DNA of 64,000 nt, from positions 1,286,001 to 1,350,000 of the forward strand of contig NC_011027.1 of the NCBI RefSeq assembly GCF_000020505.1, given 5' to 3'. Both the position numbers and the translations under genes were made by a program. Origin of the DNA: Chlorobaculum parvum NCIB 8327 (GTDB lineage: Bacteria; Bacteroidota; Chlorobiia; Chlorobiales; Chlorobiaceae). This document shows, piece after piece, positions 1-64,000 of the stretch. Position 1 is the first letter of the stretch. Each line of letters opens with the position of its first letter. The notes beneath the pieces were generated by a model, which was given only the letters and a program-made list of their open reading frames with translations, made no database searches and was not told where the DNA came from.

Positions 1-297
1 CATGATTCGCAACGCCGCCTCGCGGTTTCGCCCACCAAAAAAGCCGTCGGCGAGATCAGCCAGCCCGTCGGCATGCAGCCCGCGAGTGAGGATGAACCCG
101 CCCAGCAGCGCGAGCACGGCGGCCAGCTCCGGCCATCCGGCGCCCATTCCGGCGCGGGCAAACAGCACGACGATGCCGCCGATGACGAGCCCAACCACCG
201 GAAACCAGTAGAGCGACGAACTGAACCGCTCGGCGTCACGCCCCGGCACCGGCAGCACGGTCAGCGTCCGGAGCGCCGTCACGAGTCCGCTCAGCAT
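1..297 (-). CDS. cobS: Adenosylcobinamide-GDP ribazoletransferase CobS, N-terminal part (cut by window edge)
   Basis: CobS is the integral membrane enzyme that joins adenosylcobinamide-GDP to alpha-ribazole (phosphate) in the last part of cobamide nucleotide-loop assembly. The first 99 residues are visible. They show hydrophobic segments at about residues 32-50 and 56-72, then the family motif LHADGLADLADGFFGG at 74-89 followed by RNREAALRIM, which supplies the acidic metal-binding residues. The ATG at 297 follows the stop of the upstream hydrolase gene by a single base (TGA-G-ATG), so it is almost certainly translated as part of the same operon. The gene continues beyond the left edge. It is not listed as a long open frame only because its end is missing. 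Confidence 0.93.
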   Translation of the reverse strand, partial: MLSGLVTALRTLTVLPVPGRDAERFSSSLYWFPVVGLVIGGIVVLFARAGMGAGWPELAAVLALLGGFILTRGLHADGLADLADGFFGGRNREAALRIM

Positions 298-298
298 C

Positions 299-1186
299 TC
301 AGGCGAGCTTTTCGACAAATTGCTTCACCCCGGCAGCGAACGCGGCAGGCTGCTCCTCCTGCGGAAGATGAGCGCAATCGGGGATGACAAGCAACTCCGC
401 ACCCGGCAGCTCCTTGGCCAACCGGAAGCTCTCCTCGGTTTTGACTGTCAGGTCGTGCTCACCGGTCACCACGAGCGACGGCGTCGCGACCGAAGGCACG
501 CGCTTGTCGAAATGGAGTCGGTGCGTTTCGAGAAACAGCTCCCAGAAACCACGCGACCAGTCGCCAACCATAAAGTCATTTCTGAAAGCGGCAAGCGTCT
601 CGTCCGAAAGGCGCGACTTGACGTGCCAGAATCCCCTGGTGTTTTTGTCATACAACTTCGCGATGAGCAGTTTCATCAGGCGTGAAAAGACCGGCCGCAT
701 CGCCTTCATGAAGGGCTTTACGAACGACGGCACCTCGCTGTTGGCGTAGCCGCTGTAGATCATCGCGCCGACGAGCACAAGGCCCTGCACGCGCTTCGGA
801 TGGCGCATGGCGGTGAGCAGCGCCAGCGTGCCGCCAGTGGAGTTGCCCACCAGCACCGCGCGGTCGAAACCGAGCTTGTCCATCAACGCCACGACGAGAT
901 CGCTCTGCGCCTCCGGACTGTAACGCACCTCGTTGTTGCGCTTCGGCAGCGAGCGCGAGGTCAACCCGAATGCAGGGCGATCGAAAATCAGCACCGTCGC
1001 CCCTTCAGAGAGCGGCTTTGTCACGTCGTACCACGAGCGCATGCTCAGAAAGCTGCCGTGCAGCAGCACGACGTAAGGCGGCTTGCCACTGCCGTAGAGC
1101 TTGTAGTGCACCCTGAAACCGTTGCAGTCAATAAACTTGCTTTCACTGTCGGCGCGCTGCCGCTGTATGTCGAGAAAAGAGTCCAT
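299..1186 (-). CDS. Alpha/beta hydrolase between cobT and cobS
   Basis: A 295-residue alpha/beta-hydrolase-fold protein. The oxyanion HG lies at residues 43-44 (LLHGSF), the nucleophile is Ser116 in GNSTGG (114-119), the likely acid is Asp245 (GEHD) and the likely base His273 (CAHLPQEE). There is no signal peptide, so it should act in the cytoplasm. It lies 5 bases after cobT and 1 base before cobS, inside the nucleotide-loop assembly operon. No alpha-ribazole phosphatase (CobC or CobZ) is visible in the operon, so a role in cobamide maturation is possible but unproven. The fold alone does not give a substrate. It could be an esterase, lipase-like enzyme or thioesterase. Confidence 0.85.
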   Translation of the reverse strand: MDSFLDIQRQRADSESKFIDCNGFRVHYKLYGSGKPPYVVLLHGSFLSMRSWYDVTKPLSEGATVLIFDRPAFGLTSRSLPKRNNEVRYSPEAQSDLVVALMDKLGFDRAVLVGNSTGGTLALLTAMRHPKRVQGLVLVGAMIYSGYANSEVPSFVKPFMKAMRPVFSRLMKLLIAKLYDKNTRGFWHVKSRLSDETLAAFRNDFMVGDWSRGFWELFLETHRLHFDKRVPSVATPSLVVTGEHDLTVKTEESFRLAKELPGAELLVIPDCAHLPQEEQPAAFAAGVKQFVEKLA

Positions 1187-1191
1187 GTTAC

Positions 1192-2253
1192 TCAGTCGTT
1201 TTTGCCGGAAACTCCTGCCGAACTGAAGGTAGCCATTTCGTTGTAGATTTTCAGCGACGCCTCGATCACCTGCATCGCCATCGCCGCACCGGTGCCCTCG
1301 CCGAGCCGCAAATCGAGATCGAGGATCGGCCTTGCACCGAGCTTCTGCATCACCGCGCGGTGGCCCTGCTCATTGGAGAGGTGGCTGAAAAAGAGGTAGT
1401 CGCTCACCTTGCATGAGAGCTTGATGGCGCACACCGCCGCCGAGCTTGAGATGAAACCATCGACGACCACTGGCATCCCGACCGACGCCGCCCCGAGAAT
1501 CAAACCGCAGATGCCCGCAATCTCGAAACCGCCCAGCGCCGCCAGCACTTCGAGCGGCGTGGCGAGATTGGCGCGATTGACCTCGATCGCCTTTTCGATC
1601 ACCGCAATTTTGTGATGGAGCCGCTCGTCGTCGATGCCCGTGCCGCGCCCGGTGATTGCATTCACCGACATGTCGAGCAGCACCGAGTAGAGCGCCGTCG
1701 CGGGCGTCGTGTTGGCAATGCCCATCTCGCCGGTGGCAAGCAACTCGTAACCCTGCTCGCGCGCCTCAATGGCCAGCTCCGCACCCGCCATGATCGCCTG
1801 CAAGGTTTCATCGATACTCATCGCCGGGCCTTCGGCCATGTTCGCCGAACCGTGCTTCACCTTGCATCGGCGCAGCATCGGATGCTCCGCGAAATCGTGG
1901 TTCACCCCCATATCGACAACTTCAAGATCGGCCCCGGCATGGCGCGACAAGACGTTGATAGCCGCCCCGCCGCCCAGCATGTTGTACACCATCTGCGGCG
2001 TCACCTCGGCAGGAAACGCCGACACGCCCTCGGCTGCCACGCCATGATCGCCCGCAAAGCAGAACACCTTCTTTTTCGACAGCGAGGGCTTGCTTGTGCC
2101 GGTCGCGATACAATATTTCATCGCGATCTCTTCGAGCCGCCCAAGGCTCCCCTGCGGTTTGGTCAGATCATCGAGATGCGCCTTGACGGCGGAGGTCAGG
2201 TTCATATCGACAGGCTTGATGGAAGCGAGAAGCTGCTGAAAACGGTCGGTCAT
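1192..2253 (-). CDS. cobT: Nicotinate-nucleotide-dimethylbenzimidazole phosphoribosyltransferase CobT
   Basis: CobT transfers the ribose phosphate of nicotinate mononucleotide to a lower-ligand base, normally 5,6-dimethylbenzimidazole, giving alpha-ribazole 5'-phosphate. The 353-residue length is typical. Family landmarks are [15 protein letters not shown] at about 30-44, [18 protein letters not shown] at 64-81, GGGAAINVL at 94-102, and the C-terminal [13 protein letters not shown] with the probable catalytic Glu319. The ATG at 2253 gives the expected N-terminus. It stands between cobU and the hydrolase gene in the cobamide operon. The base it activates is probably made by the BluB protein encoded upstream in the same operon. 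Confidence 0.96.
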
Positions 2254-2327
2254 AGAAGTTGAATTACAGTTTTAGATTCAGGCGGGATTCATCCCACTGG
2301 ACATTCAATAATCTTACATTCATGTTG

Positions 2328-2347
2328 CCCCGGACTTTAGTCCGGGG
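2328..2347 (-). terminator. Perfect hairpin overlapping the cobU stop codon
   Basis: An exact 8-bp GC-rich inverted repeat (CCCCGGAC / GTCCGGGG) with a 4-base loop. The TAA stop of cobU sits in the loop, so the 5' arm encodes the last cobU codons. No T-run follows, so this is not a clear intrinsic terminator. It may be an attenuator, an RNA-stability element or a REP-like sequence within the operon. Confidence 0.45.
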
Positions 2348-2867
2348 TTGATTGTTTGAGAACCAAAGGCAGTCCGCTGCACAGTAGATACGCCTGCGTA
2401 GCGCGTTCGGCCACCTTGCGATTGAGCGTTCCGGCAAGGTCGCGGAAGTCTCGAGCCATCGCGTTTTCGGGTACGATGCCCATACCGACCTCGTTGGAGA
2501 CGAAGATGATGTCGCACGGCGGAGCGTTCAGCACGTCGAGCAGAGCATCGATGCGCTCATTGATCACCGACTCATCGCCGAGATAGTGCATCATGTTTCC
2601 CAGCCACACGGTCAGGCAATCGACCAGCACCACCTCAGTACCTTCGGGCAACGCCCGCAAGGCCTTGTCGAGATACACCGGCTCCTCCACCGTCGTGAAT
2701 CGCTCTTCACGCTCCTCCTTGTGCTTATCGATACGACGCTGCATCTCGTCATCGAACGCCTCGGCGGTGGCAAGAAACACCCGGCGTTCGTAGGCAGCGG
2801 CAAGCCTCAGCGCATAACTGCTCTTGCCGCTCCGCGCTCCGCCGGTCACGTAGATCACTTCAGGCAT
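2337..2867 (-). CDS. cobU: Bifunctional adenosylcobinamide kinase/adenosylcobinamide-phosphate guanylyltransferase CobU
   Basis: CobU phosphorylates adenosylcobinamide and then attaches GMP, giving the adenosylcobinamide-GDP used by CobS. The 176-residue protein has the P-loop GGARSGKSS at 9-17, the conserved DCLTVWLGNMM segment in the middle, and FVSNEVGMGIVPENAMARDFRDL toward the C-terminus, all typical of the family and at the normal length. It lies about 40 bases downstream of cbiR. Its last codons are part of a strong hairpin that contains the stop codon, after which an 83-base spacer leads to cobT. Confidence 0.95.
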   Translation of the reverse strand: MPEVIYVTGGARSGKSSYALRLAAAYERRVFLATAEAFDDEMQRRIDKHKEEREERFTTVEEPVYLDKALRALPEGTEVVLVDCLTVWLGNMMHYLGDESVINERIDALLDVLNAPPCDIIFVSNEVGMGIVPENAMARDFRDLAGTLNRKVAERATQAYLLCSGLPLVLKQSTPD

Positions 2868-2907
2868 AGCGATTGAATTGTGTTTGATGAATCAGCGACG
2901 GCTCGAA

Positions 2908-3699
2908 TCATGATGAAAATCGTTCAAGTGTTTCAACTGACGACAGAAAATCCGCTTCCGAGAAAATCTCCAGCGTGAACACCTTCGGTTCGCCATCAGC
3001 CTTACGCAGCGCTTCGACCACCAGATCAAGCGCTTTGGGATTCATGTACGCGAGTGAGTTATGGTCACGACCTTCCGTCGTGCCGTGCATGTGCAGCACT
3101 CGCGCACGCGACAGGTAGCGGCGGAGATAGTCGGCGGTCGGGAAGCCGTAGAATTCGAGATGGCCCACGTCAAGCGTTACCGAAAAGTCGAACTCTTCGA
3201 CGACCGGCCAGACGATCTCGAAGGGGTAGTTCAGGTTTTCGGCGCAGAACATCGAGGCCGATTCGCCGCAGCCGTCGAGCAGCATCTTCGCTGAATCGGC
3301 GAGGTTTCCGGCAAAACGCAAACGCTCTTCGTCGGAAAATTCGTTGATGTCCACCCCCTTGCCCGCCTCGAAGTGCATCACGAAAGCGGACTTTGGCAGC
3401 TCGCGCGTCAACTCGATAATCCGGTGGCACTTGCCCACCGAACGCTCGCGCTCGCCTGGATCGTCGTTGCCAAGATAGACGTCGAGCGGCAGGTGCACCG
3501 AGTAGGTGAGGTCGTGCTCTGCGGCCAGCGCGACAAGCTCTGCGATCACCTCTGGCGTCGGCAGGTTGCTGAATTCGTCAGACTCGAAGAGCACAAGCTC
3601 GATGTCCTGCACCTTGCCCGCCAGGTAGTGCACGTTGGGCAGAATGTCGTCCGGAATGATGTAGGACGAGGTGCCGAGTCTGAACGGGTACTTCTTCAT
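2908..3699 (-). CDS. cbiR: Cobamide-remodelling phosphodiesterase CbiR (AP endonuclease 2/TIM-barrel type)
   Basis: A 263-residue TIM-barrel protein resembling the xylose-isomerase/AP-endonuclease-2 superfamily, with metal-site-like segments such as VHLPLDV (about 70), VMHFEAGKG (107-115), CAENLNYPFE (mid-protein), TLDVGHLEFYG and HMHGT. From established knowledge, CbiR proteins of this type hydrolyse the nucleotide loop of cobamides so that the lower ligand can be exchanged, first described in Akkermansia. The assignment rests on the start MKKYPFRLGTSSYIIPDDIL, the length and the position between btuD and cobU. It would feed imported cobamides back into CobU, CobT and CobS. The ATG lies one base from the btuD stop. 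Confidence 0.8.
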   Translation of the reverse strand: MKKYPFRLGTSSYIIPDDILPNVHYLAGKVQDIELVLFESDEFSNLPTPEVIAELVALAAEHDLTYSVHLPLDVYLGNDDPGERERSVGKCHRIIELTRELPKSAFVMHFEAGKGVDINEFSDEERLRFAGNLADSAKMLLDGCGESASMFCAENLNYPFEIVWPVVEEFDFSVTLDVGHLEFYGFPTADYLRRYLSRARVLHMHGTTEGRDHNSLAYMNPKALDLVVEALRKADGEPKVFTLEIFSEADFLSSVETLERFSS

Positions 3700-4989
3700 T
3701 TAACGTTGCGATTCCGGCCACGCCCGATTGAGCAGAGCCGTCAGTTCCTGGATTCCTTTCCACTCCGTCGCTCCGGCATTGCGAAGCCTCGATGACATTT
3801 CGGCGGCCTCCTTGCCGGGCGTGTAGTCGCGCTTGTCGAGGCCGGAGGCGATCCAGACCGGCTTGCCCGCGTCGAGCGCTTCGGCGGCGAGCCGGAGGTT
3901 CACGAGGTTGCCGGGGCCGATGGGCACCGGGCCGATCACCACGCCGTCGGCTTGCGACACCATCGCGGCAGCCTGCCGGAACGCCTCGCTTCCGACCGCC
4001 GAGAAGGGCTGTTCGAGCACGCACGGAATGTCAAGCGCACGGGCCGCTTCGGCGTCGGAGTCGAGCCGGTTGAGCACCCCGGACGTCACCTCGAAGCCCT
4101 CGATGGAGAGCCGCCGGAACAACTCGATGCCCGACCCACCGCCGCATATGACGTGCAGCCGCTTGCGCACTGCCGGTCGCCGCAGCAGCTCATCGAGCGC
4201 GCCGCTCACCACCGGATTGCCGCTGAAGGGGTCGCGCCGCACGCGCAGTTCACAGTCATAGACGCGGCTCAGCAAGTCGGACTTCATCACCTCCTCCGGC
4301 GAGCCGTTCTTCACCAGCCGCCCGTGCTGCACCAGCATCAGCCGCCCGGCAACCTGCGCGGCAAGGTTGAGGTCGTGGCTGACGAGCAGCACCGTGATCT
4401 TCTCCTCGCGGTTGATGTTCATCAGGATGCGGAGCACCTCCTGGCTGTGGTTGATGTCGAGGTGCGCGATCGATTCGTCGAGCATGATGATGCGCGGCTC
4501 CTGCGCCAGAGCCATCGCGAGCGCCGTGCGCTGCTGCTCCCCAGCGCTCAGTTCGTTGAAGCGGCGCTCCTTCATGTCGAACACGTTGGTGTAGATCATC
4601 GCCTTCTCGACGCTGTCGTAGTCTCGCCCCTCCAGCCCCGTCCAGCGCCCGCGCAGATTCCGGCCCAGCATCACGATTTCGCCCACCGTAAAGGCCATCG
4701 GCGAGTCGAGCTTCTGCGGCACCACACCGATGAGCGAGGCGCGTTCACGCGGTTTGAGCGACGAGACCTCGCGCCCGAACACCTCGACCTTGCCCTCTGA
4801 CGCCTTGAGCAAGCCGGTGGCGGTTTTGAGCAAGGTGCTCTTGCCGGAGCCGTTCGGGCCGATCAGCGAGACGAACTCACCCTCGGCGATCCCGAAATCG
4901 ACGCCGTGCAGTACCGTGCGCCCCTTGTACCCGGCGGTGACGCCCCGGAACGCGAGCGCGGGCGCTCCCAGCTCAGTCATTCCAGGCAT
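3700..4989 (-). CDS. btuD: Cobalamin ABC transporter ATP-binding protein BtuD with extra C-terminal nucleotide-binding-like domain
   Basis: Residues 1 to about 255 form an ABC ATPase of the FecE/BtuD type: Walker A GPNGSGKST at 44-52, signature LSAGEQQR at 147-154, Walker B IIMLDE at 167-172 and switch His205. Residues of about 278-429 are a separate domain beginning RLHVICGGGSGIEL, with a glycine-rich loop at 283-287 and later VVIGPVPIGPGNLVNLRLAAEAL, resembling a Rossmann-like nucleotide-binding fold. I recall similar extensions on B12-linked ATPases of archaea and some anaerobes; their function is unknown to me. The gene overlaps the btuC stop, with a start at 4989 or a few codons later at 4980, so the two are translationally coupled. 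Confidence 0.9.
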   Translation of the reverse strand: MPGMTELGAPALAFRGVTAGYKGRTVLHGVDFGIAEGEFVSLIGPNGSGKSTLLKTATGLLKASEGKVEVFGREVSSLKPRERASLIGVVPQKLDSPMAFTVGEIVMLGRNLRGRWTGLEGRDYDSVEKAMIYTNVFDMKERRFNELSAGEQQRTALAMALAQEPRIIMLDESIAHLDINHSQEVLRILMNINREEKITVLLVSHDLNLAAQVAGRLMLVQHGRLVKNGSPEEVMKSDLLSRVYDCELRVRRDPFSGNPVVSGALDELLRRPAVRKRLHVICGGGSGIELFRRLSIEGFEVTSGVLNRLDSDAEAARALDIPCVLEQPFSAVGSEAFRQAAAMVSQADGVVIGPVPIGPGNLVNLRLAAEALDAGKPVWIASGLDKRDYTPGKEAAEMSSRLRNAGATEWKGIQELTALLNRAWPESQR

Positions 4990-6019
4990 ACTTCATCCTT
5001 TTTCTGAGCACAATGAGGAAAAACGGGCCGCCCGCCAGCGCCGTCACCACTCCAACGGGAATTTCGATGGGAGCCATAACGATGCGGGCCAAAGCGTCGC
5101 AGAGCACGAGAAACGCCCCGCCGCCGAAGGCCGAGGCAGGCACCAGCCAGCGGTGGTCGGGGCCGAAGATCGCCCGCATGACGTGCGGCACGATGAGACC
5201 CACGAAGCCGATCATGCCGCCCATCGAGACCGCCGTGGCCGCCAGCAACGTGGCGAGCAGCAAGCTTGAAACGGTGACCGTCCCGGCGTTCAGCCCCTGA
5301 TAGTGCGCCATTTCGCGGCCCAGCGTCAGCACGTTCAGCGCCGGTGCGAGCAGCCACAGCGCCACCGACGCACTCGCGATGAAGAGCAGCGCGATGAGCT
5401 GGTCGCCCCACGAGGAGGGCTGGAGGTTGCCGAGCATCCACCACATCACGGTGTGCATCCCCTCGACATTGGCCGTCGAGACGAGAAACATGATGACGCT
5501 CGAACAGATCGCGCTCACGATCACGCCTGAGAGGATCAGGCTGTAAACCGACGGCATACCGCCGCCCTGACCCGCGATGGCGTAGACCGCGAAAAGCGTG
5601 ACGACGGCAAAAAAGAACGCCGTCACCGGCAGCCCCGCCGCGCCGAGGATTCCGCCGCCAACGAGGATGCTCAACGCCGCGCCAAGCCCTGCGCCGCCGC
5701 TCACGCCAAGCACGTACGGCTCGGCCAGCGGGTTGCGCAGAATCGCTTGGAACACCGTGCCGGAGGTCGAGAGCGCCGCACCGACCAGCATCCCCATCAC
5801 GAAGCGACCGAGCCGCAGGTCGATGATCGCGCGGCCCGAAATCGACGACGTGTCGGGCAGACCGATGCCGGACGGACCAAGCAGAAGCGACAGACCGAGC
5901 AGCGCCGGAATGGCCGCCGCCAGCAGCAGCGCCCGTCGGCGATTGACCGGCGAACCCTGAACGATCATCGGGCGGCAGCCGTCGCCGCCCTTCATTTTAT
6001 TCGAGCGCGTCAGGCTCAC
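4973..6019 (-). CDS. btuC: Cobalamin ABC transporter permease BtuC (FecCD family)
   Basis: A 348-residue FecCD-family permease with about ten hydrophobic segments. Family landmarks include RLGRFVMGMLVGAALSTSGT (about 70-89), the NPLAEPYVLGVSGGAGLGA region, and the coupling segment GGMIGFVGLIVPHVMRAIFG near residue 270. It forms the channel for corrinoid import with BtuD and the BtuF-type proteins. The GTG at 6019 overlaps the cobO stop by 4 bases (GTGA). An internal Met at residue 18 (MIVQGSP) is an alternative start. Specificity for corrinoids is inferred from the operon, since iron-siderophore permeases look alike. Confidence 0.9.
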   Translation of the reverse strand: MSLTRSNKMKGGDGCRPMIVQGSPVNRRRALLLAAAIPALLGLSLLLGPSGIGLPDTSSISGRAIIDLRLGRFVMGMLVGAALSTSGTVFQAILRNPLAEPYVLGVSGGAGLGAALSILVGGGILGAAGLPVTAFFFAVVTLFAVYAIAGQGGGMPSVYSLILSGVIVSAICSSVIMFLVSTANVEGMHTVMWWMLGNLQPSSWGDQLIALLFIASASVALWLLAPALNVLTLGREMAHYQGLNAGTVTVSSLLLATLLAATAVSMGGMIGFVGLIVPHVMRAIFGPDHRWLVPASAFGGGAFLVLCDALARIVMAPIEIPVGVVTALAGGPFFLIVLRKRMKYAWND

Positions 6020-6540
6020 TCCTCCACGCCAGCCTGCGAGAGCAATCCCTGCTCGTAGCCGTGCTTGACCATCTTCATCTCGGTCACGGTGTCGGCAACG
6101 TCGATCAGCGCCTGCGGCGCGTTACGACCGGTGAGCACGATGATCTTGTCATCAGCATCGACAATCGCCTTGATGAGAGGTTCGAGCGGAATGATTCCTT
6201 TCGAGGCCGCATAGCACACTTCGTCGAGCAGCACAAAGTCATACTCGTCCGAAGCCAGCGCGTCGATGGCCTCTTCGAAGCCGAACTCCGCCGCTTCGAG
6301 ATGCTTCTGCATCATCGGGCTTTCGGGATCGGTCGGCAGAAATCCCTTTCCGTAATGATCCCACTCGACCTCCTCGAAGCGGGTGAAAAACAGCACCTCG
6401 CCGACCCCTTCCTGCGCCTTGACGAACTGGATAACCCGTGCTTTCATGCCGTGGCCGATCGCGCGAGAGAGCATGCCGAATGCGGCCGTACTCTTGCCCT
6501 TGCCATCACCCGTAAAAAGAAGAACCCGTTTCTGTGTCAT
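6016..6540 (-). CDS. cobO: Corrinoid adenosyltransferase (CobO/BtuR/CobA type)
   Basis: This enzyme attaches the 5'-deoxyadenosyl group of ATP to cob(I)alamin or cob(I)yrinate a,c-diamide. The 174-residue protein has the characteristic P-loop variant [13 protein letters not shown] at 10-22, followed by [15 protein letters not shown] and [19 protein letters not shown], and ends with the family's [20 protein letters not shown] segment. Both ends overlap neighbours by 4 bases (cbiB upstream, btuC downstream). In the pathway it acts before CbiP and CbiB on newly made rings and also on salvaged corrinoids. Confidence 0.95.
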
Positions 6541-7508
6541 AAGTGTATGTTTGAAAATAAGATGAGGTAAAAAACAAACAGCATCCCCGAACCGGCGGCA
6601 AGAAAAAGCGCCGATGCCGCGTACATGAGTCGCATGGCGCGGGTGATCGTGTCGGCGTCCATCGCCCCGTTGCGAAGACCGAGCGTTGGCACGGCTTTGG
6701 TAACGCCGCCGTAGCTCCGCTCACCGCCGAGCGTGACGCCGAGCGCCCCGGCAAAGGCCGCTTCGGGATAGCCCGCATTCGGGCTTTCGTGCAGCCGCGC
6801 CCCCGCCTTCACCGCGCGGAATGCGCCCTGCGGATCGAGCCTTAAAATAAAAGCCGCAGCAGCAACAGCCAAAACCGTCAGGCGCGACGGCAGGTAGTTC
6901 ATAAAATCATCAAATCGCGCCGACGCCCAGCCGAACTCACGGTAGCGCTCGTTGCGGTAACCGAACATCGAGTCGAGCGTGTTCGATGCCTTGTACAGCC
7001 AGGCCCCTGCCGGGCCGAACAGCAGGCCATAGAAAAGCGGCGCACTCACACCGTCCGAGGTGTTCTCGGCCACGCTCTCCACCGTCGCACGCGCAACCCC
7101 TTCTTCGTCGAGCGTCGAAGTATCGCGCCCGACCATCATCGCCACCTTCCGGCGAGCCAACTCCAGATCACCCGCACGGAGCGCATTCCGAACTGCCGCT
7201 GCATGGTCGTAGAGATCGCGTGGAGCGATCGCGAAATAGAGCAGCAGCACCGACACCGCAATGCCCACAATCGGGTGCAGCACAAAAGCGAGCACCTCCA
7301 CAGCGAGTACGGTCACCACCGTGCTCGTGATGACCATCGCCACCGTCAGCGCTCCGGCCATCCTGAGCGGCAAAAACGTCATGCCACGAAACAGCGCTTC
7401 CGTGCTTGACGCCAGTTTGCCGACCAGCCTCACCGGATGAGGAAACCACTGCGGATCGCCAAGCAGCAGATCGAGCAGAAAAGCCAGCGGCAAAAGCAGA
7501 AAGGTCAT
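6537..7508 (-). CDS. cbiB: Adenosylcobinamide-phosphate synthase CbiB
   Basis: CbiB is an inner-membrane enzyme joining aminopropanol (or its phosphate) to adenosylcobyric acid. I chose the ATG at 7508 ([19 protein letters not shown]), which overlaps the upstream decarboxylase stop by 4 bases. An upstream in-frame start at 7652 lies inside that gene. The 323-residue product shows [16 protein letters not shown] at 11-26, the conserved [29 protein letters not shown] stretch and the C-terminal [22 protein letters not shown] segment. Several membrane helices are evident. Its substrate partner is probably made by the neighbouring CobD-type enzyme. Confidence 0.95.
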
Positions 7509-8614
7509 CGAACCGCCTCCCGGACGGTAGATTTGGCGCTTTTCGATGCCTTTCCGAAATCGTTCAGCGCCGAAATCAGACGTCGATTCTCCATCGGCAT
7601 CCGGATACAGAAGCGGAAAAAGGTCGGATCGATGGAGTCGAAATTGGAGCAATCGCGCACCAGGATTCCGCGCTCGGCAAGAAAACCCTGCAGAAAATCG
7701 AGACCGACCGTTTCGTCAACCGAAGCAAACAGGAAATTGGCCGCGCCGCCGTAAAGCTTGATGGCCGGGTTACCGGCAAGCCCTTCGGAGAACTGGCGGC
7801 GCCCTTCGGCAACGATGGCACGCACCCGCTCCTCGAAATCCCCGCAGTCGAGCAACAGCGTAGCAGCGCGTTCAGCGATAGCGTTGATCGTCCACGGCTC
7901 CTTGTGGCCGAACAGCCGCCGGATCATCGAGGGATGTGCAATCACCGCGCCGAGGCGCAACCCGGCGATGGCGTAGAACTTGGTGAGCGAATGCACCACA
8001 GCGATGTTCCGGAACGCCTTGATCTCCGACATCAGCGAGTTTGACGGAAACGCTTCCGTGAACTGGATGAAGGCCTCGTCGATGATGAAAAGTTTGTCAG
8101 GAAAACGGCAGGCCAGCGCCAGAATCAGCTCCTTCGGAATCAGCGTACCGGTCGGGTTGTTCGGACTGCCTGCGATCAGCGCGTCGCACCCTTCGAGCGC
8201 CGAGGCTACGGTGTCGATGTCGGGAAAGGCGAAGTCCGTGGCGGCCTCCAGCGGCAGCGGCACAACCTCTGCTCCGGCAAGACGGCAAGCGCGCCCGTAG
8301 TCAAAGAAGCTCGGCTGCGGAACGAGCACACGCTTGAGGCCAAGCGCTCTCGGAATCAGGTACAGCCCCTCGATTGCACCGTTCGTAGCCAGCACGCACT
8401 GCCGTTCGAGGCCGAACCGGGCCGCATAGAACTCGCGCACACTATGTCCATCCATCGAGGGATAGGATGCAAATGGAATGGTGGTGGAGAACAGCTCCTG
8501 CAACGGAGGGTCGATAGGCGCGAGATTGACGCTGAAGTCGAGCGAAATGGCACTCGCAAGCCTGTCGCCCGAACGGTCGCCGTGGCGATGTGCCAGCAGA
8601 TGATCGTGGTTCAT
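7505..8614 (-). CDS. cobD: Threonine-phosphate decarboxylase, CobD/CobC type
   Basis: A 369-residue PLP-dependent fold-type I aminotransferase family protein. The likely PLP lysine is Lys212 in [15 protein letters not shown], with the cofactor-binding Asp179 in FIIDEAF and the substrate loop [12 protein letters not shown] at 149-160. In B12 synthesis, CobD (Salmonella naming; CobC in Pseudomonas) makes aminopropanol phosphate from threonine phosphate for CbiB. HisC is a close relative. The 4-base overlaps with both cbiP and cbiB support the B12 role over histidine synthesis. Confidence 0.88.
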
Positions 8615-10113
8615 GACTCTTTCTCCCCTTTGACCGAAAGACCGGCAATAGCAAACAGCTTCTCAAGATCGAGATTTTCCGAGAAATGCTTGGCAAGCAG
8701 CTCGAATGGATCAGCGGCGGACGCTCCCACTGGCGATTCGTAACCGCTGTCCAGCATTCGCAGAAACCAGGTGCGGACTTCCGGACGGTCGAAGAAGCCG
8801 TGAAAATAGGTGCCCATCACCCGCCCGTCGGCACTCAAAGCTCCGTCGAAGCCTGCATCGGCCTTGCCATTGCGCTCCGTCACGTCGATGAGCGGCGACG
8901 CGCCCGGATCGACCTCCGTCCGACCCATGTGAATTTCGTAACCGCCGACCAAACAGGACGAGCCCGCAAGCGTGCCGATGGTGTTGCTCAGCATCTTCTC
9001 GCGTTCGAGCACAGTTTTGACGGTCAACAGCCCAAGCCCCGCGCTTTCGCCCGGAGCGCCCTCGACGCCGTGCGGATCAGCGATGGAGGCCCCGAGCATC
9101 TGATAGCCGCCGCAGAGGCCGACGATGATGCCACCGCGTTTGCGAAATTTCTCGATCTCGTCGCGCCAGCCCATTTTTTCGAGCCATGCGAGGTCACCGC
9201 GCACGTTCTTCGAGCCGGGCAGGATCAGCGCATTGTAGCTATCGAGCGACTTCGGACGGTGGAGGTAGTGCAGCTCGACCGAGGGATCGCGCTCCAGCGG
9301 TGCGAGGTCAGTAAAGTTGGAGATGTGCGGGAAGTAGATCGCCGCGATGCCGATCTTGTCGCCAGACGGCTCGCGCTTCGGATCGACCACCGACGACAAT
9401 GGTACGGCGTCCTCGGCGTCGATGGCGAGCGCCTTGACCCAAGGCAGCACGCCGAGCACCGGCACGCCGGTCATCGATTCGAGCATCCGGACGCCTTCGT
9501 CGAAGAGCGATTTGTCGCCCCGAAAGCGGTTGATGATGACGCCCTTGACCAGCGCCCGATCCTCCGGCGGAATCACCGCCAGCGTGCCCGCCACCTGCGC
9601 GAACACGCCGCCGCGGTCGATGTCCGCCACGAGAATCACCGCCGCCCCGGCGCGCCGAGCGGTCTTGAAATTCACGAAATCGCGCTTGTAGAGGTTCATC
9701 TCGGCACACGACCCCGCCCCCTCGATCACCAGCAGCTCGTGCTCTGCTGCCAGCCGGTCGAGGCTCTCGAACGCCGCCTCGGCCCAGCGCCGCGTGTCGC
9801 CGAAATATTCGCGAGCGCTCTTGTCCGCGCACACTTTGCCTTGCAGCACGACCTGCGCGCCGGTGTCGGTGTTAGGCTTGAGCAGCACCGGGTTCATGTC
9901 CGCATGGGGCGTCACCCGCGCGGCAATCGCCTGCACGATCTGCGCCCGGCCCATCTCGAAACCGTCCGGCGTGACGCCTGAATTATTCGACATGTTCTGC
10001 GCTTTGTAGGGCGCCACATCGACTCCCGCGTTGCTGAAAATGCGGCACAGCGCGGTGGCCACGATGCTCTTGCCGACGTCCGAGGCGGTACCGAGTATGG
10101 CGATGTTGGTCAT
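8611..10113 (-). CDS. cbiP: Cobyric acid synthase CbiP/CobQ
   Basis: CbiP amidates four carboxyl side chains (b, d, e, g) of adenosylcobyrinate a,c-diamide using glutamine and ATP. With the ATG at 10113 the protein is 500 residues, the usual length, starting [16 protein letters not shown] (BioD-like P-loop at 7-16). The C-terminal type 1 glutamine amidotransferase domain has the nucleophile Cys334 in [10 protein letters not shown] and the His in YFHGFF at about 438. Upstream in-frame starts at 10137 and 10350 would overlap bluB and are unlikely. The 3' end overlaps the decarboxylase gene by 4 bases. Confidence 0.95.
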
Positions 10114-10130
10114 GGGCGTTACGAAATCAG

Positions 10131-10769
10131 TTACCATTGCTCCTGATGCAGCAGGTCGTCGAGTGCAAGGCGCGGCAGCCAGCCGGCCTGCTCCAGCTCC
10201 GGCGTTTCGTGGAAAAAGCTCACGTAACCGATGCAGAGCCACGCCACCGGCACGATGTGCTCCGGAATGCCGAGTACCCGGCGCACATGGTCGTGGTGGA
10301 TGATGCTCACCCAGCCGACGCCGAGATTTTCCGCACGTGCAGCGAGCCACAGGTTCTGCACCGCGCAGACCGAGCTGTACAGGTCCATCTCCGGATTGGC
10401 CGTGCGCCCGATCACCACCTCGCCACTGCGGCTGCGGTCGCAGGTGACGCAGATGCCGACCGGCGCTTCGAGAATCCCTTCGAGCTTGAAGCTGCGATAC
10501 TGCTCGCGCCGTTCACCCTCGAACATACGAGCAGCTTCAGCGTGCGCCTGCTCGAAGCCGTCCTTGATCTGCTTCCGCACCTCGAAATCGCGCACGACGA
10601 CGAAGTCCCACGGCTGCATGAAGCCAACGCTCGGCGCGTGATGCGCCGCATCGAGCACCCGGCGAAGCACCTCGTCCGGCACCGGATCGAGCAGATACTG
10701 ACCTCGCACATCGCGGCGGTTGTAAATCACTTTGTAGAGCGCATCACGCTCTGAAGTGCTGATGGTCAT
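10131..10769 (-). CDS. bluB: 5,6-dimethylbenzimidazole synthase BluB
   Basis: BluB fragments reduced FMN with oxygen to form 5,6-dimethylbenzimidazole, the lower ligand of B12. The 212-residue protein belongs to the nitroreductase-like fold: [22 protein letters not shown] near the N-terminus, [14 protein letters not shown] at about 43-56, and [21 protein letters not shown] toward the C-terminus, features I associate with BluB rather than general nitroreductases. Its ATG overlaps the upstream btuF stop by 4 bases. Its presence is notable because the enzyme needs oxygen while the inferred host is a strict anaerobe. Confidence 0.9.
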
Positions 10770-11566
10770 TTCAGCCTCCCATGCTGTTCACCGAATTGTC
10801 GCTGCAACTCCTCGATACCCGAAAGGAGCCTCGGCGAAGCAGAGGTGAAACTGGCCCCGTTCAACTGCACCACCTGGTAGTTCCCGGTACCGATGACGAC
10901 TGGGCACGAATGGGCATCATCCTTGAGCACAAAAATGATCTCTGGCTTTGTTCGACGCACAAGATCGGCAACGGTTGCCACCGGCGCACCCGGCCTGAGG
11001 TGACGGATCGTCGGATAATCCTCGACGACATTGAAACCTGCCGTGGCGAAAAGATCATGAAGATAAGTCTTTACGCCGAAAGAAAAAGGCGTCCCTTTGC
11101 AACTCGAAAGAATCAGCGCCCGACGCCCAAGGCCATCGACCTGAGCTGCAGCCTCGCGCCACCGCCGGTCGAATGCGGCAGCTTTCGCTTCGCCATCCTC
11201 GACGCCGAGCGTCTTACAAATGGTGCGGATGTTTTCGGTAACCTCATTCATGTTCTGGAAACCATGCAGCACGACACACTCGGCGCCTTTTGGTGTCACT
11301 TGCCTGAGCACCTCCTCGCTCGTCCAGTCCGAAGCAAACAGATAATCGGGATGAAGCGCAGCAATTGCTTTTTTGTCGGGATCCATGACACCACCGGTTT
11401 TCGGCCTGTCGAGATCGTCATACCGGCTGACGCCGACAATCCGGTCACCGAGTCCGAGATACATCAGGGTGTTGGTGATATACGGCGACTGACTGACGAT
11501 CCGCTCCCCCGCCCCGGCTGCCCCCGCAACAAGCAGGAGCAGCATCGTAAGTATCAATTGTTTCAT
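10766..11566 (-). CDS. btuF: BtuF-type periplasmic corrinoid-binding protein
   Basis: A 266-residue periplasmic binding protein with a signal peptide of about 19 residues (MKQLILTMLLLLVAGAAGA). The mature part has the class III binding-protein start RIVSQSPYITNTLMYLGLGDRIVGVSRYDD and later LHPDYLFASDWTSEEVLRQ, matching BtuF/FecB-type domains. It is encoded 18 bases after btuB and overlaps bluB, so it should deliver corrinoids from BtuB to BtuCD. A second BtuF-like protein is encoded at 18006-18902, so the two may differ in ligand preference. Confidence 0.85.
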   Translation of the reverse strand: MKQLILTMLLLLVAGAAGAGERIVSQSPYITNTLMYLGLGDRIVGVSRYDDLDRPKTGGVMDPDKKAIAALHPDYLFASDWTSEEVLRQVTPKGAECVVLHGFQNMNEVTENIRTICKTLGVEDGEAKAAAFDRRWREAAAQVDGLGRRALILSSCKGTPFSFGVKTYLHDLFATAGFNVVEDYPTIRHLRPGAPVATVADLVRRTKPEIIFVLKDDAHSCPVVIGTGNYQVVQLNGASFTSASPRLLSGIEELQRQFGEQHGRLK

Positions 11567-11584
11567 GATTGATGACGACCGGAT

Positions 11585-13462
11585 TTACAGCGTCACCTTC
11601 ACACCAGCGTAAGCCGACCTGCCGGGCGTTGCGTAGCGCCAGGCTTCCTCGTAGTACTCGTCGAAGAGGTTGTCGATACGGCCGTACAGTTCGACGTTGT
11701 CGGTCATTTTGTATGAGGCGGAAACGTTGACAAGGAAATAGCTTTCGAGCTTGTTGGTCACGACGCAATCATCATCCTTGGCGCCAGAGTCCAGACGTGA
11801 TCCGACCCACTGGAGATTCGTGTTCAGGGTCGCCTTTTTCGAGGCCTTCCATGTTGCCGCAAGCCCGCCTTTGTGACGAGGGCGACGGTTAAGGCTTTCT
11901 CCCTCGGGATCTTTCGTGTAGGTATAGGTGTAGTTCACGGATAAGAACAGCACATTTGACGGACGCCACTCGGCAAAGCTCTCCAGACCGTACGTTTTGG
12001 TCTTGCCTTCGACCTGGGCGTATTTCCAGGTGGACATGTCAAAGGCAATGCGGTCGTCATAATCTGTTCTGAACCAGGTACTGCCAATCGTGAGGTTATC
12101 GGCAAGCTTCCGCTCGAACCCGGCATCCCACCCTTCGCTGGTTTCGGCGCTGAGTGTTTCATTGCCGTAGGGCGAGTAAAGCTCGTAGAGTGAAGGCGCC
12201 CTGAAACCGGTGGCGTAGCTGCATTTTAGAGTGGTGCTCCCAAAGGTATAGGAAGGCGCGACACGCCAGGTCGTTTTGCTGCCGAACTTCTGATTGTCCT
12301 CGTAGCGAATGCCCTGCACCAGGCGCAAACCGCCGATACGCCACTGATCCTCGACGAAAATGCCGGTCGTGCCCATGCTCTTGTCGAGGCTGGAAGCGTA
12401 CATACCGAAGCTCTCGTTCTGCATGCTCTCTTCACGGGAATTGATTCCCACGCTGACCGTATTGTTGTCGGCAAGAGCGTAGTCGCCCTGCCAGCCGATC
12501 TCGTAGAGATAACCGTCGTAGGTGCTGCTCAGCCCGTCAATAGTGAAATATCTCCTGTTCTGGTCGCTGACATTGTAGTAAAGGGTGCTCAAGAGCGGCT
12601 GATAATTCATTTTCAGCGCAACCCGGCCACTGAACAACGCGGATTCCTGCTTGTTTCCGATGACATCCGTGCCGGGACCATCGTACTCATACTCCGCATC
12701 GGTATACCTGAGGGAGGTCTCAAGCGTCACATGCTTGTTGAGTTTCAGGCCAAAATTGCCGGACAGCGTAGAGTTCTCATATCCATCCTTCTCGAAGCTG
12801 TTGTCATCGGGATTGATGCATTTGTTACGCTCATCGGTTGTTGAAAAACCGTCCGTTTTCGTCCGCGAAGCGCTGATCGAGTAATCGATCAGATCAGTGC
12901 TGCCGTTTGCGCCAACGTACGCTTTCCAGGTCGAGTAGGAACCGCCCTCAGCACCGGCATACACCGACGGCTTTGCGCTACCTTTTTTCGTGATGATGTT
13001 GATGACACCGGCCGAAGCGCCTGAACCATACAGCATGCTTGCCGGGCCTCGAACGATCTCAATGCGCTCGATATTGTCGGTGGTGATTTTCGAGATATCT
13101 GCGGCCATCGTGCCGTCCGAAGGGTCGTTGATCGGCACCCCGTCGATCAGCACAAGCGTGTACTTGGCATCGGCGCCCCGGAGAAAAATGCTGGTGGTCG
13201 AACCGGGACCGCCATTGGATGCGATATCGATTCCCGGCTGGCCCTTGATGACCTCTTCGACGCTGGTCTGACCCGACTCTTCGATCTCTTTGGAGGTGAT
13301 CACCGTCACCGAACTGCCGCCGGCATCGGCAACAGAATTGAGCGTTTTGGTAGCCGAGACGACGACCTCCTGACCGACATAGTTGTTTGAAGCCACTTCA
13401 GCCCGAAGACCGGAGTTGCAGAGCATGGCCGCCATCAGAATGGCGAGCGAACGTTTGTTCAT
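11585..13462 (-). CDS. btuB: TonB-dependent cobalamin receptor BtuB
   Basis: An outer-membrane TonB-dependent receptor of 625 residues from the ATG at 13462 (MNKRSLAILMAAMLCNSGLRA signal peptide). An in-frame start at 13540 would add 26 unlikely residues. The TonB-box-like EVVVSATKT follows the signal, then the plug domain (VIKGQPGIDIASNGGPGSTT, FLRGADAKYTLVLIDGVPIND) and a long beta-barrel with alternating aromatic strands. The barrel ends AYAGVKVTL. It is the first gene of the B12 operon and is preceded by a cobalamin riboswitch, which fixes its likely substrate as corrinoids. Confidence 0.93.
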   Translation of the reverse strand: MNKRSLAILMAAMLCNSGLRAEVASNNYVGQEVVVSATKTLNSVADAGGSSVTVITSKEIEESGQTSVEEVIKGQPGIDIASNGGPGSTTSIFLRGADAKYTLVLIDGVPINDPSDGTMAADISKITTDNIERIEIVRGPASMLYGSGASAGVINIITKKGSAKPSVYAGAEGGSYSTWKAYVGANGSTDLIDYSISASRTKTDGFSTTDERNKCINPDDNSFEKDGYENSTLSGNFGLKLNKHVTLETSLRYTDAEYEYDGPGTDVIGNKQESALFSGRVALKMNYQPLLSTLYYNVSDQNRRYFTIDGLSSTYDGYLYEIGWQGDYALADNNTVSVGINSREESMQNESFGMYASSLDKSMGTTGIFVEDQWRIGGLRLVQGIRYEDNQKFGSKTTWRVAPSYTFGSTTLKCSYATGFRAPSLYELYSPYGNETLSAETSEGWDAGFERKLADNLTIGSTWFRTDYDDRIAFDMSTWKYAQVEGKTKTYGLESFAEWRPSNVLFLSVNYTYTYTKDPEGESLNRRPRHKGGLAATWKASKKATLNTNLQWVGSRLDSGAKDDDCVVTNKLESYFLVNVSASYKMTDNVELYGRIDNLFDEYYEEAWRYATPGRSAYAGVKVTL

Positions 13463-13689
13463 GGTGTTGTCCTGTGTTGAATTAACTGAATCATCAACAG
13501 ACAGGGATAGAGGAAAAGGACTGAACCGGCGCCGAAACACAGCATGGATCGAACGGACTGACGAAAGCCGCGCTCAGCGGAAAGTACCGCAAGAGCAGCA
13601 TGGATTCTGAAAACGATGCTGTTGGTTTTCGGATAAACCGGAAGTGCTTTGCCTGACTATAACCCGTAGTCTTGTTACTGAGCAAAGAG

Positions 13690-13900
13690 CTAACTGGCAG
13701 GTCTCCTGACTTTGGCGGCTCAAGCAGTACGGCCTTCCCACCCGCTCCCTGGAGGAGCCTGGCAGTGACGCGCACCGACTGCAGCATCCGGACATGTGGC
13801 CATGTTCGTCAGCGGCAGCTTGCCGTTGTACAGTTGCGGGTACAGTGTACGAATCTCACGTACTTCCCTATTCTCCGGCTTTAAAACCGGCACCAGCTAT
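13690..13900 (-). promoter_or_regulatory. Cobalamin riboswitch upstream of btuB
   Basis: Read on the minus strand, the leader contains the B12-box AGTCAGGAGACCTGCC (13696-13711) and, upstream, the conserved ACTGTACCCGCAACTGTA core (about 13835-13855) after a GGGAAG element. These are the hallmarks of the adenosylcobalamin riboswitch. It ends about 230 bases before the btuB ATG. A small hairpin (GACTA/TAGTC, about 13654-13670) lies just downstream and could belong to the expression platform. The riboswitch probably represses the whole 13-kb operon when cobamide is plentiful. The rest of the 13463-13963 spacer shows no gene. Confidence 0.95.
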
Positions 13901-13963
13901 CATGTAAAAGAACGTTATCTTTGCGGAGGCAATTTACAATTTTCCGCCTCATTTGCAAGCAGT

Positions 13964-15640
13964 TCAGGACGCATTGCCGTCAGCCATCCGGATGATGGTG
14001 CGGGCCATCGACATCGTCTGGTGATGCAACACATCCAGCGCACGAAGCAACTCCATGTGCAGGTCGTGCGTTTTTCCCGACTCGGGGCGACTCTTGATGC
14101 GCTTCATGTGCGTAAAGCCGAGTTCGAGGAACATGCGCTGGAACGCTTTGCCCTCTTTGAGCACCGCCGCGGCTCGCTGGAAGCTCATCTCCGCAATCGC
14201 CAAATTCATGGCCGCAATCTCGCGGCACACCTGCTCGTGCAGCCGCTCGATCTCCGCCTTGCCCTCCTCGGTCAGCTGGCTGCCATTGCCTCCCGACGGA
14301 AACTCTTCAAGCAGGGTCTCGACCACATCCCCAGCCGATTCGAGATCTTTGGCCAGCGCCATCAAAGCCGCCGCCTGCCGAAGAAGCGGTTCATCGACTG
14401 CCTCCTGCATGATGTGGATCAGGTAGGCGGTCACCTTCTTCTCCAGAAAATCGAGTTTCTCCTCGCGCATCAAAAGGCCTTCAGAAACCGGAAGATGCTT
14501 GTAGATGATGTCCCGACCATTCCCGGTGCCGAGGAACGGTTCGGGCAGCGCTCGCGACATGCGCCCGAGAATCTTGTTCATGCGCGCAATCTCCTGACGG
14601 GCCAGCCCGACAGCCACCTCCGGCGTGGCGAGCGCGGAGTCTTTCAGATGCCACACGGCCGGAATGCGCCCGATCTCCTCCGGGTCGTCTGGCAAAATTT
14701 TGGTGAGAAAACGCCCGTACAGCGGCAGAAATGGCAGAAACACGATCGCCATGAAGACGTTGGAAACGGTATGGGCATTAGCGATCTGACGTGGCAGCCC
14801 TCCGGCAGCATCGGACGGCGAAATCGAGCGGATCAGGTCGAGATAGGGCGACAGGAAAATGACGAAAACAACGACGTAAGCCAGGTTGAAAATGAGCTGC
14901 GCAAGGAACACCCGCCGTGCTGCGCGCATGCTTCCGGCGCTGCCGATAGCCGCCGTGATGCAGGTGCCGACATTGGCCCCGAACATCAGCGGCACGGCGA
15001 TTTCAAGGGTGATCGTCCCCTGCTGGGCCATGGTGATGACGATCGCGATGAACGCCCCGCTGCTCTGGATAATAGCGGTCATGATCGCTCCGGCCAGCAC
15101 GCAGAGGATGGGATTTTCGAGCGTGGTCAGAATCGAGAGGAACTCTTCGCTGGTGCGAAGCGGCGCGACCGCCATGCCCATCAGCTTGAGGCCGAAGAAG
15201 AGCAAACCGAGCCCGGCAAGCACCTCACCGAACAGGGCAACGCCACGTTTCCGCCTGACAAGCGAGAGGAAAAAACCGACAGCGAACATCGGCAATCCGA
15301 GTTCACCCGGCGAAAAAGCGATGAGCTGCGCCATCGTCGTGGTGCCGATCTCCGCGCCAAGCACCACGCCGAGCGACTGCGTAAAGGTGAGAATCTGCGA
15401 CTGCACAAGCCCGATCAGCGTCAGCATTACCATGCTGCTCGACTGCACGGCAATCGTCGCCACCGCGCCCGAAAGCAGCGCAGAAAGCGAGTTCCCGGTA
15501 ATCGAGGAGAGCCACCCCGCAATCTTGCCACTCGACGCTTTCCGAAGCCCCGCATTGAGCGACTTCATGCCCAATAGGAAAACCGCCAGTCCTCCCGCGA
15601 ACAGGAGAAAATTGGAGAGTACGGATTGTGACTCCATCAC
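13964..15640 (-). CDS. Na/Pi cotransporter family protein (NptA/YjbB type) with PhoU-like tail
   Basis: A 558-residue membrane protein. The N-terminal part has the two internal repeats of Na/Pi cotransporters, with GALVATIAVQSSSMVMLTLI-like (about 60-78) and AIIQSSGAFIAIVITMAQQG (about 190-210) QSS motifs, and about nine hydrophobic segments. Residues of about 330-558 are a helical, charged PhoU-like domain. The family exports or imports phosphate coupled to sodium. It lies 15 bases downstream of the SRPBCC gene and probably shares its transcript. It is not obviously related to the B12 operon downstream. Confidence 0.88.
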   Translation of the reverse strand: MMESQSVLSNFLLFAGGLAVFLLGMKSLNAGLRKASSGKIAGWLSSITGNSLSALLSGAVATIAVQSSSMVMLTLIGLVQSQILTFTQSLGVVLGAEIGTTTMAQLIAFSPGELGLPMFAVGFFLSLVRRKRGVALFGEVLAGLGLLFFGLKLMGMAVAPLRTSEEFLSILTTLENPILCVLAGAIMTAIIQSSGAFIAIVITMAQQGTITLEIAVPLMFGANVGTCITAAIGSAGSMRAARRVFLAQLIFNLAYVVVFVIFLSPYLDLIRSISPSDAAGGLPRQIANAHTVSNVFMAIVFLPFLPLYGRFLTKILPDDPEEIGRIPAVWHLKDSALATPEVAVGLARQEIARMNKILGRMSRALPEPFLGTGNGRDIIYKHLPVSEGLLMREEKLDFLEKKVTAYLIHIMQEAVDEPLLRQAAALMALAKDLESAGDVVETLLEEFPSGGNGSQLTEEGKAEIERLHEQVCREIAAMNLAIAEMSFQRAAAVLKEGKAFQRMFLELGFTHMKRIKSRPESGKTHDLHMELLRALDVLHHQTMSMARTIIRMADGNAS

Positions 15641-15655
15641 TTCGGTTGTCTGATG

Positions 15656-16135
15656 TTACTCCTTTTCAGGAGGCATGGCCCCCAAAATCTCCGCCACCTT
15701 GCGCCGCCGGAACTCGAACACCTCGTCGAGCCGCCGCCCCACAATCAGCGCCTCGACCACCTCGCCGAAAAGATCGAGCGGCAGCGCATACTCCACGATG
15801 TCGGTCATCTCCGTCCCGCCCTCGATTTGGCGAAAAAGGTGGCGGTGATACCAGTGCTCGTACGGCCCCGCAAGCTGCCGATCCGCAAAGAAATCGGGCT
15901 TCGAGACTGTCATAATCTCTGTCGTCCACCGCACGGGAATCATCATGAAGGGATAGAGCACGAAGTTCAGCTTCATGCCTTCATAGATTGCCATTCCCGC
16001 ATTGCCGCCCTCGGCCTTCAGCATCATTTCGGGCGGAGTGATTCGGGCAAGATTACCCGGTTGTGAGAAAAAGTCCCACGCCTCATCTATCGGCACAGGC
16101 AACCGCTGTACCCAAGTTTTTGTATGCGTACTCAT
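15656..16135 (-). CDS. SRPBCC family protein
   Basis: A 159-residue START/Bet v1-like protein. The N-terminus TWVQRLPVPIDEAWDFFSQPGNLARITPPEM and the segment YEHWYHRHLFRQIEGGTEMTDIVEYALP match the SRPBCC ligand-binding family often annotated as 'cell division inhibitor-like' or cyclase/dehydrase-like. No catalytic residues are defined, and the ligand is unknown. The gene is the first of a two-gene unit with the Na/Pi cotransporter. The ATG at 16135 gives the typical N-terminus. Confidence 0.8.
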   Translation of the reverse strand: MSTHTKTWVQRLPVPIDEAWDFFSQPGNLARITPPEMMLKAEGGNAGMAIYEGMKLNFVLYPFMMIPVRWTTEIMTVSKPDFFADRQLAGPYEHWYHRHLFRQIEGGTEMTDIVEYALPLDLFGEVVEALIVGRRLDEVFEFRRRKVAEILGAMPPEKE

Positions 16136-16559
16136 TCAGTTCGTTACATCTCAGTTTCGTTCAGCGGTATCGACCGGCTCTTTTTTTGTAACGACGTAGG
16201 GCGGTAAAAGTATCCCATTAGCGCATTTCCGGTCGATTTTTGGTGTTATCGATGATCGGGTGTTGCCGCAAATGCTTATGCGCGGCAGACGGGAGTTTTG
16301 TGCGGTGATGTGCAGAATTTTGCTTATAATTTACGTGTGCGATGATTGTTGAAATTTTCAGTGCAAACATGCGATGCAGGATTGCGTCGATACGATACGC
16401 CGACTAAACGAGTAATAAATGTGTTTAGATAGGCTGAGAATTCTAGCGTGCAATACTGCAAAATCAAAATTTTAGGATTTATGAGGCACCCCTATAATTA
16501 ATCTTTGCATAGACTTTGCATGCTTCTCTACCGATTAAACGCAAAAAAGAAGATGAATC
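16136..16559. other. Intergenic region, no gene seen
   Basis: A 424-base spacer that changes from GC-rich to AT-rich toward the right. It must hold the divergent promoters of the SRPBCC gene and the DUF6338 cassette. I could not identify a clear structured RNA, repeat or palindrome in it. The compositional change marks the left border of the AT-rich insert. Confidence 0.5.
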
Positions 16560-17114
16560 ATGGATGTATCAAAAGAAACAATAGAGGTTTTAATACTGCT
16601 TCTTCCAGGTTTTTTATTTCTCAAAGTGGTAAATCTAAGGTGTTCACTCACAAAATATGAAGCTCATCACTACATTGTTGATGCATTAATTGCTTCACTT
16701 GTCATTTACTCAATGGCAAAAATTCTAAATATTCAAGTTACAAGTACTGGATGGAAGCCTATTTTAAGTATATTCACACTTACGATAATATCTGCACTTA
16801 CGTGGTCTGAAGTTATCAATAGAGATTGGATCTCAAAAATTCTCCATTCTAGTGATTACCGACTTTCAACTCATTCAAGTATATTTCCGGTAAAAGCAAT
16901 AGATAAGTTTATAGGTAAATGGCATTTGGTAAAGTTTTCTAATGGAACGGAAATTGTTGGAGTTTTGCGAGAGTTCAATCACAAAACTCATGAGGCATTG
17001 ATAGAGGATGCGAGAATGGTTATGAAGGGTGGGAAACTTACTCCAGATAAGGCGTGGTACTATTCACCATCTGGCGAGCAAATCATATATATTCGAACAA
17101 TTGAGGAGGATTAA
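16560..17114 (+). CDS. DUF6338 family membrane protein
   Basis: A 184-residue protein that I recognise as DUF6338-like from its start (KETIEVLILLLPGFLFLKVVNL). Three hydrophobic segments are visible at about 8-27, 38-57 and 66-84. The C-terminal half is soluble and has an SH3-like beta pattern (WHLVKFSNGTEIVGVLREFN, then AWYYSPSGEQIIYIRTIEED). Function is unknown. The codon use is markedly AT-rich compared with the flanking genes, which suggests recent transfer. The ATG of the following 63-residue gene lies 2 bases after its stop, so the pair is probably a functional unit. Confidence 0.8.
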   Translation: MDVSKETIEVLILLLPGFLFLKVVNLRCSLTKYEAHHYIVDALIASLVIYSMAKILNIQVTSTGWKPILSIFTLTIISALTWSEVINRDWISKILHSSDYRLSTHSSIFPVKAIDKFIGKWHLVKFSNGTEIVGVLREFNHKTHEALIEDARMVMKGGKLTPDKAWYYSPSGEQIIYIRTIEED

Positions 17115-17116
17115 TA

Positions 17117-17308
17117 ATGAGCTACGACAAGAAAAAAAATCTCGAATCAGAGGGAAAAAATAGAGAAGAGCATTTTAAAGATGCTATTTTTGAACATGAT
17201 ATTACAAGCAATACAAGTAAAAAACCGGATAAAATTCCGACATTTACGACAGGGGACGGTGACGCCTCTGGTGGTGAAAATTCAAACAAAACAGATTCAG
17301 AAGAATAA
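17117..17308 (+). CDS. Small hydrophilic protein paired with DUF6338
   Basis: A 63-residue, highly charged protein (MSYDKKKNLESEGKNREEHF) without hydrophobic segments, probably disordered. The start is supported by a strong GAGGAGG ribosome site at about 17102-17108 inside the end of the DUF6338 gene, and by a 2-base gap. It has the same AT-rich composition as its partner. I do not recognise the family. It could be a soluble partner or regulator of the membrane protein. Confidence 0.65.
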   Translation: MSYDKKKNLESEGKNREEHFKDAIFEHDITSNTSKKPDKIPTFTTGDGDASGGENSNKTDSEE

Positions 17309-17617
17309 GCCCTTCCACTAAATACAGTCCTGAATAGGCTTGGGTTTGCTGAAAAGTGAGACGGGGTAAATATACTCATGGTTTCTGATCAGCGTACAAC
17401 CACTAAGACGTTTTTTTTCGCCGCTAAAAAACATGTTATCGAAGCCGTTTCTGCCGTGCGTGCCAAGCACGATAAAGTTGATTTACACCAACACCCCGTC
17501 CTCTCCCCTCTCCCCACGAAAACCACTTGCCCTGAAAACACCTCTGCACTATCTTGCAGGTGATTTTTCGTGAATCCACCAGTTCGTGAATCCACCAGAT
17601 CATCAACTCCCCTGCTC
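17309..17617. other. Intergenic region with 16-bp tandem duplication
   Basis: No convincing gene. A 61-codon frame at 17378-17563 has no family resemblance and no ribosome site. Just before the NUDIX gene a 16-base unit (TTCGTGAATCCACCAG) is repeated exactly in tandem at 17567-17582 and 17583-17598. The stretch marks the right border of the AT-rich cassette. Confidence 0.5.
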
Positions 17618-18028
17618 ATGCCGAAAGCTACCGTCGGAGCCATCATTCACCCATCGGAAAGCGAGCGCTCGACTATCCTGCTCACCAGGCGTAACGTCAA
17701 TCCGTTCAAGGATCATTGGTGCCTACCCGGCGGGCATATCGACGATTACGAACCTGTCGAACAGGCCGTAGTTCGGGAAGTGAAGGAGGAGACGAACCTC
17801 GACTTTGCGCCAGAAACGTTCGTCGGCTGGTTCGAGGAGATTTTTCCGGAGTACAACTTCCACGCCGTGGCGCTCGTTTTTGCCGGAACCGGATCGGGCG
17901 CGTTGCAAGAGCAGCCCGAAGAAGTATCCGAAATGGCGTGGTTCCCACTCGACGAAGCGCTCTCGATGCAACTTGCTTTCACCCATAACCTTGTCCTGCA
18001 ACAGTATGCCCGCTTGCTCACGCCGTAA
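17618..18028 (+). CDS. NUDIX hydrolase
   Basis: A 136-residue NUDIX protein from the ATG at 17618 (MPKATVGAIIHPSESERSTI). An in-frame GTG at 17570 would start inside a tandem repeat. The NUDIX box G-x5-E-x7-REVKEETNL is complete at residues 39-61, so it should bind metal and hydrolyse a nucleoside diphosphate linked to another group. The preceding residues NPFKDHWCLPGG suggest an ADP-ribose or (deoxy)nucleotide pyrophosphatase subfamily, but the substrate cannot be told. Its end overlaps the start of the second btuF gene by 23 bases, linking it to the corrinoid genes. Confidence 0.88.
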   Translation: MPKATVGAIIHPSESERSTILLTRRNVNPFKDHWCLPGGHIDDYEPVEQAVVREVKEETNLDFAPETFVGWFEEIFPEYNFHAVALVFAGTGSGALQEQPEEVSEMAWFPLDEALSMQLAFTHNLVLQQYARLLTP

Positions 18029-18902
18029 TCTAACTCCCCTTTTCATTCTCCTCGCGCTCTGTCTGCAAACGCTGGCGGGGTGCTCGAAACCGCAGAGCTC
18101 CGACAATGCAGAGAAAGCGGTGGCGGAAGTTCCGCAACGCATCGTCAGCCTCGCGCCGAGCCTCACCGAGATGCTCTACGCCATCGGCGCGGGGCCACAG
18201 CTCGTAGGCAGAACCAGCGCCTGCGACTGGCCCGCCGAAGCCGAAAAGGTGGCGGTGGTCGGTTCGTTCGGACGCCCGTCACTGGAGGTGCTCGCATCGA
18301 TGAATCCCGACCTCGTGCTCGACGTCGATCTTGACGATGACCAGACGGCGAAAAAAATGGCCGAGATGCACATCCGTCGCGAGCACATCCGCTGCCAGGA
18401 TCCCGAGGAGCTGCCCACCGCACTCCGCAAGCTCGGCGCGCTCACCGGCCACGTCCGGCAGGCAGACAGCCTCGCGACGGTGATCGAGCAAGGACTGGCG
18501 AAGTATCGCAAGGAGGCCGATGCGAAGCAGCACAAAACCCGCATCTACCTTGAAATCTGGAACGATCCGCTCTGGACAGGCGGTCGCGACAGCTTCGTGT
18601 CGCGGCTGATCGGTTACGCGGGCGGCCAGAACATCGGTGACGAGGTCGAGAAGGAGTACTTCCAGGTCTCACCGGAATGGGTCATCAAGCAGAATCCGGA
18701 CGTGATCGCCTGCATGTACATGGCCAACGAAGCGCCTGCCGCTGCCGCTTTGAAGCAGCGTCCCGGCTGGCAGGGCATCAGCGCCGTGCGCAACGACCGG
18801 GTTTACGACAAGTTCGACAACCGCCTCTACCTGCGCCCCGGCCCGCGCATCCTCGAAGGCATCGCCGGAATGAAAAAGCTGATCGAGAGCAATGAAGAGT
18901 AA
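18006..18902 (+). CDS. BtuF-like corrinoid-binding lipoprotein (second copy)
   Basis: A 298-residue binding protein from the ATG at 18006, with a lipoprotein signal (LALCLQTLAGC, lipidated Cys near residue 22). The mature part has the BtuF start QRIVSLAPSLTEMLYAIGAGPQLVGRTSACDWPAEA and the segment VLASMNPDLVLDVD, characteristic of B12-binding proteins. It overlaps the NUDIX gene by 23 bases and cbiA by 11 bases, forming a compact operon. No permease or ATPase is encoded beside it, so it probably shares BtuCD from the minus-strand operon. Confidence 0.88.
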   Translation: MPACSRRNLTPLFILLALCLQTLAGCSKPQSSDNAEKAVAEVPQRIVSLAPSLTEMLYAIGAGPQLVGRTSACDWPAEAEKVAVVGSFGRPSLEVLASMNPDLVLDVDLDDDQTAKKMAEMHIRREHIRCQDPEELPTALRKLGALTGHVRQADSLATVIEQGLAKYRKEADAKQHKTRIYLEIWNDPLWTGGRDSFVSRLIGYAGGQNIGDEVEKEYFQVSPEWVIKQNPDVIACMYMANEAPAAAALKQRPGWQGISAVRNDRVYDKFDNRLYLRPGPRILEGIAGMKKLIESNEE

Positions 18903-20220
18903 TCGTGGCTTTCTCATCGCCGCCCCGTCGAGCGGCTCCGGCAAGACGACTATCACCCTCGGTCTGTTGCGGCTTTTCGCGCGGCGCGGCATGGAGGTGC
19001 AGCCCTTCAAGTGCGGGCCGGACTACCTCGACACGATGCTGCACGCGATGGCCGCTTCGACCGGAGAAGCCTCGAAACCGGGCCTCAATCTCGATACCTT
19101 CATGGCCTCGAAAGAGCACGTGCGTTCGCTCTTCGCCAGCCACGCGGCATCGGCAGACATCTCGATGGTCGAGGGGGTGATGGGGCTGTTTGACGGAGCC
19201 GAGCGCTCGAACGGCAGCAGCGCCGAGATCGCCACCTTGCTTGGCCTACCGGTCATCATGGTGATCGATGGTTCGAAGATGGCCTACTCGGCAGCGCCGA
19301 TCCTGTACGGATTCAAGAACTTCGACCCGTCGGTCAACGTGGCGGGCGTGATCTTCAACCGCGTCGGCAGCGCGTCGCACTACAGCTACCTCGAAGCCGC
19401 CGCGAAGGACGTTGGCGTCGAACCGCTCGGCTACCTGCCGCGCAACAGCGCCATCACCATCGACGAGCGACACCTCGGCCTCAACACCTCGGCGGAGTAC
19501 GACCGCGAAAAGCTCATCGATGCGATGGCCGACCACATCGAAAAAACGGTCAACATCGAGCGGTTGCTCGAAGTGGCGCGGATCGAACTGCCGGAAGTCG
19601 AACCGATCCGTCCGGTGGCGAAAAAGTCGGGCAAGATGATCGCCGTGGCGCGGGACGAAGCGTTCAACTTCATCTACCACGCCAACATCGAGGCGCTCAA
19701 GCAGTACGGCGAGGTGCGCTTCTTCAGCCCGCTGCACGACCACGAGCTACCCGAAGCCGACCTGGTTTACCTCGCCGGAGGCTACCCGGAGCTGCACGCG
19801 CGAGCGCTTGCCGCGAACGCCGAAATGCGCAATGCTATCGCTGAATGGTGCCGCAACGGAGGCGCGACCTACGCCGAATGCGGTGGTCTGATGTACCTCG
19901 GCCAGACGCTCACCCTCGCCGACGGGGCGACCCACCCGATGTGCGGCGTGCTCGACCTCGACACCACCATGCAGGAGGCCCGCCTCACGCTCGGCTACCG
20001 CAAGGTGTATCCGGCGGATGCGAACGGTGTGGAGCTGCGAGGCCACGAATTCCACTACTCCCGCATCTCGCGGCAAGGCGAAATCGACACCATCGCCGAA
20101 ATCCGCAACGCCCGCGACCAAGAGGTTCCAACCAGCCTCTTCCGCGTCGGCAACACCATCGCCTCCTACCTGCACCTCTACTGGGGCGAACGCGACCATC
20201 TCGCTAACTGGTTTTTCTGA
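18892..20220 (+). CDS. cbiA: Cobyrinate a,c-diamide synthase CbiA/CobB
   Basis: CbiA uses glutamine and ATP to amidate the a and c side chains of cobyrinic acid. The 442-residue protein has the P-loop APSSGSGKTT at 11-20, FKCGPDYLDTMLH (the substrate region) at about 39-51, VEGVMGLFDGA, and a C-terminal glutamine amidotransferase domain with nucleophile Cys330 in TYAECGGLMYLG. Its start overlaps the upstream binding-protein gene by 11 bases. It is the only enzyme here acting before adenosylation, so the other corrin-ring genes must be elsewhere. NflD/CfbB relatives are possible but less likely. Confidence 0.93.
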   Translation: MKSNRGFLIAAPSSGSGKTTITLGLLRLFARRGMEVQPFKCGPDYLDTMLHAMAASTGEASKPGLNLDTFMASKEHVRSLFASHAASADISMVEGVMGLFDGAERSNGSSAEIATLLGLPVIMVIDGSKMAYSAAPILYGFKNFDPSVNVAGVIFNRVGSASHYSYLEAAAKDVGVEPLGYLPRNSAITIDERHLGLNTSAEYDREKLIDAMADHIEKTVNIERLLEVARIELPEVEPIRPVAKKSGKMIAVARDEAFNFIYHANIEALKQYGEVRFFSPLHDHELPEADLVYLAGGYPELHARALAANAEMRNAIAEWCRNGGATYAECGGLMYLGQTLTLADGATHPMCGVLDLDTTMQEARLTLGYRKVYPADANGVELRGHEFHYSRISRQGEIDTIAEIRNARDQEVPTSLFRVGNTIASYLHLYWGERDHLANWFF

Positions 20221-20255
20221 ATACAGTTATAAACGAATCAGCATGACAGCTGACC

Positions 20256-20900
20256 TCAGCGGTTCGTTCGCCGGAATGTGAACCAGGCGAACTCCTGCGT
20301 CGAGCCGGAAGGAGTAAGATGTTGAACGTCGCTTGATGAGACAAGTTTGAAGCGCGGCGCGAAAACGCTCGAAACCAGTGCGGCATCGTAGCGTTGCACC
20401 GTGAGACCGCTGCACCGTTCCGGGCCGTTCGTGGCGAAGGTGCCGATGATCGCCACGCCGTCCTCGTCGAGGCAGGCGTCGAGGCTCGCCAGATAGCGGC
20501 GGCGGTCATCCTCGCCTGTCATGAAGTGAAACACCGCCCGGTCATGCCACAGGCTGAATTTTTTTGGCGAGCGGAACGTGCGGATGTCGGCACAAATCCA
20601 GGCGACGCGAGAAGCTGACGAGCTTATCCGGTTTCGAGCTTCATCGAGCGCTTTTTGGGAACAATCCACAATCGTGATGTCGGCATAGCCGAGATTCACC
20701 AGCGTTTCCGCAAGCAGCGACGCGCCGCCGCCCGCGTCGATAACCGGCGCATCTCGGGCGATACCCGTCGCCTCAATCAGGCGCAGCGACTCCTGCGGGA
20801 CGCTCTGATACCAGCTCAGGCGCTCGAATGGCGCGGCGTGATATTTTGCATCCCAGTGCTGGCGCAGCTCTTCCGCTTCGGTTGAACAATGTCTGGACAT
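20256..20900 (-). CDS. Class I SAM-dependent methyltransferase downstream of cooS
   Basis: A 214-residue Rossmann-fold methyltransferase: motif I VIDAGGGASLLAETL at 53-67, acidic residue after the second strand in ITIVDCSQKAL, and RVAWICADIRTF as motif II/III. The N-terminus (HWDAKYHAAPFERLSWYQSVP) resembles TehB/thiopurine-methyltransferase-like small-molecule methyltransferases. It starts only 12 bases after the cooS stop and is thus probably the last gene of that operon. The substrate is unknown. Membership of the cooS operon hints at a small thiol, metalloid or substrate-derived molecule. Confidence 0.85.
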   Translation of the reverse strand: MSRHCSTEAEELRQHWDAKYHAAPFERLSWYQSVPQESLRLIEATGIARDAPVIDAGGGASLLAETLVNLGYADITIVDCSQKALDEARNRISSSASRVAWICADIRTFRSPKKFSLWHDRAVFHFMTGEDDRRRYLASLDACLDEDGVAIIGTFATNGPERCSGLTVQRYDAALVSSVFAPRFKLVSSSDVQHLTPSGSTQEFAWFTFRRTNR

Positions 20901-20912
20901 GTCGTTCCCCCG

Positions 20913-23030
20913 TCAACCATTCATGCAGCACGATTTGCCGATCTCGACCGTGTCAGGAATCGTCTCCTCGATCTCTTCCTTCGTACCGATGACGTAGTCG
21001 CTGACCGGCCAGCCGAGGGCTTCGCGCTTGCGATTGAGCATCCGCAGAATGTCTTCGGAGGTCTGGTAGGGATCGGGATTCCAGTTCATCGCCGCGCCGA
21101 CCATCGTGCGCAGCCGGTTGCTCACGTAATCGATAAAGCGGTCGGATGCGAGGGTATTGTCCTGCACGCAGGAGTAGGTTTCGATGCCGTTGAGGATGAA
21201 GGCGTAGCGCGCGCCCATCGTCTTTTCGGCGGCGGGGTCGGCAGCCACCATCGCAAAGGGCATCGCCGGATTTGGCTGGCCCGCCGCGTTGGCCGTGTAG
21301 GCCATGACCTGGCTGGCTCGCGTGCTGTCAGTGCACGCGCCGACGTGCAGCACAGGCGGAATCTGCAAGGTTTCGACCACCTCGCGAAGTCCGGGGCCGC
21401 ACAGCTTCGAGGCGTCCGGGTGCGCCAGACCGGCGAACAGCAGCCCCATACCGGAGCAGCCGTGGGCGGTCACGAGCACGTCGTTCTTGATAAGCTGGCG
21501 GGCGATGATGACCTGGTTGCGCTCGAACACCGCGCCGCGAATGTTGCCGCAGGAACCGAAGTTCACGATGCCGCGAATCTTGCCCTCCTCCAGCAACCGG
21601 GCGAGGCCGTGAATCTTCTTTTCGGGCATCGATCCCTCGAACAGCCGGGCGATCTCCTCGACGCTGAAGCCCAACTCCACCTTTGCCTTGATGTCGGGAA
21701 TATGGATTTTTTCGCTGTCGCGGTTGACATAGTTTTCGATGGCAATGTCGAGAATCTCTTCGGCAAGCTCGTAAATCCTGTCGAGATTTTTGAGATAGTA
21801 GTCGAGTTCGAGCACAATCGCCCCCTCCTTGCGGCCCGATGGCGAGGTGGTGATCACCTTGGTGTGGAAGCGACGGGCGACAGGCATCATGCCGGGCAGC
21901 ACATCCTGCTGATCGACCACGATCGCCTCGAACGCGCCCGTGGCGACGGCCATTTCGGCGGAGGAGGCCATTGCGACGAGCGGAATGCCGAGGTCGCGCT
22001 CGACGAACTCCCCGCCGGTGCAGCACATGCCGTAGAGGCGGATGTCCTCCGCGCCGACCGCCTTCACCTTCTCCATGATCTTCGGCGTGCCGACGATGTC
22101 GCAGATGGCGAAGGCCACCATCGGCGCGTGGCCGTTGATGCCGATGTTGATGCAGTTGTCCTTGCGGATGCTGCCGAGATTGACGTTGAGCTTCGAGCGC
22201 CGAGGCAGGCCGTACACGATATCAGTGGCGAGCGACGTCGAGACCACGGTGGTGTAGGCGTAGGCGAGCACCGTGCGCAGGAACGCCTGCATGTGGCTCT
22301 CGAAGTCGGAGTCTGTGCCGTGACTGGTGAGGTTGTTGGACTCGAAACACTCGTGATAGGCGCTGATCGGGATGATGCCGAGCTGCTCCCAAAGCTCCGA
22401 GCGCTCTTTCGGGGCGAGCGCAAAGAGCGTGTCGTGATGCTTCGGCAAGGCGCGCTGCAAGTCGTCGATGAAGCGGTCGGCGATCTCGACGCAGATCTGC
22501 TCGACGCTTTTGCCCTCGGCGTCGAGACCGAGCGCTTTGGCGACCGCCCACGCCTTTTCGGGGCACTTGATCGGAATCGGCGCCGATCCATCGCCTGCCG
22601 CCTTTAGGGCGATGAACACCTCGCGGGCGTGCGCGCCGTGCGCCGACATGCCCGAGGCGAGCCGCCGCAGCGCGTTGCCCGCGACGATCAGATCGACATC
22701 CTTCCCACAGATCGAGTGGGGATGCTTTTCGTTCACCCGGCACGGGCCGTACGAGCAGAAGGCGCAACACGCGCCGGTGAGGCCGAAACCGCACTGCGGA
22801 TGCTGCTGCATGAAGCGGTCGAAGGTGTTGCCTATCCCCTCTTTCTCCATGTGCCCGACCATCTCCGCCACCGCCTTGTTGGCCGTGTGGGCGATCACCT
22901 CTTCCTTGCTGTAATTGAGCTTGTGCACGAGCTTTATACGCTCATTCAGCGACATCCCCGGACGATACACCGGAGCCTGCCGCGAACTGGTCAGCTCGTC
23001 GTTGTACTGATATTTTTTCTCGTCTGACAT
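20913..23030 (-). CDS. CooS-type anaerobic carbon monoxide dehydrogenase homologue with altered C-cluster
   Basis: A 705-residue protein of the Ni,Fe-CODH (CooS) family. D-cluster cysteines 80 and 88 and B-cluster cysteines 89, 92, 97 and 108 are present (QCGFGLTGACC, FCSYGPC, ICGKD), as is His131. C-cluster ligands His301 (NGHAP), Cys336/337 (MCCTGGE), Cys494 (GSCGN), Cys525 (HGCSG) and Cys566 (VGACTD) and Lys603 are all visible. The remaining expected cysteine, found in family members in a DxQC-type motif, is Asp376 here (VVDQQDVLPG, codon 21903-21905). The enzyme should fold and bind Fe-S clusters, but its active metal site must differ from the canonical one. CO oxidation is therefore uncertain. 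Cytochrome, ABC-transporter and cooC genes lie upstream. Confidence 0.88.
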   Translation of the reverse strand: MSDEKKYQYNDELTSSRQAPVYRPGMSLNERIKLVHKLNYSKEEVIAHTANKAVAEMVGHMEKEGIGNTFDRFMQQHPQCGFGLTGACCAFCSYGPCRVNEKHPHSICGKDVDLIVAGNALRRLASGMSAHGAHAREVFIALKAAGDGSAPIPIKCPEKAWAVAKALGLDAEGKSVEQICVEIADRFIDDLQRALPKHHDTLFALAPKERSELWEQLGIIPISAYHECFESNNLTSHGTDSDFESHMQAFLRTVLAYAYTTVVSTSLATDIVYGLPRRSKLNVNLGSIRKDNCINIGINGHAPMVAFAICDIVGTPKIMEKVKAVGAEDIRLYGMCCTGGEFVERDLGIPLVAMASSAEMAVATGAFEAIVVDQQDVLPGMMPVARRFHTKVITTSPSGRKEGAIVLELDYYLKNLDRIYELAEEILDIAIENYVNRDSEKIHIPDIKAKVELGFSVEEIARLFEGSMPEKKIHGLARLLEEGKIRGIVNFGSCGNIRGAVFERNQVIIARQLIKNDVLVTAHGCSGMGLLFAGLAHPDASKLCGPGLREVVETLQIPPVLHVGACTDSTRASQVMAYTANAAGQPNPAMPFAMVAADPAAEKTMGARYAFILNGIETYSCVQDNTLASDRFIDYVSNRLRTMVGAAMNWNPDPYQTSEDILRMLNRKREALGWPVSDYVIGTKEEIEETIPDTVEIGKSCCMNG

Positions 23031-23050
23031 GATCGTACTCCATTGTTGGT

Positions 23051-23821
23051 TCAGGGCTTTTTCAGCGACCGGACATAGCGCACCAGCTCGTCGATCTGCT
23101 CGCCGGTGAGGCTCTCACGCCACGGCGGCATGTAGTAAGCGTTGGACCGCGCCGGATCGGCGATGCCTTCTGAAATAATTTTTCTGAGTTCTTCGTCGCT
23201 CATCGCCTGCACCTCGCTGCCGCCGAGCGGCCTGATAGTAATGCCGAGCTTTCGCGCGATCTCTCCGTTGCCATCACCTTTCTTGCCGTGGCACATGATG
23301 CACGACATACCGTAAATGTCCGAAGCGGTGTAGCCGCTTTTTTTCTCCAGCTCGACCGGCACCCCTCGGTTAAGTACCCGGATATAGGCCACGATATCCT
23401 CGATCTGGGCGTAACTGAGCTGCATGCCGAGCGGACGCATGTGAATCGACTTTCCGTGCGACACGCCGCCCCGGCTGATGACGTCGTGAATCTCCCTGTC
23501 GGTTTTCCCGGCAAAGGAGTCGCGATCCGCCAGATCGGCTGGCTTCACCGAAAGCGTCCAGGCGTAAGGGCCGTCGCCGCGCCCGCTCTGACCGTGGCAG
23601 ATGAAGCAGTAGCCGAGGTAGAGCCGAAGGCCGTTGACCGCACGTTCGTTGGTCGTCGGGTCATTGCCGGTTGCGTGCTCCAACTCCGCCACCCCGGCCG
23701 CCGGCATATTATCCGCTACTTTTCCCCGCTTTTCGCCTAGCGGCTCGCCCTTGCATGCGCCGAGCAATCCCGTAGCCAGAAGGAGGCAGGTAACAGCCCC
23801 TCTATATTTCTTGTGTGCCAT
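23051..23821 (-). CDS. Diheme cytochrome c lipoprotein
   Basis: A 256-residue exported protein with a lipobox (LLGAC, lipidated Cys23) and two tandem cytochrome c domains. Heme sites are CFICH at 72-76 and CIMCH at 174-178, with likely axial methionines in HMRPLGMQLSY (first domain) and AYYMPPWRESL (second). It would face the periplasm, anchored to a membrane. It lies 20 bases upstream of cooS and shares its transcript. How a periplasmic cytochrome would exchange electrons with a cytoplasmic CooS-like enzyme is not clear, so it may act on the transported compound or on a separate step of the pathway. Confidence 0.88.
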   Translation of the reverse strand: MAHKKYRGAVTCLLLATGLLGACKGEPLGEKRGKVADNMPAAGVAELEHATGNDPTTNERAVNGLRLYLGYCFICHGQSGRGDGPYAWTLSVKPADLADRDSFAGKTDREIHDVISRGGVSHGKSIHMRPLGMQLSYAQIEDIVAYIRVLNRGVPVELEKKSGYTASDIYGMSCIMCHGKKGDGNGEIARKLGITIRPLGGSEVQAMSDEELRKIISEGIADPARSNAYYMPPWRESLTGEQIDELVRYVRSLKKP

Positions 23822-23859
23822 GATGCGATAGGGTTATCCGTTTATGTTAAAAGGCAGCC

Positions 23860-24669
23860 CTAAAAGACAAGATCAAGTTCATCATCCTTCAGAGACGAAT
23901 AGAGCTGAATGATCTGGTCGCGCAGATCACTGAACTCCGCATCCGTGCGACACACCTTTTCGTGCCGTGGCCGGGGCAAATGGTTCTCGATGATCTTTTT
24001 CACCCTGCCGGGATTGATGTCCATCACGCAGATTTTGTCGGAAAGGAAGATCGCCTCATCGACGTCGTGGGTCACGAAAAAGATGGTCGTCCTAGTTTTT
24101 TCCCACGCTTTCAGAATCTGGATCTGCATCTCCTCCTTGGTGAGGGCGTCGAGCGCCTCGAACGGTTCGTCCATGAGCAGGATTTTCGGGTGGTTCGCCA
24201 AAGCGCGCGCAATCGCCGCCCGCTGGCGCATACCGCCGGAAATTTCATGCACCATGTTCTCTGCAGATCCCTTCAAGCCGACGATGTCGAGGTACTCCAG
24301 CGCGATTTTTCGCCGCTCCTTTTTCGAGACCCCCTTGAGTTCAAGGCCGATCTCCACATTTTCTACCACGTTCCGCCACGGCAGGAGCGCGTACTCCTGA
24401 AACACCATCCCCTTGTGCGGACCGGGTCCATGCTCCTCCTTGCCGTCGAGAATCACGCGGCCCGAGGACTGCTCCAGGAGACCGGCAACGATTTGCAGGG
24501 TGACCGATTTGCCGCATCCGGTCGGGCCGAGGATGCAGACGAACTCCCCTTCGTCGATCTTGAGATTCACCCCCTCGAGCACCCTGAATTCAGCGCCATC
24601 CTTCACGAAGGTCTTGCAGACATCTTTCAGCTCAAGCAGAAGTTTTCCGGTTGTGATCGTCTCGTTCAT
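23860..24669 (-). CDS. ABC transporter ATP-binding protein, NrtD/SsuB/TauB type
   Basis: A 269-residue ABC ATPase of the nitrate/sulfonate/taurine class. Walker A GPTGCGKSV is near residue 50, the signature is EISGGMRQRAAIARAL and Walker B is ILLMDEPFEALDA, followed by the switch His in FVTHDVDEA. The C-terminal residues after about 225 are an extra charged tail (PRPRHEKVCRTDAEFSD) common in this subfamily. It is one of two ATPase genes in the cluster, 38 bases upstream of the cytochrome gene. Transporters of this class import small anions or sulfonates. Confidence 0.92.
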   Translation of the reverse strand: MNETITTGKLLLELKDVCKTFVKDGAEFRVLEGVNLKIDEGEFVCILGPTGCGKSVTLQIVAGLLEQSSGRVILDGKEEHGPGPHKGMVFQEYALLPWRNVVENVEIGLELKGVSKKERRKIALEYLDIVGLKGSAENMVHEISGGMRQRAAIARALANHPKILLMDEPFEALDALTKEEMQIQILKAWEKTRTTIFFVTHDVDEAIFLSDKICVMDINPGRVKKIIENHLPRPRHEKVCRTDAEFSDLRDQIIQLYSSLKDDELDLVF

Positions 24670-24704
24670 GTTTTTCAGATTTTATCTTTGACCGGCGAAG
24701 CCGT

Positions 24705-25513
24705 TCAGGCCACGCGGCAGGTTCGCATCCCGACATCCTTTTTGATGACATTCATCACCGTCTCGCGGAACGCCACGAAGCGGTGGTGGAACCCGGGATC
24801 GCGGGCCGCGCTGCCAAGCCTCGGCCTTGGCAGCTCGTTGCGCAGCACCGCGTCGATTTCCCCATGTTTGCCGAGCACGATGATGCGGTCGGAGAGCTTG
24901 ACCGCTTCGTCAAGATCGGAGGTGACGAACACCACCGTATTCTTTTCAGTCGCCCAGATGTTGGTAATCTCCTGATGCATGGTCATCTTCGTCTTCGAGT
25001 CGAGCGCATTGAAAGCGCCATCCATGAGCAGGATTTTCGGGCGGATGGCCAAAATCATCGCCAGCGACGCGCGGCGCTTCATGCCGCCGGAAAGCTCGAC
25101 AGGGTGCTTGTTGGCGGCGTAGCCGAGGCCGACCATGTCGAGGTAGCGCATCGCCTCGGCCTTGCGCTGCCCTGCGTCCATCTCGCGGTTCTGGAACTCG
25201 AAACCGAGTTCCACGTTTTTCAGCACGGTGCGCCACGGAAGCAGCGCATACTCCTGAAAAATCATCCCCCGATCCGCACCCGGCCCTGTGACCTGCTCGC
25301 CTTCGAGAAGGATGGAGCCGGTACTGGGGAAATCGAGCCCCGCAATCAGGTTCAGCAGGGTGGACTTGCCGCAACCGGTCGGACCGACGATGACGAGGAA
25401 TTCATTTTTCATCACCTCGAAGGTACAGTCATGAAGCACCTGCATCACCCCCGCTCCCGTTCGAAGCGTTTCGAAACATGCTCAACGCTGATGAGAATCT
25501 GTTCTTGCTTCAT
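24705..25513 (-). CDS. Second ABC transporter ATP-binding protein, apparently frameshifted near its N-terminus
   Basis: From 25448 (GTG) or 25445 (ATG) a 247-residue ABC ATPase is open, with Walker A GPTGCGKST, signature ELSGGMKRRASLAMIL, Walker B ILLMDGAFNALDS (the usual catalytic Glu after Asp appears as Gly) and a later VTSDLDEA where family members have VTHD. It lacks the normal first beta-strands. These are encoded just upstream in another frame: ATG 25513 gives MKQEQILISVEHVSKRFERERG, then stops at 25445-25447. Adding one G to the G5 run (25448-25452 on the plus strand as C5) would fuse the two. The stop and restart overlap as GTGATG. The changed Walker B and H-loop residues suggest a weak or inactive ATPase partner. 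Confidence 0.85.
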
Positions 25514-25524
25514 CGGTTCTCCCT

Positions 25525-26316
25525 TCAAAGTTTCCATGCGAATTTTTTAATCAACCACCGGTTGGCCGAGTCGAGCAGATAGCCGATCGCGCCGATTACC
25601 ATGATGGTGGCCATGAGCTGGTCGTAGCGGAAGCGGTCGCGGGTGTCGAGAATGAAGTAGCCGAGACCGTCCGGCACGCCCAGCATCTCCGCCGGAACGA
25701 GGATGATCCAGCTCACCCCTACGGCGAGCCTGAGGCCGGTGAGCATGTCCGGTACGGCAGCGGGGATAATCACCTTGCGCAGAATGCCAGTGTCCTTTGC
25801 GCCCATCGTTCGGGACATGTTCACCCAAAGCGGGCTGACCCGTCCCGCGCCGTGCGAAGTATTCAGGATCAGCGGCCAGATAGCGACCAGCCAGAGCAGA
25901 AAGGTCACGGAAACATCGCCCACACCAAAGATGATGATAGCGATGGGCATCCACGCAAGCGGCGAAATCATGCGCATGAACTGGAACACCACGTAAGTGA
26001 GCTGCTCGACTCTTTTGAAGTAGCCAACCAGAACACCGATAGGGAGCGCAACGATAATGGCCAGTAAAAGGCTGGTCAACACCCTGCGAATACTTGGAAT
26101 GGCGTGGTGTATCAGCTCTCCGCTTTTTATCATCTCGAACAGCGCCGAAAATGCCGCAACAGGCGAGAATGAGTCGCTGAAATCAGCGCCGAAAAGTTTG
26201 AACATGCTGGCGAGCTGCCAGACGGCGAGGAAGAGCAAAATACCGGTTAGATAAAATACCCTGTCCAGCAGTTTCCCCTGAACTCCTGTGGCATTGCTGC
26301 CATTCTGATTTGCCAT
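25525..26316 (-). CDS. ABC transporter permease, NrtB/SsuC/TauC type
   Basis: A 263-residue permease with about six hydrophobic segments, starting near residue 18 (RVFYLTGILLFLAVWQLASM). The coupling-loop region has SRTMGAKDTGILRKVIIPAAVPDMLTGLRLAVGVSW, a classical EAA-like motif of the nitrate/taurine importer family. It lies 11 bases upstream of the MKQEQ start of the second ATPase gene. With the binding protein and two ATPases it makes a complete importer, in which the two different ATPases may form a heterodimer. Confidence 0.92.
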   Translation of the reverse strand: MANQNGSNATGVQGKLLDRVFYLTGILLFLAVWQLASMFKLFGADFSDSFSPVAAFSALFEMIKSGELIHHAIPSIRRVLTSLLLAIIVALPIGVLVGYFKRVEQLTYVVFQFMRMISPLAWMPIAIIIFGVGDVSVTFLLWLVAIWPLILNTSHGAGRVSPLWVNMSRTMGAKDTGILRKVIIPAAVPDMLTGLRLAVGVSWIILVPAEMLGVPDGLGYFILDTRDRFRYDQLMATIMVIGAIGYLLDSANRWLIKKFAWKL

Positions 26317-26447
26317 AAAACAGATTCCGATAGCTGGTTACCAAAATATTCCTGACACGCGCGCGCCCACAACCGGCACGGGCGAGACGTGCCAGAACGA
26401 TGCCGGGGTTAAAATGGACCGGAGGAAGTGAACGATCCCTGACGCGG

Positions 26448-27677
26448 TCAGATGCTGATTATCTCTTCCCGGACGGTAGGTTGTTTGGGGTCGATTGCAG
26501 CGAACTGCGTCAGGCCACCGAGGGCTGAGGCCGCCGCCTCGACGCCCGCCGTGTACATAAGTTCACTGTGAACACGGCCGGGATCGAGTTTCTGAAGGAA
26601 GCTGGTGTCGCCATCCATTCTGGTCTGTTTCATCATTTCGACCATATGCCTGGTAGCCGACTCGAACTGGTAAGGCTCGTAAGAAAGACGGCGAGCATTC
26701 CACTCCGGATGCTTGATCGCGCCCGTGCCGGAGGGGCCGTAGGTTTCCAGATCGTACTTCATCATCGCTCGTTTTACGATCTTTTCAGGAAGTGGGAGGT
26801 ACTTCGACCCATCTTTGGAGAGGATATGCGCAGCCTGTTCGGGGTTGTTAAGCGCCCAAAGCTCCGCCTTGACCAGCGCCTGAATCACCTTGTGCGACCA
26901 CTCCTGATCGGCAATATCCTTCTCGTTCATGACCGCTACACAACAGGGGTGGTTTTTCCACACGTCGCCCGTGAAGCGCACGATACGACCACCCGCCAGC
27001 ACTTCACCAGCGGCGTTAAACGGCTCGGCGACGATGTACCCATCGATGGCGTTCGAGGCGATAGCCGTCGGCATGTCCGGCGGAGCCATGACGAACAGGT
27101 TGACCTGCTTGCTGCTCAGCGGCGCGGTCTTGCTCTGGATCACCGGTTCGATACCATATTCGCGGGCGATCATCTGCAAAATGATGTTGTGCATCGAATA
27201 CCAGTAAGGAATGGCGATCTGCTTGCCGCCGAGATCGGCATACGACTTGATGCCGCTCTCTTTGCCGACGGTTATGGCCGAGCCGTTGATGTGATCCCAG
27301 GCAACCACCTTGACCGGGAAGTTCTTGCTGTAGCGCATGTAGATCGGAATGGGAGCCAAGAGATGGGTCAGGTTGAAGCGTCCGGCCATAAAGGCCTCGG
27401 CCATCGGCGCCCAGCCGCGGATCAGCACCGGCCGTTCGGAGTCGATACCCAGCTCCTTGTAGAAGCCAAGCTCATGAGCAAGGATGATCGGCGTGGCGTC
27501 GGTAATCGGCAGGTAACAGCTCGTGACCTTCTTGCCGCCCTTCACCGCAGCGGAACCACCTTCGGATTTAGGGCTGCACGCTGCCAGCAATGAACTGCCG
27601 CCAAGAACCGCGCCGAGACCGATGGCCGACTGCTTGATAAAATCCCTGCGTGAAAAGCCATTGTTTCCTTGACTCAT
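26448..27677 (-). CDS. NrtA/SsuA-like substrate-binding lipoprotein with Tat signal
   Basis: A 409-residue periplasmic binding protein of the NMT1/nitrate-sulfonate class. The N-terminus combines a twin-arginine motif (SRRDFIKQS at 9-17) with a lipobox ending in Cys34 (SLLAAC), so it is probably exported folded and lipid-anchored. The mature part shows LPITDATPIILAHELGFYKELGI, GRFNLTHLLAPIPIYM, KQIAIPYWYSMHN and DGYIVAEPFNAAGEVLAGG, the usual two-lobe pattern. The ligand cannot be read from sequence. It is followed by a 131-base gap containing a 6-bp hairpin (26375-26393) before the permease gene. Two TAACAATTGTT palindromes lie upstream. Confidence 0.9.
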   Translation of the reverse strand: MSQGNNGFSRRDFIKQSAIGLGAVLGGSSLLAACSPKSEGGSAAVKGGKKVTSCYLPITDATPIILAHELGFYKELGIDSERPVLIRGWAPMAEAFMAGRFNLTHLLAPIPIYMRYSKNFPVKVVAWDHINGSAITVGKESGIKSYADLGGKQIAIPYWYSMHNIILQMIAREYGIEPVIQSKTAPLSSKQVNLFVMAPPDMPTAIASNAIDGYIVAEPFNAAGEVLAGGRIVRFTGDVWKNHPCCVAVMNEKDIADQEWSHKVIQALVKAELWALNNPEQAAHILSKDGSKYLPLPEKIVKRAMMKYDLETYGPSGTGAIKHPEWNARRLSYEPYQFESATRHMVEMMKQTRMDGDTSFLQKLDPGRVHSELMYTAGVEAAASALGGLTQFAAIDPKQPTVREEIISI

Positions 27678-27803
27678 GAGAGCCTCCTTTTGCTTGTTGA
27701 ATGGATAATTTGAAACGACTCTTTTCCGAACTCAGCGTATAGTCAGGTAGCGCGCGCATGCTGCCGCACATCCCCCCCTGCTGAAAAGCAGAAAACAAAA
27801 TGA

Positions 27804-27815
27804 TAACAATTGTTA
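27804..27815. promoter_or_regulatory. Palindromic operator candidate 1 (TAACAATTGTTA)
   Basis: An exact 12-base palindrome TAACAATTGTTA, 127 bases upstream of the binding-protein gene start. On the minus strand its context is GATATTAACAATTGTT, which matches site 2 (plus strand) over 16 bases. The binding regulator is not identified. Confidence 0.55.
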
Positions 27816-27996
27816 ATATCGACCACTAAAAAAAGACTTCCGATTGCTGGAAGTGAACGAAAACCTGATATGCTGCTTGCAATAAGCGCGTTCGTGATGT
27901 CAGTGAACGCTGAAGTCAGTACTCGAAGGGAAGAGAATGGCTTACTACTGTATCGGCACTTAATTACATTTCTATATCGACATCTCATTATGATAT

Positions 27997-28008
27997 TAAC
28001 AATTGTTT
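27997..28008. promoter_or_regulatory. Palindromic operator candidate 2 (TAACAATTGTTT)
   Basis: A near-exact copy of the palindrome (TAACAATTGTTT) in the context GATATTAACAATTGTT, 28 bases beyond the cooC stop codon and in the promoter region of the transporter genes. Together with site 1 it could allow cooperative binding of a dimeric repressor or activator. Confidence 0.5.
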
Positions 28009-28036
28009 ACAATATTCCAAAACTGAGACCATCCTG

Positions 28037-28828
28037 TCAGAAAATTTTTTCTCTTTCTGTCAGGGATTCGAGGCGGTCAACAAGGCTCCTGATTTTTGCG
28101 ACCAGCTCCGGACAGGCCTCATACGGCATCGCCCCGGAAAGATCCGCGCTGACCGCCTCCATGTCGAACGGCATCCGCTCGATGACCCGCTCCGCGCCGA
28201 GCTTTCCGGCGACAGCGAGAGCCTGCTCCTCGCCGTGAAGCTTGTTGAGCACCAGGCGCGTCTCCGGAATGCCGGTGTGTTCAGCAAGTTCGATCAGCTT
28301 CCGCGCTGTGCTGATCGAGCGTTCGCCCGGCTCGACGACCACCAGCAACAGATCGACCGACTGCGCGGTACCGCGCGTCATGTGCTCAAAACCCGCCTCC
28401 ATGTCGAGCACGACCCATTCGTCGCGCTCGACCATGAGGTGCCGCAAAAACGACCGGAGCAGCGCGTTTTCGGAACAGTAACAGCCCGACAGCGCCTCCT
28501 TCAGGGCACCCATGACGATGGTCGGCACACCGTTCACATCGACCGAATAGCGGGAAACGAAATCATCAACCTTTGGATTCAGAACGAAATAGCCGCCAGA
28601 CTCCCCCGGCTTCGCTCCGGTGCGCTCCTCGATCAGCGCCTTGCGTTCCACCAGCGGCACGATAGCTCCCATCCGTTCGCTATCGTAACCGAGCGCATCA
28701 GCCAGCCCTGCATTGGGGTCGGCATCAATCGCGAGAACCTTTCGCCCCCTTGATGCAAGCTCCCTCACAATCATTGAACTGATCGTCGTTTTTCCGACGC
28801 CGCCTTTACCACTAATTGCTATTTTCAC
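28037..28828 (-). CDS. cooC: CooC-type nickel-inserting ATPase
   Basis: A MinD/ParA-fold ATPase of 263 residues from the GTG at 28828, chosen because GGAGGT lies 5-10 bases upstream. The upstream in-frame ATGs at 28840 and 28867 are less well placed. The deviant Walker A GKGGVGKT is at 7-14, the DADPNAGLADALG loop follows at 36-48, and a Cys-Tyr-Cys motif (GCYCSENALLRSF, Cys116 and Cys118) matches the CXC nickel site of CooC. CooC loads nickel into CODH. Its presence argues that the CooS homologue downstream is still a nickel enzyme. It is the first gene of the cluster. Confidence 0.88.
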   Translation of the reverse strand: MKIAISGKGGVGKTTISSMIVRELASRGRKVLAIDADPNAGLADALGYDSERMGAIVPLVERKALIEERTGAKPGESGGYFVLNPKVDDFVSRYSVDVNGVPTIVMGALKEALSGCYCSENALLRSFLRHLMVERDEWVVLDMEAGFEHMTRGTAQSVDLLLVVVEPGERSISTARKLIELAEHTGIPETRLVLNKLHGEEQALAVAGKLGAERVIERMPFDMEAVSADLSGAMPYEACPELVAKIRSLVDRLESLTEREKIF

Positions 28829-28861
28829 TTGCACCTCCATTGAATTTCGCTTCCCCATTAT

Positions 28862-28873
28862 TAACAATTGTTA
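28862..28873. promoter_or_regulatory. Palindromic operator candidate 3 upstream of cooC
   Basis: A third exact TAACAATTGTTA, about 34-45 bases upstream of the GTG start of cooC, in the context ATTATTAACAATTGTTACC. It overlaps the alternative ATG at 28867, which argues against that start. The same motif in front of both transcription units suggests one regulator for the whole locus. Confidence 0.55.
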
Positions 28874-29091
28874 CCATAAAAAACAAGAAGACGGTTCTTT
28901 TATTCCGGAATCCGGCAGGTCGGCGCAATACCGATTAATGAGCTTTTTGCCGGGATTATTGCATGCTTTTTCGCCAGAATCTGATACTTTTAAAGCCATT
29001 ATGCGGTTTTTCGATAACAAATTTGAGCGAACATTCTTTGCCGAAAAAAGCTCGACATGATCGCCAACTGGTTCCCTGTTCTGACGCTGGC

Positions 29092-29691
29092 ATGAGCGCG
29101 ACCGAAACAAAAACGACCTGCCGTTACATCATCACCGGCGGGCCGGGCAGTGGCAAAAGCACGCTTATCGCCAGGCTCGAACAGCACGGCCACCGCTGCT
29201 ATGCAGAAGTGTCACGCGAGCTGATCCGCCGCGAAGCCCAGCGTCCGAACGGCGTAATGCCTTGGAACGACCTCGAAGCCTTCGCCAGCCTCGCCTTCGA
29301 AGAAATGCTCCGCCAGCACAACCACGCCGCAGCAACTGGCGAGCTCTGCTTTTTCGACCGAGGCCTTCCCGACATCTTCGGCTACCTCCACGAGAGCGGC
29401 CTCGACATCCCCGAAGCATGGCTCGACACCCACAACCGGTGCCGATACGAGCGCACGGTCTTTATCCTCCCCCCGTGGACTGAAATCTATATCAACGACA
29501 CCGAACGCCCCCAAAGCCTCGCAGAAGCCGAAGCGCTCCACCACGCCATCCGCGCGGTGTACGAATCGCTGGGATACAAACTCATTGAAGTACCGAAAGT
29601 GCCGGTCGATGAACGGTGCGAGTTTGTGCTGGAGAATTTGAAAGGAGAAAAACGAGGATTTTCGGCTTTATGCCAACACGAAACGACGTAA
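29092..29691 (+). CDS. AAA family ATPase (AAA_28-like)
   Basis: A 199-residue P-loop NTPase from the ATG at 29092 (MSATETKTTCRYIITGG). Walker A GGPGSGKST is at 16-24, followed by YAEVSRELIRREAQ and a likely Walker B/catalytic stretch LCFFDRGLPDIFGYLHE. The pattern matches the small predicted ATPase family AAA_28, related to nucleotide or NadR-type kinases. An upstream in-frame start at 28963 would add 43 residues of no recognisable character. Divergent from cooC, with which it may share a promoter region. The specific role is unknown. Confidence 0.8.
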   Translation: MSATETKTTCRYIITGGPGSGKSTLIARLEQHGHRCYAEVSRELIRREAQRPNGVMPWNDLEAFASLAFEEMLRQHNHAAATGELCFFDRGLPDIFGYLHESGLDIPEAWLDTHNRCRYERTVFILPPWTEIYINDTERPQSLAEAEALHHAIRAVYESLGYKLIEVPKVPVDERCEFVLENLKGEKRGFSALCQHETT

Positions 29692-29761
29692 AGGGCTCTT
29701 ACAGCAACACCTCAATAGAGCGACTGTAACGAGCAGCGATAAAATGAAGTGAAGCTCTGAA

Positions 29762-30859
29762 TCACGCAACGATCAATTCTTTTGCTGGCAAAATATGCCT
29801 CAGAATATTGATACGATGCACTGCCGCAGCCTGATAAAATCGATACACAGGAAAACCTGGAGTAACTCTTGAGTCTTTAGTTCTTTTAAGGTTATCTCTG
29901 TTGTTATGCCAAACGTTTTCATCATAATCAGGAATTGTTTCTTGCCCTGTTCCAAAGAGCAGTCCATTCCGCGCAGCCTTTTTCCAGGCATCAACTCTAC
30001 CCTCTTTAGGAGCTTGTAGATTGATAATTTCTTTTACCGTTGACTCTATCTTTGAAAAATCTATAAATGCTGCCTTATCGGCAAAATCAGGATGTTCTTT
30101 AGCTACTCTCTGAAATATTTCATGGATTTTTACACAGAATTCGACATAGGTTTCCGGATTATTTCTAACTGGACAATGTGCCCCATCAGTATTATTTTCA
30201 TAAACAAAATTCCAGACAAGAAAAGGCCTGTCAGGATAGGTCATTACAGCTCCATGTCCTAAAGCACCGGTTACCTCCTCTGCAAGCCATGACTTGATAT
30301 TATGAAATAACCCACCCTCTTTCGGGTAATCATTCACAAATTTTTTCGCTTTATCAGTGATATATTTCTCGATATCAGGACTTAATGATACATGAAAAGC
30401 AATACTATTGTTCACAATTTTGTTATGCCTCGAACTCACTCCGGAAAAACCATAATGCGCAAAGGTATCTGCATAGACATGGGCTATTATACCAAGTAAC
30501 GGCAAAGCAAACGGCTGGTTCAGCAACGCTACATTGTATTTGATCATTTCTTGTGCTATTTCACTATCTTTTTTGCAAACCAGTCGCTGCGTATAACTAT
30601 CGCCCTCATTACCCGGTAGGAAATGAAAAGGGACCCATATTTGCCGCTGATCTTCCCGGCTAAGATTCTTCAAATGCATCGTATGATGCGCAGTAGCCTC
30701 AGCATCCAATCGGGCGCCGTCCCTGAAAAATACACTCTCTTTTTCAGCATTATCATCAACAAATTGAGCAGCTGTCGCAATCGTTTCGCAAACCTCTTTT
30801 TTCAACCCGGCAGCCCGAGCCATGGCGTAGGTACCATAATAGTGCATATCGAGTTGCAT
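29762..30859 (-). CDS. DUF6765 family protein (phospholipase C-like helical fold)
   Basis: A 365-residue protein that I recognise as DUF6765-like from MQLDMHYYGTYAMARAAGL at the N-terminus. The many histidines and acidic residues (DMHYYGTY, ATAHHTMHL, AHVYADTFAHYGFSG, LGHGAV) suggest a zinc-site fold similar to S1/P1 nuclease or phospholipase C. A TGAGGG ribosome site precedes the ATG. No signal peptide is seen. The gene is clearly AT-richer than its neighbours, suggesting horizontal acquisition. It stands alone between an ATPase gene and a flavoprotein gene, and its function is unknown. Confidence 0.75.
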   Translation of the reverse strand: MQLDMHYYGTYAMARAAGLKKEVCETIATAAQFVDDNAEKESVFFRDGARLDAEATAHHTMHLKNLSREDQRQIWVPFHFLPGNEGDSYTQRLVCKKDSEIAQEMIKYNVALLNQPFALPLLGIIAHVYADTFAHYGFSGVSSRHNKIVNNSIAFHVSLSPDIEKYITDKAKKFVNDYPKEGGLFHNIKSWLAEEVTGALGHGAVMTYPDRPFLVWNFVYENNTDGAHCPVRNNPETYVEFCVKIHEIFQRVAKEHPDFADKAAFIDFSKIESTVKEIINLQAPKEGRVDAWKKAARNGLLFGTGQETIPDYDENVWHNNRDNLKRTKDSRVTPGFPVYRFYQAAAVHRINILRHILPAKELIVA

Positions 30860-30898
30860 ATTTCCCTCACTTTACCTTAAAGGTTAACGCGATACACC

Positions 30899-32098
30899 TC
30901 AAAACAACGGATTGAGCAGATTCACCAGATCGAGTTTTTTCCGGTTATGAGCAATAATATCGGCCAGCAAATCAGCGCGAGACTGTTTTTTCGATGCAAA
31001 CTGCAAAAGCGTTTCCATAAGAAAACGGCTGTTCAGCATGGTTTGCAGAAAATAGCCGACGCTGAACTCGTCGAACTCGAATGCTTTTCTCCACAACTTT
31101 TCATAAAACGCTCCGGCCTGTGCGCGATCATTCTCCGCAAGCGCTTTGACGATAGCATCAGCTGCGAATTGACCACTTTTTATGGCATAAAAAATCCCCT
31201 CTCCGCTCAGCGGATCAACAAAACTGCCGGCATCGCCAGCAAGCAAAACATTGCGTTGACTCCGCATTCCCCGAAATGAACCGAACGGCAGAGGCCACGC
31301 TTTCAGCGTACCCGGCTCCATCGCCGCATCTTTCAGCTTGCTGGAGACAACCGGGTTTTCAGCGACAAAACGCTTGAACATGTTTTTGAGACCGCGCGGC
31401 TCCTTGAAACGCGTCATGATGCCCACGCCGATGTTGGCTCGCTTTTCACCGGCGGGAAATACCCAGCCGTAGCCCGGCAGAATGAGATTGTCGTAATGAA
31501 GTTCGATGGAATCGCTCAGGCCGTTAACGTTTGAAAAATAGGCCCGCATGGCAAATCCCTGCTGCTCTTTCTGTCGGTTCAGGAGCCCAAGCTGAGCGGC
31601 TATCGGCGAATAGACGCCGTCAGCCGCAACAATGCACTTCCCGTAAAATTCACCTCCAGAAGTACTTAGCCCCCTGGCCGAATCACCGTTTATGATGAGC
31701 TCGCGCGACTCGGTATTGTCGAAAAAGGAAATCGATTCGTGGGCTTTTACACAGGTAACGAAACAGTCGTCGAGCAACGATCGGGGGATAACGTAACTTT
31801 CGCTCGACCGGTCGCCGGTTTGCGACAACCGTCCCTGCACAACCGCGCCATCGGGAGAAAAGAGGGTGATGCCTTTGAACACCGTCAGCGGCCCTACTCG
31901 CTGGCGAACGACCTCCACGACACCAAGCTCTTCAAGAAGCCTGACCGATGCTGGGGTGACGCCGTCGCCGCACGTTTTATCTCTCGGGAACTGCGCCTTG
32001 TCGATCAAGGCAACGCGCAACCCTTTCCGCGCAAGCGACAAAGCTGCCGTGCACCCTGCAGGACCAGCCCCGGAAATCACCACATCAAACGGTTTCAT
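30899..32098 (-). CDS. Geranylgeranyl reductase family flavoprotein
   Basis: A 399-residue FAD-dependent protein: dinucleotide-binding GAGPAGCTAALSLARKG at 10-26, KTCGDGVTPASVRLL at about 41-55 (hallmark of the geranylgeranyl reductase/BchP family), CIVAADGVYSPIAAQLGL in the middle and VLLAGDAGSFVDPLSGEGIFYAIKSG as the second FAD motif. Relatives reduce isoprenoid chains of chlorophylls, quinones or lipids. The target here is not determined by sequence. Directly upstream lies a degraded fragment that copies its last 50 or so residues, evidence of a former tandem paralogue. Confidence 0.87.
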   Translation of the reverse strand: MKPFDVVISGAGPAGCTAALSLARKGLRVALIDKAQFPRDKTCGDGVTPASVRLLEELGVVEVVRQRVGPLTVFKGITLFSPDGAVVQGRLSQTGDRSSESYVIPRSLLDDCFVTCVKAHESISFFDNTESRELIINGDSARGLSTSGGEFYGKCIVAADGVYSPIAAQLGLLNRQKEQQGFAMRAYFSNVNGLSDSIELHYDNLILPGYGWVFPAGEKRANIGVGIMTRFKEPRGLKNMFKRFVAENPVVSSKLKDAAMEPGTLKAWPLPFGSFRGMRSQRNVLLAGDAGSFVDPLSGEGIFYAIKSGQFAADAIVKALAENDRAQAGAFYEKLWRKAFEFDEFSVGYFLQTMLNSRFLMETLLQFASKKQSRADLLADIIAHNRKKLDLVNLLNPLF

Positions 32099-32130
32099 GC
32101 GTCACTGGAATTCAGGATTGAAGCCGCCGG

Positions 32131-32390
32131 TTATTGCTGAGCATAGACCCCAGCTTGAAAGAACGGATTCAGCAGCTTGTACAACTCGCACCATCTGCGA
32201 TTGTGCGCGATTATGTCAGCCATGAGGTTGGCCAGATATCGCTTATCTGAAACGTAACGCAATAACCATTCAAGAAAAAAACGCGCGGCAAGAAACTGCT
32301 GAAATAAGCAACTCCATGATGAACAGAGAAGAAAAGACGAGGAGGGTTACGCAACGTCAAAACGCCAGAAAAGCTCTGCTGCCGGAATGT
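32131..32390 (-). pseudogene. Decayed C-terminal remnant of a geranylgeranyl reductase paralogue
   Basis: On the minus strand, a frame ending at 32131 (TAA) encodes FLEWLLRYVSDKRYLANLM and then ADIIAHNRRWCELYKLLNPF. This aligns without gaps to the end of the intact flavoprotein (ADIIAHNRKKLDLVNLLNPL). Farther upstream, similarity continues in shifted frames (AELFWRFDVA versus EKLWRKAFEF), interrupted by a stop and frameshifts, to about 32390. No start codon or catalytic part remains. It is most simply the tail of a second copy whose front part was deleted. Confidence 0.8.
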
Positions 32391-32430
32391 CAGTTTGATG
32401 TAATGGCTCGGCTACTCCTGCGGCATCGGA

Positions 32431-33015
32431 CTAACTCCAGACTTCAGGCAGGTTGCCATCGGCAGTCTCGATCAGCAAAGCTTTTGCTGAATTGTCGATT
32501 CGCCCGGCCGGTACGTACGCCAGAACATGTTGCGCAAACGCAGGCAAACCCATCAGCATTGCTGAAATCCTGATGGGAGGCCCAGACGGCATATGAAGCT
32601 TGAACCACCGCATCGAGGGCGCGTACTCAACACGTCGAACCTGCACCCAGCGGATGTAACCGCGTTGTCCAGTCAACCTGCCATAGTCGAGCCCATCGGC
32701 GCTGAGGCGATGACGGGCAAAAAAGTAGTCGGCGACCATAGCGAGCGACATCCCTGCGAAGAAAAGGAAAATGAGGGTCGTCCAGATAGTGGTTGTGCTG
32801 TTCTTGCCGATGGTGTTCGACACCACAGCGATACCGGCAAAAAAAGCGAATCCGATGAGCCCTATGACCAGAATACCCGTTGGATGCCTTAAGGTATTGA
32901 CTTCCGTTACAGACCGTCGACTCATCCTGCTCTTCGAGAGCCATCCCATGATGATGGTCAGCGCAACGCCCGGAAGTGTCCATTGAAGTATCGGGATCCA
33001 CCAATCTTTCTGCAT
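32431..33015 (-). CDS. Hypothetical membrane protein with PH-like C-terminal part
   Basis: A 194-residue protein if started at the Met at 33015 (MQKDWWIPILQWTLPGV). An upstream start at 33051 is possible. Three hydrophobic segments are evident (about 8-24, 46-66 and 75-95), followed by a soluble region with alternating strands (FFARHRLSADGLDYGRLTGQRGYIRWVQVRRVEYAPSMRWF) resembling PH-like or bacterial membrane PH domains. I do not recognise a named family. It has no clear operon partners; the TPM genes lie upstream on the same strand. Confidence 0.6.
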   Translation of the reverse strand: MQKDWWIPILQWTLPGVALTIIMGWLSKSRMSRRSVTEVNTLRHPTGILVIGLIGFAFFAGIAVVSNTIGKNSTTTIWTTLIFLFFAGMSLAMVADYFFARHRLSADGLDYGRLTGQRGYIRWVQVRRVEYAPSMRWFKLHMPSGPPIRISAMLMGLPAFAQHVLAYVPAGRIDNSAKALLIETADGNLPEVWS

Positions 33016-33151
33016 CACGATGCTATGGTCTAAGGAGTGGCCGACGGCCAAAAAATTTCTGCAATATTCTGGATTTCCTTTCCCGAAAAGGACAAATCAA
33101 ATGTCCATATTGTCGGCGTGGTGACGCGATTCAACAGCCATCACCATCCCC

Positions 33152-34099
33152 CTACCAGCTGCCGGAGGCACCGCCACCGCCTGACGATCCCCCACCGCCA
33201 GAAAAACTCGATCCACCGGACGACCACGACGAACCGGAACCTCCAGAGCGAATCACCATGCCACCGATTGAAGCCTGCCCCTTCGTGCGAAGATCTTTCT
33301 GAGCTTTCTGATACCAGTCGGTGTTCCGGATGAACAGCTTTGCTGCCGGAAAGCCGACCAGATAGGTGATCAAACAATACAATGCGCCATCCGGGCCCAG
33401 CACAACCATGGGAAAAACCGCCCAGAAGGGTATCAGAAAAAAGTATAAGAACCACCCGAAACCAGGCGTGAGGATGCCAATCGCCGTAAACAGCCCGATG
33501 ATGCCGAAAACAAACGCGCCAATGAGAATGCGCTCCGTTATCGAAAGCTCCGGCCCCTCCATTTCAAAGAAACCCGACTTTTTCTTCGAATCGGACTTGA
33601 CTGCTGTCTCCGGCAATACCCCACCCTCGAGGACGTTCATCACGGCTTTGGCGCCATCCGTGATACCACCATTAAAGTCTTCGTTTTTGAATTTTGGGGT
33701 CATAATGTTTTGAATGATTCGCCCTGCCGTTGCATCAGTAAGCGTGCCCTCAAGACCGTACCCCACTTCGATGCGCATCCGCCGGTCGTTTGGCACCACG
33801 ACGATCAAGACACCATTATCCTTCTCTTTCTGACCGAGTTTCCATGTTTCGAAAACCCTGACCGCGTAATCTTCGATGCTCTCCCCATCAAGCGTTGGAA
33901 TCGTCAGGACGGCAATCTGGTTGCCGGTGCGCTGTTCATGTTCCTTCAGACTCTCCGACAATGAGCGCTTCACCTCAGGGGAAAGAAGCTGCGCGTTGTC
34001 CGTGACCCTCCCGGTCAGGTACGGCACCTCCGCGCCAAAAAGGGCTGAGCTGACAAACAGCACGATCGGGAGTAACAGAAAGATCACTCGCTGCTTCAT
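33152..34099 (-). CDS. TPM domain protein with Gly/Ser-rich tail (YgcG-like)
   Basis: A 315-residue exported protein: signal peptide of about 22 residues (VIFLLLPIVLFVSSALFGAE), then a TPM (TLP18.3/Psb32/MOLO-1) domain at about 27-160 with LTGRVTDNAQLLSP, TGNQIAVLTIPTLDGESIEDYAVRVFETWKLG and GVLIVVVPNDRRMRIEVGYGLEG. Two or three hydrophobic segments at about 190-250 follow, ending in a Gly/Ser repeat tail (SSGGSSFSGGGGSSGGGG). In photosynthetic organisms TPM proteins aid photosystem repair; bacterial roles are unclear. The 4-base overlap with the other TPM gene indicates a joint operon. Confidence 0.88.
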   Translation of the reverse strand: MKQRVIFLLLPIVLFVSSALFGAEVPYLTGRVTDNAQLLSPEVKRSLSESLKEHEQRTGNQIAVLTIPTLDGESIEDYAVRVFETWKLGQKEKDNGVLIVVVPNDRRMRIEVGYGLEGTLTDATAGRIIQNIMTPKFKNEDFNGGITDGAKAVMNVLEGGVLPETAVKSDSKKKSGFFEMEGPELSITERILIGAFVFGIIGLFTAIGILTPGFGWFLYFFLIPFWAVFPMVVLGPDGALYCLITYLVGFPAAKLFIRNTDWYQKAQKDLRTKGQASIGGMVIRSGGSGSSWSSGGSSFSGGGGSSGGGGASGSW

Positions 34100-34743
34100 A
34101 CTCCCTCCTCCTCGATAATGTCGTTGGGCAATTCGTCGCTATGGAGTTCAGGCGAGGTGGCGGTGAGTATTCGGGACAGATAGTCCAGACCGGCATCGAA
34201 GGCTTGGGCGACTTGCCTACGCTTCAGCAATGAAGTCATTGCCGCGATCATGTTGTTTACATCATCTTCCTTTAAACGCTTGCCCAGCCCCTTGTCAGGC
34301 AGAATCACAACCCGATGTTCGAACAAACTGACCAGCAGCAGAATGCCTGTTCTCTGCCGGGTGGCAAACAGCTCGCGATCCAGAAACAGCGCTTTGGCAT
34401 ACTGCTGCACCTCAACTTCGGCGCGGTAGTCGGACAAGAACAGTTTTGCAAATCGCGGCATCATGACCGTCAGCAGCGCCAAAAGCGCACCACCCGCCAG
34501 TATGCCCACCACCACAATCAGTAGAGACGCTTCCGGATACCACGCATAGAGCCTCCAATGCAACAGAAACAGGATCAATCCGGCGACCGACGCGCCCAAA
34601 GCGAAAGCGTTCCATGGCAACTCGGCATACGCGTCGCTACGCTGGATGACGCTCAGAACGATCTGGGTTCCGGTGCGCTTTTCCGTTTCAGCGACGCGTA
34701 GATCCAGGCGACGGCGCTCATGCTCTGATAACGTTGGTTTCAT
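34096..34743 (-). CDS. TPM domain membrane protein
   Basis: A 215-residue protein from the ATG at 34743 (MKPTLSEHERRRLDLRVAETEKRTGTQIV). An in-frame start at 34785 is less likely. After a short N-terminal TPM segment come two hydrophobic stretches (about 43-62 and 69-92) and a second soluble half including FATRQRTGILLLVSLFEHRVVILPDKGLGKRL, which matches TPM. This is the YgcG/DUF2207-neighbour type without a Gly-rich tail. It overlaps the next TPM gene by 4 bases, and the two proteins are probably a complex. Confidence 0.82.
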   Translation of the reverse strand: MKPTLSEHERRRLDLRVAETEKRTGTQIVLSVIQRSDAYAELPWNAFALGASVAGLILFLLHWRLYAWYPEASLLIVVVGILAGGALLALLTVMMPRFAKLFLSDYRAEVEVQQYAKALFLDRELFATRQRTGILLLVSLFEHRVVILPDKGLGKRLKEDDVNNMIAAMTSLLKRRQVAQAFDAGLDYLSRILTATSPELHSDELPNDIIEEEGV

Positions 34744-34808
34744 TGAAAATCCTCGTGTCCGGAGATTTTTTATTTGATAACGCAAAGCCTCTGCGCCGAT
34801 AGCTTCCG

Positions 34809-35165
34809 TCAGTTATACCGCCAAGCAGGAAACGTGGTGAGCGTGTTCCCGGCAAAGGCAATGCTGTCGTTGCCCGCGCAGCGCTGACAGGCGGCGCATG
34901 AGGTGAGTTCAGAAAGATTGTCGCTCCCGTCATCCTCCTGATGAAACAACAGCGAGGCTCCCTCCTGCTGAGCAGAGAAAAGCTCGTAAGCGTTCGTGGG
35001 AAACGATACCGGCCGCATCGGCACGACGAACGGCAGGCGAAACGGATCGTGAAGAAAACCGGGGATGAACCGGTTGAGAAGCGCCTGGAACAGCCGGTTT
35101 CGTAGCGCTCTGAATGAGGCGCGCAACCTGCCTGCCCAGGCAGATGGGACAAGGGGTTTTTTCAT
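34809..35165 (-). CDS. Unrecognised 118-residue protein with CxxC motif under a cobalamin riboswitch
   Basis: A small protein starting [20 protein letters not shown] at 35165, about 40 bases after the 3' end of a complete cobalamin riboswitch. The N-terminal 40 residues are basic and amphipathic. The middle is FRLPFVVPMRPVSFPTNAYEL, and near the C-terminus is SCAACQRCAGNDS, giving three cysteines in a C-x2-C-x2-C pattern that could bind metal or an Fe-S cluster. I know no family for it. The reading frame continues upstream into the riboswitch, so the ATG at 35165 is chosen on position. The TPM genes follow 65 bases downstream. Confidence 0.6.
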   Translation of the reverse strand: MKKPLVPSAWAGRLRASFRALRNRLFQALLNRFIPGFLHDPFRLPFVVPMRPVSFPTNAYELFSAQQEGASLLFHQEDDGSDNLSELTSCAACQRCAGNDSIAFAGNTLTTFPAWRYN

Positions 35166-35202
35166 GATGATATGGTGCTTTATTCCCGAAGCTTGTAAAA
35201 AA

Positions 35203-35395
35203 AGATGCGGCAGGTCTTCTGACTTTCCCGTGGTTTTGCCCTCCTTCCCGTCCCGAATTGTCGGGACAGTGGCCTTTTCGGCAAACCGTGTCAGCAGCCT
35301 TGCGACCGATGCGGGATTACAGCAGCGGGTACTGTTCCGGACTTGCACCGGATTCCCTTTTAAGCCCGTCACGATTCCATGCCGGGCACCACATG
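35203..35395 (-). promoter_or_regulatory. Second cobalamin riboswitch
   Basis: Read on the minus strand, this holds the standard AdoCbl riboswitch elements: GGTGCC near the 5' end, GGGAATCCGGTGCAAGTCCG, the core AACAGTACCCGCTGCTGTAA, and the B12-box AAAGTCAGAAGACCTGCCGC at about 35207-35226. A 7-T run follows immediately (GCATCTTTTTTT), suggesting control by transcription termination. It precedes a 118-residue unknown protein, not a recognised B12 gene. It is better conserved to the consensus than the btuB copy. Confidence 0.95.
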
Positions 35396-35487
35396 CTCGT
35401 GTAAAGTATATCAAAAACAGCGCTTCGAACCAATGCTCCGCGCGGAAATTTTCGATGACTCAAGAGTCCTCATCGCCGTCGTTCCAC

Positions 35488-36114
35488 TCATCCATTCGCC
35501 AGATCGGTGAGGTAGCGATGAGCGTAAAGCTTGTCGATTTTCGAAAGTTCGGTGAGCTGGTCGAAGAAGATCGCCTGAACACCGTAGTGCTGGCGGATGC
35601 GGTCGATCATCGACAGCCACAAATGCGCTGTCATCTCGGCGTCAGCCAACGCGCGGTGAAAGCTGCCGACTTTCGGTATGCCTGCATGGTTGACCAAAGT
35701 CTGCAACTTGTGGTTCGGAGCATCCTGATAAATCCGCCGCGACAGAAGCAACGAGCAGCAGCAATCGCCCTCGTAGGCTCGGCGCGCCCGTTTCAGCTCG
35801 AAGTCGAGAAAGCGCCGGTCGAACGAGGCGTTATGCGCCACGATGTTGTGCCCGGCGATAAAGTCCGAAAACCCGGCCATCACCTCTTCGCAGGGCGGCT
35901 CGACTTTGAGCATTTCGTTGGTAATGCCAGTATAGCTCTCGATGAACGGGCTGATCCGAAAGCCGGGATTCATCAGCCGCTGGAAACGGTCGACGATTAC
36001 GCCGTTTTCGAGAAGCACCGCGCCGATTTCGATGGCCCGGTCACCATACTGCGGCGACAAGCCCGTTGTTTCAAAGTCCAGCACCACCACGCTATCAGCC
36101 GACGCACGTTGCAT
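35488..36114 (-). CDS. DnaQ-like 3'-5' exonuclease (DEDDh)
   Basis: A 208-residue exonuclease domain protein. The first motif [10 protein letters not shown] supplies Asp13 and Glu15. Motif II is [19 protein letters not shown], and motif [19 protein letters not shown] gives the His and Asp of the DEDDh type. It resembles DNA polymerase III epsilon and PolC-type stand-alone exonucleases used in repair or proofreading. It lies 24 bases downstream of the HAD phosphatase gene. Start at the ATG 36114; a small shift is possible. Confidence 0.9.
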
Positions 36115-36138
36115 GAAAAAATATCCGGTTAAGATTGG

Positions 36139-36798
36139 TCAATCCGCCTCACCGCCGCCATGCAGGCACGACAGGATGTGCTCGAACGAATCGATGAGCC
36201 AGGTGGGATTCACCCCGCGCAGCTCCTCGGCAGAATGGTTCCCGTAGGTAACGGCGCAGGTATCGGCGGATGCCCGCTGGCCCATCTCGATGTCGAACAC
36301 CGTGTCGCCCACGACGAGGCACCGTTCCGCCGGAACAGCGAGGCGCGCCAGCGAGAGCTGCACCATGTCGGGCGCTGGCTTGCCCCGCTGCACATCCTGC
36401 GCTCCGGCGATGGAAGCAAAGTGCTGGAAAATGCCGAGATGCTGCATCATAGACAGAAGCCCCTGCCTGCTTTTACTGGAAGCGATAGCAAGCAAATACT
36501 CCCGCTGCAACAGCTCCAGCGTCTCCTTGACCTCCGGGAACAGACTGGTCGTGTCGAAAGCGATCTCCTTGTAATACTTCCGGTAACGCTCGACCGCCTC
36601 AGCGGCATCATCGGCTTCAAGCCCAAGCCCCATTTCAATCGTACGCTGCAACGGCAGTCCGATCCCGCGGCGGACAATTGCGGGATCGATCTCCGACAGC
36701 CTGAAATCACGCGCCACCAGCCGCATGGCCTCCATGATGCTCTGTTCGCTGTCGGCCAGCGTGCCGTCGAAATCAAACACAATGAGACGATACTTCAT
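36139..36798 (-). CDS. HAD-superfamily hydrolase (phosphoglycolate phosphatase-like)
   Basis: A 219-residue HAD hydrolase from the ATG at 36798 (MKYRLIVFDFDGTLADSEQSI); the in-frame ATG at 36822 is unlikely. The nucleophile motif DFDGTLADS is at 8-16, Thr/Ser in LAIASSKSRQGL (motif II), Lys in GKPAPDMVQLSL (motif III) and the acidic motif IV in CLVVGDTVFDIEMG. The helical cap at 15-80 resembles Gph/PGP. Substrates could include phosphoglycolate or other sugar phosphates. Its stop lies just upstream of the exonuclease gene. Confidence 0.88.
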   Translation of the reverse strand: MKYRLIVFDFDGTLADSEQSIMEAMRLVARDFRLSEIDPAIVRRGIGLPLQRTIEMGLGLEADDAAEAVERYRKYYKEIAFDTTSLFPEVKETLELLQREYLLAIASSKSRQGLLSMMQHLGIFQHFASIAGAQDVQRGKPAPDMVQLSLARLAVPAERCLVVGDTVFDIEMGQRASADTCAVTYGNHSAEELRGVNPTWLIDSFEHILSCLHGGGEAD

Positions 36799-36834
36799 GC
36801 CGCCATCACCTCCACGATTCAATGACGCTCCTCT

Positions 36835-37716
36835 TCACGACTGTGTGCGCGGTTCGAGATGCGTCACGACCTGCGAGTTCTGGATGACTTGATGCAGATG
36901 CGCTTCGATGCGCTCACACCAGTCGTGGCCGAGCTGCACGCTCCAGCTGGCCGGAACGAGAACGTCGAGCGTGATGAACGCCACATTGCCGCCCAGCCGC
37001 GTTTTGAGATTTTTGTATGTCACTTCGTCCCCGCACACCTCAAGCAGAGCGGTTTGGATTTCGGCAATCTGGTCGGGGGAGAGCGCGGCATCCATCATGC
37101 CGTCCGCGGTGCGTTTCAGAAGACGCCAACCGGTGAAGAGAATATTGAACGCCACGACGAGCGCAATGAGCGGATCGAGCCAGGTCAGTCCGGTGAGCCA
37201 CACCAGCGCAACACCGGCAATCACCCCGACGGAAGTCCAGACGTCGGTCATCAGGTGATGCGCGTCAGCTTCAAGCGTAATCGAGTGCTCCCGCTCGCCA
37301 ACCTTCAGCAGCGTGCGTGCGGTCAGGAGGTTCACCGCCCCGGCGCAAACGGAGACGACGAGAGCAGGCCCGACGTCATGCAGCGCCTGCGGATGAAAAA
37401 AGCGCTCGATCGCGCTGTAACCGATTCCGAGCGCAGCAATCAGGATCAGCAATCCCTCGAAGCCGCTCGAAAAATACTCCGCCTTGCCGTGCCCGAAAGC
37501 GTGGGATTCGTCCGCCGGACGCTCGGCCAAGGTCAGCATCGCCAGCGCCATCATCGCCCCGGCAAGATTGACGAACGATTCGAGCGCATCGGAGAGCAGC
37601 CCTACCGAGCCGGTCAGCTGCCACGCCGCCATTTTCAGCACAATGGTGACCAGAGCAGCTGTTATCGACAGCCACACAAAACGAGTAAGCGAATGGTTAC
37701 GGGATTGAGCGGACAT
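36835..37716 (-). CDS. Cation diffusion facilitator family transporter
   Basis: A 293-residue CDF metal-efflux protein with about six membrane helices. The metal-binding SDALESFVNLAG (about 38-49) and HAFGHGKAEYFSS (about 72-84) and later ADAHHLMTDVWTSVGV are the classical transport-site motifs (HD-HD or DD-HD type). A cytoplasmic C-terminal domain of about 80 residues follows. Zn, Co, Fe or Mn are the usual substrates. It is transcribed in the same direction as the HAD and exonuclease genes. Confidence 0.92.
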   Translation of the reverse strand: MSAQSRNHSLTRFVWLSITAALVTIVLKMAAWQLTGSVGLLSDALESFVNLAGAMMALAMLTLAERPADESHAFGHGKAEYFSSGFEGLLILIAALGIGYSAIERFFHPQALHDVGPALVVSVCAGAVNLLTARTLLKVGEREHSITLEADAHHLMTDVWTSVGVIAGVALVWLTGLTWLDPLIALVVAFNILFTGWRLLKRTADGMMDAALSPDQIAEIQTALLEVCGDEVTYKNLKTRLGGNVAFITLDVLVPASWSVQLGHDWCERIEAHLHQVIQNSQVVTHLEPRTQS

Positions 37717-37994
37717 GGTTATTATTTGCCAGTTTCACAAACGCGCAGATTCTTGCCATACAACAAGATACAGTCTGGAATGCATAGGAACCAAGGCACC
37801 ACTGCCAACAGAAAAATCATTACCGGAAGCCGTGTTCTCTCGGCATCAGCACGCGATCTGATTGCATCTCTTTGAGAAAGTCGGTAACATAGTAATGATG
37901 CCCTTAAGTTGCTCCTGCTTTTTCAGAAAATTCAACGTTTTTCACGATCACTGAAATAACACGATGAGCTGAACATCAAAACAAGGAGGAGATT

Positions 37995-38312
37995 ATGGCA
38001 ACCCATTTCGGGCAAATCGATGCCTACTTCATCAATATGCTTGACCCTAAAACCCATGGGGGCAAGCGATTAATCAATCTGTTCGGGAGTTTTGGTAGAG
38101 CTGTTGTGTGGTTCATTCCGGACGGCCATCCCCTGCCGGGCAACAAAATACGCTCAATAACACACTTCATTGACGTTCACTATCATATCCGTGACTGGGA
38201 AGCAATCGTCGATATACTTCGGCATGAAAAACCGGTGTATTTCAACTACAATGAAGCAGACAATTCCGCACAAATCTACACAGGAAGCGAACCGGTAGGA
38301 GAGGACGAATAA
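37995..38312 (+). CDS. Hypothetical 105-residue protein
   Basis: A small cytoplasmic protein with no signal or membrane segments, starting after a clear AAGGAGG ribosome site (about 37982-37988). Notable segments are GSFGRAVVWFIPDGHPLPG and RSITHFIDVHYHIRDWEAIVDILRHEKPVYFNYNE. I do not recognise the family. It is isolated on the plus strand between divergently oriented genes and is followed by a GC-rich hairpin. Codon usage looks normal, so it is probably real. Confidence 0.7.
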   Translation: MATHFGQIDAYFINMLDPKTHGGKRLINLFGSFGRAVVWFIPDGHPLPGNKIRSITHFIDVHYHIRDWEAIVDILRHEKPVYFNYNEADNSAQIYTGSEPVGEDE

Positions 38313-38332
38313 AGACACCTAATGAACCAGCC

Positions 38333-38365
38333 CCCCGGAGTTGATTGATCGAACAAACTCCGGGG
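38333..38365 (+). terminator. Hairpin after the 105-residue gene
   Basis: A 10-bp inverted repeat (CCCCGGAGTT / AACTCCGGGG) with a 13-base loop, 21 bases after the stop codon. Only a short T stretch follows, so it may be a weak intrinsic terminator or a protective 3' hairpin. Confidence 0.55.
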
Positions 38366-38508
38366 AGATTTCCCACCTGCTCTATTCCTCATTCACTTTC
38401 GAAAAATCACACCGCAAAGCTTTATCACGCTCTTTTTCCGACTCGAAATTCCAGTCATTCGGCAATCCTGGTGACATGATGAAACCAACAAACACCTTGC
38501 GGACTTGC

Positions 38509-40005
38509 TCATCTTTCAGTTTTTTCTTGACGCCACACCAGTTCAAAGATGCTGCCCTTGTCCGGCTCACTTGTGACCGAGACGGTGATGGACTGGAGGT
38601 CGGCCAGTTTTTTGACGATTGACAGACCGAGGCCCGTGCCGCCAGTCCCCGCACTCCGCGACTCGTCAACGCGGTAGAAGCGGTCGAAGATCGCAAGAAG
38701 CTGCGCTTCCGGAATGCCGACTCCGTGGTCTTCGATGGCGCAAATCACTGCGCCGTCGCGCCGCCCGATCCGGATTTCAACCGGCGAGCCTTCGGGCGAA
38801 TAGTTGATCGCGTTGGAGAGAAGATTGCCAAGCATGATCTCAAGCAGCGCGGGATCGGCGGGGACCACGCCAGGGCGGCTGTCATGCAGCGTGATGGCGA
38901 TGCCCTTTTGAGCGGCTATGGGTTGCAAGCGTTCCAAAACGGCGTTGACGGGCTGTGCTAGATCAACCTCGGTGATGGTGGGCTTGCCGCTCTGACTCTC
39001 GTAACGAGCCAGCATCAGGAGCTGGTCGATCAGCCGCGCCATGCGGTTCAGCTCCGCGAGGCAAATGCGGACGCGGCTTTCGTAATGCTCGGCCTCTCGC
39101 GGCTTGCGCACCAGCACTTCGAGCGTTCCCTTAACCACCGAAAGCGGCGTTTTCAGCTCGTGCGCCGCATCGGAAGTGAACTGCTTTTCACGCCCGAACG
39201 CCTGTTGCAGGCGGTCGAGCAGCGCGTTCACCGTCACCGACATCCGGTACAGCTCATCGCGGTTCCGGGGCAGGGCTATGCGCTGGTCGAGGTTCGACTG
39301 CGTGATCGTCTCCGCCGTGGCGATCACCTCGTCGATCGGCCTGATGCTCTGTCCGGCAATCAACCGCGTCACGACGAAAAGCAGAATGATGATGACGGGA
39401 AACGAAATGAGCATCGTCGTGGACATGTCGCGCAGCACAAGAATCGCGCCACGCAGCGGCACGGCAACGACGAGGTAACCGTTGATTTTGCCGTCACTGC
39501 CCAGGAGCGGTAGCTGGAGCTGACGCACCGTCGAGCTGCCGACCGTGCTGTTGCGCAAGACAGGCTCGCGGTTGCCATTCTCGACGCTCAGCACGTTCTC
39601 GAACAGGCTTTCCGATTTCTGGACGATTCGTCCCTCGGCGTCCGAAAACTGCACGAACTCGACGTCGAGGTCTCTGCGGCGACCGCGTTGGTGATGCCGT
39701 TCGCGGTCGCCTTGATGATCCGCCTCTTCGTCGTCAACATGAACGCCGCCTCGGACGAAGCCCTCGAAATTATCGTTACAGATACGCCCCTCGCGAAGCG
39801 TCTCGGCAGCCTCATGGCGAAGCTCCTCGTCGAGGTGACGATAGACCACGTTATCGACCGTGAAGATGATGGCGGCAAAGACGATGGCAATCAGTACAGC
39901 GGTCGCGCCGGTGTAGTAGAGGGCGATCCGGCTGCGCAGGCTCATCGAGGAGAAAATCCGCCTGCGCCGGGAGCGACCCGAAGCCGTACCGGACGAGGTC
40001 GTCAT
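38509..40005 (-). CDS. Sensor histidine kinase with charged His-rich periplasmic stretch
   Basis: A 498-residue membrane histidine kinase: TM1 at about 28-50, an extracytoplasmic part at 51-196, TM2 at about 197-214, HAMP at about 215-268, DHp with phosphoacceptor His282 (SDAAHELKTPLS), then the catalytic domain with NLLSNAINYSPEG (N-box) and GTGGTGLGLSIVKKLA (G-box). The periplasmic part has an unusual Asp/Glu/His/Arg-rich run at 89-112 (HVDDEEADHQ, RERHHQRGRRR), which could bind metal. The start overlaps the response regulator stop by 4 bases. It is a three-gene operon with the regulator and a DUF4405 protein. Confidence 0.9.
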   Translation of the reverse strand: MTTSSGTASGRSRRRRIFSSMSLRSRIALYYTGATAVLIAIVFAAIIFTVDNVVYRHLDEELRHEAAETLREGRICNDNFEGFVRGGVHVDDEEADHQGDRERHHQRGRRRDLDVEFVQFSDAEGRIVQKSESLFENVLSVENGNREPVLRNSTVGSSTVRQLQLPLLGSDGKINGYLVVAVPLRGAILVLRDMSTTMLISFPVIIILLFVVTRLIAGQSIRPIDEVIATAETITQSNLDQRIALPRNRDELYRMSVTVNALLDRLQQAFGREKQFTSDAAHELKTPLSVVKGTLEVLVRKPREAEHYESRVRICLAELNRMARLIDQLLMLARYESQSGKPTITEVDLAQPVNAVLERLQPIAAQKGIAITLHDSRPGVVPADPALLEIMLGNLLSNAINYSPEGSPVEIRIGRRDGAVICAIEDHGVGIPEAQLLAIFDRFYRVDESRSAGTGGTGLGLSIVKKLADLQSITVSVTSEPDKGSIFELVWRQEKTER

Positions 40006-40685
40006 TGCGCCTCTCCGCCCTCGTCGCGAATGATGTAGCCCACGCCGCGGATGGTCTGGATGAGATCACGGCATCCGGCCGCATCAAGCTTTTTGCGAAG
40101 GAAGTTGATGTAGACGTCGATCACCGAGGTGTCGGAATCGAAGTGCATGTCCCACACATGCTCGATGATGCGGCTCCGGGTGCAGACCCGCCCCTTGTTA
40201 CGCAAAAGAAATTCGAGCAGCGCGAACTCTTTTGGCGTAAGGGCCAGATCGATAGACTCACACCGGGCCTGATGGGAAGCGGGATCGACCGTCAGTTCAC
40301 CGGTGCTCAGCTTGGAACTTTCGCTGCCCCGCCGTCGCAACTGCACACGGATGCGAGCCAGCAGCTCCTCGAATTCAAAGGGCTTGCGGATGTAGTCGTT
40401 CGCGCCTGCATCGAGACCGAACACAACATCCTCGATGGTGTCCTTTGCCGTCAGGAAAATGATCGGCACATCGTTGCCCTCCTTGCGCAGTCTCCGACAC
40501 ACCTCGATACCGCTGATGCCGGGAATCATCCAGTCCACGAGCAAAAGATCGTACTCGTTGGTCATGGCAAGGTCGAGCCCCGTGCGGCCGTCGCTGGCGA
40601 CATCGACCGCAAAGTACTCTTCTTCAAGGCCCTCCTTCAGAAAGCCCGCGATTCCCGGTTCATCTTCGATAATCAGCAGTCTCAT
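40002..40685 (-). CDS. OmpR/PhoB-family response regulator
   Basis: A 227-residue two-domain regulator. The receiver domain has the acidic pocket EDE (7-9), phosphoacceptor Asp51 (LLLVDWMIPG), Thr in IFLTAKD and Lys in YIRKPFEFEELLARI. The C-terminal winged-helix domain shows LTPKEFALLEFLLRNKGRVCTRSRIIEHVWD and VIDVYINFLRKKLD. It pairs with the histidine kinase whose start overlaps its stop, and it follows the DUF4405 gene by 12 bases. The three genes are likely to be autoregulated. Confidence 0.95.
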   Translation of the reverse strand: MRLLIIEDEPGIAGFLKEGLEEEYFAVDVASDGRTGLDLAMTNEYDLLLVDWMIPGISGIEVCRRLRKEGNDVPIIFLTAKDTIEDVVFGLDAGANDYIRKPFEFEELLARIRVQLRRRGSESSKLSTGELTVDPASHQARCESIDLALTPKEFALLEFLLRNKGRVCTRSRIIEHVWDMHFDSDTSVIDVYINFLRKKLDAAGCRDLIQTIRGVGYIIRDEGGEAQ

Positions 40686-40697
40686 GCGGCGTTTGGA

Positions 40698-41240
40698 TTA
40701 ATGATCGTCATCATCGTCGCCATGCTCACCACCGCCCTGTTTGCCGATCAGCGCGCCGAGCAGTTCGGATGGGCTCTTGCCGTTGGCCGAAGCGATACCG
40801 GCAATCGTCTGCGATGGCGCATCGACGGCAAAACCGTTATTGCGGAGCTTCGCCATCAGCTCGTCGGGCTGCTGCTTCACCACCAGCGCCACGGTTTCAA
40901 GCGATGACGATTCGAGCATCTTTGCCGATGCTCGGGCAACGCGCTTGCCGTTCTCGTGCTCCTTATCACCGAGGAATGGCATTGCCGAAACCACCGTCAC
41001 GACGGCACACAAGCCGATGATCGACATGGCGAGCTTTTTTGAAAAATAGCCCGTAAAGGCTTTCCAGTTCGCGATCACGTGAAAAACAACGCCTGCGACG
41101 AGCAGCCAGCCAAGCCACTCGTGAACCGGCTTGACCAGCCCTTTTTCAAATTCAAAAAACAGAAACACGCCGGTAACGGCGGAAATCAGAAGTGCCCCGG
41201 TCACAAGCGGCGTAGCCCAGGATCGAATGTTAGCTTTCAT
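40698..41240 (-). CDS. DUF4405-domain membrane protein with acidic His-containing tail
   Basis: A 180-residue protein with four predicted helices, of which the first three are at about 10-30, 36-56 and 73-91. The histidines in PVHEWLGWLLVAGVVFHVIANW are spaced like heme ligands of cytochrome b-type DUF4405 proteins. A soluble tail ends GGGEHGDDDDDH, which may bind metal. It is the first gene of the operon with the response regulator and kinase, so its level probably follows the signal that the kinase senses. Confidence 0.8.
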   Translation of the reverse strand: MKANIRSWATPLVTGALLISAVTGVFLFFEFEKGLVKPVHEWLGWLLVAGVVFHVIANWKAFTGYFSKKLAMSIIGLCAVVTVVSAMPFLGDKEHENGKRVARASAKMLESSSLETVALVVKQQPDELMAKLRNNGFAVDAPSQTIAGIASANGKSPSELLGALIGKQGGGEHGDDDDDH

Positions 41241-41435
41241 GGTGTCTCAAGGTTTTTGCATGGTTGAATACGTTTACTCAAAGGCTGAAAAATCAGCTTG
41301 AGAAAACATACCCGCATCGACCTTAAAACAGGATAAACATCATCTTAAAAAACGCTTAAAAATCAGCGACCGCCAAAACCGGCATCTACGTAACGTTGCG
41401 AACACCGACGGCTCCTCTGTCCACGAATTCCCCCG

Positions 41436-41942
41436 TCACCCCTTCCTCCCGAACCGCCGATAAATTGAGATGATCCAGGCCACGCAGAAAGTGAGGTAGA
41501 TGGCAAAGCTGGTAACGATGTGCGTCAGCTTTGTCGCTTTTCCGAGGGAGACCTGAAATGACTGGTGCATGAGGTCGAGCAGGAAAAGCAGCGTGGCAGA
41601 ACCGCCTAGAAGCAGGCCCGTCCTGAGCCAGGCGAGTGTTTCATCCTGACGCTCAGGGGCAAGCCAGTACTCCTTGTTGGGAATATTGAGCCACGAGGTA
41701 TGACCCGGCGTAAGCGTCCGCTTCACCCAGGCCCAGGTGGCCACGAGGAGTAGGCCGATGATGCCGTACCAGATGAAAAACACACTTTTCGCCCCCCAGG
41801 CATCCGGCTCTCCCCAAAGCCCGAAGTGAGTGGCAACCCGGTCTGGCAGAATGGTGTAGTGGTAAATAGCGTGAGCAACGATGAGTGCGCTGAGTAGTGA
41901 GAAGAGCGCAAGCGCTAACGGGTGCTGGTTTCTGTTTGGCAT
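41436..41942 (-). CDS. DUF1648 domain-containing membrane protein
   Basis: A 168-residue integral membrane protein with about four hydrophobic segments. The N-terminal LSALIVAHAIYHYTILPDRVATHFGLWGEPDAWGAKSVF fits the DUF1648 signature (LPDxxxxHFxxxGxxD), seen in SdpI-like immunity and transport proteins. The function is unknown. It is followed downstream by a 195-base spacer and preceded by the unknown secreted-protein gene with 63 bases between, so co-transcription is possible. Confidence 0.82.
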   Translation of the reverse strand: MPNRNQHPLALALFSLLSALIVAHAIYHYTILPDRVATHFGLWGEPDAWGAKSVFFIWYGIIGLLLVATWAWVKRTLTPGHTSWLNIPNKEYWLAPERQDETLAWLRTGLLLGGSATLLFLLDLMHQSFQVSLGKATKLTHIVTSFAIYLTFCVAWIISIYRRFGRKG

Positions 41943-42005
41943 GATCGGGCATTTGTTTTAAAAACTGCTTTTCAGACCTTTTCCGGCTCAGGATCAAAAT
42001 CTTTG

Positions 42006-42470
42006 TCAACGTTCCGGAGTTCCGGCAGGCAGAATAGAAGCAGGAAGTCCGGGAAATCGATCGAGCAGTTTGCTGAAATAGTCGGGATTATCGATGCACT
42101 CCGGATTATCAGGCTCGGTGCAGGGAATTTCAACAACCCTCCAGCGCCCATCCGTCTTGCGCAAGAGCGCGGAAAAATCCTCATATCTGGAGCCGCCATC
42201 CTTTGAGCGCGGCATGGTATGTACCCACGCCCAGCCGCCGCTGACCTTCATCTCCCTGACGACAAATGCCACGTCGAGATTGTGCTGCTTTTGGAGCTCC
42301 GCGCGCATGGCATCGAGTATCGCCTTGCGCTCCACGCTGTCCGGTGGCGGAGTATAGACGCGCTGCACCTTACCAGAGAAACCCAGGGATTGCGCCGGAG
42401 CAACCATGGCAAGGAACGACGCCACTAAAAGCAGCTGCGTAAAAAAATGGTTCAGTTGATTGCGTTTCAT
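42006..42470 (-). CDS. Secreted hypothetical protein
   Basis: A 154-residue protein with a Sec signal peptide (TQLLLVASFLAMVAPAQS, cleavage near residue 28). The mature part has VERKAILDAMRAELQKQHNLDVAFVVREMKVSGGWAWV and LLRKTDGRWRVVEIPC, a pattern also seen in periplasmic NTF2-like or ketosteroid isomerase-like proteins. There are two cysteines near the C-terminus (PCTEPDNPEC) that may form a disulphide. Function unknown. It follows the DUF3999 gene by 14 bases. Confidence 0.7.
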   Translation of the reverse strand: MKRNQLNHFFTQLLLVASFLAMVAPAQSLGFSGKVQRVYTPPPDSVERKAILDAMRAELQKQHNLDVAFVVREMKVSGGWAWVHTMPRSKDGGSRYEDFSALLRKTDGRWRVVEIPCTEPDNPECIDNPDYFSKLLDRFPGLPASILPAGTPER

Positions 42471-42484
42471 TTCAAAATTCAGTG

Positions 42485-43777
42485 TCAGGATTTCGTTTTC
42501 GCGTCATCAACATGAATGCGCCTGAACACACGGTACTGCATGAACAGTAGAGCGGCGATGGCAAGAATGACGGCCCCATAGAGCAGAAACTGGTAGCGTT
42601 CGGAAAAGGGCAGCCGAGCCTCATCTCCTGCAAACGAAGGATTCTCGCGAACCGGGCCAAGCCCTGCAACTGGCAGTTTGTCCACGCTCTCGGCATTAAT
42701 AGCTTTTGCCAGATCGTACTGCGGATTTTTAGCTGATGGATTGCCCCAGAAAAGAAAAAGTTTACGATCCGGATAGGTTTTGAACACCAGCACCCTCCGG
42801 TACCCTATACCGGAAACACTGCTGATGGTCAGCGGCGGGCTGTCGTGATTGCGAAAAACCAGGCGATATTCCGCCGCGGAAATTTCAGGCAGCTCTATCG
42901 AGAGTTGCGATGAGTGAAGATCAGGCGTATCGAAATTGTAAATAGTCCCTCCGCCAACCGCCGCCCAAACTCCTTTGTTGTTTTTGGTTTCAACAGTGAC
43001 GAAGCGCTGGAAATTGCGATCGTTCGTTACAATTTCCAGACGATCCACAGGAAAAGCCTTGTCCATCCGCATCACAACGCTGTTTTCCTTTCTCGAATCA
43101 TCGAACGCCTGCTTCTCGATGGTCCCCCGAATCCTGTAAGTTTGCCCTGCCGAATTCCTTTGCCGGAACAACCTGACCTCGGTGATCTTCAACGCCTCTT
43201 TCCCGCCATTGGCAATTCTGATGGCAAGATGTGGGAACGTAGTTTTTGGAATTGACAGCCTGTCGTTCTTCAGTTTTTCACCTTTATCCAGCTCGAAAAT
43301 CACGCCGTCCTTGCGAAGCGTTTGCCATGCCTTGCCATCCCGGCTACCGAGAACCTCCACCGGGCGGATGTAGTTGGTGTCGGGCGAGATGATCTGCAAA
43401 GCGTTCACAGCCGTACCGTTCTCATCGACAAGAAACTCGGCCCAGGTATCACCATTTTCGGTTGTCGAGAGATTTCGCATCTGGAAAGCTATCAACTCCT
43501 GGCGCGTTTCGGGACGTTTCGATACAATCTGCCAGGGCACCTCCTCTTTCCGGTCGGTTACCACACGGAAATCGGCGAAAGGAGTGCTCGCCGTCAAATC
43601 TCCAAGGCGGTAACTGTCGAGGGGCAAGGCCGCAAGAGAACCATTGCTTCCTTCTTTCGGTAATTCGATCTGCGCATACTTTTCCCAGAGGCGCTCGTCA
43701 AACGTCGCGCAAACGCCTGCGGCTCCATCGAGCAGCAGAATCAGGCAAAGCAGTACCTGAAGGACAGATTTCTTCAT
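42485..43777 (-). CDS. DUF3999 domain-containing membrane protein
   Basis: A 430-residue protein with a signal peptide (VLQVLLCLILLLDGAAGVCA), a large beta-rich periplasmic region built of two similar discoidin-like parts (FADFRVVTDRKEEVPWQ, RLEIVTNDRNFQRFVTVET) and a single C-terminal membrane helix near 400-420 (FLLYGAVILAIAALLFMQYRVF). This is the usual layout of DUF3999. Its start overlaps the DUF2339 stop by 4 bases, a neighbour pair that I know from other bacteria. A cell-envelope role is likely, but the precise function is unknown. Confidence 0.85.
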   Translation of the reverse strand: MKKSVLQVLLCLILLLDGAAGVCATFDERLWEKYAQIELPKEGSNGSLAALPLDSYRLGDLTASTPFADFRVVTDRKEEVPWQIVSKRPETRQELIAFQMRNLSTTENGDTWAEFLVDENGTAVNALQIISPDTNYIRPVEVLGSRDGKAWQTLRKDGVIFELDKGEKLKNDRLSIPKTTFPHLAIRIANGGKEALKITEVRLFRQRNSAGQTYRIRGTIEKQAFDDSRKENSVVMRMDKAFPVDRLEIVTNDRNFQRFVTVETKNNKGVWAAVGGGTIYNFDTPDLHSSQLSIELPEISAAEYRLVFRNHDSPPLTISSVSGIGYRRVLVFKTYPDRKLFLFWGNPSAKNPQYDLAKAINAESVDKLPVAGLGPVRENPSFAGDEARLPFSERYQFLLYGAVILAIAALLFMQYRVFRRIHVDDAKTKS

Positions 43778-45555
43778 GATTGATCTTCTCCGAAAATGAT
43801 ATGCCTGAAACGGTTATAGCCATAGGACACAGCCAGAAGCAACAACCCGAGAACAATAAATGAAATAATACGATACACCGTTTCGAGGAACGACAGGTCC
43901 ATAAAAAACACCTTCAGCACCGCGACACCCAGAATCAGGATACCCAGAATACGGGCCCTGCGGATTCGCCTGACGATTCCAACTCCAATCAGGAATGACG
44001 CATAGAGCGTCCAGAGTACCGAAAGAGACATCTGATAGGCATAAACCGAGGAATCACTGCCGGGGCCGAGGTCAAAGAACTCATGAACCTCAAGAGACAA
44101 GAGGATCAGAGACAGCGCCTGGGTGATGAAAAAGATGATCGCATTGATGCTTCTTTCATTGATACTCAGAATATTCCTGTGCCGCGAACCGGCATACAGC
44201 AACACATAAAAACCGGCGATCGCTAATGCACAACCCGGAAAACGTTTGTTGAAAACAGGAACGAAGCTTTCAAAAGGTGCGAGATACAAGGTTGCTTCAT
44301 AGGAAAAGCGCAACAGTACCACAAGGCCAAGCAGATAGACGCCCCAGCGGAAAACCGGCAGATCGAGCTTGAAAGCCCACCAGCCAAGAACGGCCATTTC
44401 AACCGAAAGCGCCGCCAAAACCCAATGCTGCCCGAGAGTGACGAAGGTTGCAATGACCGTCAAAACGATGGACAACACCGCATACGACACAACCGTCATC
44501 GGCAGCGCCTTCGAACGGAGGCTGGTGAAACCGGCCAGTCCGATCTCGATTCCGGCAAGAAGCAGCGCGAAGAACCTGACCGGCCAGGTATCGGCAAATT
44601 CCTGCTGGGCAAGAAACGCCATGAAGAAAAACAGGCCCGAGCCAAAAATGACGAGATGATCGGCTGTCGATTCCGATGCCTTTCGATCACGGAAAAAGAG
44701 GAGATAGAGGTTGTAAACAATAAAAAACACCGTTACCGCAACGAAAGCAATCGTGTGTTGATCGAGGCTGTAAAACGCTTCATGCCAGAGAGCATAGAGC
44801 AATGCGGTTCCGAAGAGCGAAATGGCAGCAAGCGAAGGCCATTGGCGAAACCGCAGCAGGAGCAAGGTTCCTAAATCGAGTAACAAAATGTAGCTGAACA
44901 GCTCAACAGGCTGGTTCTCGCCAGTTGAAAGCAAGACGGGAGTCAGAAATCCACCGGCGAGGGCGACCAGAGCGAGTGAATAGGCCGAATAACGATGCGA
45001 AAGCGTAATGCCGGTCGTCGTGACCGCCACCATGCCAATTGTCGCCAGAAATGCAGGAATCAGATGATAGAGCGTAAATGCTGCATACAAAGACAGATAC
45101 AGCACGGCCAAACCGCCGCCGCTGAGGATCTGCGCATAACGTCCGAGGTTTTTGTTTTTTTGAAGGTATTCGCCCGTAATGAGAAAAGCGATACCGCCAA
45201 CGATACCAAGCATCACCCTTCCGGCTTCACCGATGAGGTTGTTATCGAAAGAGTACTTGAGGAAAAATGAGACGCCAAAAATGACAGCGACAATCCCGAT
45301 AGTGCCGATCCAGCGGGTGCCGATGACATTTTCGAGAGTAGCTGAAGAAGAGGGCTTGGCGCTTTTTGAACGTTGGAGCTCAGATGACCTTGCTGGTCTT
45401 GTTACTGAAACCGGTTTCACCTTCGGCGCTGAAACGCCGGGAGCTGAATCATGCTGGTCTCCTTTCAAACGCAGGACTTCGCCCTCAAGCTCTTGCACTC
45501 GGGCGATGAGCATATCGATACACTGATCCCGCTCCTGATCAGATCGCGTTGACAT
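43774..45555 (-). CDS. DUF2339 polytopic membrane protein
   Basis: A 593-residue protein with a soluble N-terminus of about 90 residues, including a coiled-coil-like part (QCIDMLIARVQELEGEVLRLKGD), then about 14 or more membrane helices. The signature ENVIGTRWIGTIGIVAVIFGVSFFLKYSFDNNLIGEAGR is characteristic of DUF2339. It shares a 4-base overlap with DUF3999. It may form an envelope complex with that protein. The gene is divergent from the MFS transporter gene. Confidence 0.88.
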   Translation of the reverse strand: MSTRSDQERDQCIDMLIARVQELEGEVLRLKGDQHDSAPGVSAPKVKPVSVTRPARSSELQRSKSAKPSSSATLENVIGTRWIGTIGIVAVIFGVSFFLKYSFDNNLIGEAGRVMLGIVGGIAFLITGEYLQKNKNLGRYAQILSGGGLAVLYLSLYAAFTLYHLIPAFLATIGMVAVTTTGITLSHRYSAYSLALVALAGGFLTPVLLSTGENQPVELFSYILLLDLGTLLLLRFRQWPSLAAISLFGTALLYALWHEAFYSLDQHTIAFVAVTVFFIVYNLYLLFFRDRKASESTADHLVIFGSGLFFFMAFLAQQEFADTWPVRFFALLLAGIEIGLAGFTSLRSKALPMTVVSYAVLSIVLTVIATFVTLGQHWVLAALSVEMAVLGWWAFKLDLPVFRWGVYLLGLVVLLRFSYEATLYLAPFESFVPVFNKRFPGCALAIAGFYVLLYAGSRHRNILSINERSINAIIFFITQALSLILLSLEVHEFFDLGPGSDSSVYAYQMSLSVLWTLYASFLIGVGIVRRIRRARILGILILGVAVLKVFFMDLSFLETVYRIISFIVLGLLLLAVSYGYNRFRHIIFGEDQS

Positions 45556-45794
45556 TATTTCATCAATATCTTTTGATTGAAGAGTCCATCAGCCTGCCGT
45601 AGACACCAGTCTCTTTTATATACTGATTGGTTACACCTCTCACAAGGGGAAAGAGCGAAGCGCCTACTGGTTCACTGAGAACACTCTGACGTGATTTCCC
45701 CCATCCACCCCACAAACTTGACATGCCGTTTCAACATGGCGGGCGATTTTTGTATTTTGGGCATTTTCAGCTCCATCTAACGGCTCGCCCCTTC

Positions 45795-47060
45795 ATGAAG
45801 AAATCACCGCTGGTCATTCTGTTCCTGACAGTTCTGCTCGACCTGATCGGCTTCGGTATCGTGCTTCCGCTGCTGCCGACCTATGCCAAGGAGCTTGGAG
45901 CGTCGCCCTTCATGATCGGCCTGATCGCGGCGATCTACTCGACGATGCAGTTCATCTTTTCGCCGATCTGGGGCAAGCTGAGCGACAAGATCGGACGACG
46001 TCCGGTAATGCTGTCGAGCATCTTTCTGGCCTCAGTCTCCTACGTCTTCTTCTCACAGGCGGTGACGATTCCTCTCCTGATTCTGGCGCGTTCGCTGTCG
46101 GGAATCGGCTCGGCCAACATCGCGGCGGCGCAGGCAGCCATTACCGACGTGACCGACTCGAAAAGCCGCTCGGGCGCAATGGGCATGCTTGGCGCAGCGT
46201 TCGGTATCGGCTTCATCATCGGCCCGCTGATCGGCGGTGTGCTGATGACCAACTTCGGCATTTCGATGGTCGGTCTGTTCGCAGCCGGACTGAACTTCAC
46301 CAACTTCACCCTGGCGCTCTTCCTGCTAAGCGAAACCAATCCTCACGCCGAGGGCTTCCTGTCGCTCTTCAGAAAGAGCGGAGAAGCAGCTCATGCCGAC
46401 ACCTCGCTCCTGGCCTCGCTCGCCCGCAAGAGCAGCGCGTATGCGGAACGAGTCCACGAAGCGTTCAGCTCACGTCCGGTGGCGCTGCTGATGATTATCA
46501 ACTTCATCTACTCGCTGGCAATCGTGAACATGCAGGTGGCGGCGATTCTGCTTTGGGGCGACAGGTTCCACACTACCGAGCAGCAGGTAGGCTACCTGTT
46601 CGCTTACGTCGGGTTCATTTCGGTGATCGTGCAGGGCGGAATGCTGCCGAAAATGACCCGCAAGCTCGGCGAGCACAAGCTCATGGTTTTCGGCCACATT
46701 GCTTCGTTTATCGGTGTCTTTTTCATCCCGTTCATTCCGGTAAACGCACTCTTCACGATCGGCCTCGGCATCCTGCTCTTTTTCGCCATCGGCACGAGTC
46801 TGGTCAACCCGCTGAACATTTCGATGATCTCGCTCTACAGCTACAAGCAGAAGCAGGGGCAGATTATGGGCTTCGCGCAGTCGGTCAACGCCCTGGCCCG
46901 CATCCTCGGCCCCATCACCGGCAGTGTGCTTTACGGGATGGACTACCGGTTCCCCTACTACACGGCGGGAGCGCTGACCATCATCGGGACGATCATATCC
47001 ATGAGCCTGTTCAAATACGACATCGAGGCGCTGGAGCCATCGGCAAGCGTAGCAGACTAA
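45795..47060 (+). CDS. MFS transporter (TetA/multidrug-like)
   Basis: A 421-residue transporter with about 12 membrane helices from the ATG at 45795 ([28 protein letters not shown]). An upstream ATG at 45723 gives an unlikely N-terminus. The motif A loop [14 protein letters not shown] follows helix 2, and motif C is [17 protein letters not shown], as in the TetA/DHA1 drug-proton antiporter group. Substrate unknown. A long cytoplasmic loop with [11 protein letters not shown] separates the halves. Its stop is 31 bases upstream of the Gfo/Idh gene. Confidence 0.9.
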
Positions 47061-47091
47061 CCAACCGACTGCAAACGAAAAGGAGACAACC

Positions 47092-48126
47092 ATGCGCATA
47101 GGCGTTGCAGGCGTCGGCAAGCTCGGCGAATTCCATACGAACCTACTCAAACAGATCGCCGCCGAGAACCCGGATGTGGAGCTTTCCGGTGTGTTCGACC
47201 TGAACCCCGAGCGATTGCAGGAGATTGGCAAAAAGTACGATGTGCACTGCTTCGGCTCGCTGGCGGAACTGGCCGACACGTGCGACGCTGCGGTGATCGC
47301 CACGACCACCAGCTCGCACTACGTCATCGCCAAACAGCTTCTCGAAGCGGGACTGAGCCTGTTCATCGAAAAGCCGATCACGGCAACCCTTGAGGAGGCC
47401 GACGAGCTGATCCGGCTCGAAAAGGAGAAGGGACTGACCATCCAGGTTGGCCACATCGAACGCTTCAACCCGGCATTGCTGGCGGTCGAGCCGTACATTG
47501 GCGAGCCAATGTACATCCAGGCCGAGCGGCTGAGCGGCTTTTCACGCCGCGTAACCGACGTCTCGGTGGTGCTCGACCTGATGATTCACGATATCGACCT
47601 GGTGCTCTCGCTCATCAAGTCCGACATTCGCAGCATCGCGGCTTCGGGCGTGAAGGTTTTCTCGAACGAGCTGGACATGGCCACGGCGCGCATCGAATTC
47701 GAGAACGGCGCCATCGCCAACGTCACGGCAAGCCGCCTGAGCCGCAGCAAACTCCGCAAGCTGCGCTTCTTCAGCCGCAAGCCTAAAAGCTACGCTTCGC
47801 TGGACTTCAACAGCGGCAAGTCAGAGGTGTTCCGGCTGGTCAAGCCCGAGGATCGCTCCTCGAAAAATCCTATCAAGAACTTCGCCACCAAAAAGATTCT
47901 GGAACAGTTCGGCGAAATTCAGGAGTCGCTGAAGGATCTGGCGCTCGACTACGTCAGCCCCGACGTGCCGAAGGTCAACGCGCTGAAGGTGGAGTTGGAG
48001 CAGTTCATCGACGCCCTCCGCACAGGCCGTCCGGCGGTGGTCACCTCCGAAGAGGGACGCCGTGCGTTGATGGTGGCGGGCAGAATCACCGATGAAATCC
48101 GGAAGAACACCGCTGACCTCGACTGA
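47092..48126 (+). CDS. Gfo/Idh/MocA family oxidoreductase
   Basis: A 344-residue NAD(P)-dependent dehydrogenase: Rossmann start RIGVAGVGKLGEFHTNLL with the GxGxxG at about 6-11, the EKP motif FIEKPITATLEEA at about 93-105 with the conserved Lys, and VLDLMIHDIDLVLSL with the likely His ligand near residue 165. Family members act on sugars, inositol or UDP-sugars; in this group related genes can be tied to lipopolysaccharide synthesis. AAGGAGA precedes the start. It is probably co-transcribed with the downstream cca-type gene. Confidence 0.88.
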   Translation: MRIGVAGVGKLGEFHTNLLKQIAAENPDVELSGVFDLNPERLQEIGKKYDVHCFGSLAELADTCDAAVIATTTSSHYVIAKQLLEAGLSLFIEKPITATLEEADELIRLEKEKGLTIQVGHIERFNPALLAVEPYIGEPMYIQAERLSGFSRRVTDVSVVLDLMIHDIDLVLSLIKSDIRSIAASGVKVFSNELDMATARIEFENGAIANVTASRLSRSKLRKLRFFSRKPKSYASLDFNSGKSEVFRLVKPEDRSSKNPIKNFATKKILEQFGEIQESLKDLALDYVSPDVPKVNALKVELEQFIDALRTGRPAVVTSEEGRRALMVAGRITDEIRKNTADLD

Positions 48127-48159
48127 ATCCGACCCGACGAATACGATACCGACGACCGA

Positions 48160-49587
48160 ATGCTGAAAGCAAAGCACGACGACATTCCAGAGATTTTGTA
48201 CCGCATCGGAGACCTCGCCGACCAGGCCGGTCTCCCCTGCTACCTCGTGGGCGGTTACGTTCGCGATCTCATCATGCAGCGCCCCTGCACCGACATCGAC
48301 ATCATGGTGATCGGCGAACCGGTGCCGTTCGCCAAAGCGATTGCCGAGCAGCTTGGCGGCCGGAATTTCGTGCTATTCGAGCGCTTCCGCACCGCGCAGA
48401 TCGAGCTGGACGATCCGGAGGCGGGCACCTTCAAGCTTGAAATCGTCGGCGCACGCAAGGAGAGCTATAACCCCGAATCACGCAAGCCGATCACCAGCAT
48501 CGGCACGCTGGAGGATGACCTCTCACGCCGCGACTTCACGATCAACGCCCTCGCCCTGCGCCTGAACCGGGAGCAACGCGGCGAGCTCGTCGATCTGTAC
48601 GACGGTCAGCGCCACATCCGCGAAAAACTGCTCAAAACGCCACTCGATCCGGAACAGACCTTTTCGGACGATCCCCTTCGCATGATGCGCGCCGCCCGCT
48701 TCGCCTGCCAGCTCGATTTCAGGCTCGATGAGGCAACGCTCGAAGCGATGGAGGCGATGAGCAGCCGGATCCAGATCGTCTCGCGCGAGCGCGTCAGCCA
48801 CGAATTCCTCAAAATCATGGCGGCCCCGAAGCCATCGATCGGGCTCAAAATTCTGCATTCGACGGGCCTGCTCAAGGAGATCATCCCGGAACTGGACGTT
48901 ATGGCGGGCATCGAACAGGTGGATGGCCTCGGCCACAAGGATACGCTGTTCCACACCTTTCAGGTGGTGGACAACCTCGCGGAGCATTCTGACAAACTTT
49001 GGCTGCGCGTGAGCGCTCTCTTCCACGACATCGCCAAGCCGGTGACCAAGCGCTTCCACCTAGGCTCCGGTTGGACCTTCCACGGCCACGAGGCGGTGGG
49101 AGTCAAGCTGGTACGACGCATTTTCCGGGCGATGAAGTGGCCCATGGAACCGATGGAGTACGTGCAGAAGATGGTGCGGCTGCACCACCGCCCGATTCCG
49201 CTGTCGAAGGACGAAATCACCGACTCGGCGGTGCGCCGCCTGATGTTCGATGCCGGGCAGGACCTTGACGACCTGATGACGCTCTGCCGCGCCGACGTCA
49301 CCAGTAAAAATCCGCGCAAGGTGCAGCGGATCATGAAGAATTTCAACAACGTCGAAGCGAAAATTGCCGAGGTTGGCGAAAAGGATCTGCTGGCGAAATG
49401 GCGTCCTCCCGTCAGCGGCACCGACATCATGGAGATGCTGAACCTGCCGCAGGGCAAGCTGGTGGGCATCATCAAGTCGCGCATGGAGAACGCCATCATC
49501 GACGGCGATATTCCCTACGACCGCCAGGCCGCGCTGGATTTTGTAAGTGCGGTGTACCGGGAAATGGTGGAGAAGAGGGAGGCTTGA
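48160..49587 (+). CDS. CCA tRNA nucleotidyltransferase/poly(A) polymerase family protein with HD domain
   Basis: A 475-residue class II nucleotidyltransferase. The head domain has YLVGGYVRDLIMQRPCTDIDIMV (GG at 31-32, metal-binding Asp45 and Asp47), then FKLEIVGARKESY and RRDFTINALALRL, typical of CCA-adding enzymes, followed by FSDDPLRMMRAARFACQL in the neck. An HD domain (LFHDIAKPVTKRF, GHEAVGVKLVRRIF) at about 285-400 could add phosphohydrolase activity. It probably builds or repairs tRNA 3' CCA ends. Poly(A) polymerase is an alternative. Confidence 0.9.
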   Translation: MLKAKHDDIPEILYRIGDLADQAGLPCYLVGGYVRDLIMQRPCTDIDIMVIGEPVPFAKAIAEQLGGRNFVLFERFRTAQIELDDPEAGTFKLEIVGARKESYNPESRKPITSIGTLEDDLSRRDFTINALALRLNREQRGELVDLYDGQRHIREKLLKTPLDPEQTFSDDPLRMMRAARFACQLDFRLDEATLEAMEAMSSRIQIVSRERVSHEFLKIMAAPKPSIGLKILHSTGLLKEIIPELDVMAGIEQVDGLGHKDTLFHTFQVVDNLAEHSDKLWLRVSALFHDIAKPVTKRFHLGSGWTFHGHEAVGVKLVRRIFRAMKWPMEPMEYVQKMVRLHHRPIPLSKDEITDSAVRRLMFDAGQDLDDLMTLCRADVTSKNPRKVQRIMKNFNNVEAKIAEVGEKDLLAKWRPPVSGTDIMEMLNLPQGKLVGIIKSRMENAIIDGDIPYDRQAALDFVSAVYREMVEKREA

Positions 49588-49687
49588 AAACACGTACATC
49601 CGTCTCCTGACGACCTGGTTTTCCCTCCGCTCTTGCTTTACTTATATTTATTGACACACAACTTCCTGAACCAAACATCACCCTACC

Positions 49688-50992
49688 TTGATACCACGTT
49701 ACTCGCCGAAAGACATTTCGGCAATCTGGAGCGATGAAGCCAAATTCGAACGCTGGCTGCAACTTGAAATCGCCGCCGTCGAGGCGCGCATGGAAGCCGG
49801 AATCGTCCCGTCCGACGCGCTTGCGACCATCAAAGAGAAAGCGAAGTTCAACGTCGAGGAGATTCTCACCATCGAGCGCGAGACCAAGCACGACGTCATC
49901 GCGTTCCTGACCAACGTCGCCGGATACGTCGGCCCCGACTCGCGTTACGTCCACGAGGGACTCACCTCTTCGGACGTGGTCGATACCTGCCTGGCCATGC
50001 AAATGCGCGACGCAGGCAAGATCATCATCGCAGATATCGAGTCACTGATCGTTGTTCTTGGCAAGAAAGCCGTCGAGCACAAATACACCCTGCAGATGGG
50101 CCGCACGCACGGCATCCACGCCGAGCCGACCACCTTTGGCTTGAAGCTCTTGCTCTGGCACGAGGAGATGAAGCGCAACCTCGAACGCATGAAGCGCGCG
50201 CTCGAAACCGTTTCGGTCGGCAAAATTTCCGGCGCAGTCGGCACCTACCAGCACCTGTCACCGGACATCGAGGCTGCCGTCTGCGAGAAGCTCGGCCTGA
50301 AACCATCATCGATCTCGACGCAGATTCTGCAGCGCGACCGACACGCCGAGTACGCCACGACACTCGCCATTATCGCCTCGTCGATCGAGAAGTTCTCGAC
50401 CGAGCTGCGCCACCTGCAGCGCACCGAGGTTCGCGAAACCGAAGAGTTCTTCAGCAAGGGCCAGAAAGGCAGCTCTGCGATGCCGCACAAGCGCAATCCG
50501 ATCACTTTCGAGCGGCTCACCGGCCTGGCCCGCGTGGTGCGCTCCAACTCCATCGCCGCGATGGAGAACGTCGCTCTGTGGCACGAGCGCGACATTTCGC
50601 ACTCCTCGGTCGAGCGTGTCATCATGCCCGACTCGACCATCGCGCTGGTCTACATGCTGCGCACCTTCCGCGACTCGATCGAGACCTTGCTCGTCTATCC
50701 GGAACGCATGGAGCAGAACTTCGACACCTCCTACGGCCTTACCCTCTCGCAGACGCTGCTGCTCGCCCTCACCGGCAAAGGACTCACCCGCGAGGAGGCC
50801 TACCGCCTCGTACAGCGCAACGCCATGAAGAGCTGGCAGGAGAAAATTCAGCTCAAGGAACTGGTGCTTCAGGACAAGGAGCTGCTCGAACACATCACCG
50901 CCGAAGAGATCAACAAACTCTTCAGCCCGGAGACGATTCAGGGCAAGCTCAAAAACAGCGTGGATATTATTTTCAAGCGGAACGGACTCTGA
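49688..50992 (+). CDS. purB: Adenylosuccinate lyase PurB
   Basis: PurB cleaves SAICAR and adenylosuccinate in purine synthesis. The 434-residue protein has [17 protein letters not shown] (about 98-114), the [22 protein letters not shown] segment with catalytic His, and the signature loop [16 protein letters not shown] with the catalytic Ser. Translation starts at a TTG (49688, [14 protein letters not shown]), the only start that gives the family N-terminus, and no good ribosome site precedes it. An intrinsic terminator follows at 51021. Confidence 0.95.
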
Positions 50993-51020
50993 TCGCTGAC
51001 TTCTGACTGAATGAAAAACG

Positions 51021-51060
51021 AAAGGCCGATTGGTATTCCCACAATACCGACCGGCCTTTT
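51021..51060. terminator. Bidirectional terminator between purB and pgi
   Basis: A long inverted repeat starting AAAGGCCG and ending CGGCCTTTT, with an inner GGTATT/AATACC stem. The A- and T-ends allow termination from both strands. It lies between the convergent purB and pgi genes. Confidence 0.85.
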
Positions 51061-51085
51061 CTGATTCCGATTTTTGTATCAGCGC

Positions 51086-52765
51086 TCAGAACATTGAGAG
51101 CTGATCACTTTCCGACGAAGGTTCGGCCTTGCGAAATTTCCGGTAGCGATTGACCAGCGCGTTGGTCGAAGCGTCGTGACCTTCGATCGGCTCTTCGGAC
51201 TCGAACTCCGGCAGAATCGCCTTGGCGAGCTGTTTGCCAAGCTCTACGCCCCACTGGTCGAAGGAGTTGATGTTCCAGACCACTCCCTGCACGAACACCT
51301 TATGCTCGTAAAGCGCGATCAGGCTGCCCAGCGTAAAGGGATCGAGCTGATCGAGCAGGATGGTATTGGTCGGCCGATTGCCCGGAAAGACCTTGTGCGG
51401 CAACAGCATCTTGAGATCGAGCCCCGACAAGCCGCTGGCCTCCAGCTCCTTGCGCGCCTCGGCCTCACTTTTGCCGCGCATGAGCACTTCGGACTGGGCG
51501 AAGCAGTTGGCAACCAGCATGTCGTGGTGCATGCCGATGGGGTTCTGGCTCCTGAGCGGCAGGATGAAATCGACCGGAATGAAATTCGGCCCCTGGTGCA
51601 GCAGCTGGAAAAAAGCATGCTGTGCGTTGGTGCCCGGCTCACCCCAGATCACCGGCCCGGTGGCGTATTCAGTTTCGACTCCCGCGCGATCAACCCGCTT
51701 GCCGTTGCTCTCCATGTCGAGCTGCTGCAGAAAAGCCGGGAATCGGTGCAGATACTGGTCGTAAGGAATGATCGCCTGCGTGTGCGCACCGAAAAAGTTG
51801 TTGTACCAGATGCCGAGCATAGCGAGAATCACCGGCATGTTCTCCTCCGGTGGCGCGCTCCGGAAGTGCTCGTCCATCGCGTTCGCGCCAGCAAGCAGTT
51901 CACCGAAACGGTCGAAGCCGAGATAGAGCGCAATGGACAGACCGATCGCCGACCAGAGGGAGTAACGCCCGCCGACCCAATCCCAGAAGCGGAACATGTT
52001 GGCCGAGTCGATACCAAACTCCTCGACCTTCTCCTGATTGGTGGAAACCGCCACAAAGTGCTTTGCGACGTGCGCGTGATCAGTAGCCTTGTCAAGAAAC
52101 CATGCCCTGGCACTCATGGCGTTGGCGAGGGTCTCCTGCGTGGTGAACGTCTTGGATGCGATGATAAACAACGTCGTTTCCGGATTCAGCTCTCGAACGG
52201 TTTCGGCAAGATGAGAACCATCGACATTCGAGACGAAATGCACCTTCAGCTTGCCGTGAGCAAACGGTTTCAGCGCTTCGGTGACCATATAGGGGCCGAG
52301 ATCCGAGCCGCCGATGCCAATGTTGACGACATCCGTCATGCGCTTGCCGGTGTAACCAAGCCACTCCCCTGAAATCACCTTCTCGCAGAACACCTTCATC
52401 TGCTCAAGCACATCGGCGACCTCAGAAGCCACATCCTCGCCATCGACGCTGATTTCGTAGCCCGGAGGGCGGCGCAGTGCGGTATGCAGCACGGCACGGT
52501 TTTCGGTGAAGTTGATGCGCTCACCGTCGAACATCTCGCGGCGCCTTGTTTCAATACCCGAACGCTTCACCAGATCCATGAGCAGCTCCATGGTGCGATC
52601 GGTGATCCTGTTCTTTGAGTAGTCGAGGTGAATACCGTTCAGCGAGAGCGAAAAACGTTCGGCTCGACCGGAATCGGCCATGAAAAGCTCAGTCATAGCG
52701 AGATTGCCGGTGTCCTGAAAATGGGATTCAAGGGCACTCCATTCGGCACTGCGGGACAGGTGCAT
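51086..52765 (-). CDS. pgi: Glucose-6-phosphate isomerase
   Basis: Phosphoglucose isomerase of 559 residues from the ATG at 52765 ([20 protein letters not shown]). Upstream in-frame starts (52909) would run into the neighbouring gene. Family motifs: [19 protein letters not shown]-type sequence ([16 protein letters not shown]), [13 protein letters not shown], the signature [18 protein letters not shown] near residue 270, catalytic Glu/His regions around NGKRVDR and HEVFVQG-like [24 protein letters not shown] at the C-terminus. It interconverts glucose-6-P and fructose-6-P for gluconeogenesis and glycogen turnover. Confidence 0.95.
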
Positions 52766-52806
52766 AATGATCTGGGGGGATTTAATAATTATAGAGTCGA
52801 TGAATC

Positions 52807-53229
52807 TCAGTAAGGAATATAACGCATGAGCACGACACATCCGTCCGGCAGCCGTTCGACGGTCAGGTTGGCAGCGTAATGGTTCATCAGCAATAAACCT
52901 CTTCCACAAGGTCTCGACCGGGCAGCCTCTGAGCGGGTCGCGGCGAGCTGAGGGGCAGGATCGAAACCTTTACCGAAATCGCGTATCTGAACCCCAAGAA
53001 ATCTGGCACCACCTTTCCAGCCCGACTCGAACAGCATAACGACAGGCTGCTCCGGATCGCTTTGATTGCCGTGTAAAACCGCATTGACGAAGGCCTCATG
53101 TACGGTCAGCCACAGCACCGATGAAAACTGCTCACCATATCCCTCAATGCTGGACAGCGTCGCAACCCACCGCCTGAGCTGATCTGCAAAGCTGAGTTGA
53201 GATGGCAGAGAAAATCGGTAGTAGCTCAT
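52807..53229 (-). CDS. Anti-sigma-factor-like serine kinase (HATPase, RsbW type)
   Basis: A small GHKL ATPase of 140 residues from the ATG at 53229 ([22 protein letters not shown]). The ATG at 53295 would add 22 residues. The N-box [17 protein letters not shown] and the later [14 protein letters not shown] (G1 box) and [12 protein letters not shown] (G2 box) match RsbW/SpoIIAB-type anti-sigma regulatory kinases. No sigma factor or antagonist gene is adjacent. Partner switching in stress or envelope signalling is the likely type of role. Confidence 0.82.
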
Positions 53230-53477
53230 GGCAACATGAATTGATGCCCGAAAACACTTGTCAGATAAGGTAATGAGCACTGATGATGCAGGCAAACCAC
53301 CCCTGAAAAACCTCGACTTTATTTTTTTAGTCCACCAACAATATCCAACTTATTTTTCTTACCGATTTGTAATTTTTCATTTAAAATTTATATTGCACCT
53401 GTGTGATGAGCTAATAATTCAACGCAAAAGAGCACACTCAGCTTTATTTTTTTCACAACCGTAACCTTTCAACAATC

Positions 53478-54815
53478 ATGAAATCATTTCTGTCGAAATC
53501 CGGGGCAATTGCTGCCGGACTGCTTGTAGCAGCGGCAATCTTGAGCCCTCCGCTCCTGGCGGAAACGGCCGCAGCCGCGCCGACACCGGACGCTGTCAAT
53601 GCCTTCGCCATCGACAACTTCTTCCTGTTTATTTGCGCCGTGCTGGTGCTGTTCATGCAGGCGGGATTTGCTTTGGTTGAAACAGGCCTGAACGCCGCCA
53701 AAAACACCGTGAACATCCTGTTCAAGAACCTGATGGATATGGCCATCGGCGCTATCCTCTTCTACTTCATCGGATACGGAATGATGTACCCCGGTGATGC
53801 CTTCAGCGGCGGCTTCTTTGGTTTCGGCAGCTGGGGAATCACTACTGACATGCCAGATATTGCAGCTGGCAGCCTCTATCCTGCGGTGGACTTCCTCTTC
53901 CAGGTCGCCTTTGCCGCAACAGCCGCAACGATCGTCTCGGGAGCGGTTGCCGGAAGGATGCAGTTCAGGTCTTATCTGATCTATTCAGCAGTCATTTCAG
54001 GACTTGTCTATCCCATTAGTGGCTTCTGGCAGTGGGGTGGCGGCTGGTTGAACGCCATGGGCTTCCACGATTTTGCAGGTTCGCTTGTGGTGCACGCTCT
54101 CGGCGGTTTTGCCGGTCTTGCCGGTGCCATCGTACTCGGCCCCCGTCTTGGCCGCTTCAACGAAGATGGTTCGCCGAACGCCATGCCTGGCCACAACCTC
54201 GCACTCAGCACCCTTGGTGTGTTCATTCTTCTTGTCGGCTGGTACGGCTTCAACCCCGGCAGCCAGCTTGCCATTGTCGGCGGTGACAACACGGCTGCCG
54301 TCATGAAGATTGCTGTCAACACCACCCTTGCCGCCTGCGCTGGCGCGGTTGTTGCCATGATCTTCGCCTGGGGCCTCTTCAAGAAGCCAGACCTTACCAT
54401 GGCTCTGAACGGTATGCTTGCCGGTTTGGTCGCCATCACGGCAAACTGCGACGTGGTTTCCTATAATGCTTCGCTGATTATCGGTGCAGTCGGTGGTGTT
54501 CTTGTCGTGCTCGGCATCATGCTGCTCGACAAGCTCCGTATCGACGACCCGGTCGGCGCATGGCCGGTACATGGCCTGAACGGCATCTGGGGTGGTATCG
54601 CCGCCTGGATTTTCGGTGGCCAGCCTATGGTTGCCCAGATCACCGGTTCGCTCGTGATCCCGGCCTGGGGTTTCGGCACCATGCTGGTCCTGTTCCTCAT
54701 CCTGAAAGCTATGGGTATCCTGCGCGTTCACAAGGATGAAGAAATGAAAGGCCTCGATATTTCAGAACATGAAGAAGAAGCTTATTATGGCTTCGATATC
54801 TACACAACCCAGTAA
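53478..54815 (+). CDS. amt: Ammonium transporter Amt
   Basis: A 445-residue Amt/Rh channel with an N-terminal signal peptide (AGLLVAAAILSPPLLAE) and 11 membrane segments. The family signatures are present: ALVETGLNAAKNTVNIL in helix 1, the pore His in LVVHALGGFAGLAGA and in AWPVHGLNGIWGGIAAW, plus FNPGSQLAIVGGDN. It carries ammonium into the cell. It lies 23 bases before a PII gene, the standard amt-glnK pairing, so PII should block the channel when nitrogen is plentiful. Confidence 0.97.
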   Translation: MKSFLSKSGAIAAGLLVAAAILSPPLLAETAAAAPTPDAVNAFAIDNFFLFICAVLVLFMQAGFALVETGLNAAKNTVNILFKNLMDMAIGAILFYFIGYGMMYPGDAFSGGFFGFGSWGITTDMPDIAAGSLYPAVDFLFQVAFAATAATIVSGAVAGRMQFRSYLIYSAVISGLVYPISGFWQWGGGWLNAMGFHDFAGSLVVHALGGFAGLAGAIVLGPRLGRFNEDGSPNAMPGHNLALSTLGVFILLVGWYGFNPGSQLAIVGGDNTAAVMKIAVNTTLAACAGAVVAMIFAWGLFKKPDLTMALNGMLAGLVAITANCDVVSYNASLIIGAVGGVLVVLGIMLLDKLRIDDPVGAWPVHGLNGIWGGIAAWIFGGQPMVAQITGSLVIPAWGFGTMLVLFLILKAMGILRVHKDEEMKGLDISEHEEEAYYGFDIYTTQ

Positions 54816-54838
54816 CGCATTTAAACGGAGCCTAAGCA

Positions 54839-55180
54839 ATGAAATACATTGTAGCAATGATCCAGCCCCACAAGCTGTCGGACGTGAAAAAAAGCCTTGC
54901 CGACGCCGGGGTTCGAAAAATGACCGTTACCAACGCTCTCGGATGCGGCGCTCAGGGTGGTTACACCGAGGTCTATCGCGGCGTCCCGAGTGAGGTCAAT
55001 CTCCTGAAAAAGCTCAAGCTTGAGATCGGTATCAATGATGAATTTGTTGACACTACGGTAAAAGCAATCATAAAAGGAGCAAAAACAGGTGAGATTGGTG
55101 ACGGAAAAATTTTTATATTCGACCTTCCGGAATGCATTCGGATCAGAACCGAAGAAAAAGGCAACAGCGCCATCGGTTAA
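54839..55180 (+). CDS. glnK: PII nitrogen regulatory protein (GlnK/GlnB family) lacking Tyr51
   Basis: A 113-residue PII protein, [20 protein letters not shown], with conserved ATP-binding segment [16 protein letters not shown] and Arg-rich end IRIRTEE. Aligned with E. coli GlnB, position 51, where Tyr is uridylylated, is Ser here (T-loop [15 protein letters not shown]), while Tyr46 is kept. Uridylylation by GlnD is therefore unlikely, and control may rely on ATP/ADP/2-oxoglutarate alone. It follows amt by 23 bases and precedes an outer-membrane protein gene. The symbol is assigned from the neighbouring amt. Confidence 0.92.
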
Positions 55181-55199
55181 TCCAGCATTCTGACCTTTT

Positions 55200-55228
55200 C
55201 GGGAGCTTTCGTGTGGCGGGAGCTCCCG
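55200..55228 (+). terminator. Attenuator-like hairpin between the PII and TorF genes
   Basis: Inverted repeat CGGGAGCT / AGCTCCCG with a 13-base loop, 20 bases after the PII stop. No T-run follows, so it may only partly reduce transcription into the next gene or stabilise the 3' end. Confidence 0.5.
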
Positions 55229-55280
55229 GTATGTACACACAAACCATAACACCACAGTAAACGTAAGGAGTTATTGTCAA

Positions 55281-55967
55281 ATGAAAAAGACAGCAAAACT
55301 GATTGCACTCGCCGCAGTTCTGTTCGCAGGTTTCGGCTCAAGCAACGCAATGGCAGCTGAAGGTTTTGAGCTCGGCGCAGACATCGTCAGCAGCTATGTC
55401 TGGAGAGGTAGCGATCTCGGTGATTCCGCTGCGATCCAGCCCAGCCTTTCCTACACCTTCGAAAACGGTCTTTCCGTCGGCCTTTGGGGCTCCTATGCTC
55501 TCTCGGAAAACAGCGGAACCTGGCCTGATCCCAAGGACCGTTATAAAGAAGTTGATCTCACCATCAGCATGCCGGTTGGCCCTGTCACCCTTGCTGTAAC
55601 CGACTACAACGGCGATCCTGAAGAAGGCAACACCTTCGACTTCGGTGAAAATGGCAACAACACCATCGAAATCAGCGCCAGCGGTACCTATGCAAATATC
55701 GACCTGATGGCCGCCGTGTTCGTCGCAGGCAACGACTATGACAACGCATGGTACTGCGAAGCTGGTTACCAGTTCTACGATAAGGATGGCTACACCGCCA
55801 AAGCTGTCGCAGGTCTCGGTAACGAAGGCTACTATGGTGATGGCGAAGGCAAGAAACTTGCTCTGGTCAACACCGGTATCGCTGTGTCGAAAGACCGCTA
55901 CACCGCTTCGGCTATCTACAACCCGGATACCGAAAATTCTTACCTGGTCTTCATGGCCTCGTTCTAA
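55281..55967 (+). CDS. TorF-family putative outer-membrane beta-barrel protein
   Basis: A 228-residue protein with a signal peptide (MKKTAKLIALAAVLFAGFGSSNAMA). The mature part begins AEGFELGADIVSSYVWRGSDLGDSAAIQPSLSYTF, the pattern of TorF-type porin-like proteins, and consists of amphipathic strands ending YLVFMASF, with a C-terminal Phe as in outer-membrane barrels. AAGGAG precedes the start at 55281. It follows amt-glnK, so it may serve nitrogen uptake across the outer membrane. A strong terminator lies just after it. Confidence 0.85.
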   Translation: MKKTAKLIALAAVLFAGFGSSNAMAAEGFELGADIVSSYVWRGSDLGDSAAIQPSLSYTFENGLSVGLWGSYALSENSGTWPDPKDRYKEVDLTISMPVGPVTLAVTDYNGDPEEGNTFDFGENGNNTIEISASGTYANIDLMAAVFVAGNDYDNAWYCEAGYQFYDKDGYTAKAVAGLGNEGYYGDGEGKKLALVNTGIAVSKDRYTASAIYNPDTENSYLVFMASF

Positions 55968-55994
55968 GTGTGGAAACGTTCTTTGTTAGGTTAA

Positions 55995-56024
55995 CAAAAA
56001 AGGAGCCATTAGGCTCCTTTTTTG
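55995..56024. terminator. Bidirectional intrinsic terminator
   Basis: AAAAAAGGAGCC and GGCTCCTTTTTT arms with a short ATTA loop. T-runs are present on both strands. It ends the amt-glnK-TorF unit and the convergent acetyltransferase-like gene. Confidence 0.9.
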
Positions 56025-56101
56025 TTTTGTGCTGAAAACGATTTTTCCTCCGCCACATTGTCCACTTTGCCTGTCAAACCAAAGCGGAACTCCGACCTTC
56101 C

Positions 56102-57235
56102 TCAGATCGCCTTTTCATAGATCACATACTCTTTGTAGGGTATGCCGCCAATGACCTTGGCGAGCTTGCTCATGGCTTCGTTGGACTTGAGCACCCAGCT
56201 CATCTCGCTGGCGAACAGGCCGTGTTTGCCGCCATATTCCGAAATACGCGCGTTCATGATGCTGTCGATACCCTTGTTGCGGTATTCAGGCAACACCCCC
56301 ATCGTAATGGTACGGTATGTGGAGATATTGCGCTTGTACCAGAGATACTTGACCAGCCCCCACGGCGTGAAAGGATTGCCGTTCACATGCTTGAGCGCCT
56401 GATTGATGTCGGGCAGGGAAAGCGAGAAGCCGATGGTTTTGCCATCCTTGTCTTCCACGAAATAAATGAAATGGGGATCAGCCAGCGGTTTGAGGCTCTT
56501 GGCCATGAAATCGAACTCTTTGTCTGTCATAGGCACGAAGCCCCAGTTCTTCTCCCAGGCCTTGTTGTAAATCTCCCTGATCTTTTCGATCTCACTGTCG
56601 AAGCGCTTCATGTCGAGATCCCGGACGCTCAACCCCTCGCGCTTCAGTACGTGCTGCGCGATGCGGCTCAGGCGGGTGATATCGATCATCTTCTGGTCGA
56701 TATACCAGGCAAGCAACTCCTGGCCAATCTTGTGGCCGCTGTTCAGGCAAAGTTCGTTGTAGTAGGGAGGATTGTAAAGCATCAGGAACACCGGCGGGCT
56801 GTCGTAGCCTTTGGTGAGCATACCGCACTGATCGTTCATCGACGGGCTCACCGGGCCCCGCATTGTATCGAGCCCTTTGCTCTTGAGCCACATGGCGGCC
56901 GCTTCGAAAAGGGCGTCAGCCACTTTCTGGTCGTCAATGCACTCGAAAAAGCCCCAGAAACCAACCTTATCCTGATGAATCTCGTTGTGACGGCGGTTCT
57001 GAATGGCAGCAATCGTTCCAACCATGATGCCCTCCTTCCATGCGGTGAACATGGCCAGGTCGGCATGTTCGTAGAGGGGGTACTTTTCAGTATCGAGAGT
57101 CTTCATGTAATCCGACACGACCGGCGGCACCCAGTTACGATTCAGCTCCGGATCTTTGCGATAGATTTTCCACGCAAACTTGATGAACTGCTTCCGCTCA
57201 TGCCTGGTATTGACGCGCCTGATTTCGATGCTCAT
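56102..57235 (-). CDS. GNAT-like N-acyltransferase family protein (YghO-like)
   Basis: A 377-residue cytoplasmic protein related to the YghO/GNAT-fold group. Typical segments are HERKQFIKFAWKIYRKDPELNRNWVPP near the N-terminus, MRGPVSPSMNDQCGMLTKGYDSPPVFLMLYNPPYY in the middle, and GVLPEYRNKGIDSIMNARI, which resembles the acyl-CoA loop of GNAT enzymes, toward the C-terminus. The substrate is unknown. It is the last gene before a bidirectional terminator and stands behind a GC-rich hairpin. Confidence 0.75.
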   Translation of the reverse strand: MSIEIRRVNTRHERKQFIKFAWKIYRKDPELNRNWVPPVVSDYMKTLDTEKYPLYEHADLAMFTAWKEGIMVGTIAAIQNRRHNEIHQDKVGFWGFFECIDDQKVADALFEAAAMWLKSKGLDTMRGPVSPSMNDQCGMLTKGYDSPPVFLMLYNPPYYNELCLNSGHKIGQELLAWYIDQKMIDITRLSRIAQHVLKREGLSVRDLDMKRFDSEIEKIREIYNKAWEKNWGFVPMTDKEFDFMAKSLKPLADPHFIYFVEDKDGKTIGFSLSLPDINQALKHVNGNPFTPWGLVKYLWYKRNISTYRTITMGVLPEYRNKGIDSIMNARISEYGGKHGLFASEMSWVLKSNEAMSKLAKVIGGIPYKEYVIYEKAI

Positions 57236-57296
57236 GTCGATCTGATCGGGTTAAGACGTTCACAGCGGAGAAAAGGCCGCCCCCGCTGAAAGGGCT

Positions 57297-57327
57297 GCCC
57301 CCGGCCAGCGTTGAAACGGCCGGGGGC
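57297..57327 (-). terminator. GC-rich hairpin downstream of DUF2892 gene
   Basis: A 10-bp perfect stem (GCCCCCGGCC / GGCCGGGGGC) with an 11-base loop, 16 bases after the stop of the DUF2892 gene. No T-run follows on the minus strand, so termination efficiency is uncertain. Confidence 0.55.
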
Positions 57328-57342
57328 TGAAAAATTGGGACG

Positions 57343-57546
57343 TTATTTAAACGCCTGCCCGGGCTCCACGCCAAGCGCCTTGAGAACTTTGGCAAGGGGA
57401 CAGAAGCCGGTAAATGCTGCCTGGAAAAGGTTCAGACCCACAAATCCGGTGAACCAGAGCCAGCGAATATCATGGTATTGAGAAAGAAGAACACTGGCCA
57501 GAATAAAAAATCCGGCCACGGCATAGACAACTCTATCGATATTCAT
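57343..57546 (-). CDS. DUF2892 small membrane protein
   Basis: A 67-residue protein with two hydrophobic segments (about 8-22 and 30-50), typical for DUF2892 (inner membrane protein YgaP C-terminal-like): [21 protein letters not shown], then [29 protein letters not shown]. The conserved GFCPLAKVL motif is present, with the Cys seen in the family. It lies 33 bases after the DAHP synthase gene. The function is not known. Confidence 0.85.
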
Positions 57547-57579
57547 CGCTTAAAAACTTAATGATTAAATAAATGTTCG

Positions 57580-58641
57580 TTAAACCGTCGCGCTGATGCG
57601 CTTCATAAAATCAGCACCATCGCGAAGCATCTTGGCAGTCTCCTCCCAGGAGACGCACTCGTCGGTAATGGAGACGCCATACTGTAACTCTTCACGGTTG
57701 TCCGGAATCGGCTGGTTCCCGGAACAGATGTTGCTTTCGATCATAACACCTGCAATGCTCTTGTTGCCGTTCTCCTTCTGGGCAAGAATATCCTCCCAGA
57801 CCTTGACCTGATTACCGAACTTCTTGCCGGAATTGGCATGGCTGCAATCGACAAGCAAGTAAGGTGAAAGCTTGGCTTTCTGAAGCTGCTTTTCAGCTCT
57901 GGTAACATTCTCGGCATCGTAATTAGGCCCTTTCGATCCGCCGCGCAGCACGAGATGACCAAAAGGATTTCCCTTGGTGGTAATAACACTGCTCCTGCCG
58001 TTCTGATCGATCCCCAGGAAACTGTGCTGGTGCATCGCCGAATGAATCGCGTCGATGGCCACCTGAAGCCGTCCATCGGTTGAATTCTTGAAACCAACCG
58101 GCATCGAAAGGCCGCTCGCCATCTGGCGGTGGGTCTGCGACTCGATCGTACGGGCACCGATAGCGGCCCAACTGATCAGGTCAGCCACGTACTGTGGCGT
58201 AATGGGGTCCAGAAACTCGGTTGCCGCCGGCAAACCCAGCTTGTTCAACTCGAGCAGCAGCTTGCGCGCATGGTAGAGCCCATGCTCGATATCATAGGTA
58301 TCGTTCAGATGAGGATCGTTGATAAAGCCTTTCCATCCAACCGTTGTTCTCGGCTTTTCAAAATAGACACGCATCACGATGCAGAACTGCTCCTTGAGCT
58401 CTTCACGCAAGGAAAGAAGCCGGGTAGCATACTCCTTGGCTGCATCGATGTCATGGATGGAACAGGGCCCGACGATGACCAGCATCCTCGAGTCCTTGCC
58501 AGTAAGAATATCCTCTACTTCACGCCTTGCCTGAAAAACCGTATCGGCGATATGCTCGGTCACGGGCAACTTCTCCTTCAGTTCCCGAGGCGCAGAGAGC
58601 GTGATGATATTTGAAACTCGTAAATCCTGTAATTGCTGCAT
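57580..58641 (-). CDS. 3-deoxy-7-phosphoheptulonate synthase (class I, AroF/G/H type)
   Basis: DAHP synthase of 353 residues makes the first intermediate of the shikimate pathway from phosphoenolpyruvate and erythrose-4-phosphate. The family motifs are [18 protein letters not shown]-type ([13 protein letters not shown]), [66 protein letters not shown] and [14 protein letters not shown]. The length and motifs match the E. coli AroF/AroG/AroH enzymes, including the N-terminal regulatory residues. Feedback specificity (Phe, Tyr or Trp) cannot be told. Confidence 0.93.
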
Positions 58642-58765
58642 TCGTAGTACTCAGAAAAATCGTCAATTATACACAATATGTGAGGAAGATAATAAATCAA
58701 CCAGAATAACGGGAGCCGTCGCGTGTAAATTCCCTTGCGGCTGCAACATACGTCCCTAAACAGGA

Positions 58766-58792
58766 AAACCTGCCACGCTGGCAGGTTCTCCT
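58766..58792 (-). terminator. Intrinsic terminator downstream of arsA-type gene
   Basis: AACCTGCCA / TGGCAGGTT stem with a 3-base loop, followed on the minus strand by TTTTCCTGTTT. It lies 34 bases after the ArsA-type gene stop. Confidence 0.75.
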
Positions 58793-58825
58793 GTTCCTCC
58801 AATGGGGTATGAAAGAAAGGAGCTC

Positions 58826-60013
58826 TTACTCCTTGGTAAACTCGATATTGAGCCAGCCGCCCTCGAACGAAGCACCGGTAGACTCCATGCCGGCCAGGAA
58901 GATCGGAAGCGCCACAATCTTCTGATAGTCACCGATACGGATGGTCAGGTCATCGCCGAGCTTCATGATTTTCGGCTCAAGGCCCATGTTCTCCATGAAC
59001 GGCAGCTTGACGCGAACCGTGTAGTGGCCTTCGGAGTTCTTGATGACGTTGATCGGGTTCTCCTTGAAGAAGACATCCAGCGGGTTGTCGTCTCCATAGA
59101 CCTTCTCGCCAACCTTGCGGAGCATCTCCAGACCGACCACCTCGTTGTTGAACAGCGGTACTTCAGCAACCGGAATCGGTGCGAAGGCATCGTTGATCTG
59201 GTCGATATATTTCTGCTGGATGCCACGCCACTGCTGGAAGTACGGGTCGGGGCTCTTGTCGGGCATGACTCGGTTGATGGTGATTCTGTCGACCGTGATA
59301 CCGTAGAGGTTCAGGTAGGTCAGCGCACGCATCGACTCCTTGATGACCATCTTCTCCGGGTTCATCACAAGGCGCATGGTGGTTTTGGTGCCATCGGCCA
59401 AAAGATCGATAATGCCCTCGGTCGAAGAGAACAGGTTGTCGACTTTCTCGTACACCTCTTCGGGAGCGACGAAATCGTCGAGCTTCTTGACCTTCTTGGA
59501 GAGCGGTCGAATCATCGGCTTGACCATGTACTTCTCGACGTTGCGGATGAACTTGATAAACCAGCCGAAGGTCTCGGGCAGCGAAAGCAGCCTGAGGGTC
59601 TCACCGGTCGGAGCGCAGTCAACCACCAGAAGATCGAAATCCTTCTGCTCCTCGTTGTAGCGCTTGATATACGAAAGTGAGAAGAGCTCCTCCATACCCG
59701 GAAGAACACCCATCTCTTCAGCATAAACGCCCTCGATACCACGCGAAGCCATGAGGTGGGCGAAATGCTCCCTGACTACATCCCAGTTCAGGTTAAGGTC
59801 ACCGAAAACGCTGACCTCCTGACCCCAGAGGTTCTCCGTGATTTTAACGGGAGAGGGGCCAAGTTCTACATCGAGAGAGTCACCGAGGCTATGGGCCGGG
59901 TCGGTAGACATGATGAGGGTTTTGTAACCCATATCTGCTGCTCTCAGGGCTGTCGCTGCTGCAACTGAAGTTTTGCCGACGCCACCCTTGCCGGTGAAAA
60001 TGATATTACGCAT
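58826..60013 (-). CDS. ArsA/Get3-family ATPase with Hsp20-like C-terminal domain
   Basis: A 395-residue single-domain ArsA-type ATPase from the ATG at 60013 ([20 protein letters not shown]). The upstream ORF extension to 60169 overlaps no supported feature. The deviant Walker A GKGGVGKT lies at 8-15, [18 protein letters not shown] at about 38-55, [16 protein letters not shown] in the middle and the family's [12 protein letters not shown] near 300. Residues of about 325-395 ([28 protein letters not shown]) are an Hsp20-like beta-sandwich, as in the ArsA_HSP20 group. No arsenite-binding cysteine cluster or arsB partner is evident. A role in protein targeting or assembly is more likely than arsenite efflux. 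Confidence 0.88.
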
Positions 60014-60376
60014 ACGCTGTGTTAAGTACCCTTTGTTGGTGGTTAAAAAAACTGTCCTTATCCCGGAAAGAACCGGGCATCCGATGCGTGCAAAATTTGA
60101 AAAGCTAAGATAAGAAAAAACTTGCAATGACAAGAAGAACAAGTGCCACGGAATTAACTCCTTCGGCAATCAACTCCCTCACCAAAGCACTTCGGCACGC
60201 TCATTCACAACCGTACCGGAAAAGCCAGCCTTACTGGCGACCAGGAATGCTGCTACCCATCGCAGAACTGTGGCTGAAGGGGTAAAGTAAGCATCCAACT
60301 GTTTTATCGGAACCCACCCCGTCAGCTTGTTGCGAGGTTATTACAAACCGTGCCGCTGCTTCCTTCAAGGAATGCG
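60014..60376. other. Intergenic region with possible structured RNA or 49-residue ORF
   Basis: A 363-base spacer on the minus-strand path between the lytic transglycosylase and ArsA genes. A 49-codon frame begins at ATG 60380, which overlaps the transglycosylase stop as ATGA, and ends at 60231 ([20 protein letters not shown] at its start). It lacks any family resemblance. Farther on are an AAGTGC/GCACTT stem (60131-60136 with 60187-60192), a near-direct repeat GGAGTTGATT/GGAGTTAATT inside it, and a short hairpin followed by TTTTTT (about 60112-60130) resembling an intrinsic terminator. I cannot decide between a non-coding RNA, a leader of the ArsA gene, and no function. Confidence 0.35.
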
Positions 60377-61753
60377 TCATCCCCTGTCACCCGAAACAGA
60401 CTTAAAGACCACGAGCTTCTGGCCCGGTTTCAGCGTAGAACTTTTCAGATTATTCCAGGAAATGAGCTGACTGACAGAACAGCCATATCTGCGGGCAATC
60501 TTTGAAAGTGAGCCTCCCTGCCTGACCACATGCACTTTGCGGCCACTGCGGCGGCTTTGACTGACAACCTCCTTCTGGCATTCGGTGCTGCGCGCCATCG
60601 CATACTGACGCTCCTTTTCAGCCACCAGTTCCGGACGGTAAGCGTAAATATCCCGTTCTTTATCCCGGAACATCTGTGCATGGCGCCTGTTCAGGCGAAT
60701 CATGTTCGGTACTGATTCTGGCGAAGGAATCAGGCCGGCCGTGTACTGCGGATTCAGAAATGCCAAGTCCTCCATCGGCACACCGATGGTTTCGTGGAGC
60801 TGCTCGAAGGTAAGAGCAGTCCTGACCGGTACCCGTTCGGTCTCCGAATAGCGATAGCTGGGCTCTACCGACTTGATATTGTGGTCGCTGTAGAAGTTCA
60901 TCACATAATTCACGGCAATGAAAGCCGGAACGTATCCCCGCGTTTCCTGCGGAAGGTACGGGAATATCTCCCAGAAATCGCGGGCTCCACCTGCCTTCCT
61001 GATTGCCTTCCTCACATTACCGGCACCGGCGTTGTATGCTGCAAGCACCAGAAACCAGTCGCCGAACATGTCGTAAAGATCGTTGAGATGTTCACACGCG
61101 GCAACCGTCGCCTTGGTGGGATCGTAGCGGTCTTCGATGAACGACGAGGTTTGCAGGCCATACATCCTGCCCGTGCCACTCATGAACTGCCACAGCCCCC
61201 GCGCTCCTGCACGGGAAACAGCGGTAGAATTCAGCGCAGACTCCACAATGGGCAGATACTTCATCTCCGGAGGAATATTGTACTCGCGGAGCTTCTCCTC
61301 GAACAACGGGAAATAGATGCTGGTCAGGCCAAGTACTTTTGAAACGGCCTTCCGCTTATCCACCGCATAGACGCGGATAAAGCCTTTGACGTGCTGATTA
61401 TAGACCAGATTGAACCTGCTTTTTCTGGCAAGCCCGGCAATCCTGGAAACGTAAACAGAATCGGTGAACTGAGGGATGAACTCTTCGGGAAAAACATCAC
61501 CACCCGAGGCAGTTCTTTCAGAATAAAAACGGTCGGGCTGCACATAGGTGGTGCGCACCAGGCTGTCGAGCATGGCATTCACCCGCGAAGCCCGCATCTC
61601 CGGAACGCTGTAATATTGCTCCCCAAACGCATCGGAGCGGAAGCATGCAATCTGCACGATGACGCAGAAAAGAAAAAACCCTGACTGCAGAAAGTTCTTC
61701 ACAAGTTTGGCCGAGTTAAGCAGATGAATAAAATCAGAACGGAAGCAAGTCAT
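60377..61753 (-). CDS. Lytic transglycosylase with LysM domain (MltD-like)
   Basis: A 458-residue exported murein hydrolase. After a hydrophobic signal ([19 protein letters not shown]) comes an N-terminal region and then the SLT domain at about 150-290: [22 protein letters not shown] (catalytic Glu in VES), [19 protein letters not shown] and [15 protein letters not shown]. One LysM at the C-terminus ([30 protein letters not shown]) binds peptidoglycan. This is the domain order of MltD, usually with more LysM copies in enterics. It probably remodels the cell wall during growth. Confidence 0.92.
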
Positions 61754-61843
61754 GGCGCAAACAACCTAAAATTTAACATAACCAGACGGCCCGATTATTA
61801 CAAGCGAGGGAAATTGCCAAAGCACTCGCAGCTCGTGCAGGAA

Positions 61844-62575
61844 TCAATACCGAACCTTCCAGAGAAAAAGCCCGGCAGGATCGGCAGGAACCAGCGACGC
61901 GGGGCGCCCTCCATCGACAAGCATCCGGGAGAACTCCTCTTCGCTAAGCCGCCCCATCCCAACCTCGATCATCCCGGCGACAAGAAAGCGCACCATGCTG
62001 CGGAGAAAACGGTTCGCCTCGATGCGGAAAACGTGGAATCGCCCAGAGCGGTACCAGCGCGCCTCCGTGACCGTGCAAAGCGTTCCCTGCTGGTCAGGGG
62101 TCTCTTTCGAGAAGGCTGCGAAATCATGGGTTCCGACCAGCATCGCCGCCAGCCGGTTCATCAAAACCACATCCGGCTTGCCGTGCGAGCACCCGGCGAA
62201 GCGGGAGTCGATGGCCGAGGGACGTTCGAGCAGAACGTAGCGGTACTCCCGCGAGGTAGCGCTGAAGCGCGCGTGGAACGACTCCGGCACTTGCCGCATG
62301 GAGGTGATGCGAATCGTCGAAGGCAACAGCGAGTTGGCCGAGTGCATCATGCGTCCAAGTGGCATTTCCGAAGCGACCGCAAAGCTCGCTACCTGCCCGC
62401 GCGCGTGCACTCCCCTGTCGGTTCGGCCTGCGCCATCGATGCTCACCGGTTCCTGCGTGATGCGTCCGAGCACGCGCTCGATCTCGCCCTGCACGGTCAC
62501 TACGTCACCCGGCTGCCGCTGCCACCCCGAGTAATCGGTGCCGTCGTACTCGATCTGCATCCTGATGGTTCTCAT
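61844..62575 (-). CDS. truA: tRNA pseudouridine(38-40) synthase TruA
   Basis: TruA converts uridines 38-40 in the tRNA anticodon arm. From the ATG at 62575 ([20 protein letters not shown]) it is 243 residues, the normal length. The ORF extends to 62665, but the added residues do not look like TruA. The catalytic Asp53 is in [15 protein letters not shown], followed by the RYVLL segment and [24 protein letters not shown] near the C-terminus. It stands between the transglycosylase gene and the divergent amylase-family gene. Confidence 0.95.
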
Positions 62576-62690
62576 CGACCTTCCGCCCATTTCACTCTCT
62601 ACCGTCAATCGTTCCGCTATTCTTTTCCCGATAATAATTATCTTTAGCCATAATTTTCGCCTCATCGATCCTGAAAAACCGGCTAACAGC

Positions 62691-64000
62691 TTGACAATAC
62701 CATCCCTCGACCTGCTTCTCGCATCACTGGCAACAGCTGACCGCAGCAGCTATTCGCACCGATATGCCGTGCCGAACCTCTGGCACAACGGCACAACCGG
62801 CGTGTCAATGGTCGATCCGGTTGACTACTACGGCGACACGCTCAACGCCATCCGAAATGCGCCGCCTTGCGCCCTGAACACCGGGCCGGACGATGCCGAC
62901 TGGAGCGCTTCGGCAACGGTGTACAACCTTTTCGTCAGGTACGATGCCGCGTTCGATCACAACCTGGACGGGCACATCGGCACGGATGCGCTGCCGGAGG
63001 GATTCCGCGAAACCGGCACGCTGCTCAAGGCAATCGCGATGCTGCCGTATATCCAGCGAATGGGCGTCAACACGCTCTACCTCCTGCCGCTGACCAGCAT
63101 CGGGGCAGTCAACCGAAAGGGTTCGCTCGGCTCGCCGTATGCGATCAAAAACCAGTACAAGCTCGACGAAACCCTCGGTGAACCGGTGCTCGACCTGTCG
63201 CTTGAAACGCAGCTCAGAGCGCTCGTCGAAGCGTCACACCACCTCGGCATGAGGGTCGTCTTCGAGTTCGTTTTCCGCACGGCATCAATCGACAGCGACT
63301 GGATCGAAAAACATCCCGAGTGGTTCTACTGGATCAAATCCGGCGAGAGCCTGCCGCCCTACAGTGCTCCGGCATTCGAGGACGACAAGCTGACGCGCAT
63401 CTACGAGCAGGTGGACAAGCACGACTTCCACGAGCTTCCTGAACCGGATGAGACGTACCGCAACCGCTTCGTCCCGGCTCCGGAGAAGCTCACACTCGGT
63501 GCGAACGGCTACACCGGCACGACCGATGACGGCGGTGAATGCGTCATCGCGAGCGCCTTCTCGGACTGGCCGCCGGACGACCGCCAGCCACCGTGGACCG
63601 ACGTCACCTATTTGAAGTTGCACGATTCGCCGCGTTTTAACTACATTGCCTACAACACGATACGGATGTACGACGAGGCGCTCGAACAGCCCGAGTTCCG
63701 CGCCATGAAGCTCTGGCGGGAGATTACGGGCATCATTCCGCACTACCGCAAAGAGTTCGGCATCGACGGCGCGATGATCGATATGGGCCATGCCCTGCCG
63801 CCGGAACTGAAGGCATCCATCGTGGCTGAAGCTCGCAAAGGTGCGCCAGAGTTTGCCTTCTGGGATGAAAACTTCGACCCGTCGCCGAAGCTGAAGGAGG
63901 AGGGGTTCAACGCCGTCTTCGGCTCGTTGCCCTTCGTGATTCACGATGTGCTCTTCATCAAGGGGCTGCTCAACTTCCTGAACCGCAACGGCGTAGCGAT
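62691..64000 (+). CDS. GH13-type alpha-amylase family protein, 5' part (cut by window edge)
   Basis: A frame open from at least 62691 to the right edge (436 complete codons) encodes a large GH13-like protein. Visible pieces are [20 protein letters not shown], an [29 protein letters not shown] barrel segment (with region I-like residues), [17 protein letters not shown], and [19 protein letters not shown], where the Asp in IDMGH matches the GH13 nucleophile region, followed by [11 protein letters not shown] with a candidate acid Glu. The start is uncertain; TTG 62691 is proposed because no ATG lies in the frame near the beginning. The role is presumably alpha-glucan metabolism. Confidence 0.75.

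Follow-up and report, generated by a model that had tools for sequence, protein, structure and literature searches.

A clade B CooS homologue of Chlorobaculum parvum with an Asp at a C-cluster Cys position, an apparently rebuilt second shell and a possible role in sulfur acquisition

The stretch of DNA analyzed here (hereinafter the window) comprises 64,000 nucleotides of Chlorobaculum parvum NCIB 8327, whose genome is a single contig of 2,289,249 bases. It codes for a 705-residue protein of the Prismane/CODH family (Table 1), whose score against TIGR01702, the NCBIfam equivalog of the canonical Ni,Fe-CODHs, lies under the cut-off of 478 bits, as do the scores of 425–451 in five other genomes of the same lineage. 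An AlphaFold model of the protein (pTM 0.89), with only moderate confidence around the metal ligands, is that of a CODH, with 6t7j as the nearest solved structure (TM 0.94 by target length). On the opposite strand, an open frame of 572 codons antisense to cooS (plus strand, 20889–22607) is a by-product of GC-rich codon use and should not be taken as evidence of a gene.

The cooS gene is the seventh of eight genes on the same strand, in the following order: a CooC-type ATPase, an SsuA/NMT1-like substrate-binding protein (closest solved relatives 3un6 and NrtA), a permease, two ABC ATPases, a c-type cytochrome, CooS and a methyltransferase-fold protein. Six of the seven intergenic gaps measure 12–131 bp, and the one between the CooC and binding-protein genes 359 bp. 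The same gene set recurs in other Chlorobiaceae, as far as their contigs extend. Genes for CooF, a hydrogenase or an acetyl-CoA synthase were not found in the window operon. A CooC partner, as the first-pass annotation had it, is indeed present: the ATPase with the CYC motif is 41% identical to the CooC-like ATPase encoded directly upstream of cooS in Heliophilum, and CooC was found in the window lineage and in a subset of loci from Heliophilum and purple bacteria. Its presence favors a nickel site in these groups. Directly beyond the operon lies a CobB-type gene (18892–20220), and two cobalamin riboswitches are seen elsewhere on the minus strand of the window (35192–35408 and 13679–13912).

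Table 1. Genes of the cooS operon and residues of interest in CooS, in window coordinates
Feature	Position	Strand	Basis or remark
CooC-type P-loop ATPase, CYC motif	28037–28867	minus	CbiA/ParA P-loop
SsuA/NMT1-like substrate-binding protein, twin-arginine lipoprotein signal	26448–27677	minus	PF13379; TIGR01728 below cut-off
SsuC/TauC-like permease	25525–26316	minus	domain matches
SsuB/TauB/NrtD-like ABC ATPase 2	24705–25448	minus	domain matches
SsuB/TauB/NrtD-like ABC ATPase 1	23860–24669	minus	domain matches
c-type cytochrome, two CxxCH motifs and lipobox	23051–23821	minus	PF13442/PF00034, two stretches; conserved in window lineage
cooS homologue, clade B, 705 aa	20913–23030	minus	PF03063, 335 bits; TIGR01702, 449.9 bits; tree
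Methyltransferase-fold protein, last gene of operon	20256–20900	minus	PF13649; adjoins cooS in several Chlorobiaceae
His301 codon (His261 of CODH-II, unique-iron ligand), kept	22128–22130	minus	alignment
Cys337 codon (Cys295 of CODH-II, unique-iron ligand), kept	22020–22022	minus	alignment
Asp376 codon, GAT (position of C-cluster Cys333)	21903–21905	minus	alignment with solved CODHs and relatives
Ala607 codon (position of Ile567 of CODH-II)	21210–21212	minus	Ala invariant in Asp clade, Ile canonical, Gln in B-4
Cys621 codon, new Cys replacing an invariant Gly	21168–21170	minus	column comparison

Alignment with the solved CODHs, with the numbering anchored on the PDB titles of the mutants K563A, I567A and H93A and on a ligand list, accounts for nearly the entire metal-binding apparatus. 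The D cluster is of type II, and no cysteine of the B cluster is missing (C80-x7-C88-C89, C92, C97, C108). Also retained are the acid–base pair (H131 and K603, equivalent to His93 and Lys563 of the clade F enzyme CODH-II of Carboxydothermus hydrogenoformans) and five of the six C-cluster ligands: besides H301 and C337, these are C494, C525 and C566, respectively equivalent to Cys446, Cys476 and Cys526. The sixth is the exception: D376 aligns with the Cys of the VDxQC motif, i.e., Cys333 of CODH-II, and the canonical C-cluster signature of one His and five Cys is hence broken at this position, in full agreement with the first-pass reading of these residues. That reading also held that the altered residue binds the unique iron next to nickel, and here it has to be corrected. 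The ligands of the unique iron in CODH-II are Cys295 and His261, whose counterparts are kept in the window protein; Cys333 coordinates one of the irons within the Ni-Fe cubane. That the metal site must be altered, as the first-pass annotation suggested, is upheld. No alternative Cys was found at the aligned site of D376, although Cys621, which comes from elsewhere in the sequence, is a candidate replacement ligand.

Scanning a single genome for each species yielded 80 relatives, of which 79 bear an Asp and one a Glu at the Cys333 site. As Asp is common to the relatives and Cys is found in none of the 80, a sequencing error or point mutation can be ruled out, and the residue is best read as a clade trait, as the first-pass annotation had allowed; indeed, Inoue et al. 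(2018) have already published D/E at this C-cluster position (their Cys2) for the groups B-1 to B-3 of clade B (PMC6344411). The relatives fall into two groups, namely ten other Chlorobiaceae loci, all with the same Asp, whose products share 85–97% identity with the window protein, and 70 loci at about 40% identity from Bacillota, relatives of Geobacter, purple bacteria, Verrucomicrobia, Bacteroidota and others. A Cys at this site is seen in a B-4-like set from Bacillota (L130–L140). In the tree, this Cys-bearing set branches first, followed by the split between the window lineage and the main Asp clade, with 100% bootstrap support at each step; the exact depth of the window lineage is less sure than this support suggests, because its stem is long (about two changes per column). 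The window protein thereby groups with B-type and B-4-like sequences, the letter B being assigned by the match in motif and transporter and not by the reference set of Inoue et al., and it is a member of a long, Chlorobiaceae-only lineage that is sister to the main Asp clade. Other Chlorobiaceae (L010–L013; L030–L032, L035, L043, L049) possess a main-clade B cooS in place of the window type, several of them with a sulfur operon, and no genome among those examined has both. Most of the clade B genomes sampled code for no other CODH.

The first-pass annotation further regarded the ligand as the only loss in an otherwise intact protein. This holds for the first coordination shell but not for the rest of the protein, where many other conserved residues are changed. 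Between 86 Asp-type and 29 Cys-type sequences, we found 18 columns that are fixed differently, D376 included. Among them are A358, which stands for a Gln, and Y333, directly ahead of the Cys295 motif. At the position of Ile567, all 18 clade E/F-like sequences have Ile, the B-4 sequences Gln and the Asp clade Ala. At column 610, equivalent to Trp570, the canonical enzymes have Tyr or Trp, and the Asp-type sequences nearly always Ala, Gly or Ser (Ala in the window protein). Column 621 is occupied by Cys in the window lineage and in 72 of 76 main-clade sequences, the remaining four having Ser; in the predicted structure, this residue sits at the end of a strand in the C-terminal domain, flanked by strands that themselves terminate in ligands. 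Because Ile567 and Trp570 adjoin the cluster in CODH-II and are changed here, the pocket near the cluster would be wider in the Asp-type CooS proteins. The replacements of Ile567 by Ala, of Trp/Tyr570 by a small residue and of Gly by Cys621 map to the same branch of the tree as the Asp, and the rebuilding of the second shell that they suggest goes beyond the published accounts that we consulted. In addition, nine otherwise invariant residues are changed in the window lineage alone; for instance, Asn stands in place of H299 and Asp in place of E598.

Clade B has been surveyed before. According to Inoue et al., NitT/TauT transporters accompany the whole of clade B and may import metal (PMC6344411). 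Bohm and Land, in a 2026 survey, found that 64% of clade B operons include ABC transporters and that maturases are almost never present, save in a small early-branching cluster, and concluded that the function of the clade, of which no member is characterized, is not deducible from context (PMC13056359). Cysteine synthase is named among the minor cooS contexts in a survey of the gut, where it is left uninterpreted, and in the literature searched, which covered few subscription journals, no paper connects sulfur regulation with CODHs or with clade B. The window protein resembles the groups B-1 to B-3 (PMC6344411) in the Asp/Glu at Cys2, the type II D cluster, the acid–base His and Lys and the adjoining NitT/TauT transporter (23860–27677), but its lineage forms its own branch at about 40% identity, its operon adds CooC, the cytochrome c and a second ATPase, and a His-rich end is absent. 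The B-4-like sequences share the clade and the transporter with it; they differ in the Cys at the site of D376, the Gln at the Ile567 position, the Gly at 621 and the adjacent cysteine synthase gene.

A common thread in the neighborhoods of clade B is, in our analysis, sulfur. An SsuABC-type transporter is encoded at 53 of the 70 Asp-clade loci, in addition to the window lineage. In all seven B-4 loci fetched, cooS is directly adjoined by a gene for cysteine synthase (CysK, above the equivalog cut-off). Within about 10 kb of cooS, we counted genes for CysK, a MetB/MetY-type enzyme, CysE, the family 2A encapsulin and its cysteine-desulfurase cargo, and found at least one at 31 of the 70 Asp-clade loci as against five of 80 controls (other-clade CODH loci, 1/40; random regions of five genomes, that of the window included, 2/20; random regions of Asp-clade genomes, 2/20); the corresponding Fisher p of 3e-8 is too small, as the loci are related and the controls match the taxonomy only partly. 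The matches are mostly co-directional with cooS, many of them less than 3 kb away, and are spread over six phyla; at the other 39 loci, many of them on short contigs, no such gene lies nearby. Examples are CysK-encapsulin-desulfurase-cooS-SBP-permease-ATPase (L035) and CysK-CysE-cooS-SBP-permease-ATPase-MetB (L030). The encapsulin, seen near clade B cooS together with its cargo and CysE, scores 483 bits (NCBIfam cut-off 380), and the desulfurase 789 bits, just under its cut-off of 800. A siroheme sulfite/nitrite reductase domain is present in most clade B genomes (16 of 20), which weighs against a sulfur role, and absent from four, including that of Ruminococcus flavefaciens; in these four, sulfide must therefore come by another route.

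Two neighbors of clade B cooS deserve separate mention. SrpI-like encapsulins of family 2A adjoin it in several phyla (L091, 16242–18915; L083, L035, L050, L053, L073, L034), with the desulfurase cargo in most. An acyl-CoA-dehydrogenase-like protein is encoded near it in Rhodocyclaceae and Verrucomicrobia (L061, 7921–9078; L073, L034, L067), with an OsmC-like gene adjoining in three; its identification as SfnB, of sulfur acquisition, was rejected, as the NCBIfam match is absent.

Regulatory RNA elements point in the same direction at some loci. Directly ahead of the Asp-type cooS of Clostridium luticellarii stands a SAM riboswitch (89.5 bits); this cooS is followed by the genes for the binding protein, permease and ATPase, and a strong terminator hairpin (z −7.2) stands between the riboswitch and the cooS start codon. 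Another SAM riboswitch (87.5 bits) heads the B-4 operon MetB-MetB-CysK-CooS-SBP-permease-ATPase of locus L157, and a T-box precedes the MetB-type gene that adjoins cooS at L086. The SAM riboswitches at the head of operons with a clade B cooS were recorded at L055, 3581–3892, with an intrinsic terminator before cooS, and at L157, 4568–12748. A genome-wide search of 24 genomes for SAM riboswitches found only these two within a few kb upstream of a clade B cooS, and at eight Geobacter-type and Chlorobi loci no riboswitch that ties them to sulfur was found.

The tie to sulfur is weaker in the window lineage than in clade B at large. Core Cys/Met genes were found within 10 kb of cooS at none of its ten loci. 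DsrE2 (218 bits, cut-off 210) is encoded directly upstream of CooC at four of these loci, and a TauE-family protein nearby at five; neither gene is seen there in the window genome, in which no homologue of that DsrE2 was found, and since sulfur genes abound in green sulfur bacteria, these neighbors may be a coincidence. A sulfur role would be carried over to this lineage from its sister groups and from the shared SsuABC-type transporter. The ssuA2B2C2 operon of Clostridioides difficile offers a parallel, as there too an SsuABC-type transporter is combined with a metal–sulfur protein, in that case an iron-hydrogenase-like and not a CODH-like one, and is associated with the co-regulation of sulfur and iron metabolism (PMC6311696).

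Taking these observations together, we propose, at even odds, that the environment of the active site in this clade B CooS was remodeled a single time, where the Asp clade begins, and that the protein most likely serves to acquire sulfur and not to oxidize CO. The SsuABC-type transporter would import a small sulfur compound, our first guess being a sulfonate or a similar oxyanion. The CooS homologue, receiving electrons via its intact D and B clusters, might then cleave or reduce this compound at a metal–sulfur site with Asp376 in place of the cubane thiolate and with a wider pocket. The released sulfur could pass into cysteine and methionine synthesis (CysK, CysE and MetB-type enzymes) or into an encapsulin that stores sulfur. 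Nickel insertion would, in the window lineage, be the task of CooC. That the reaction is other than CO oxidation, as the first-pass annotation thought possible, is plausible, but its account was incomplete with respect to the changed second shell and the sulfur-metabolism gene context. Our confidence is moderate in a sulfur role for clade B and low in any particular reaction; the Asp, the accompanying residue changes, the tree and the operon are observed, as are, for clade B, the statistical association with sulfur genes and the SAM riboswitches, whereas the extension of this association to the window lineage, the nickel, the substrate and the reaction are what we infer.

Several other interpretations have to be weighed against this one. 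The protein could still be a nickel CODH with a tolerated ligand change, with the cubane iron ligated by Asp376 or Cys621 and with CO and CO2 still interconverted. The retention of all other ligands, both acid–base residues and CooC speaks for this; the operon, however, has no CO-linked genes as neighbors, the residues at two positions close to the cluster, those of Ile567 and Trp570, differ, and clade B clusters with sulfur genes, such that we deem it unlikely. Alternatively, as in the proposal of Inoue et al., the ABC transporter might import nickel or another metal for CooS, with the sulfur neighbors being secondary. The His-rich ends in B-1 and B-3, the His-rich N-terminus in L055 and the kinship of the binding protein to 3un6 speak for metal import, but the transporter is of the sulfonate/taurine/nitrate family, with the binding proteins of L045 and L156 reaching 163.3 and 160.4 bits against an SsuA cut-off of 163.5, and SAM riboswitches precede two operons, which makes it somewhat more improbable still.

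A degenerate, or purely structural or regulatory, protein would be in keeping with the long stem of the window lineage and its loss of otherwise invariant residues such as H299 and E598; yet the cluster ligands and acid–base residues are invariant across orthologues that are 85–97% identical, and the operon with its cytochrome, transporter and CooC is conserved, leaving this reading very doubtful. CooS-V of C. hydrogenoformans (group D-1; PDB 7b7q, whereas the 7zkj-type entries were rejected as CooS-V because they align as having a normal C cluster) sets a precedent of another kind: it too is a CODH scaffold with one C-cluster Cys turned acidic, a swap that makes it an Fe-S-O protein inactive with CO. 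A hybrid-cluster-like enzyme of this type, acting in nitrosative or redox stress, would nevertheless have lost the other ligand: CooS-V has Glu in place of Cys295, as do the hybrid cluster proteins, and both keep the equivalent of Cys333, whereas the window protein has C337 at the first of these sites and Asp at the second. The type III D cluster of CooS-V and the Tyr at its acid–base His likewise differ from the type II cluster and H131 of the window protein, and we regard this as the most remote of the readings.

Returning to sulfur acquisition, what our analysis adds is a testable sulfur role for clade B as a whole, and the enrichment of sulfur genes on which it draws goes beyond the published accounts consulted. 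If true, such a role would explain the transporters, could be tested by growth and expression, would correct many annotations as "CO dehydrogenase" in bacteria of the gut, rumen and sediments, and would provide a natural case of a nickel–iron cluster whose chemistry a single oxygen ligand has shifted. At its broadest, and here we lean slightly toward doubt, a CODH scaffold would have been recruited, through the swap of Cys for Asp at the nickel–iron cluster and the widening of the pocket, for a novel anaerobic reaction releasing sulfur from a sulfur compound taken up by the cell, making clade B a family of sulfur-scavenging metalloenzymes and not one of CO dehydrogenases.
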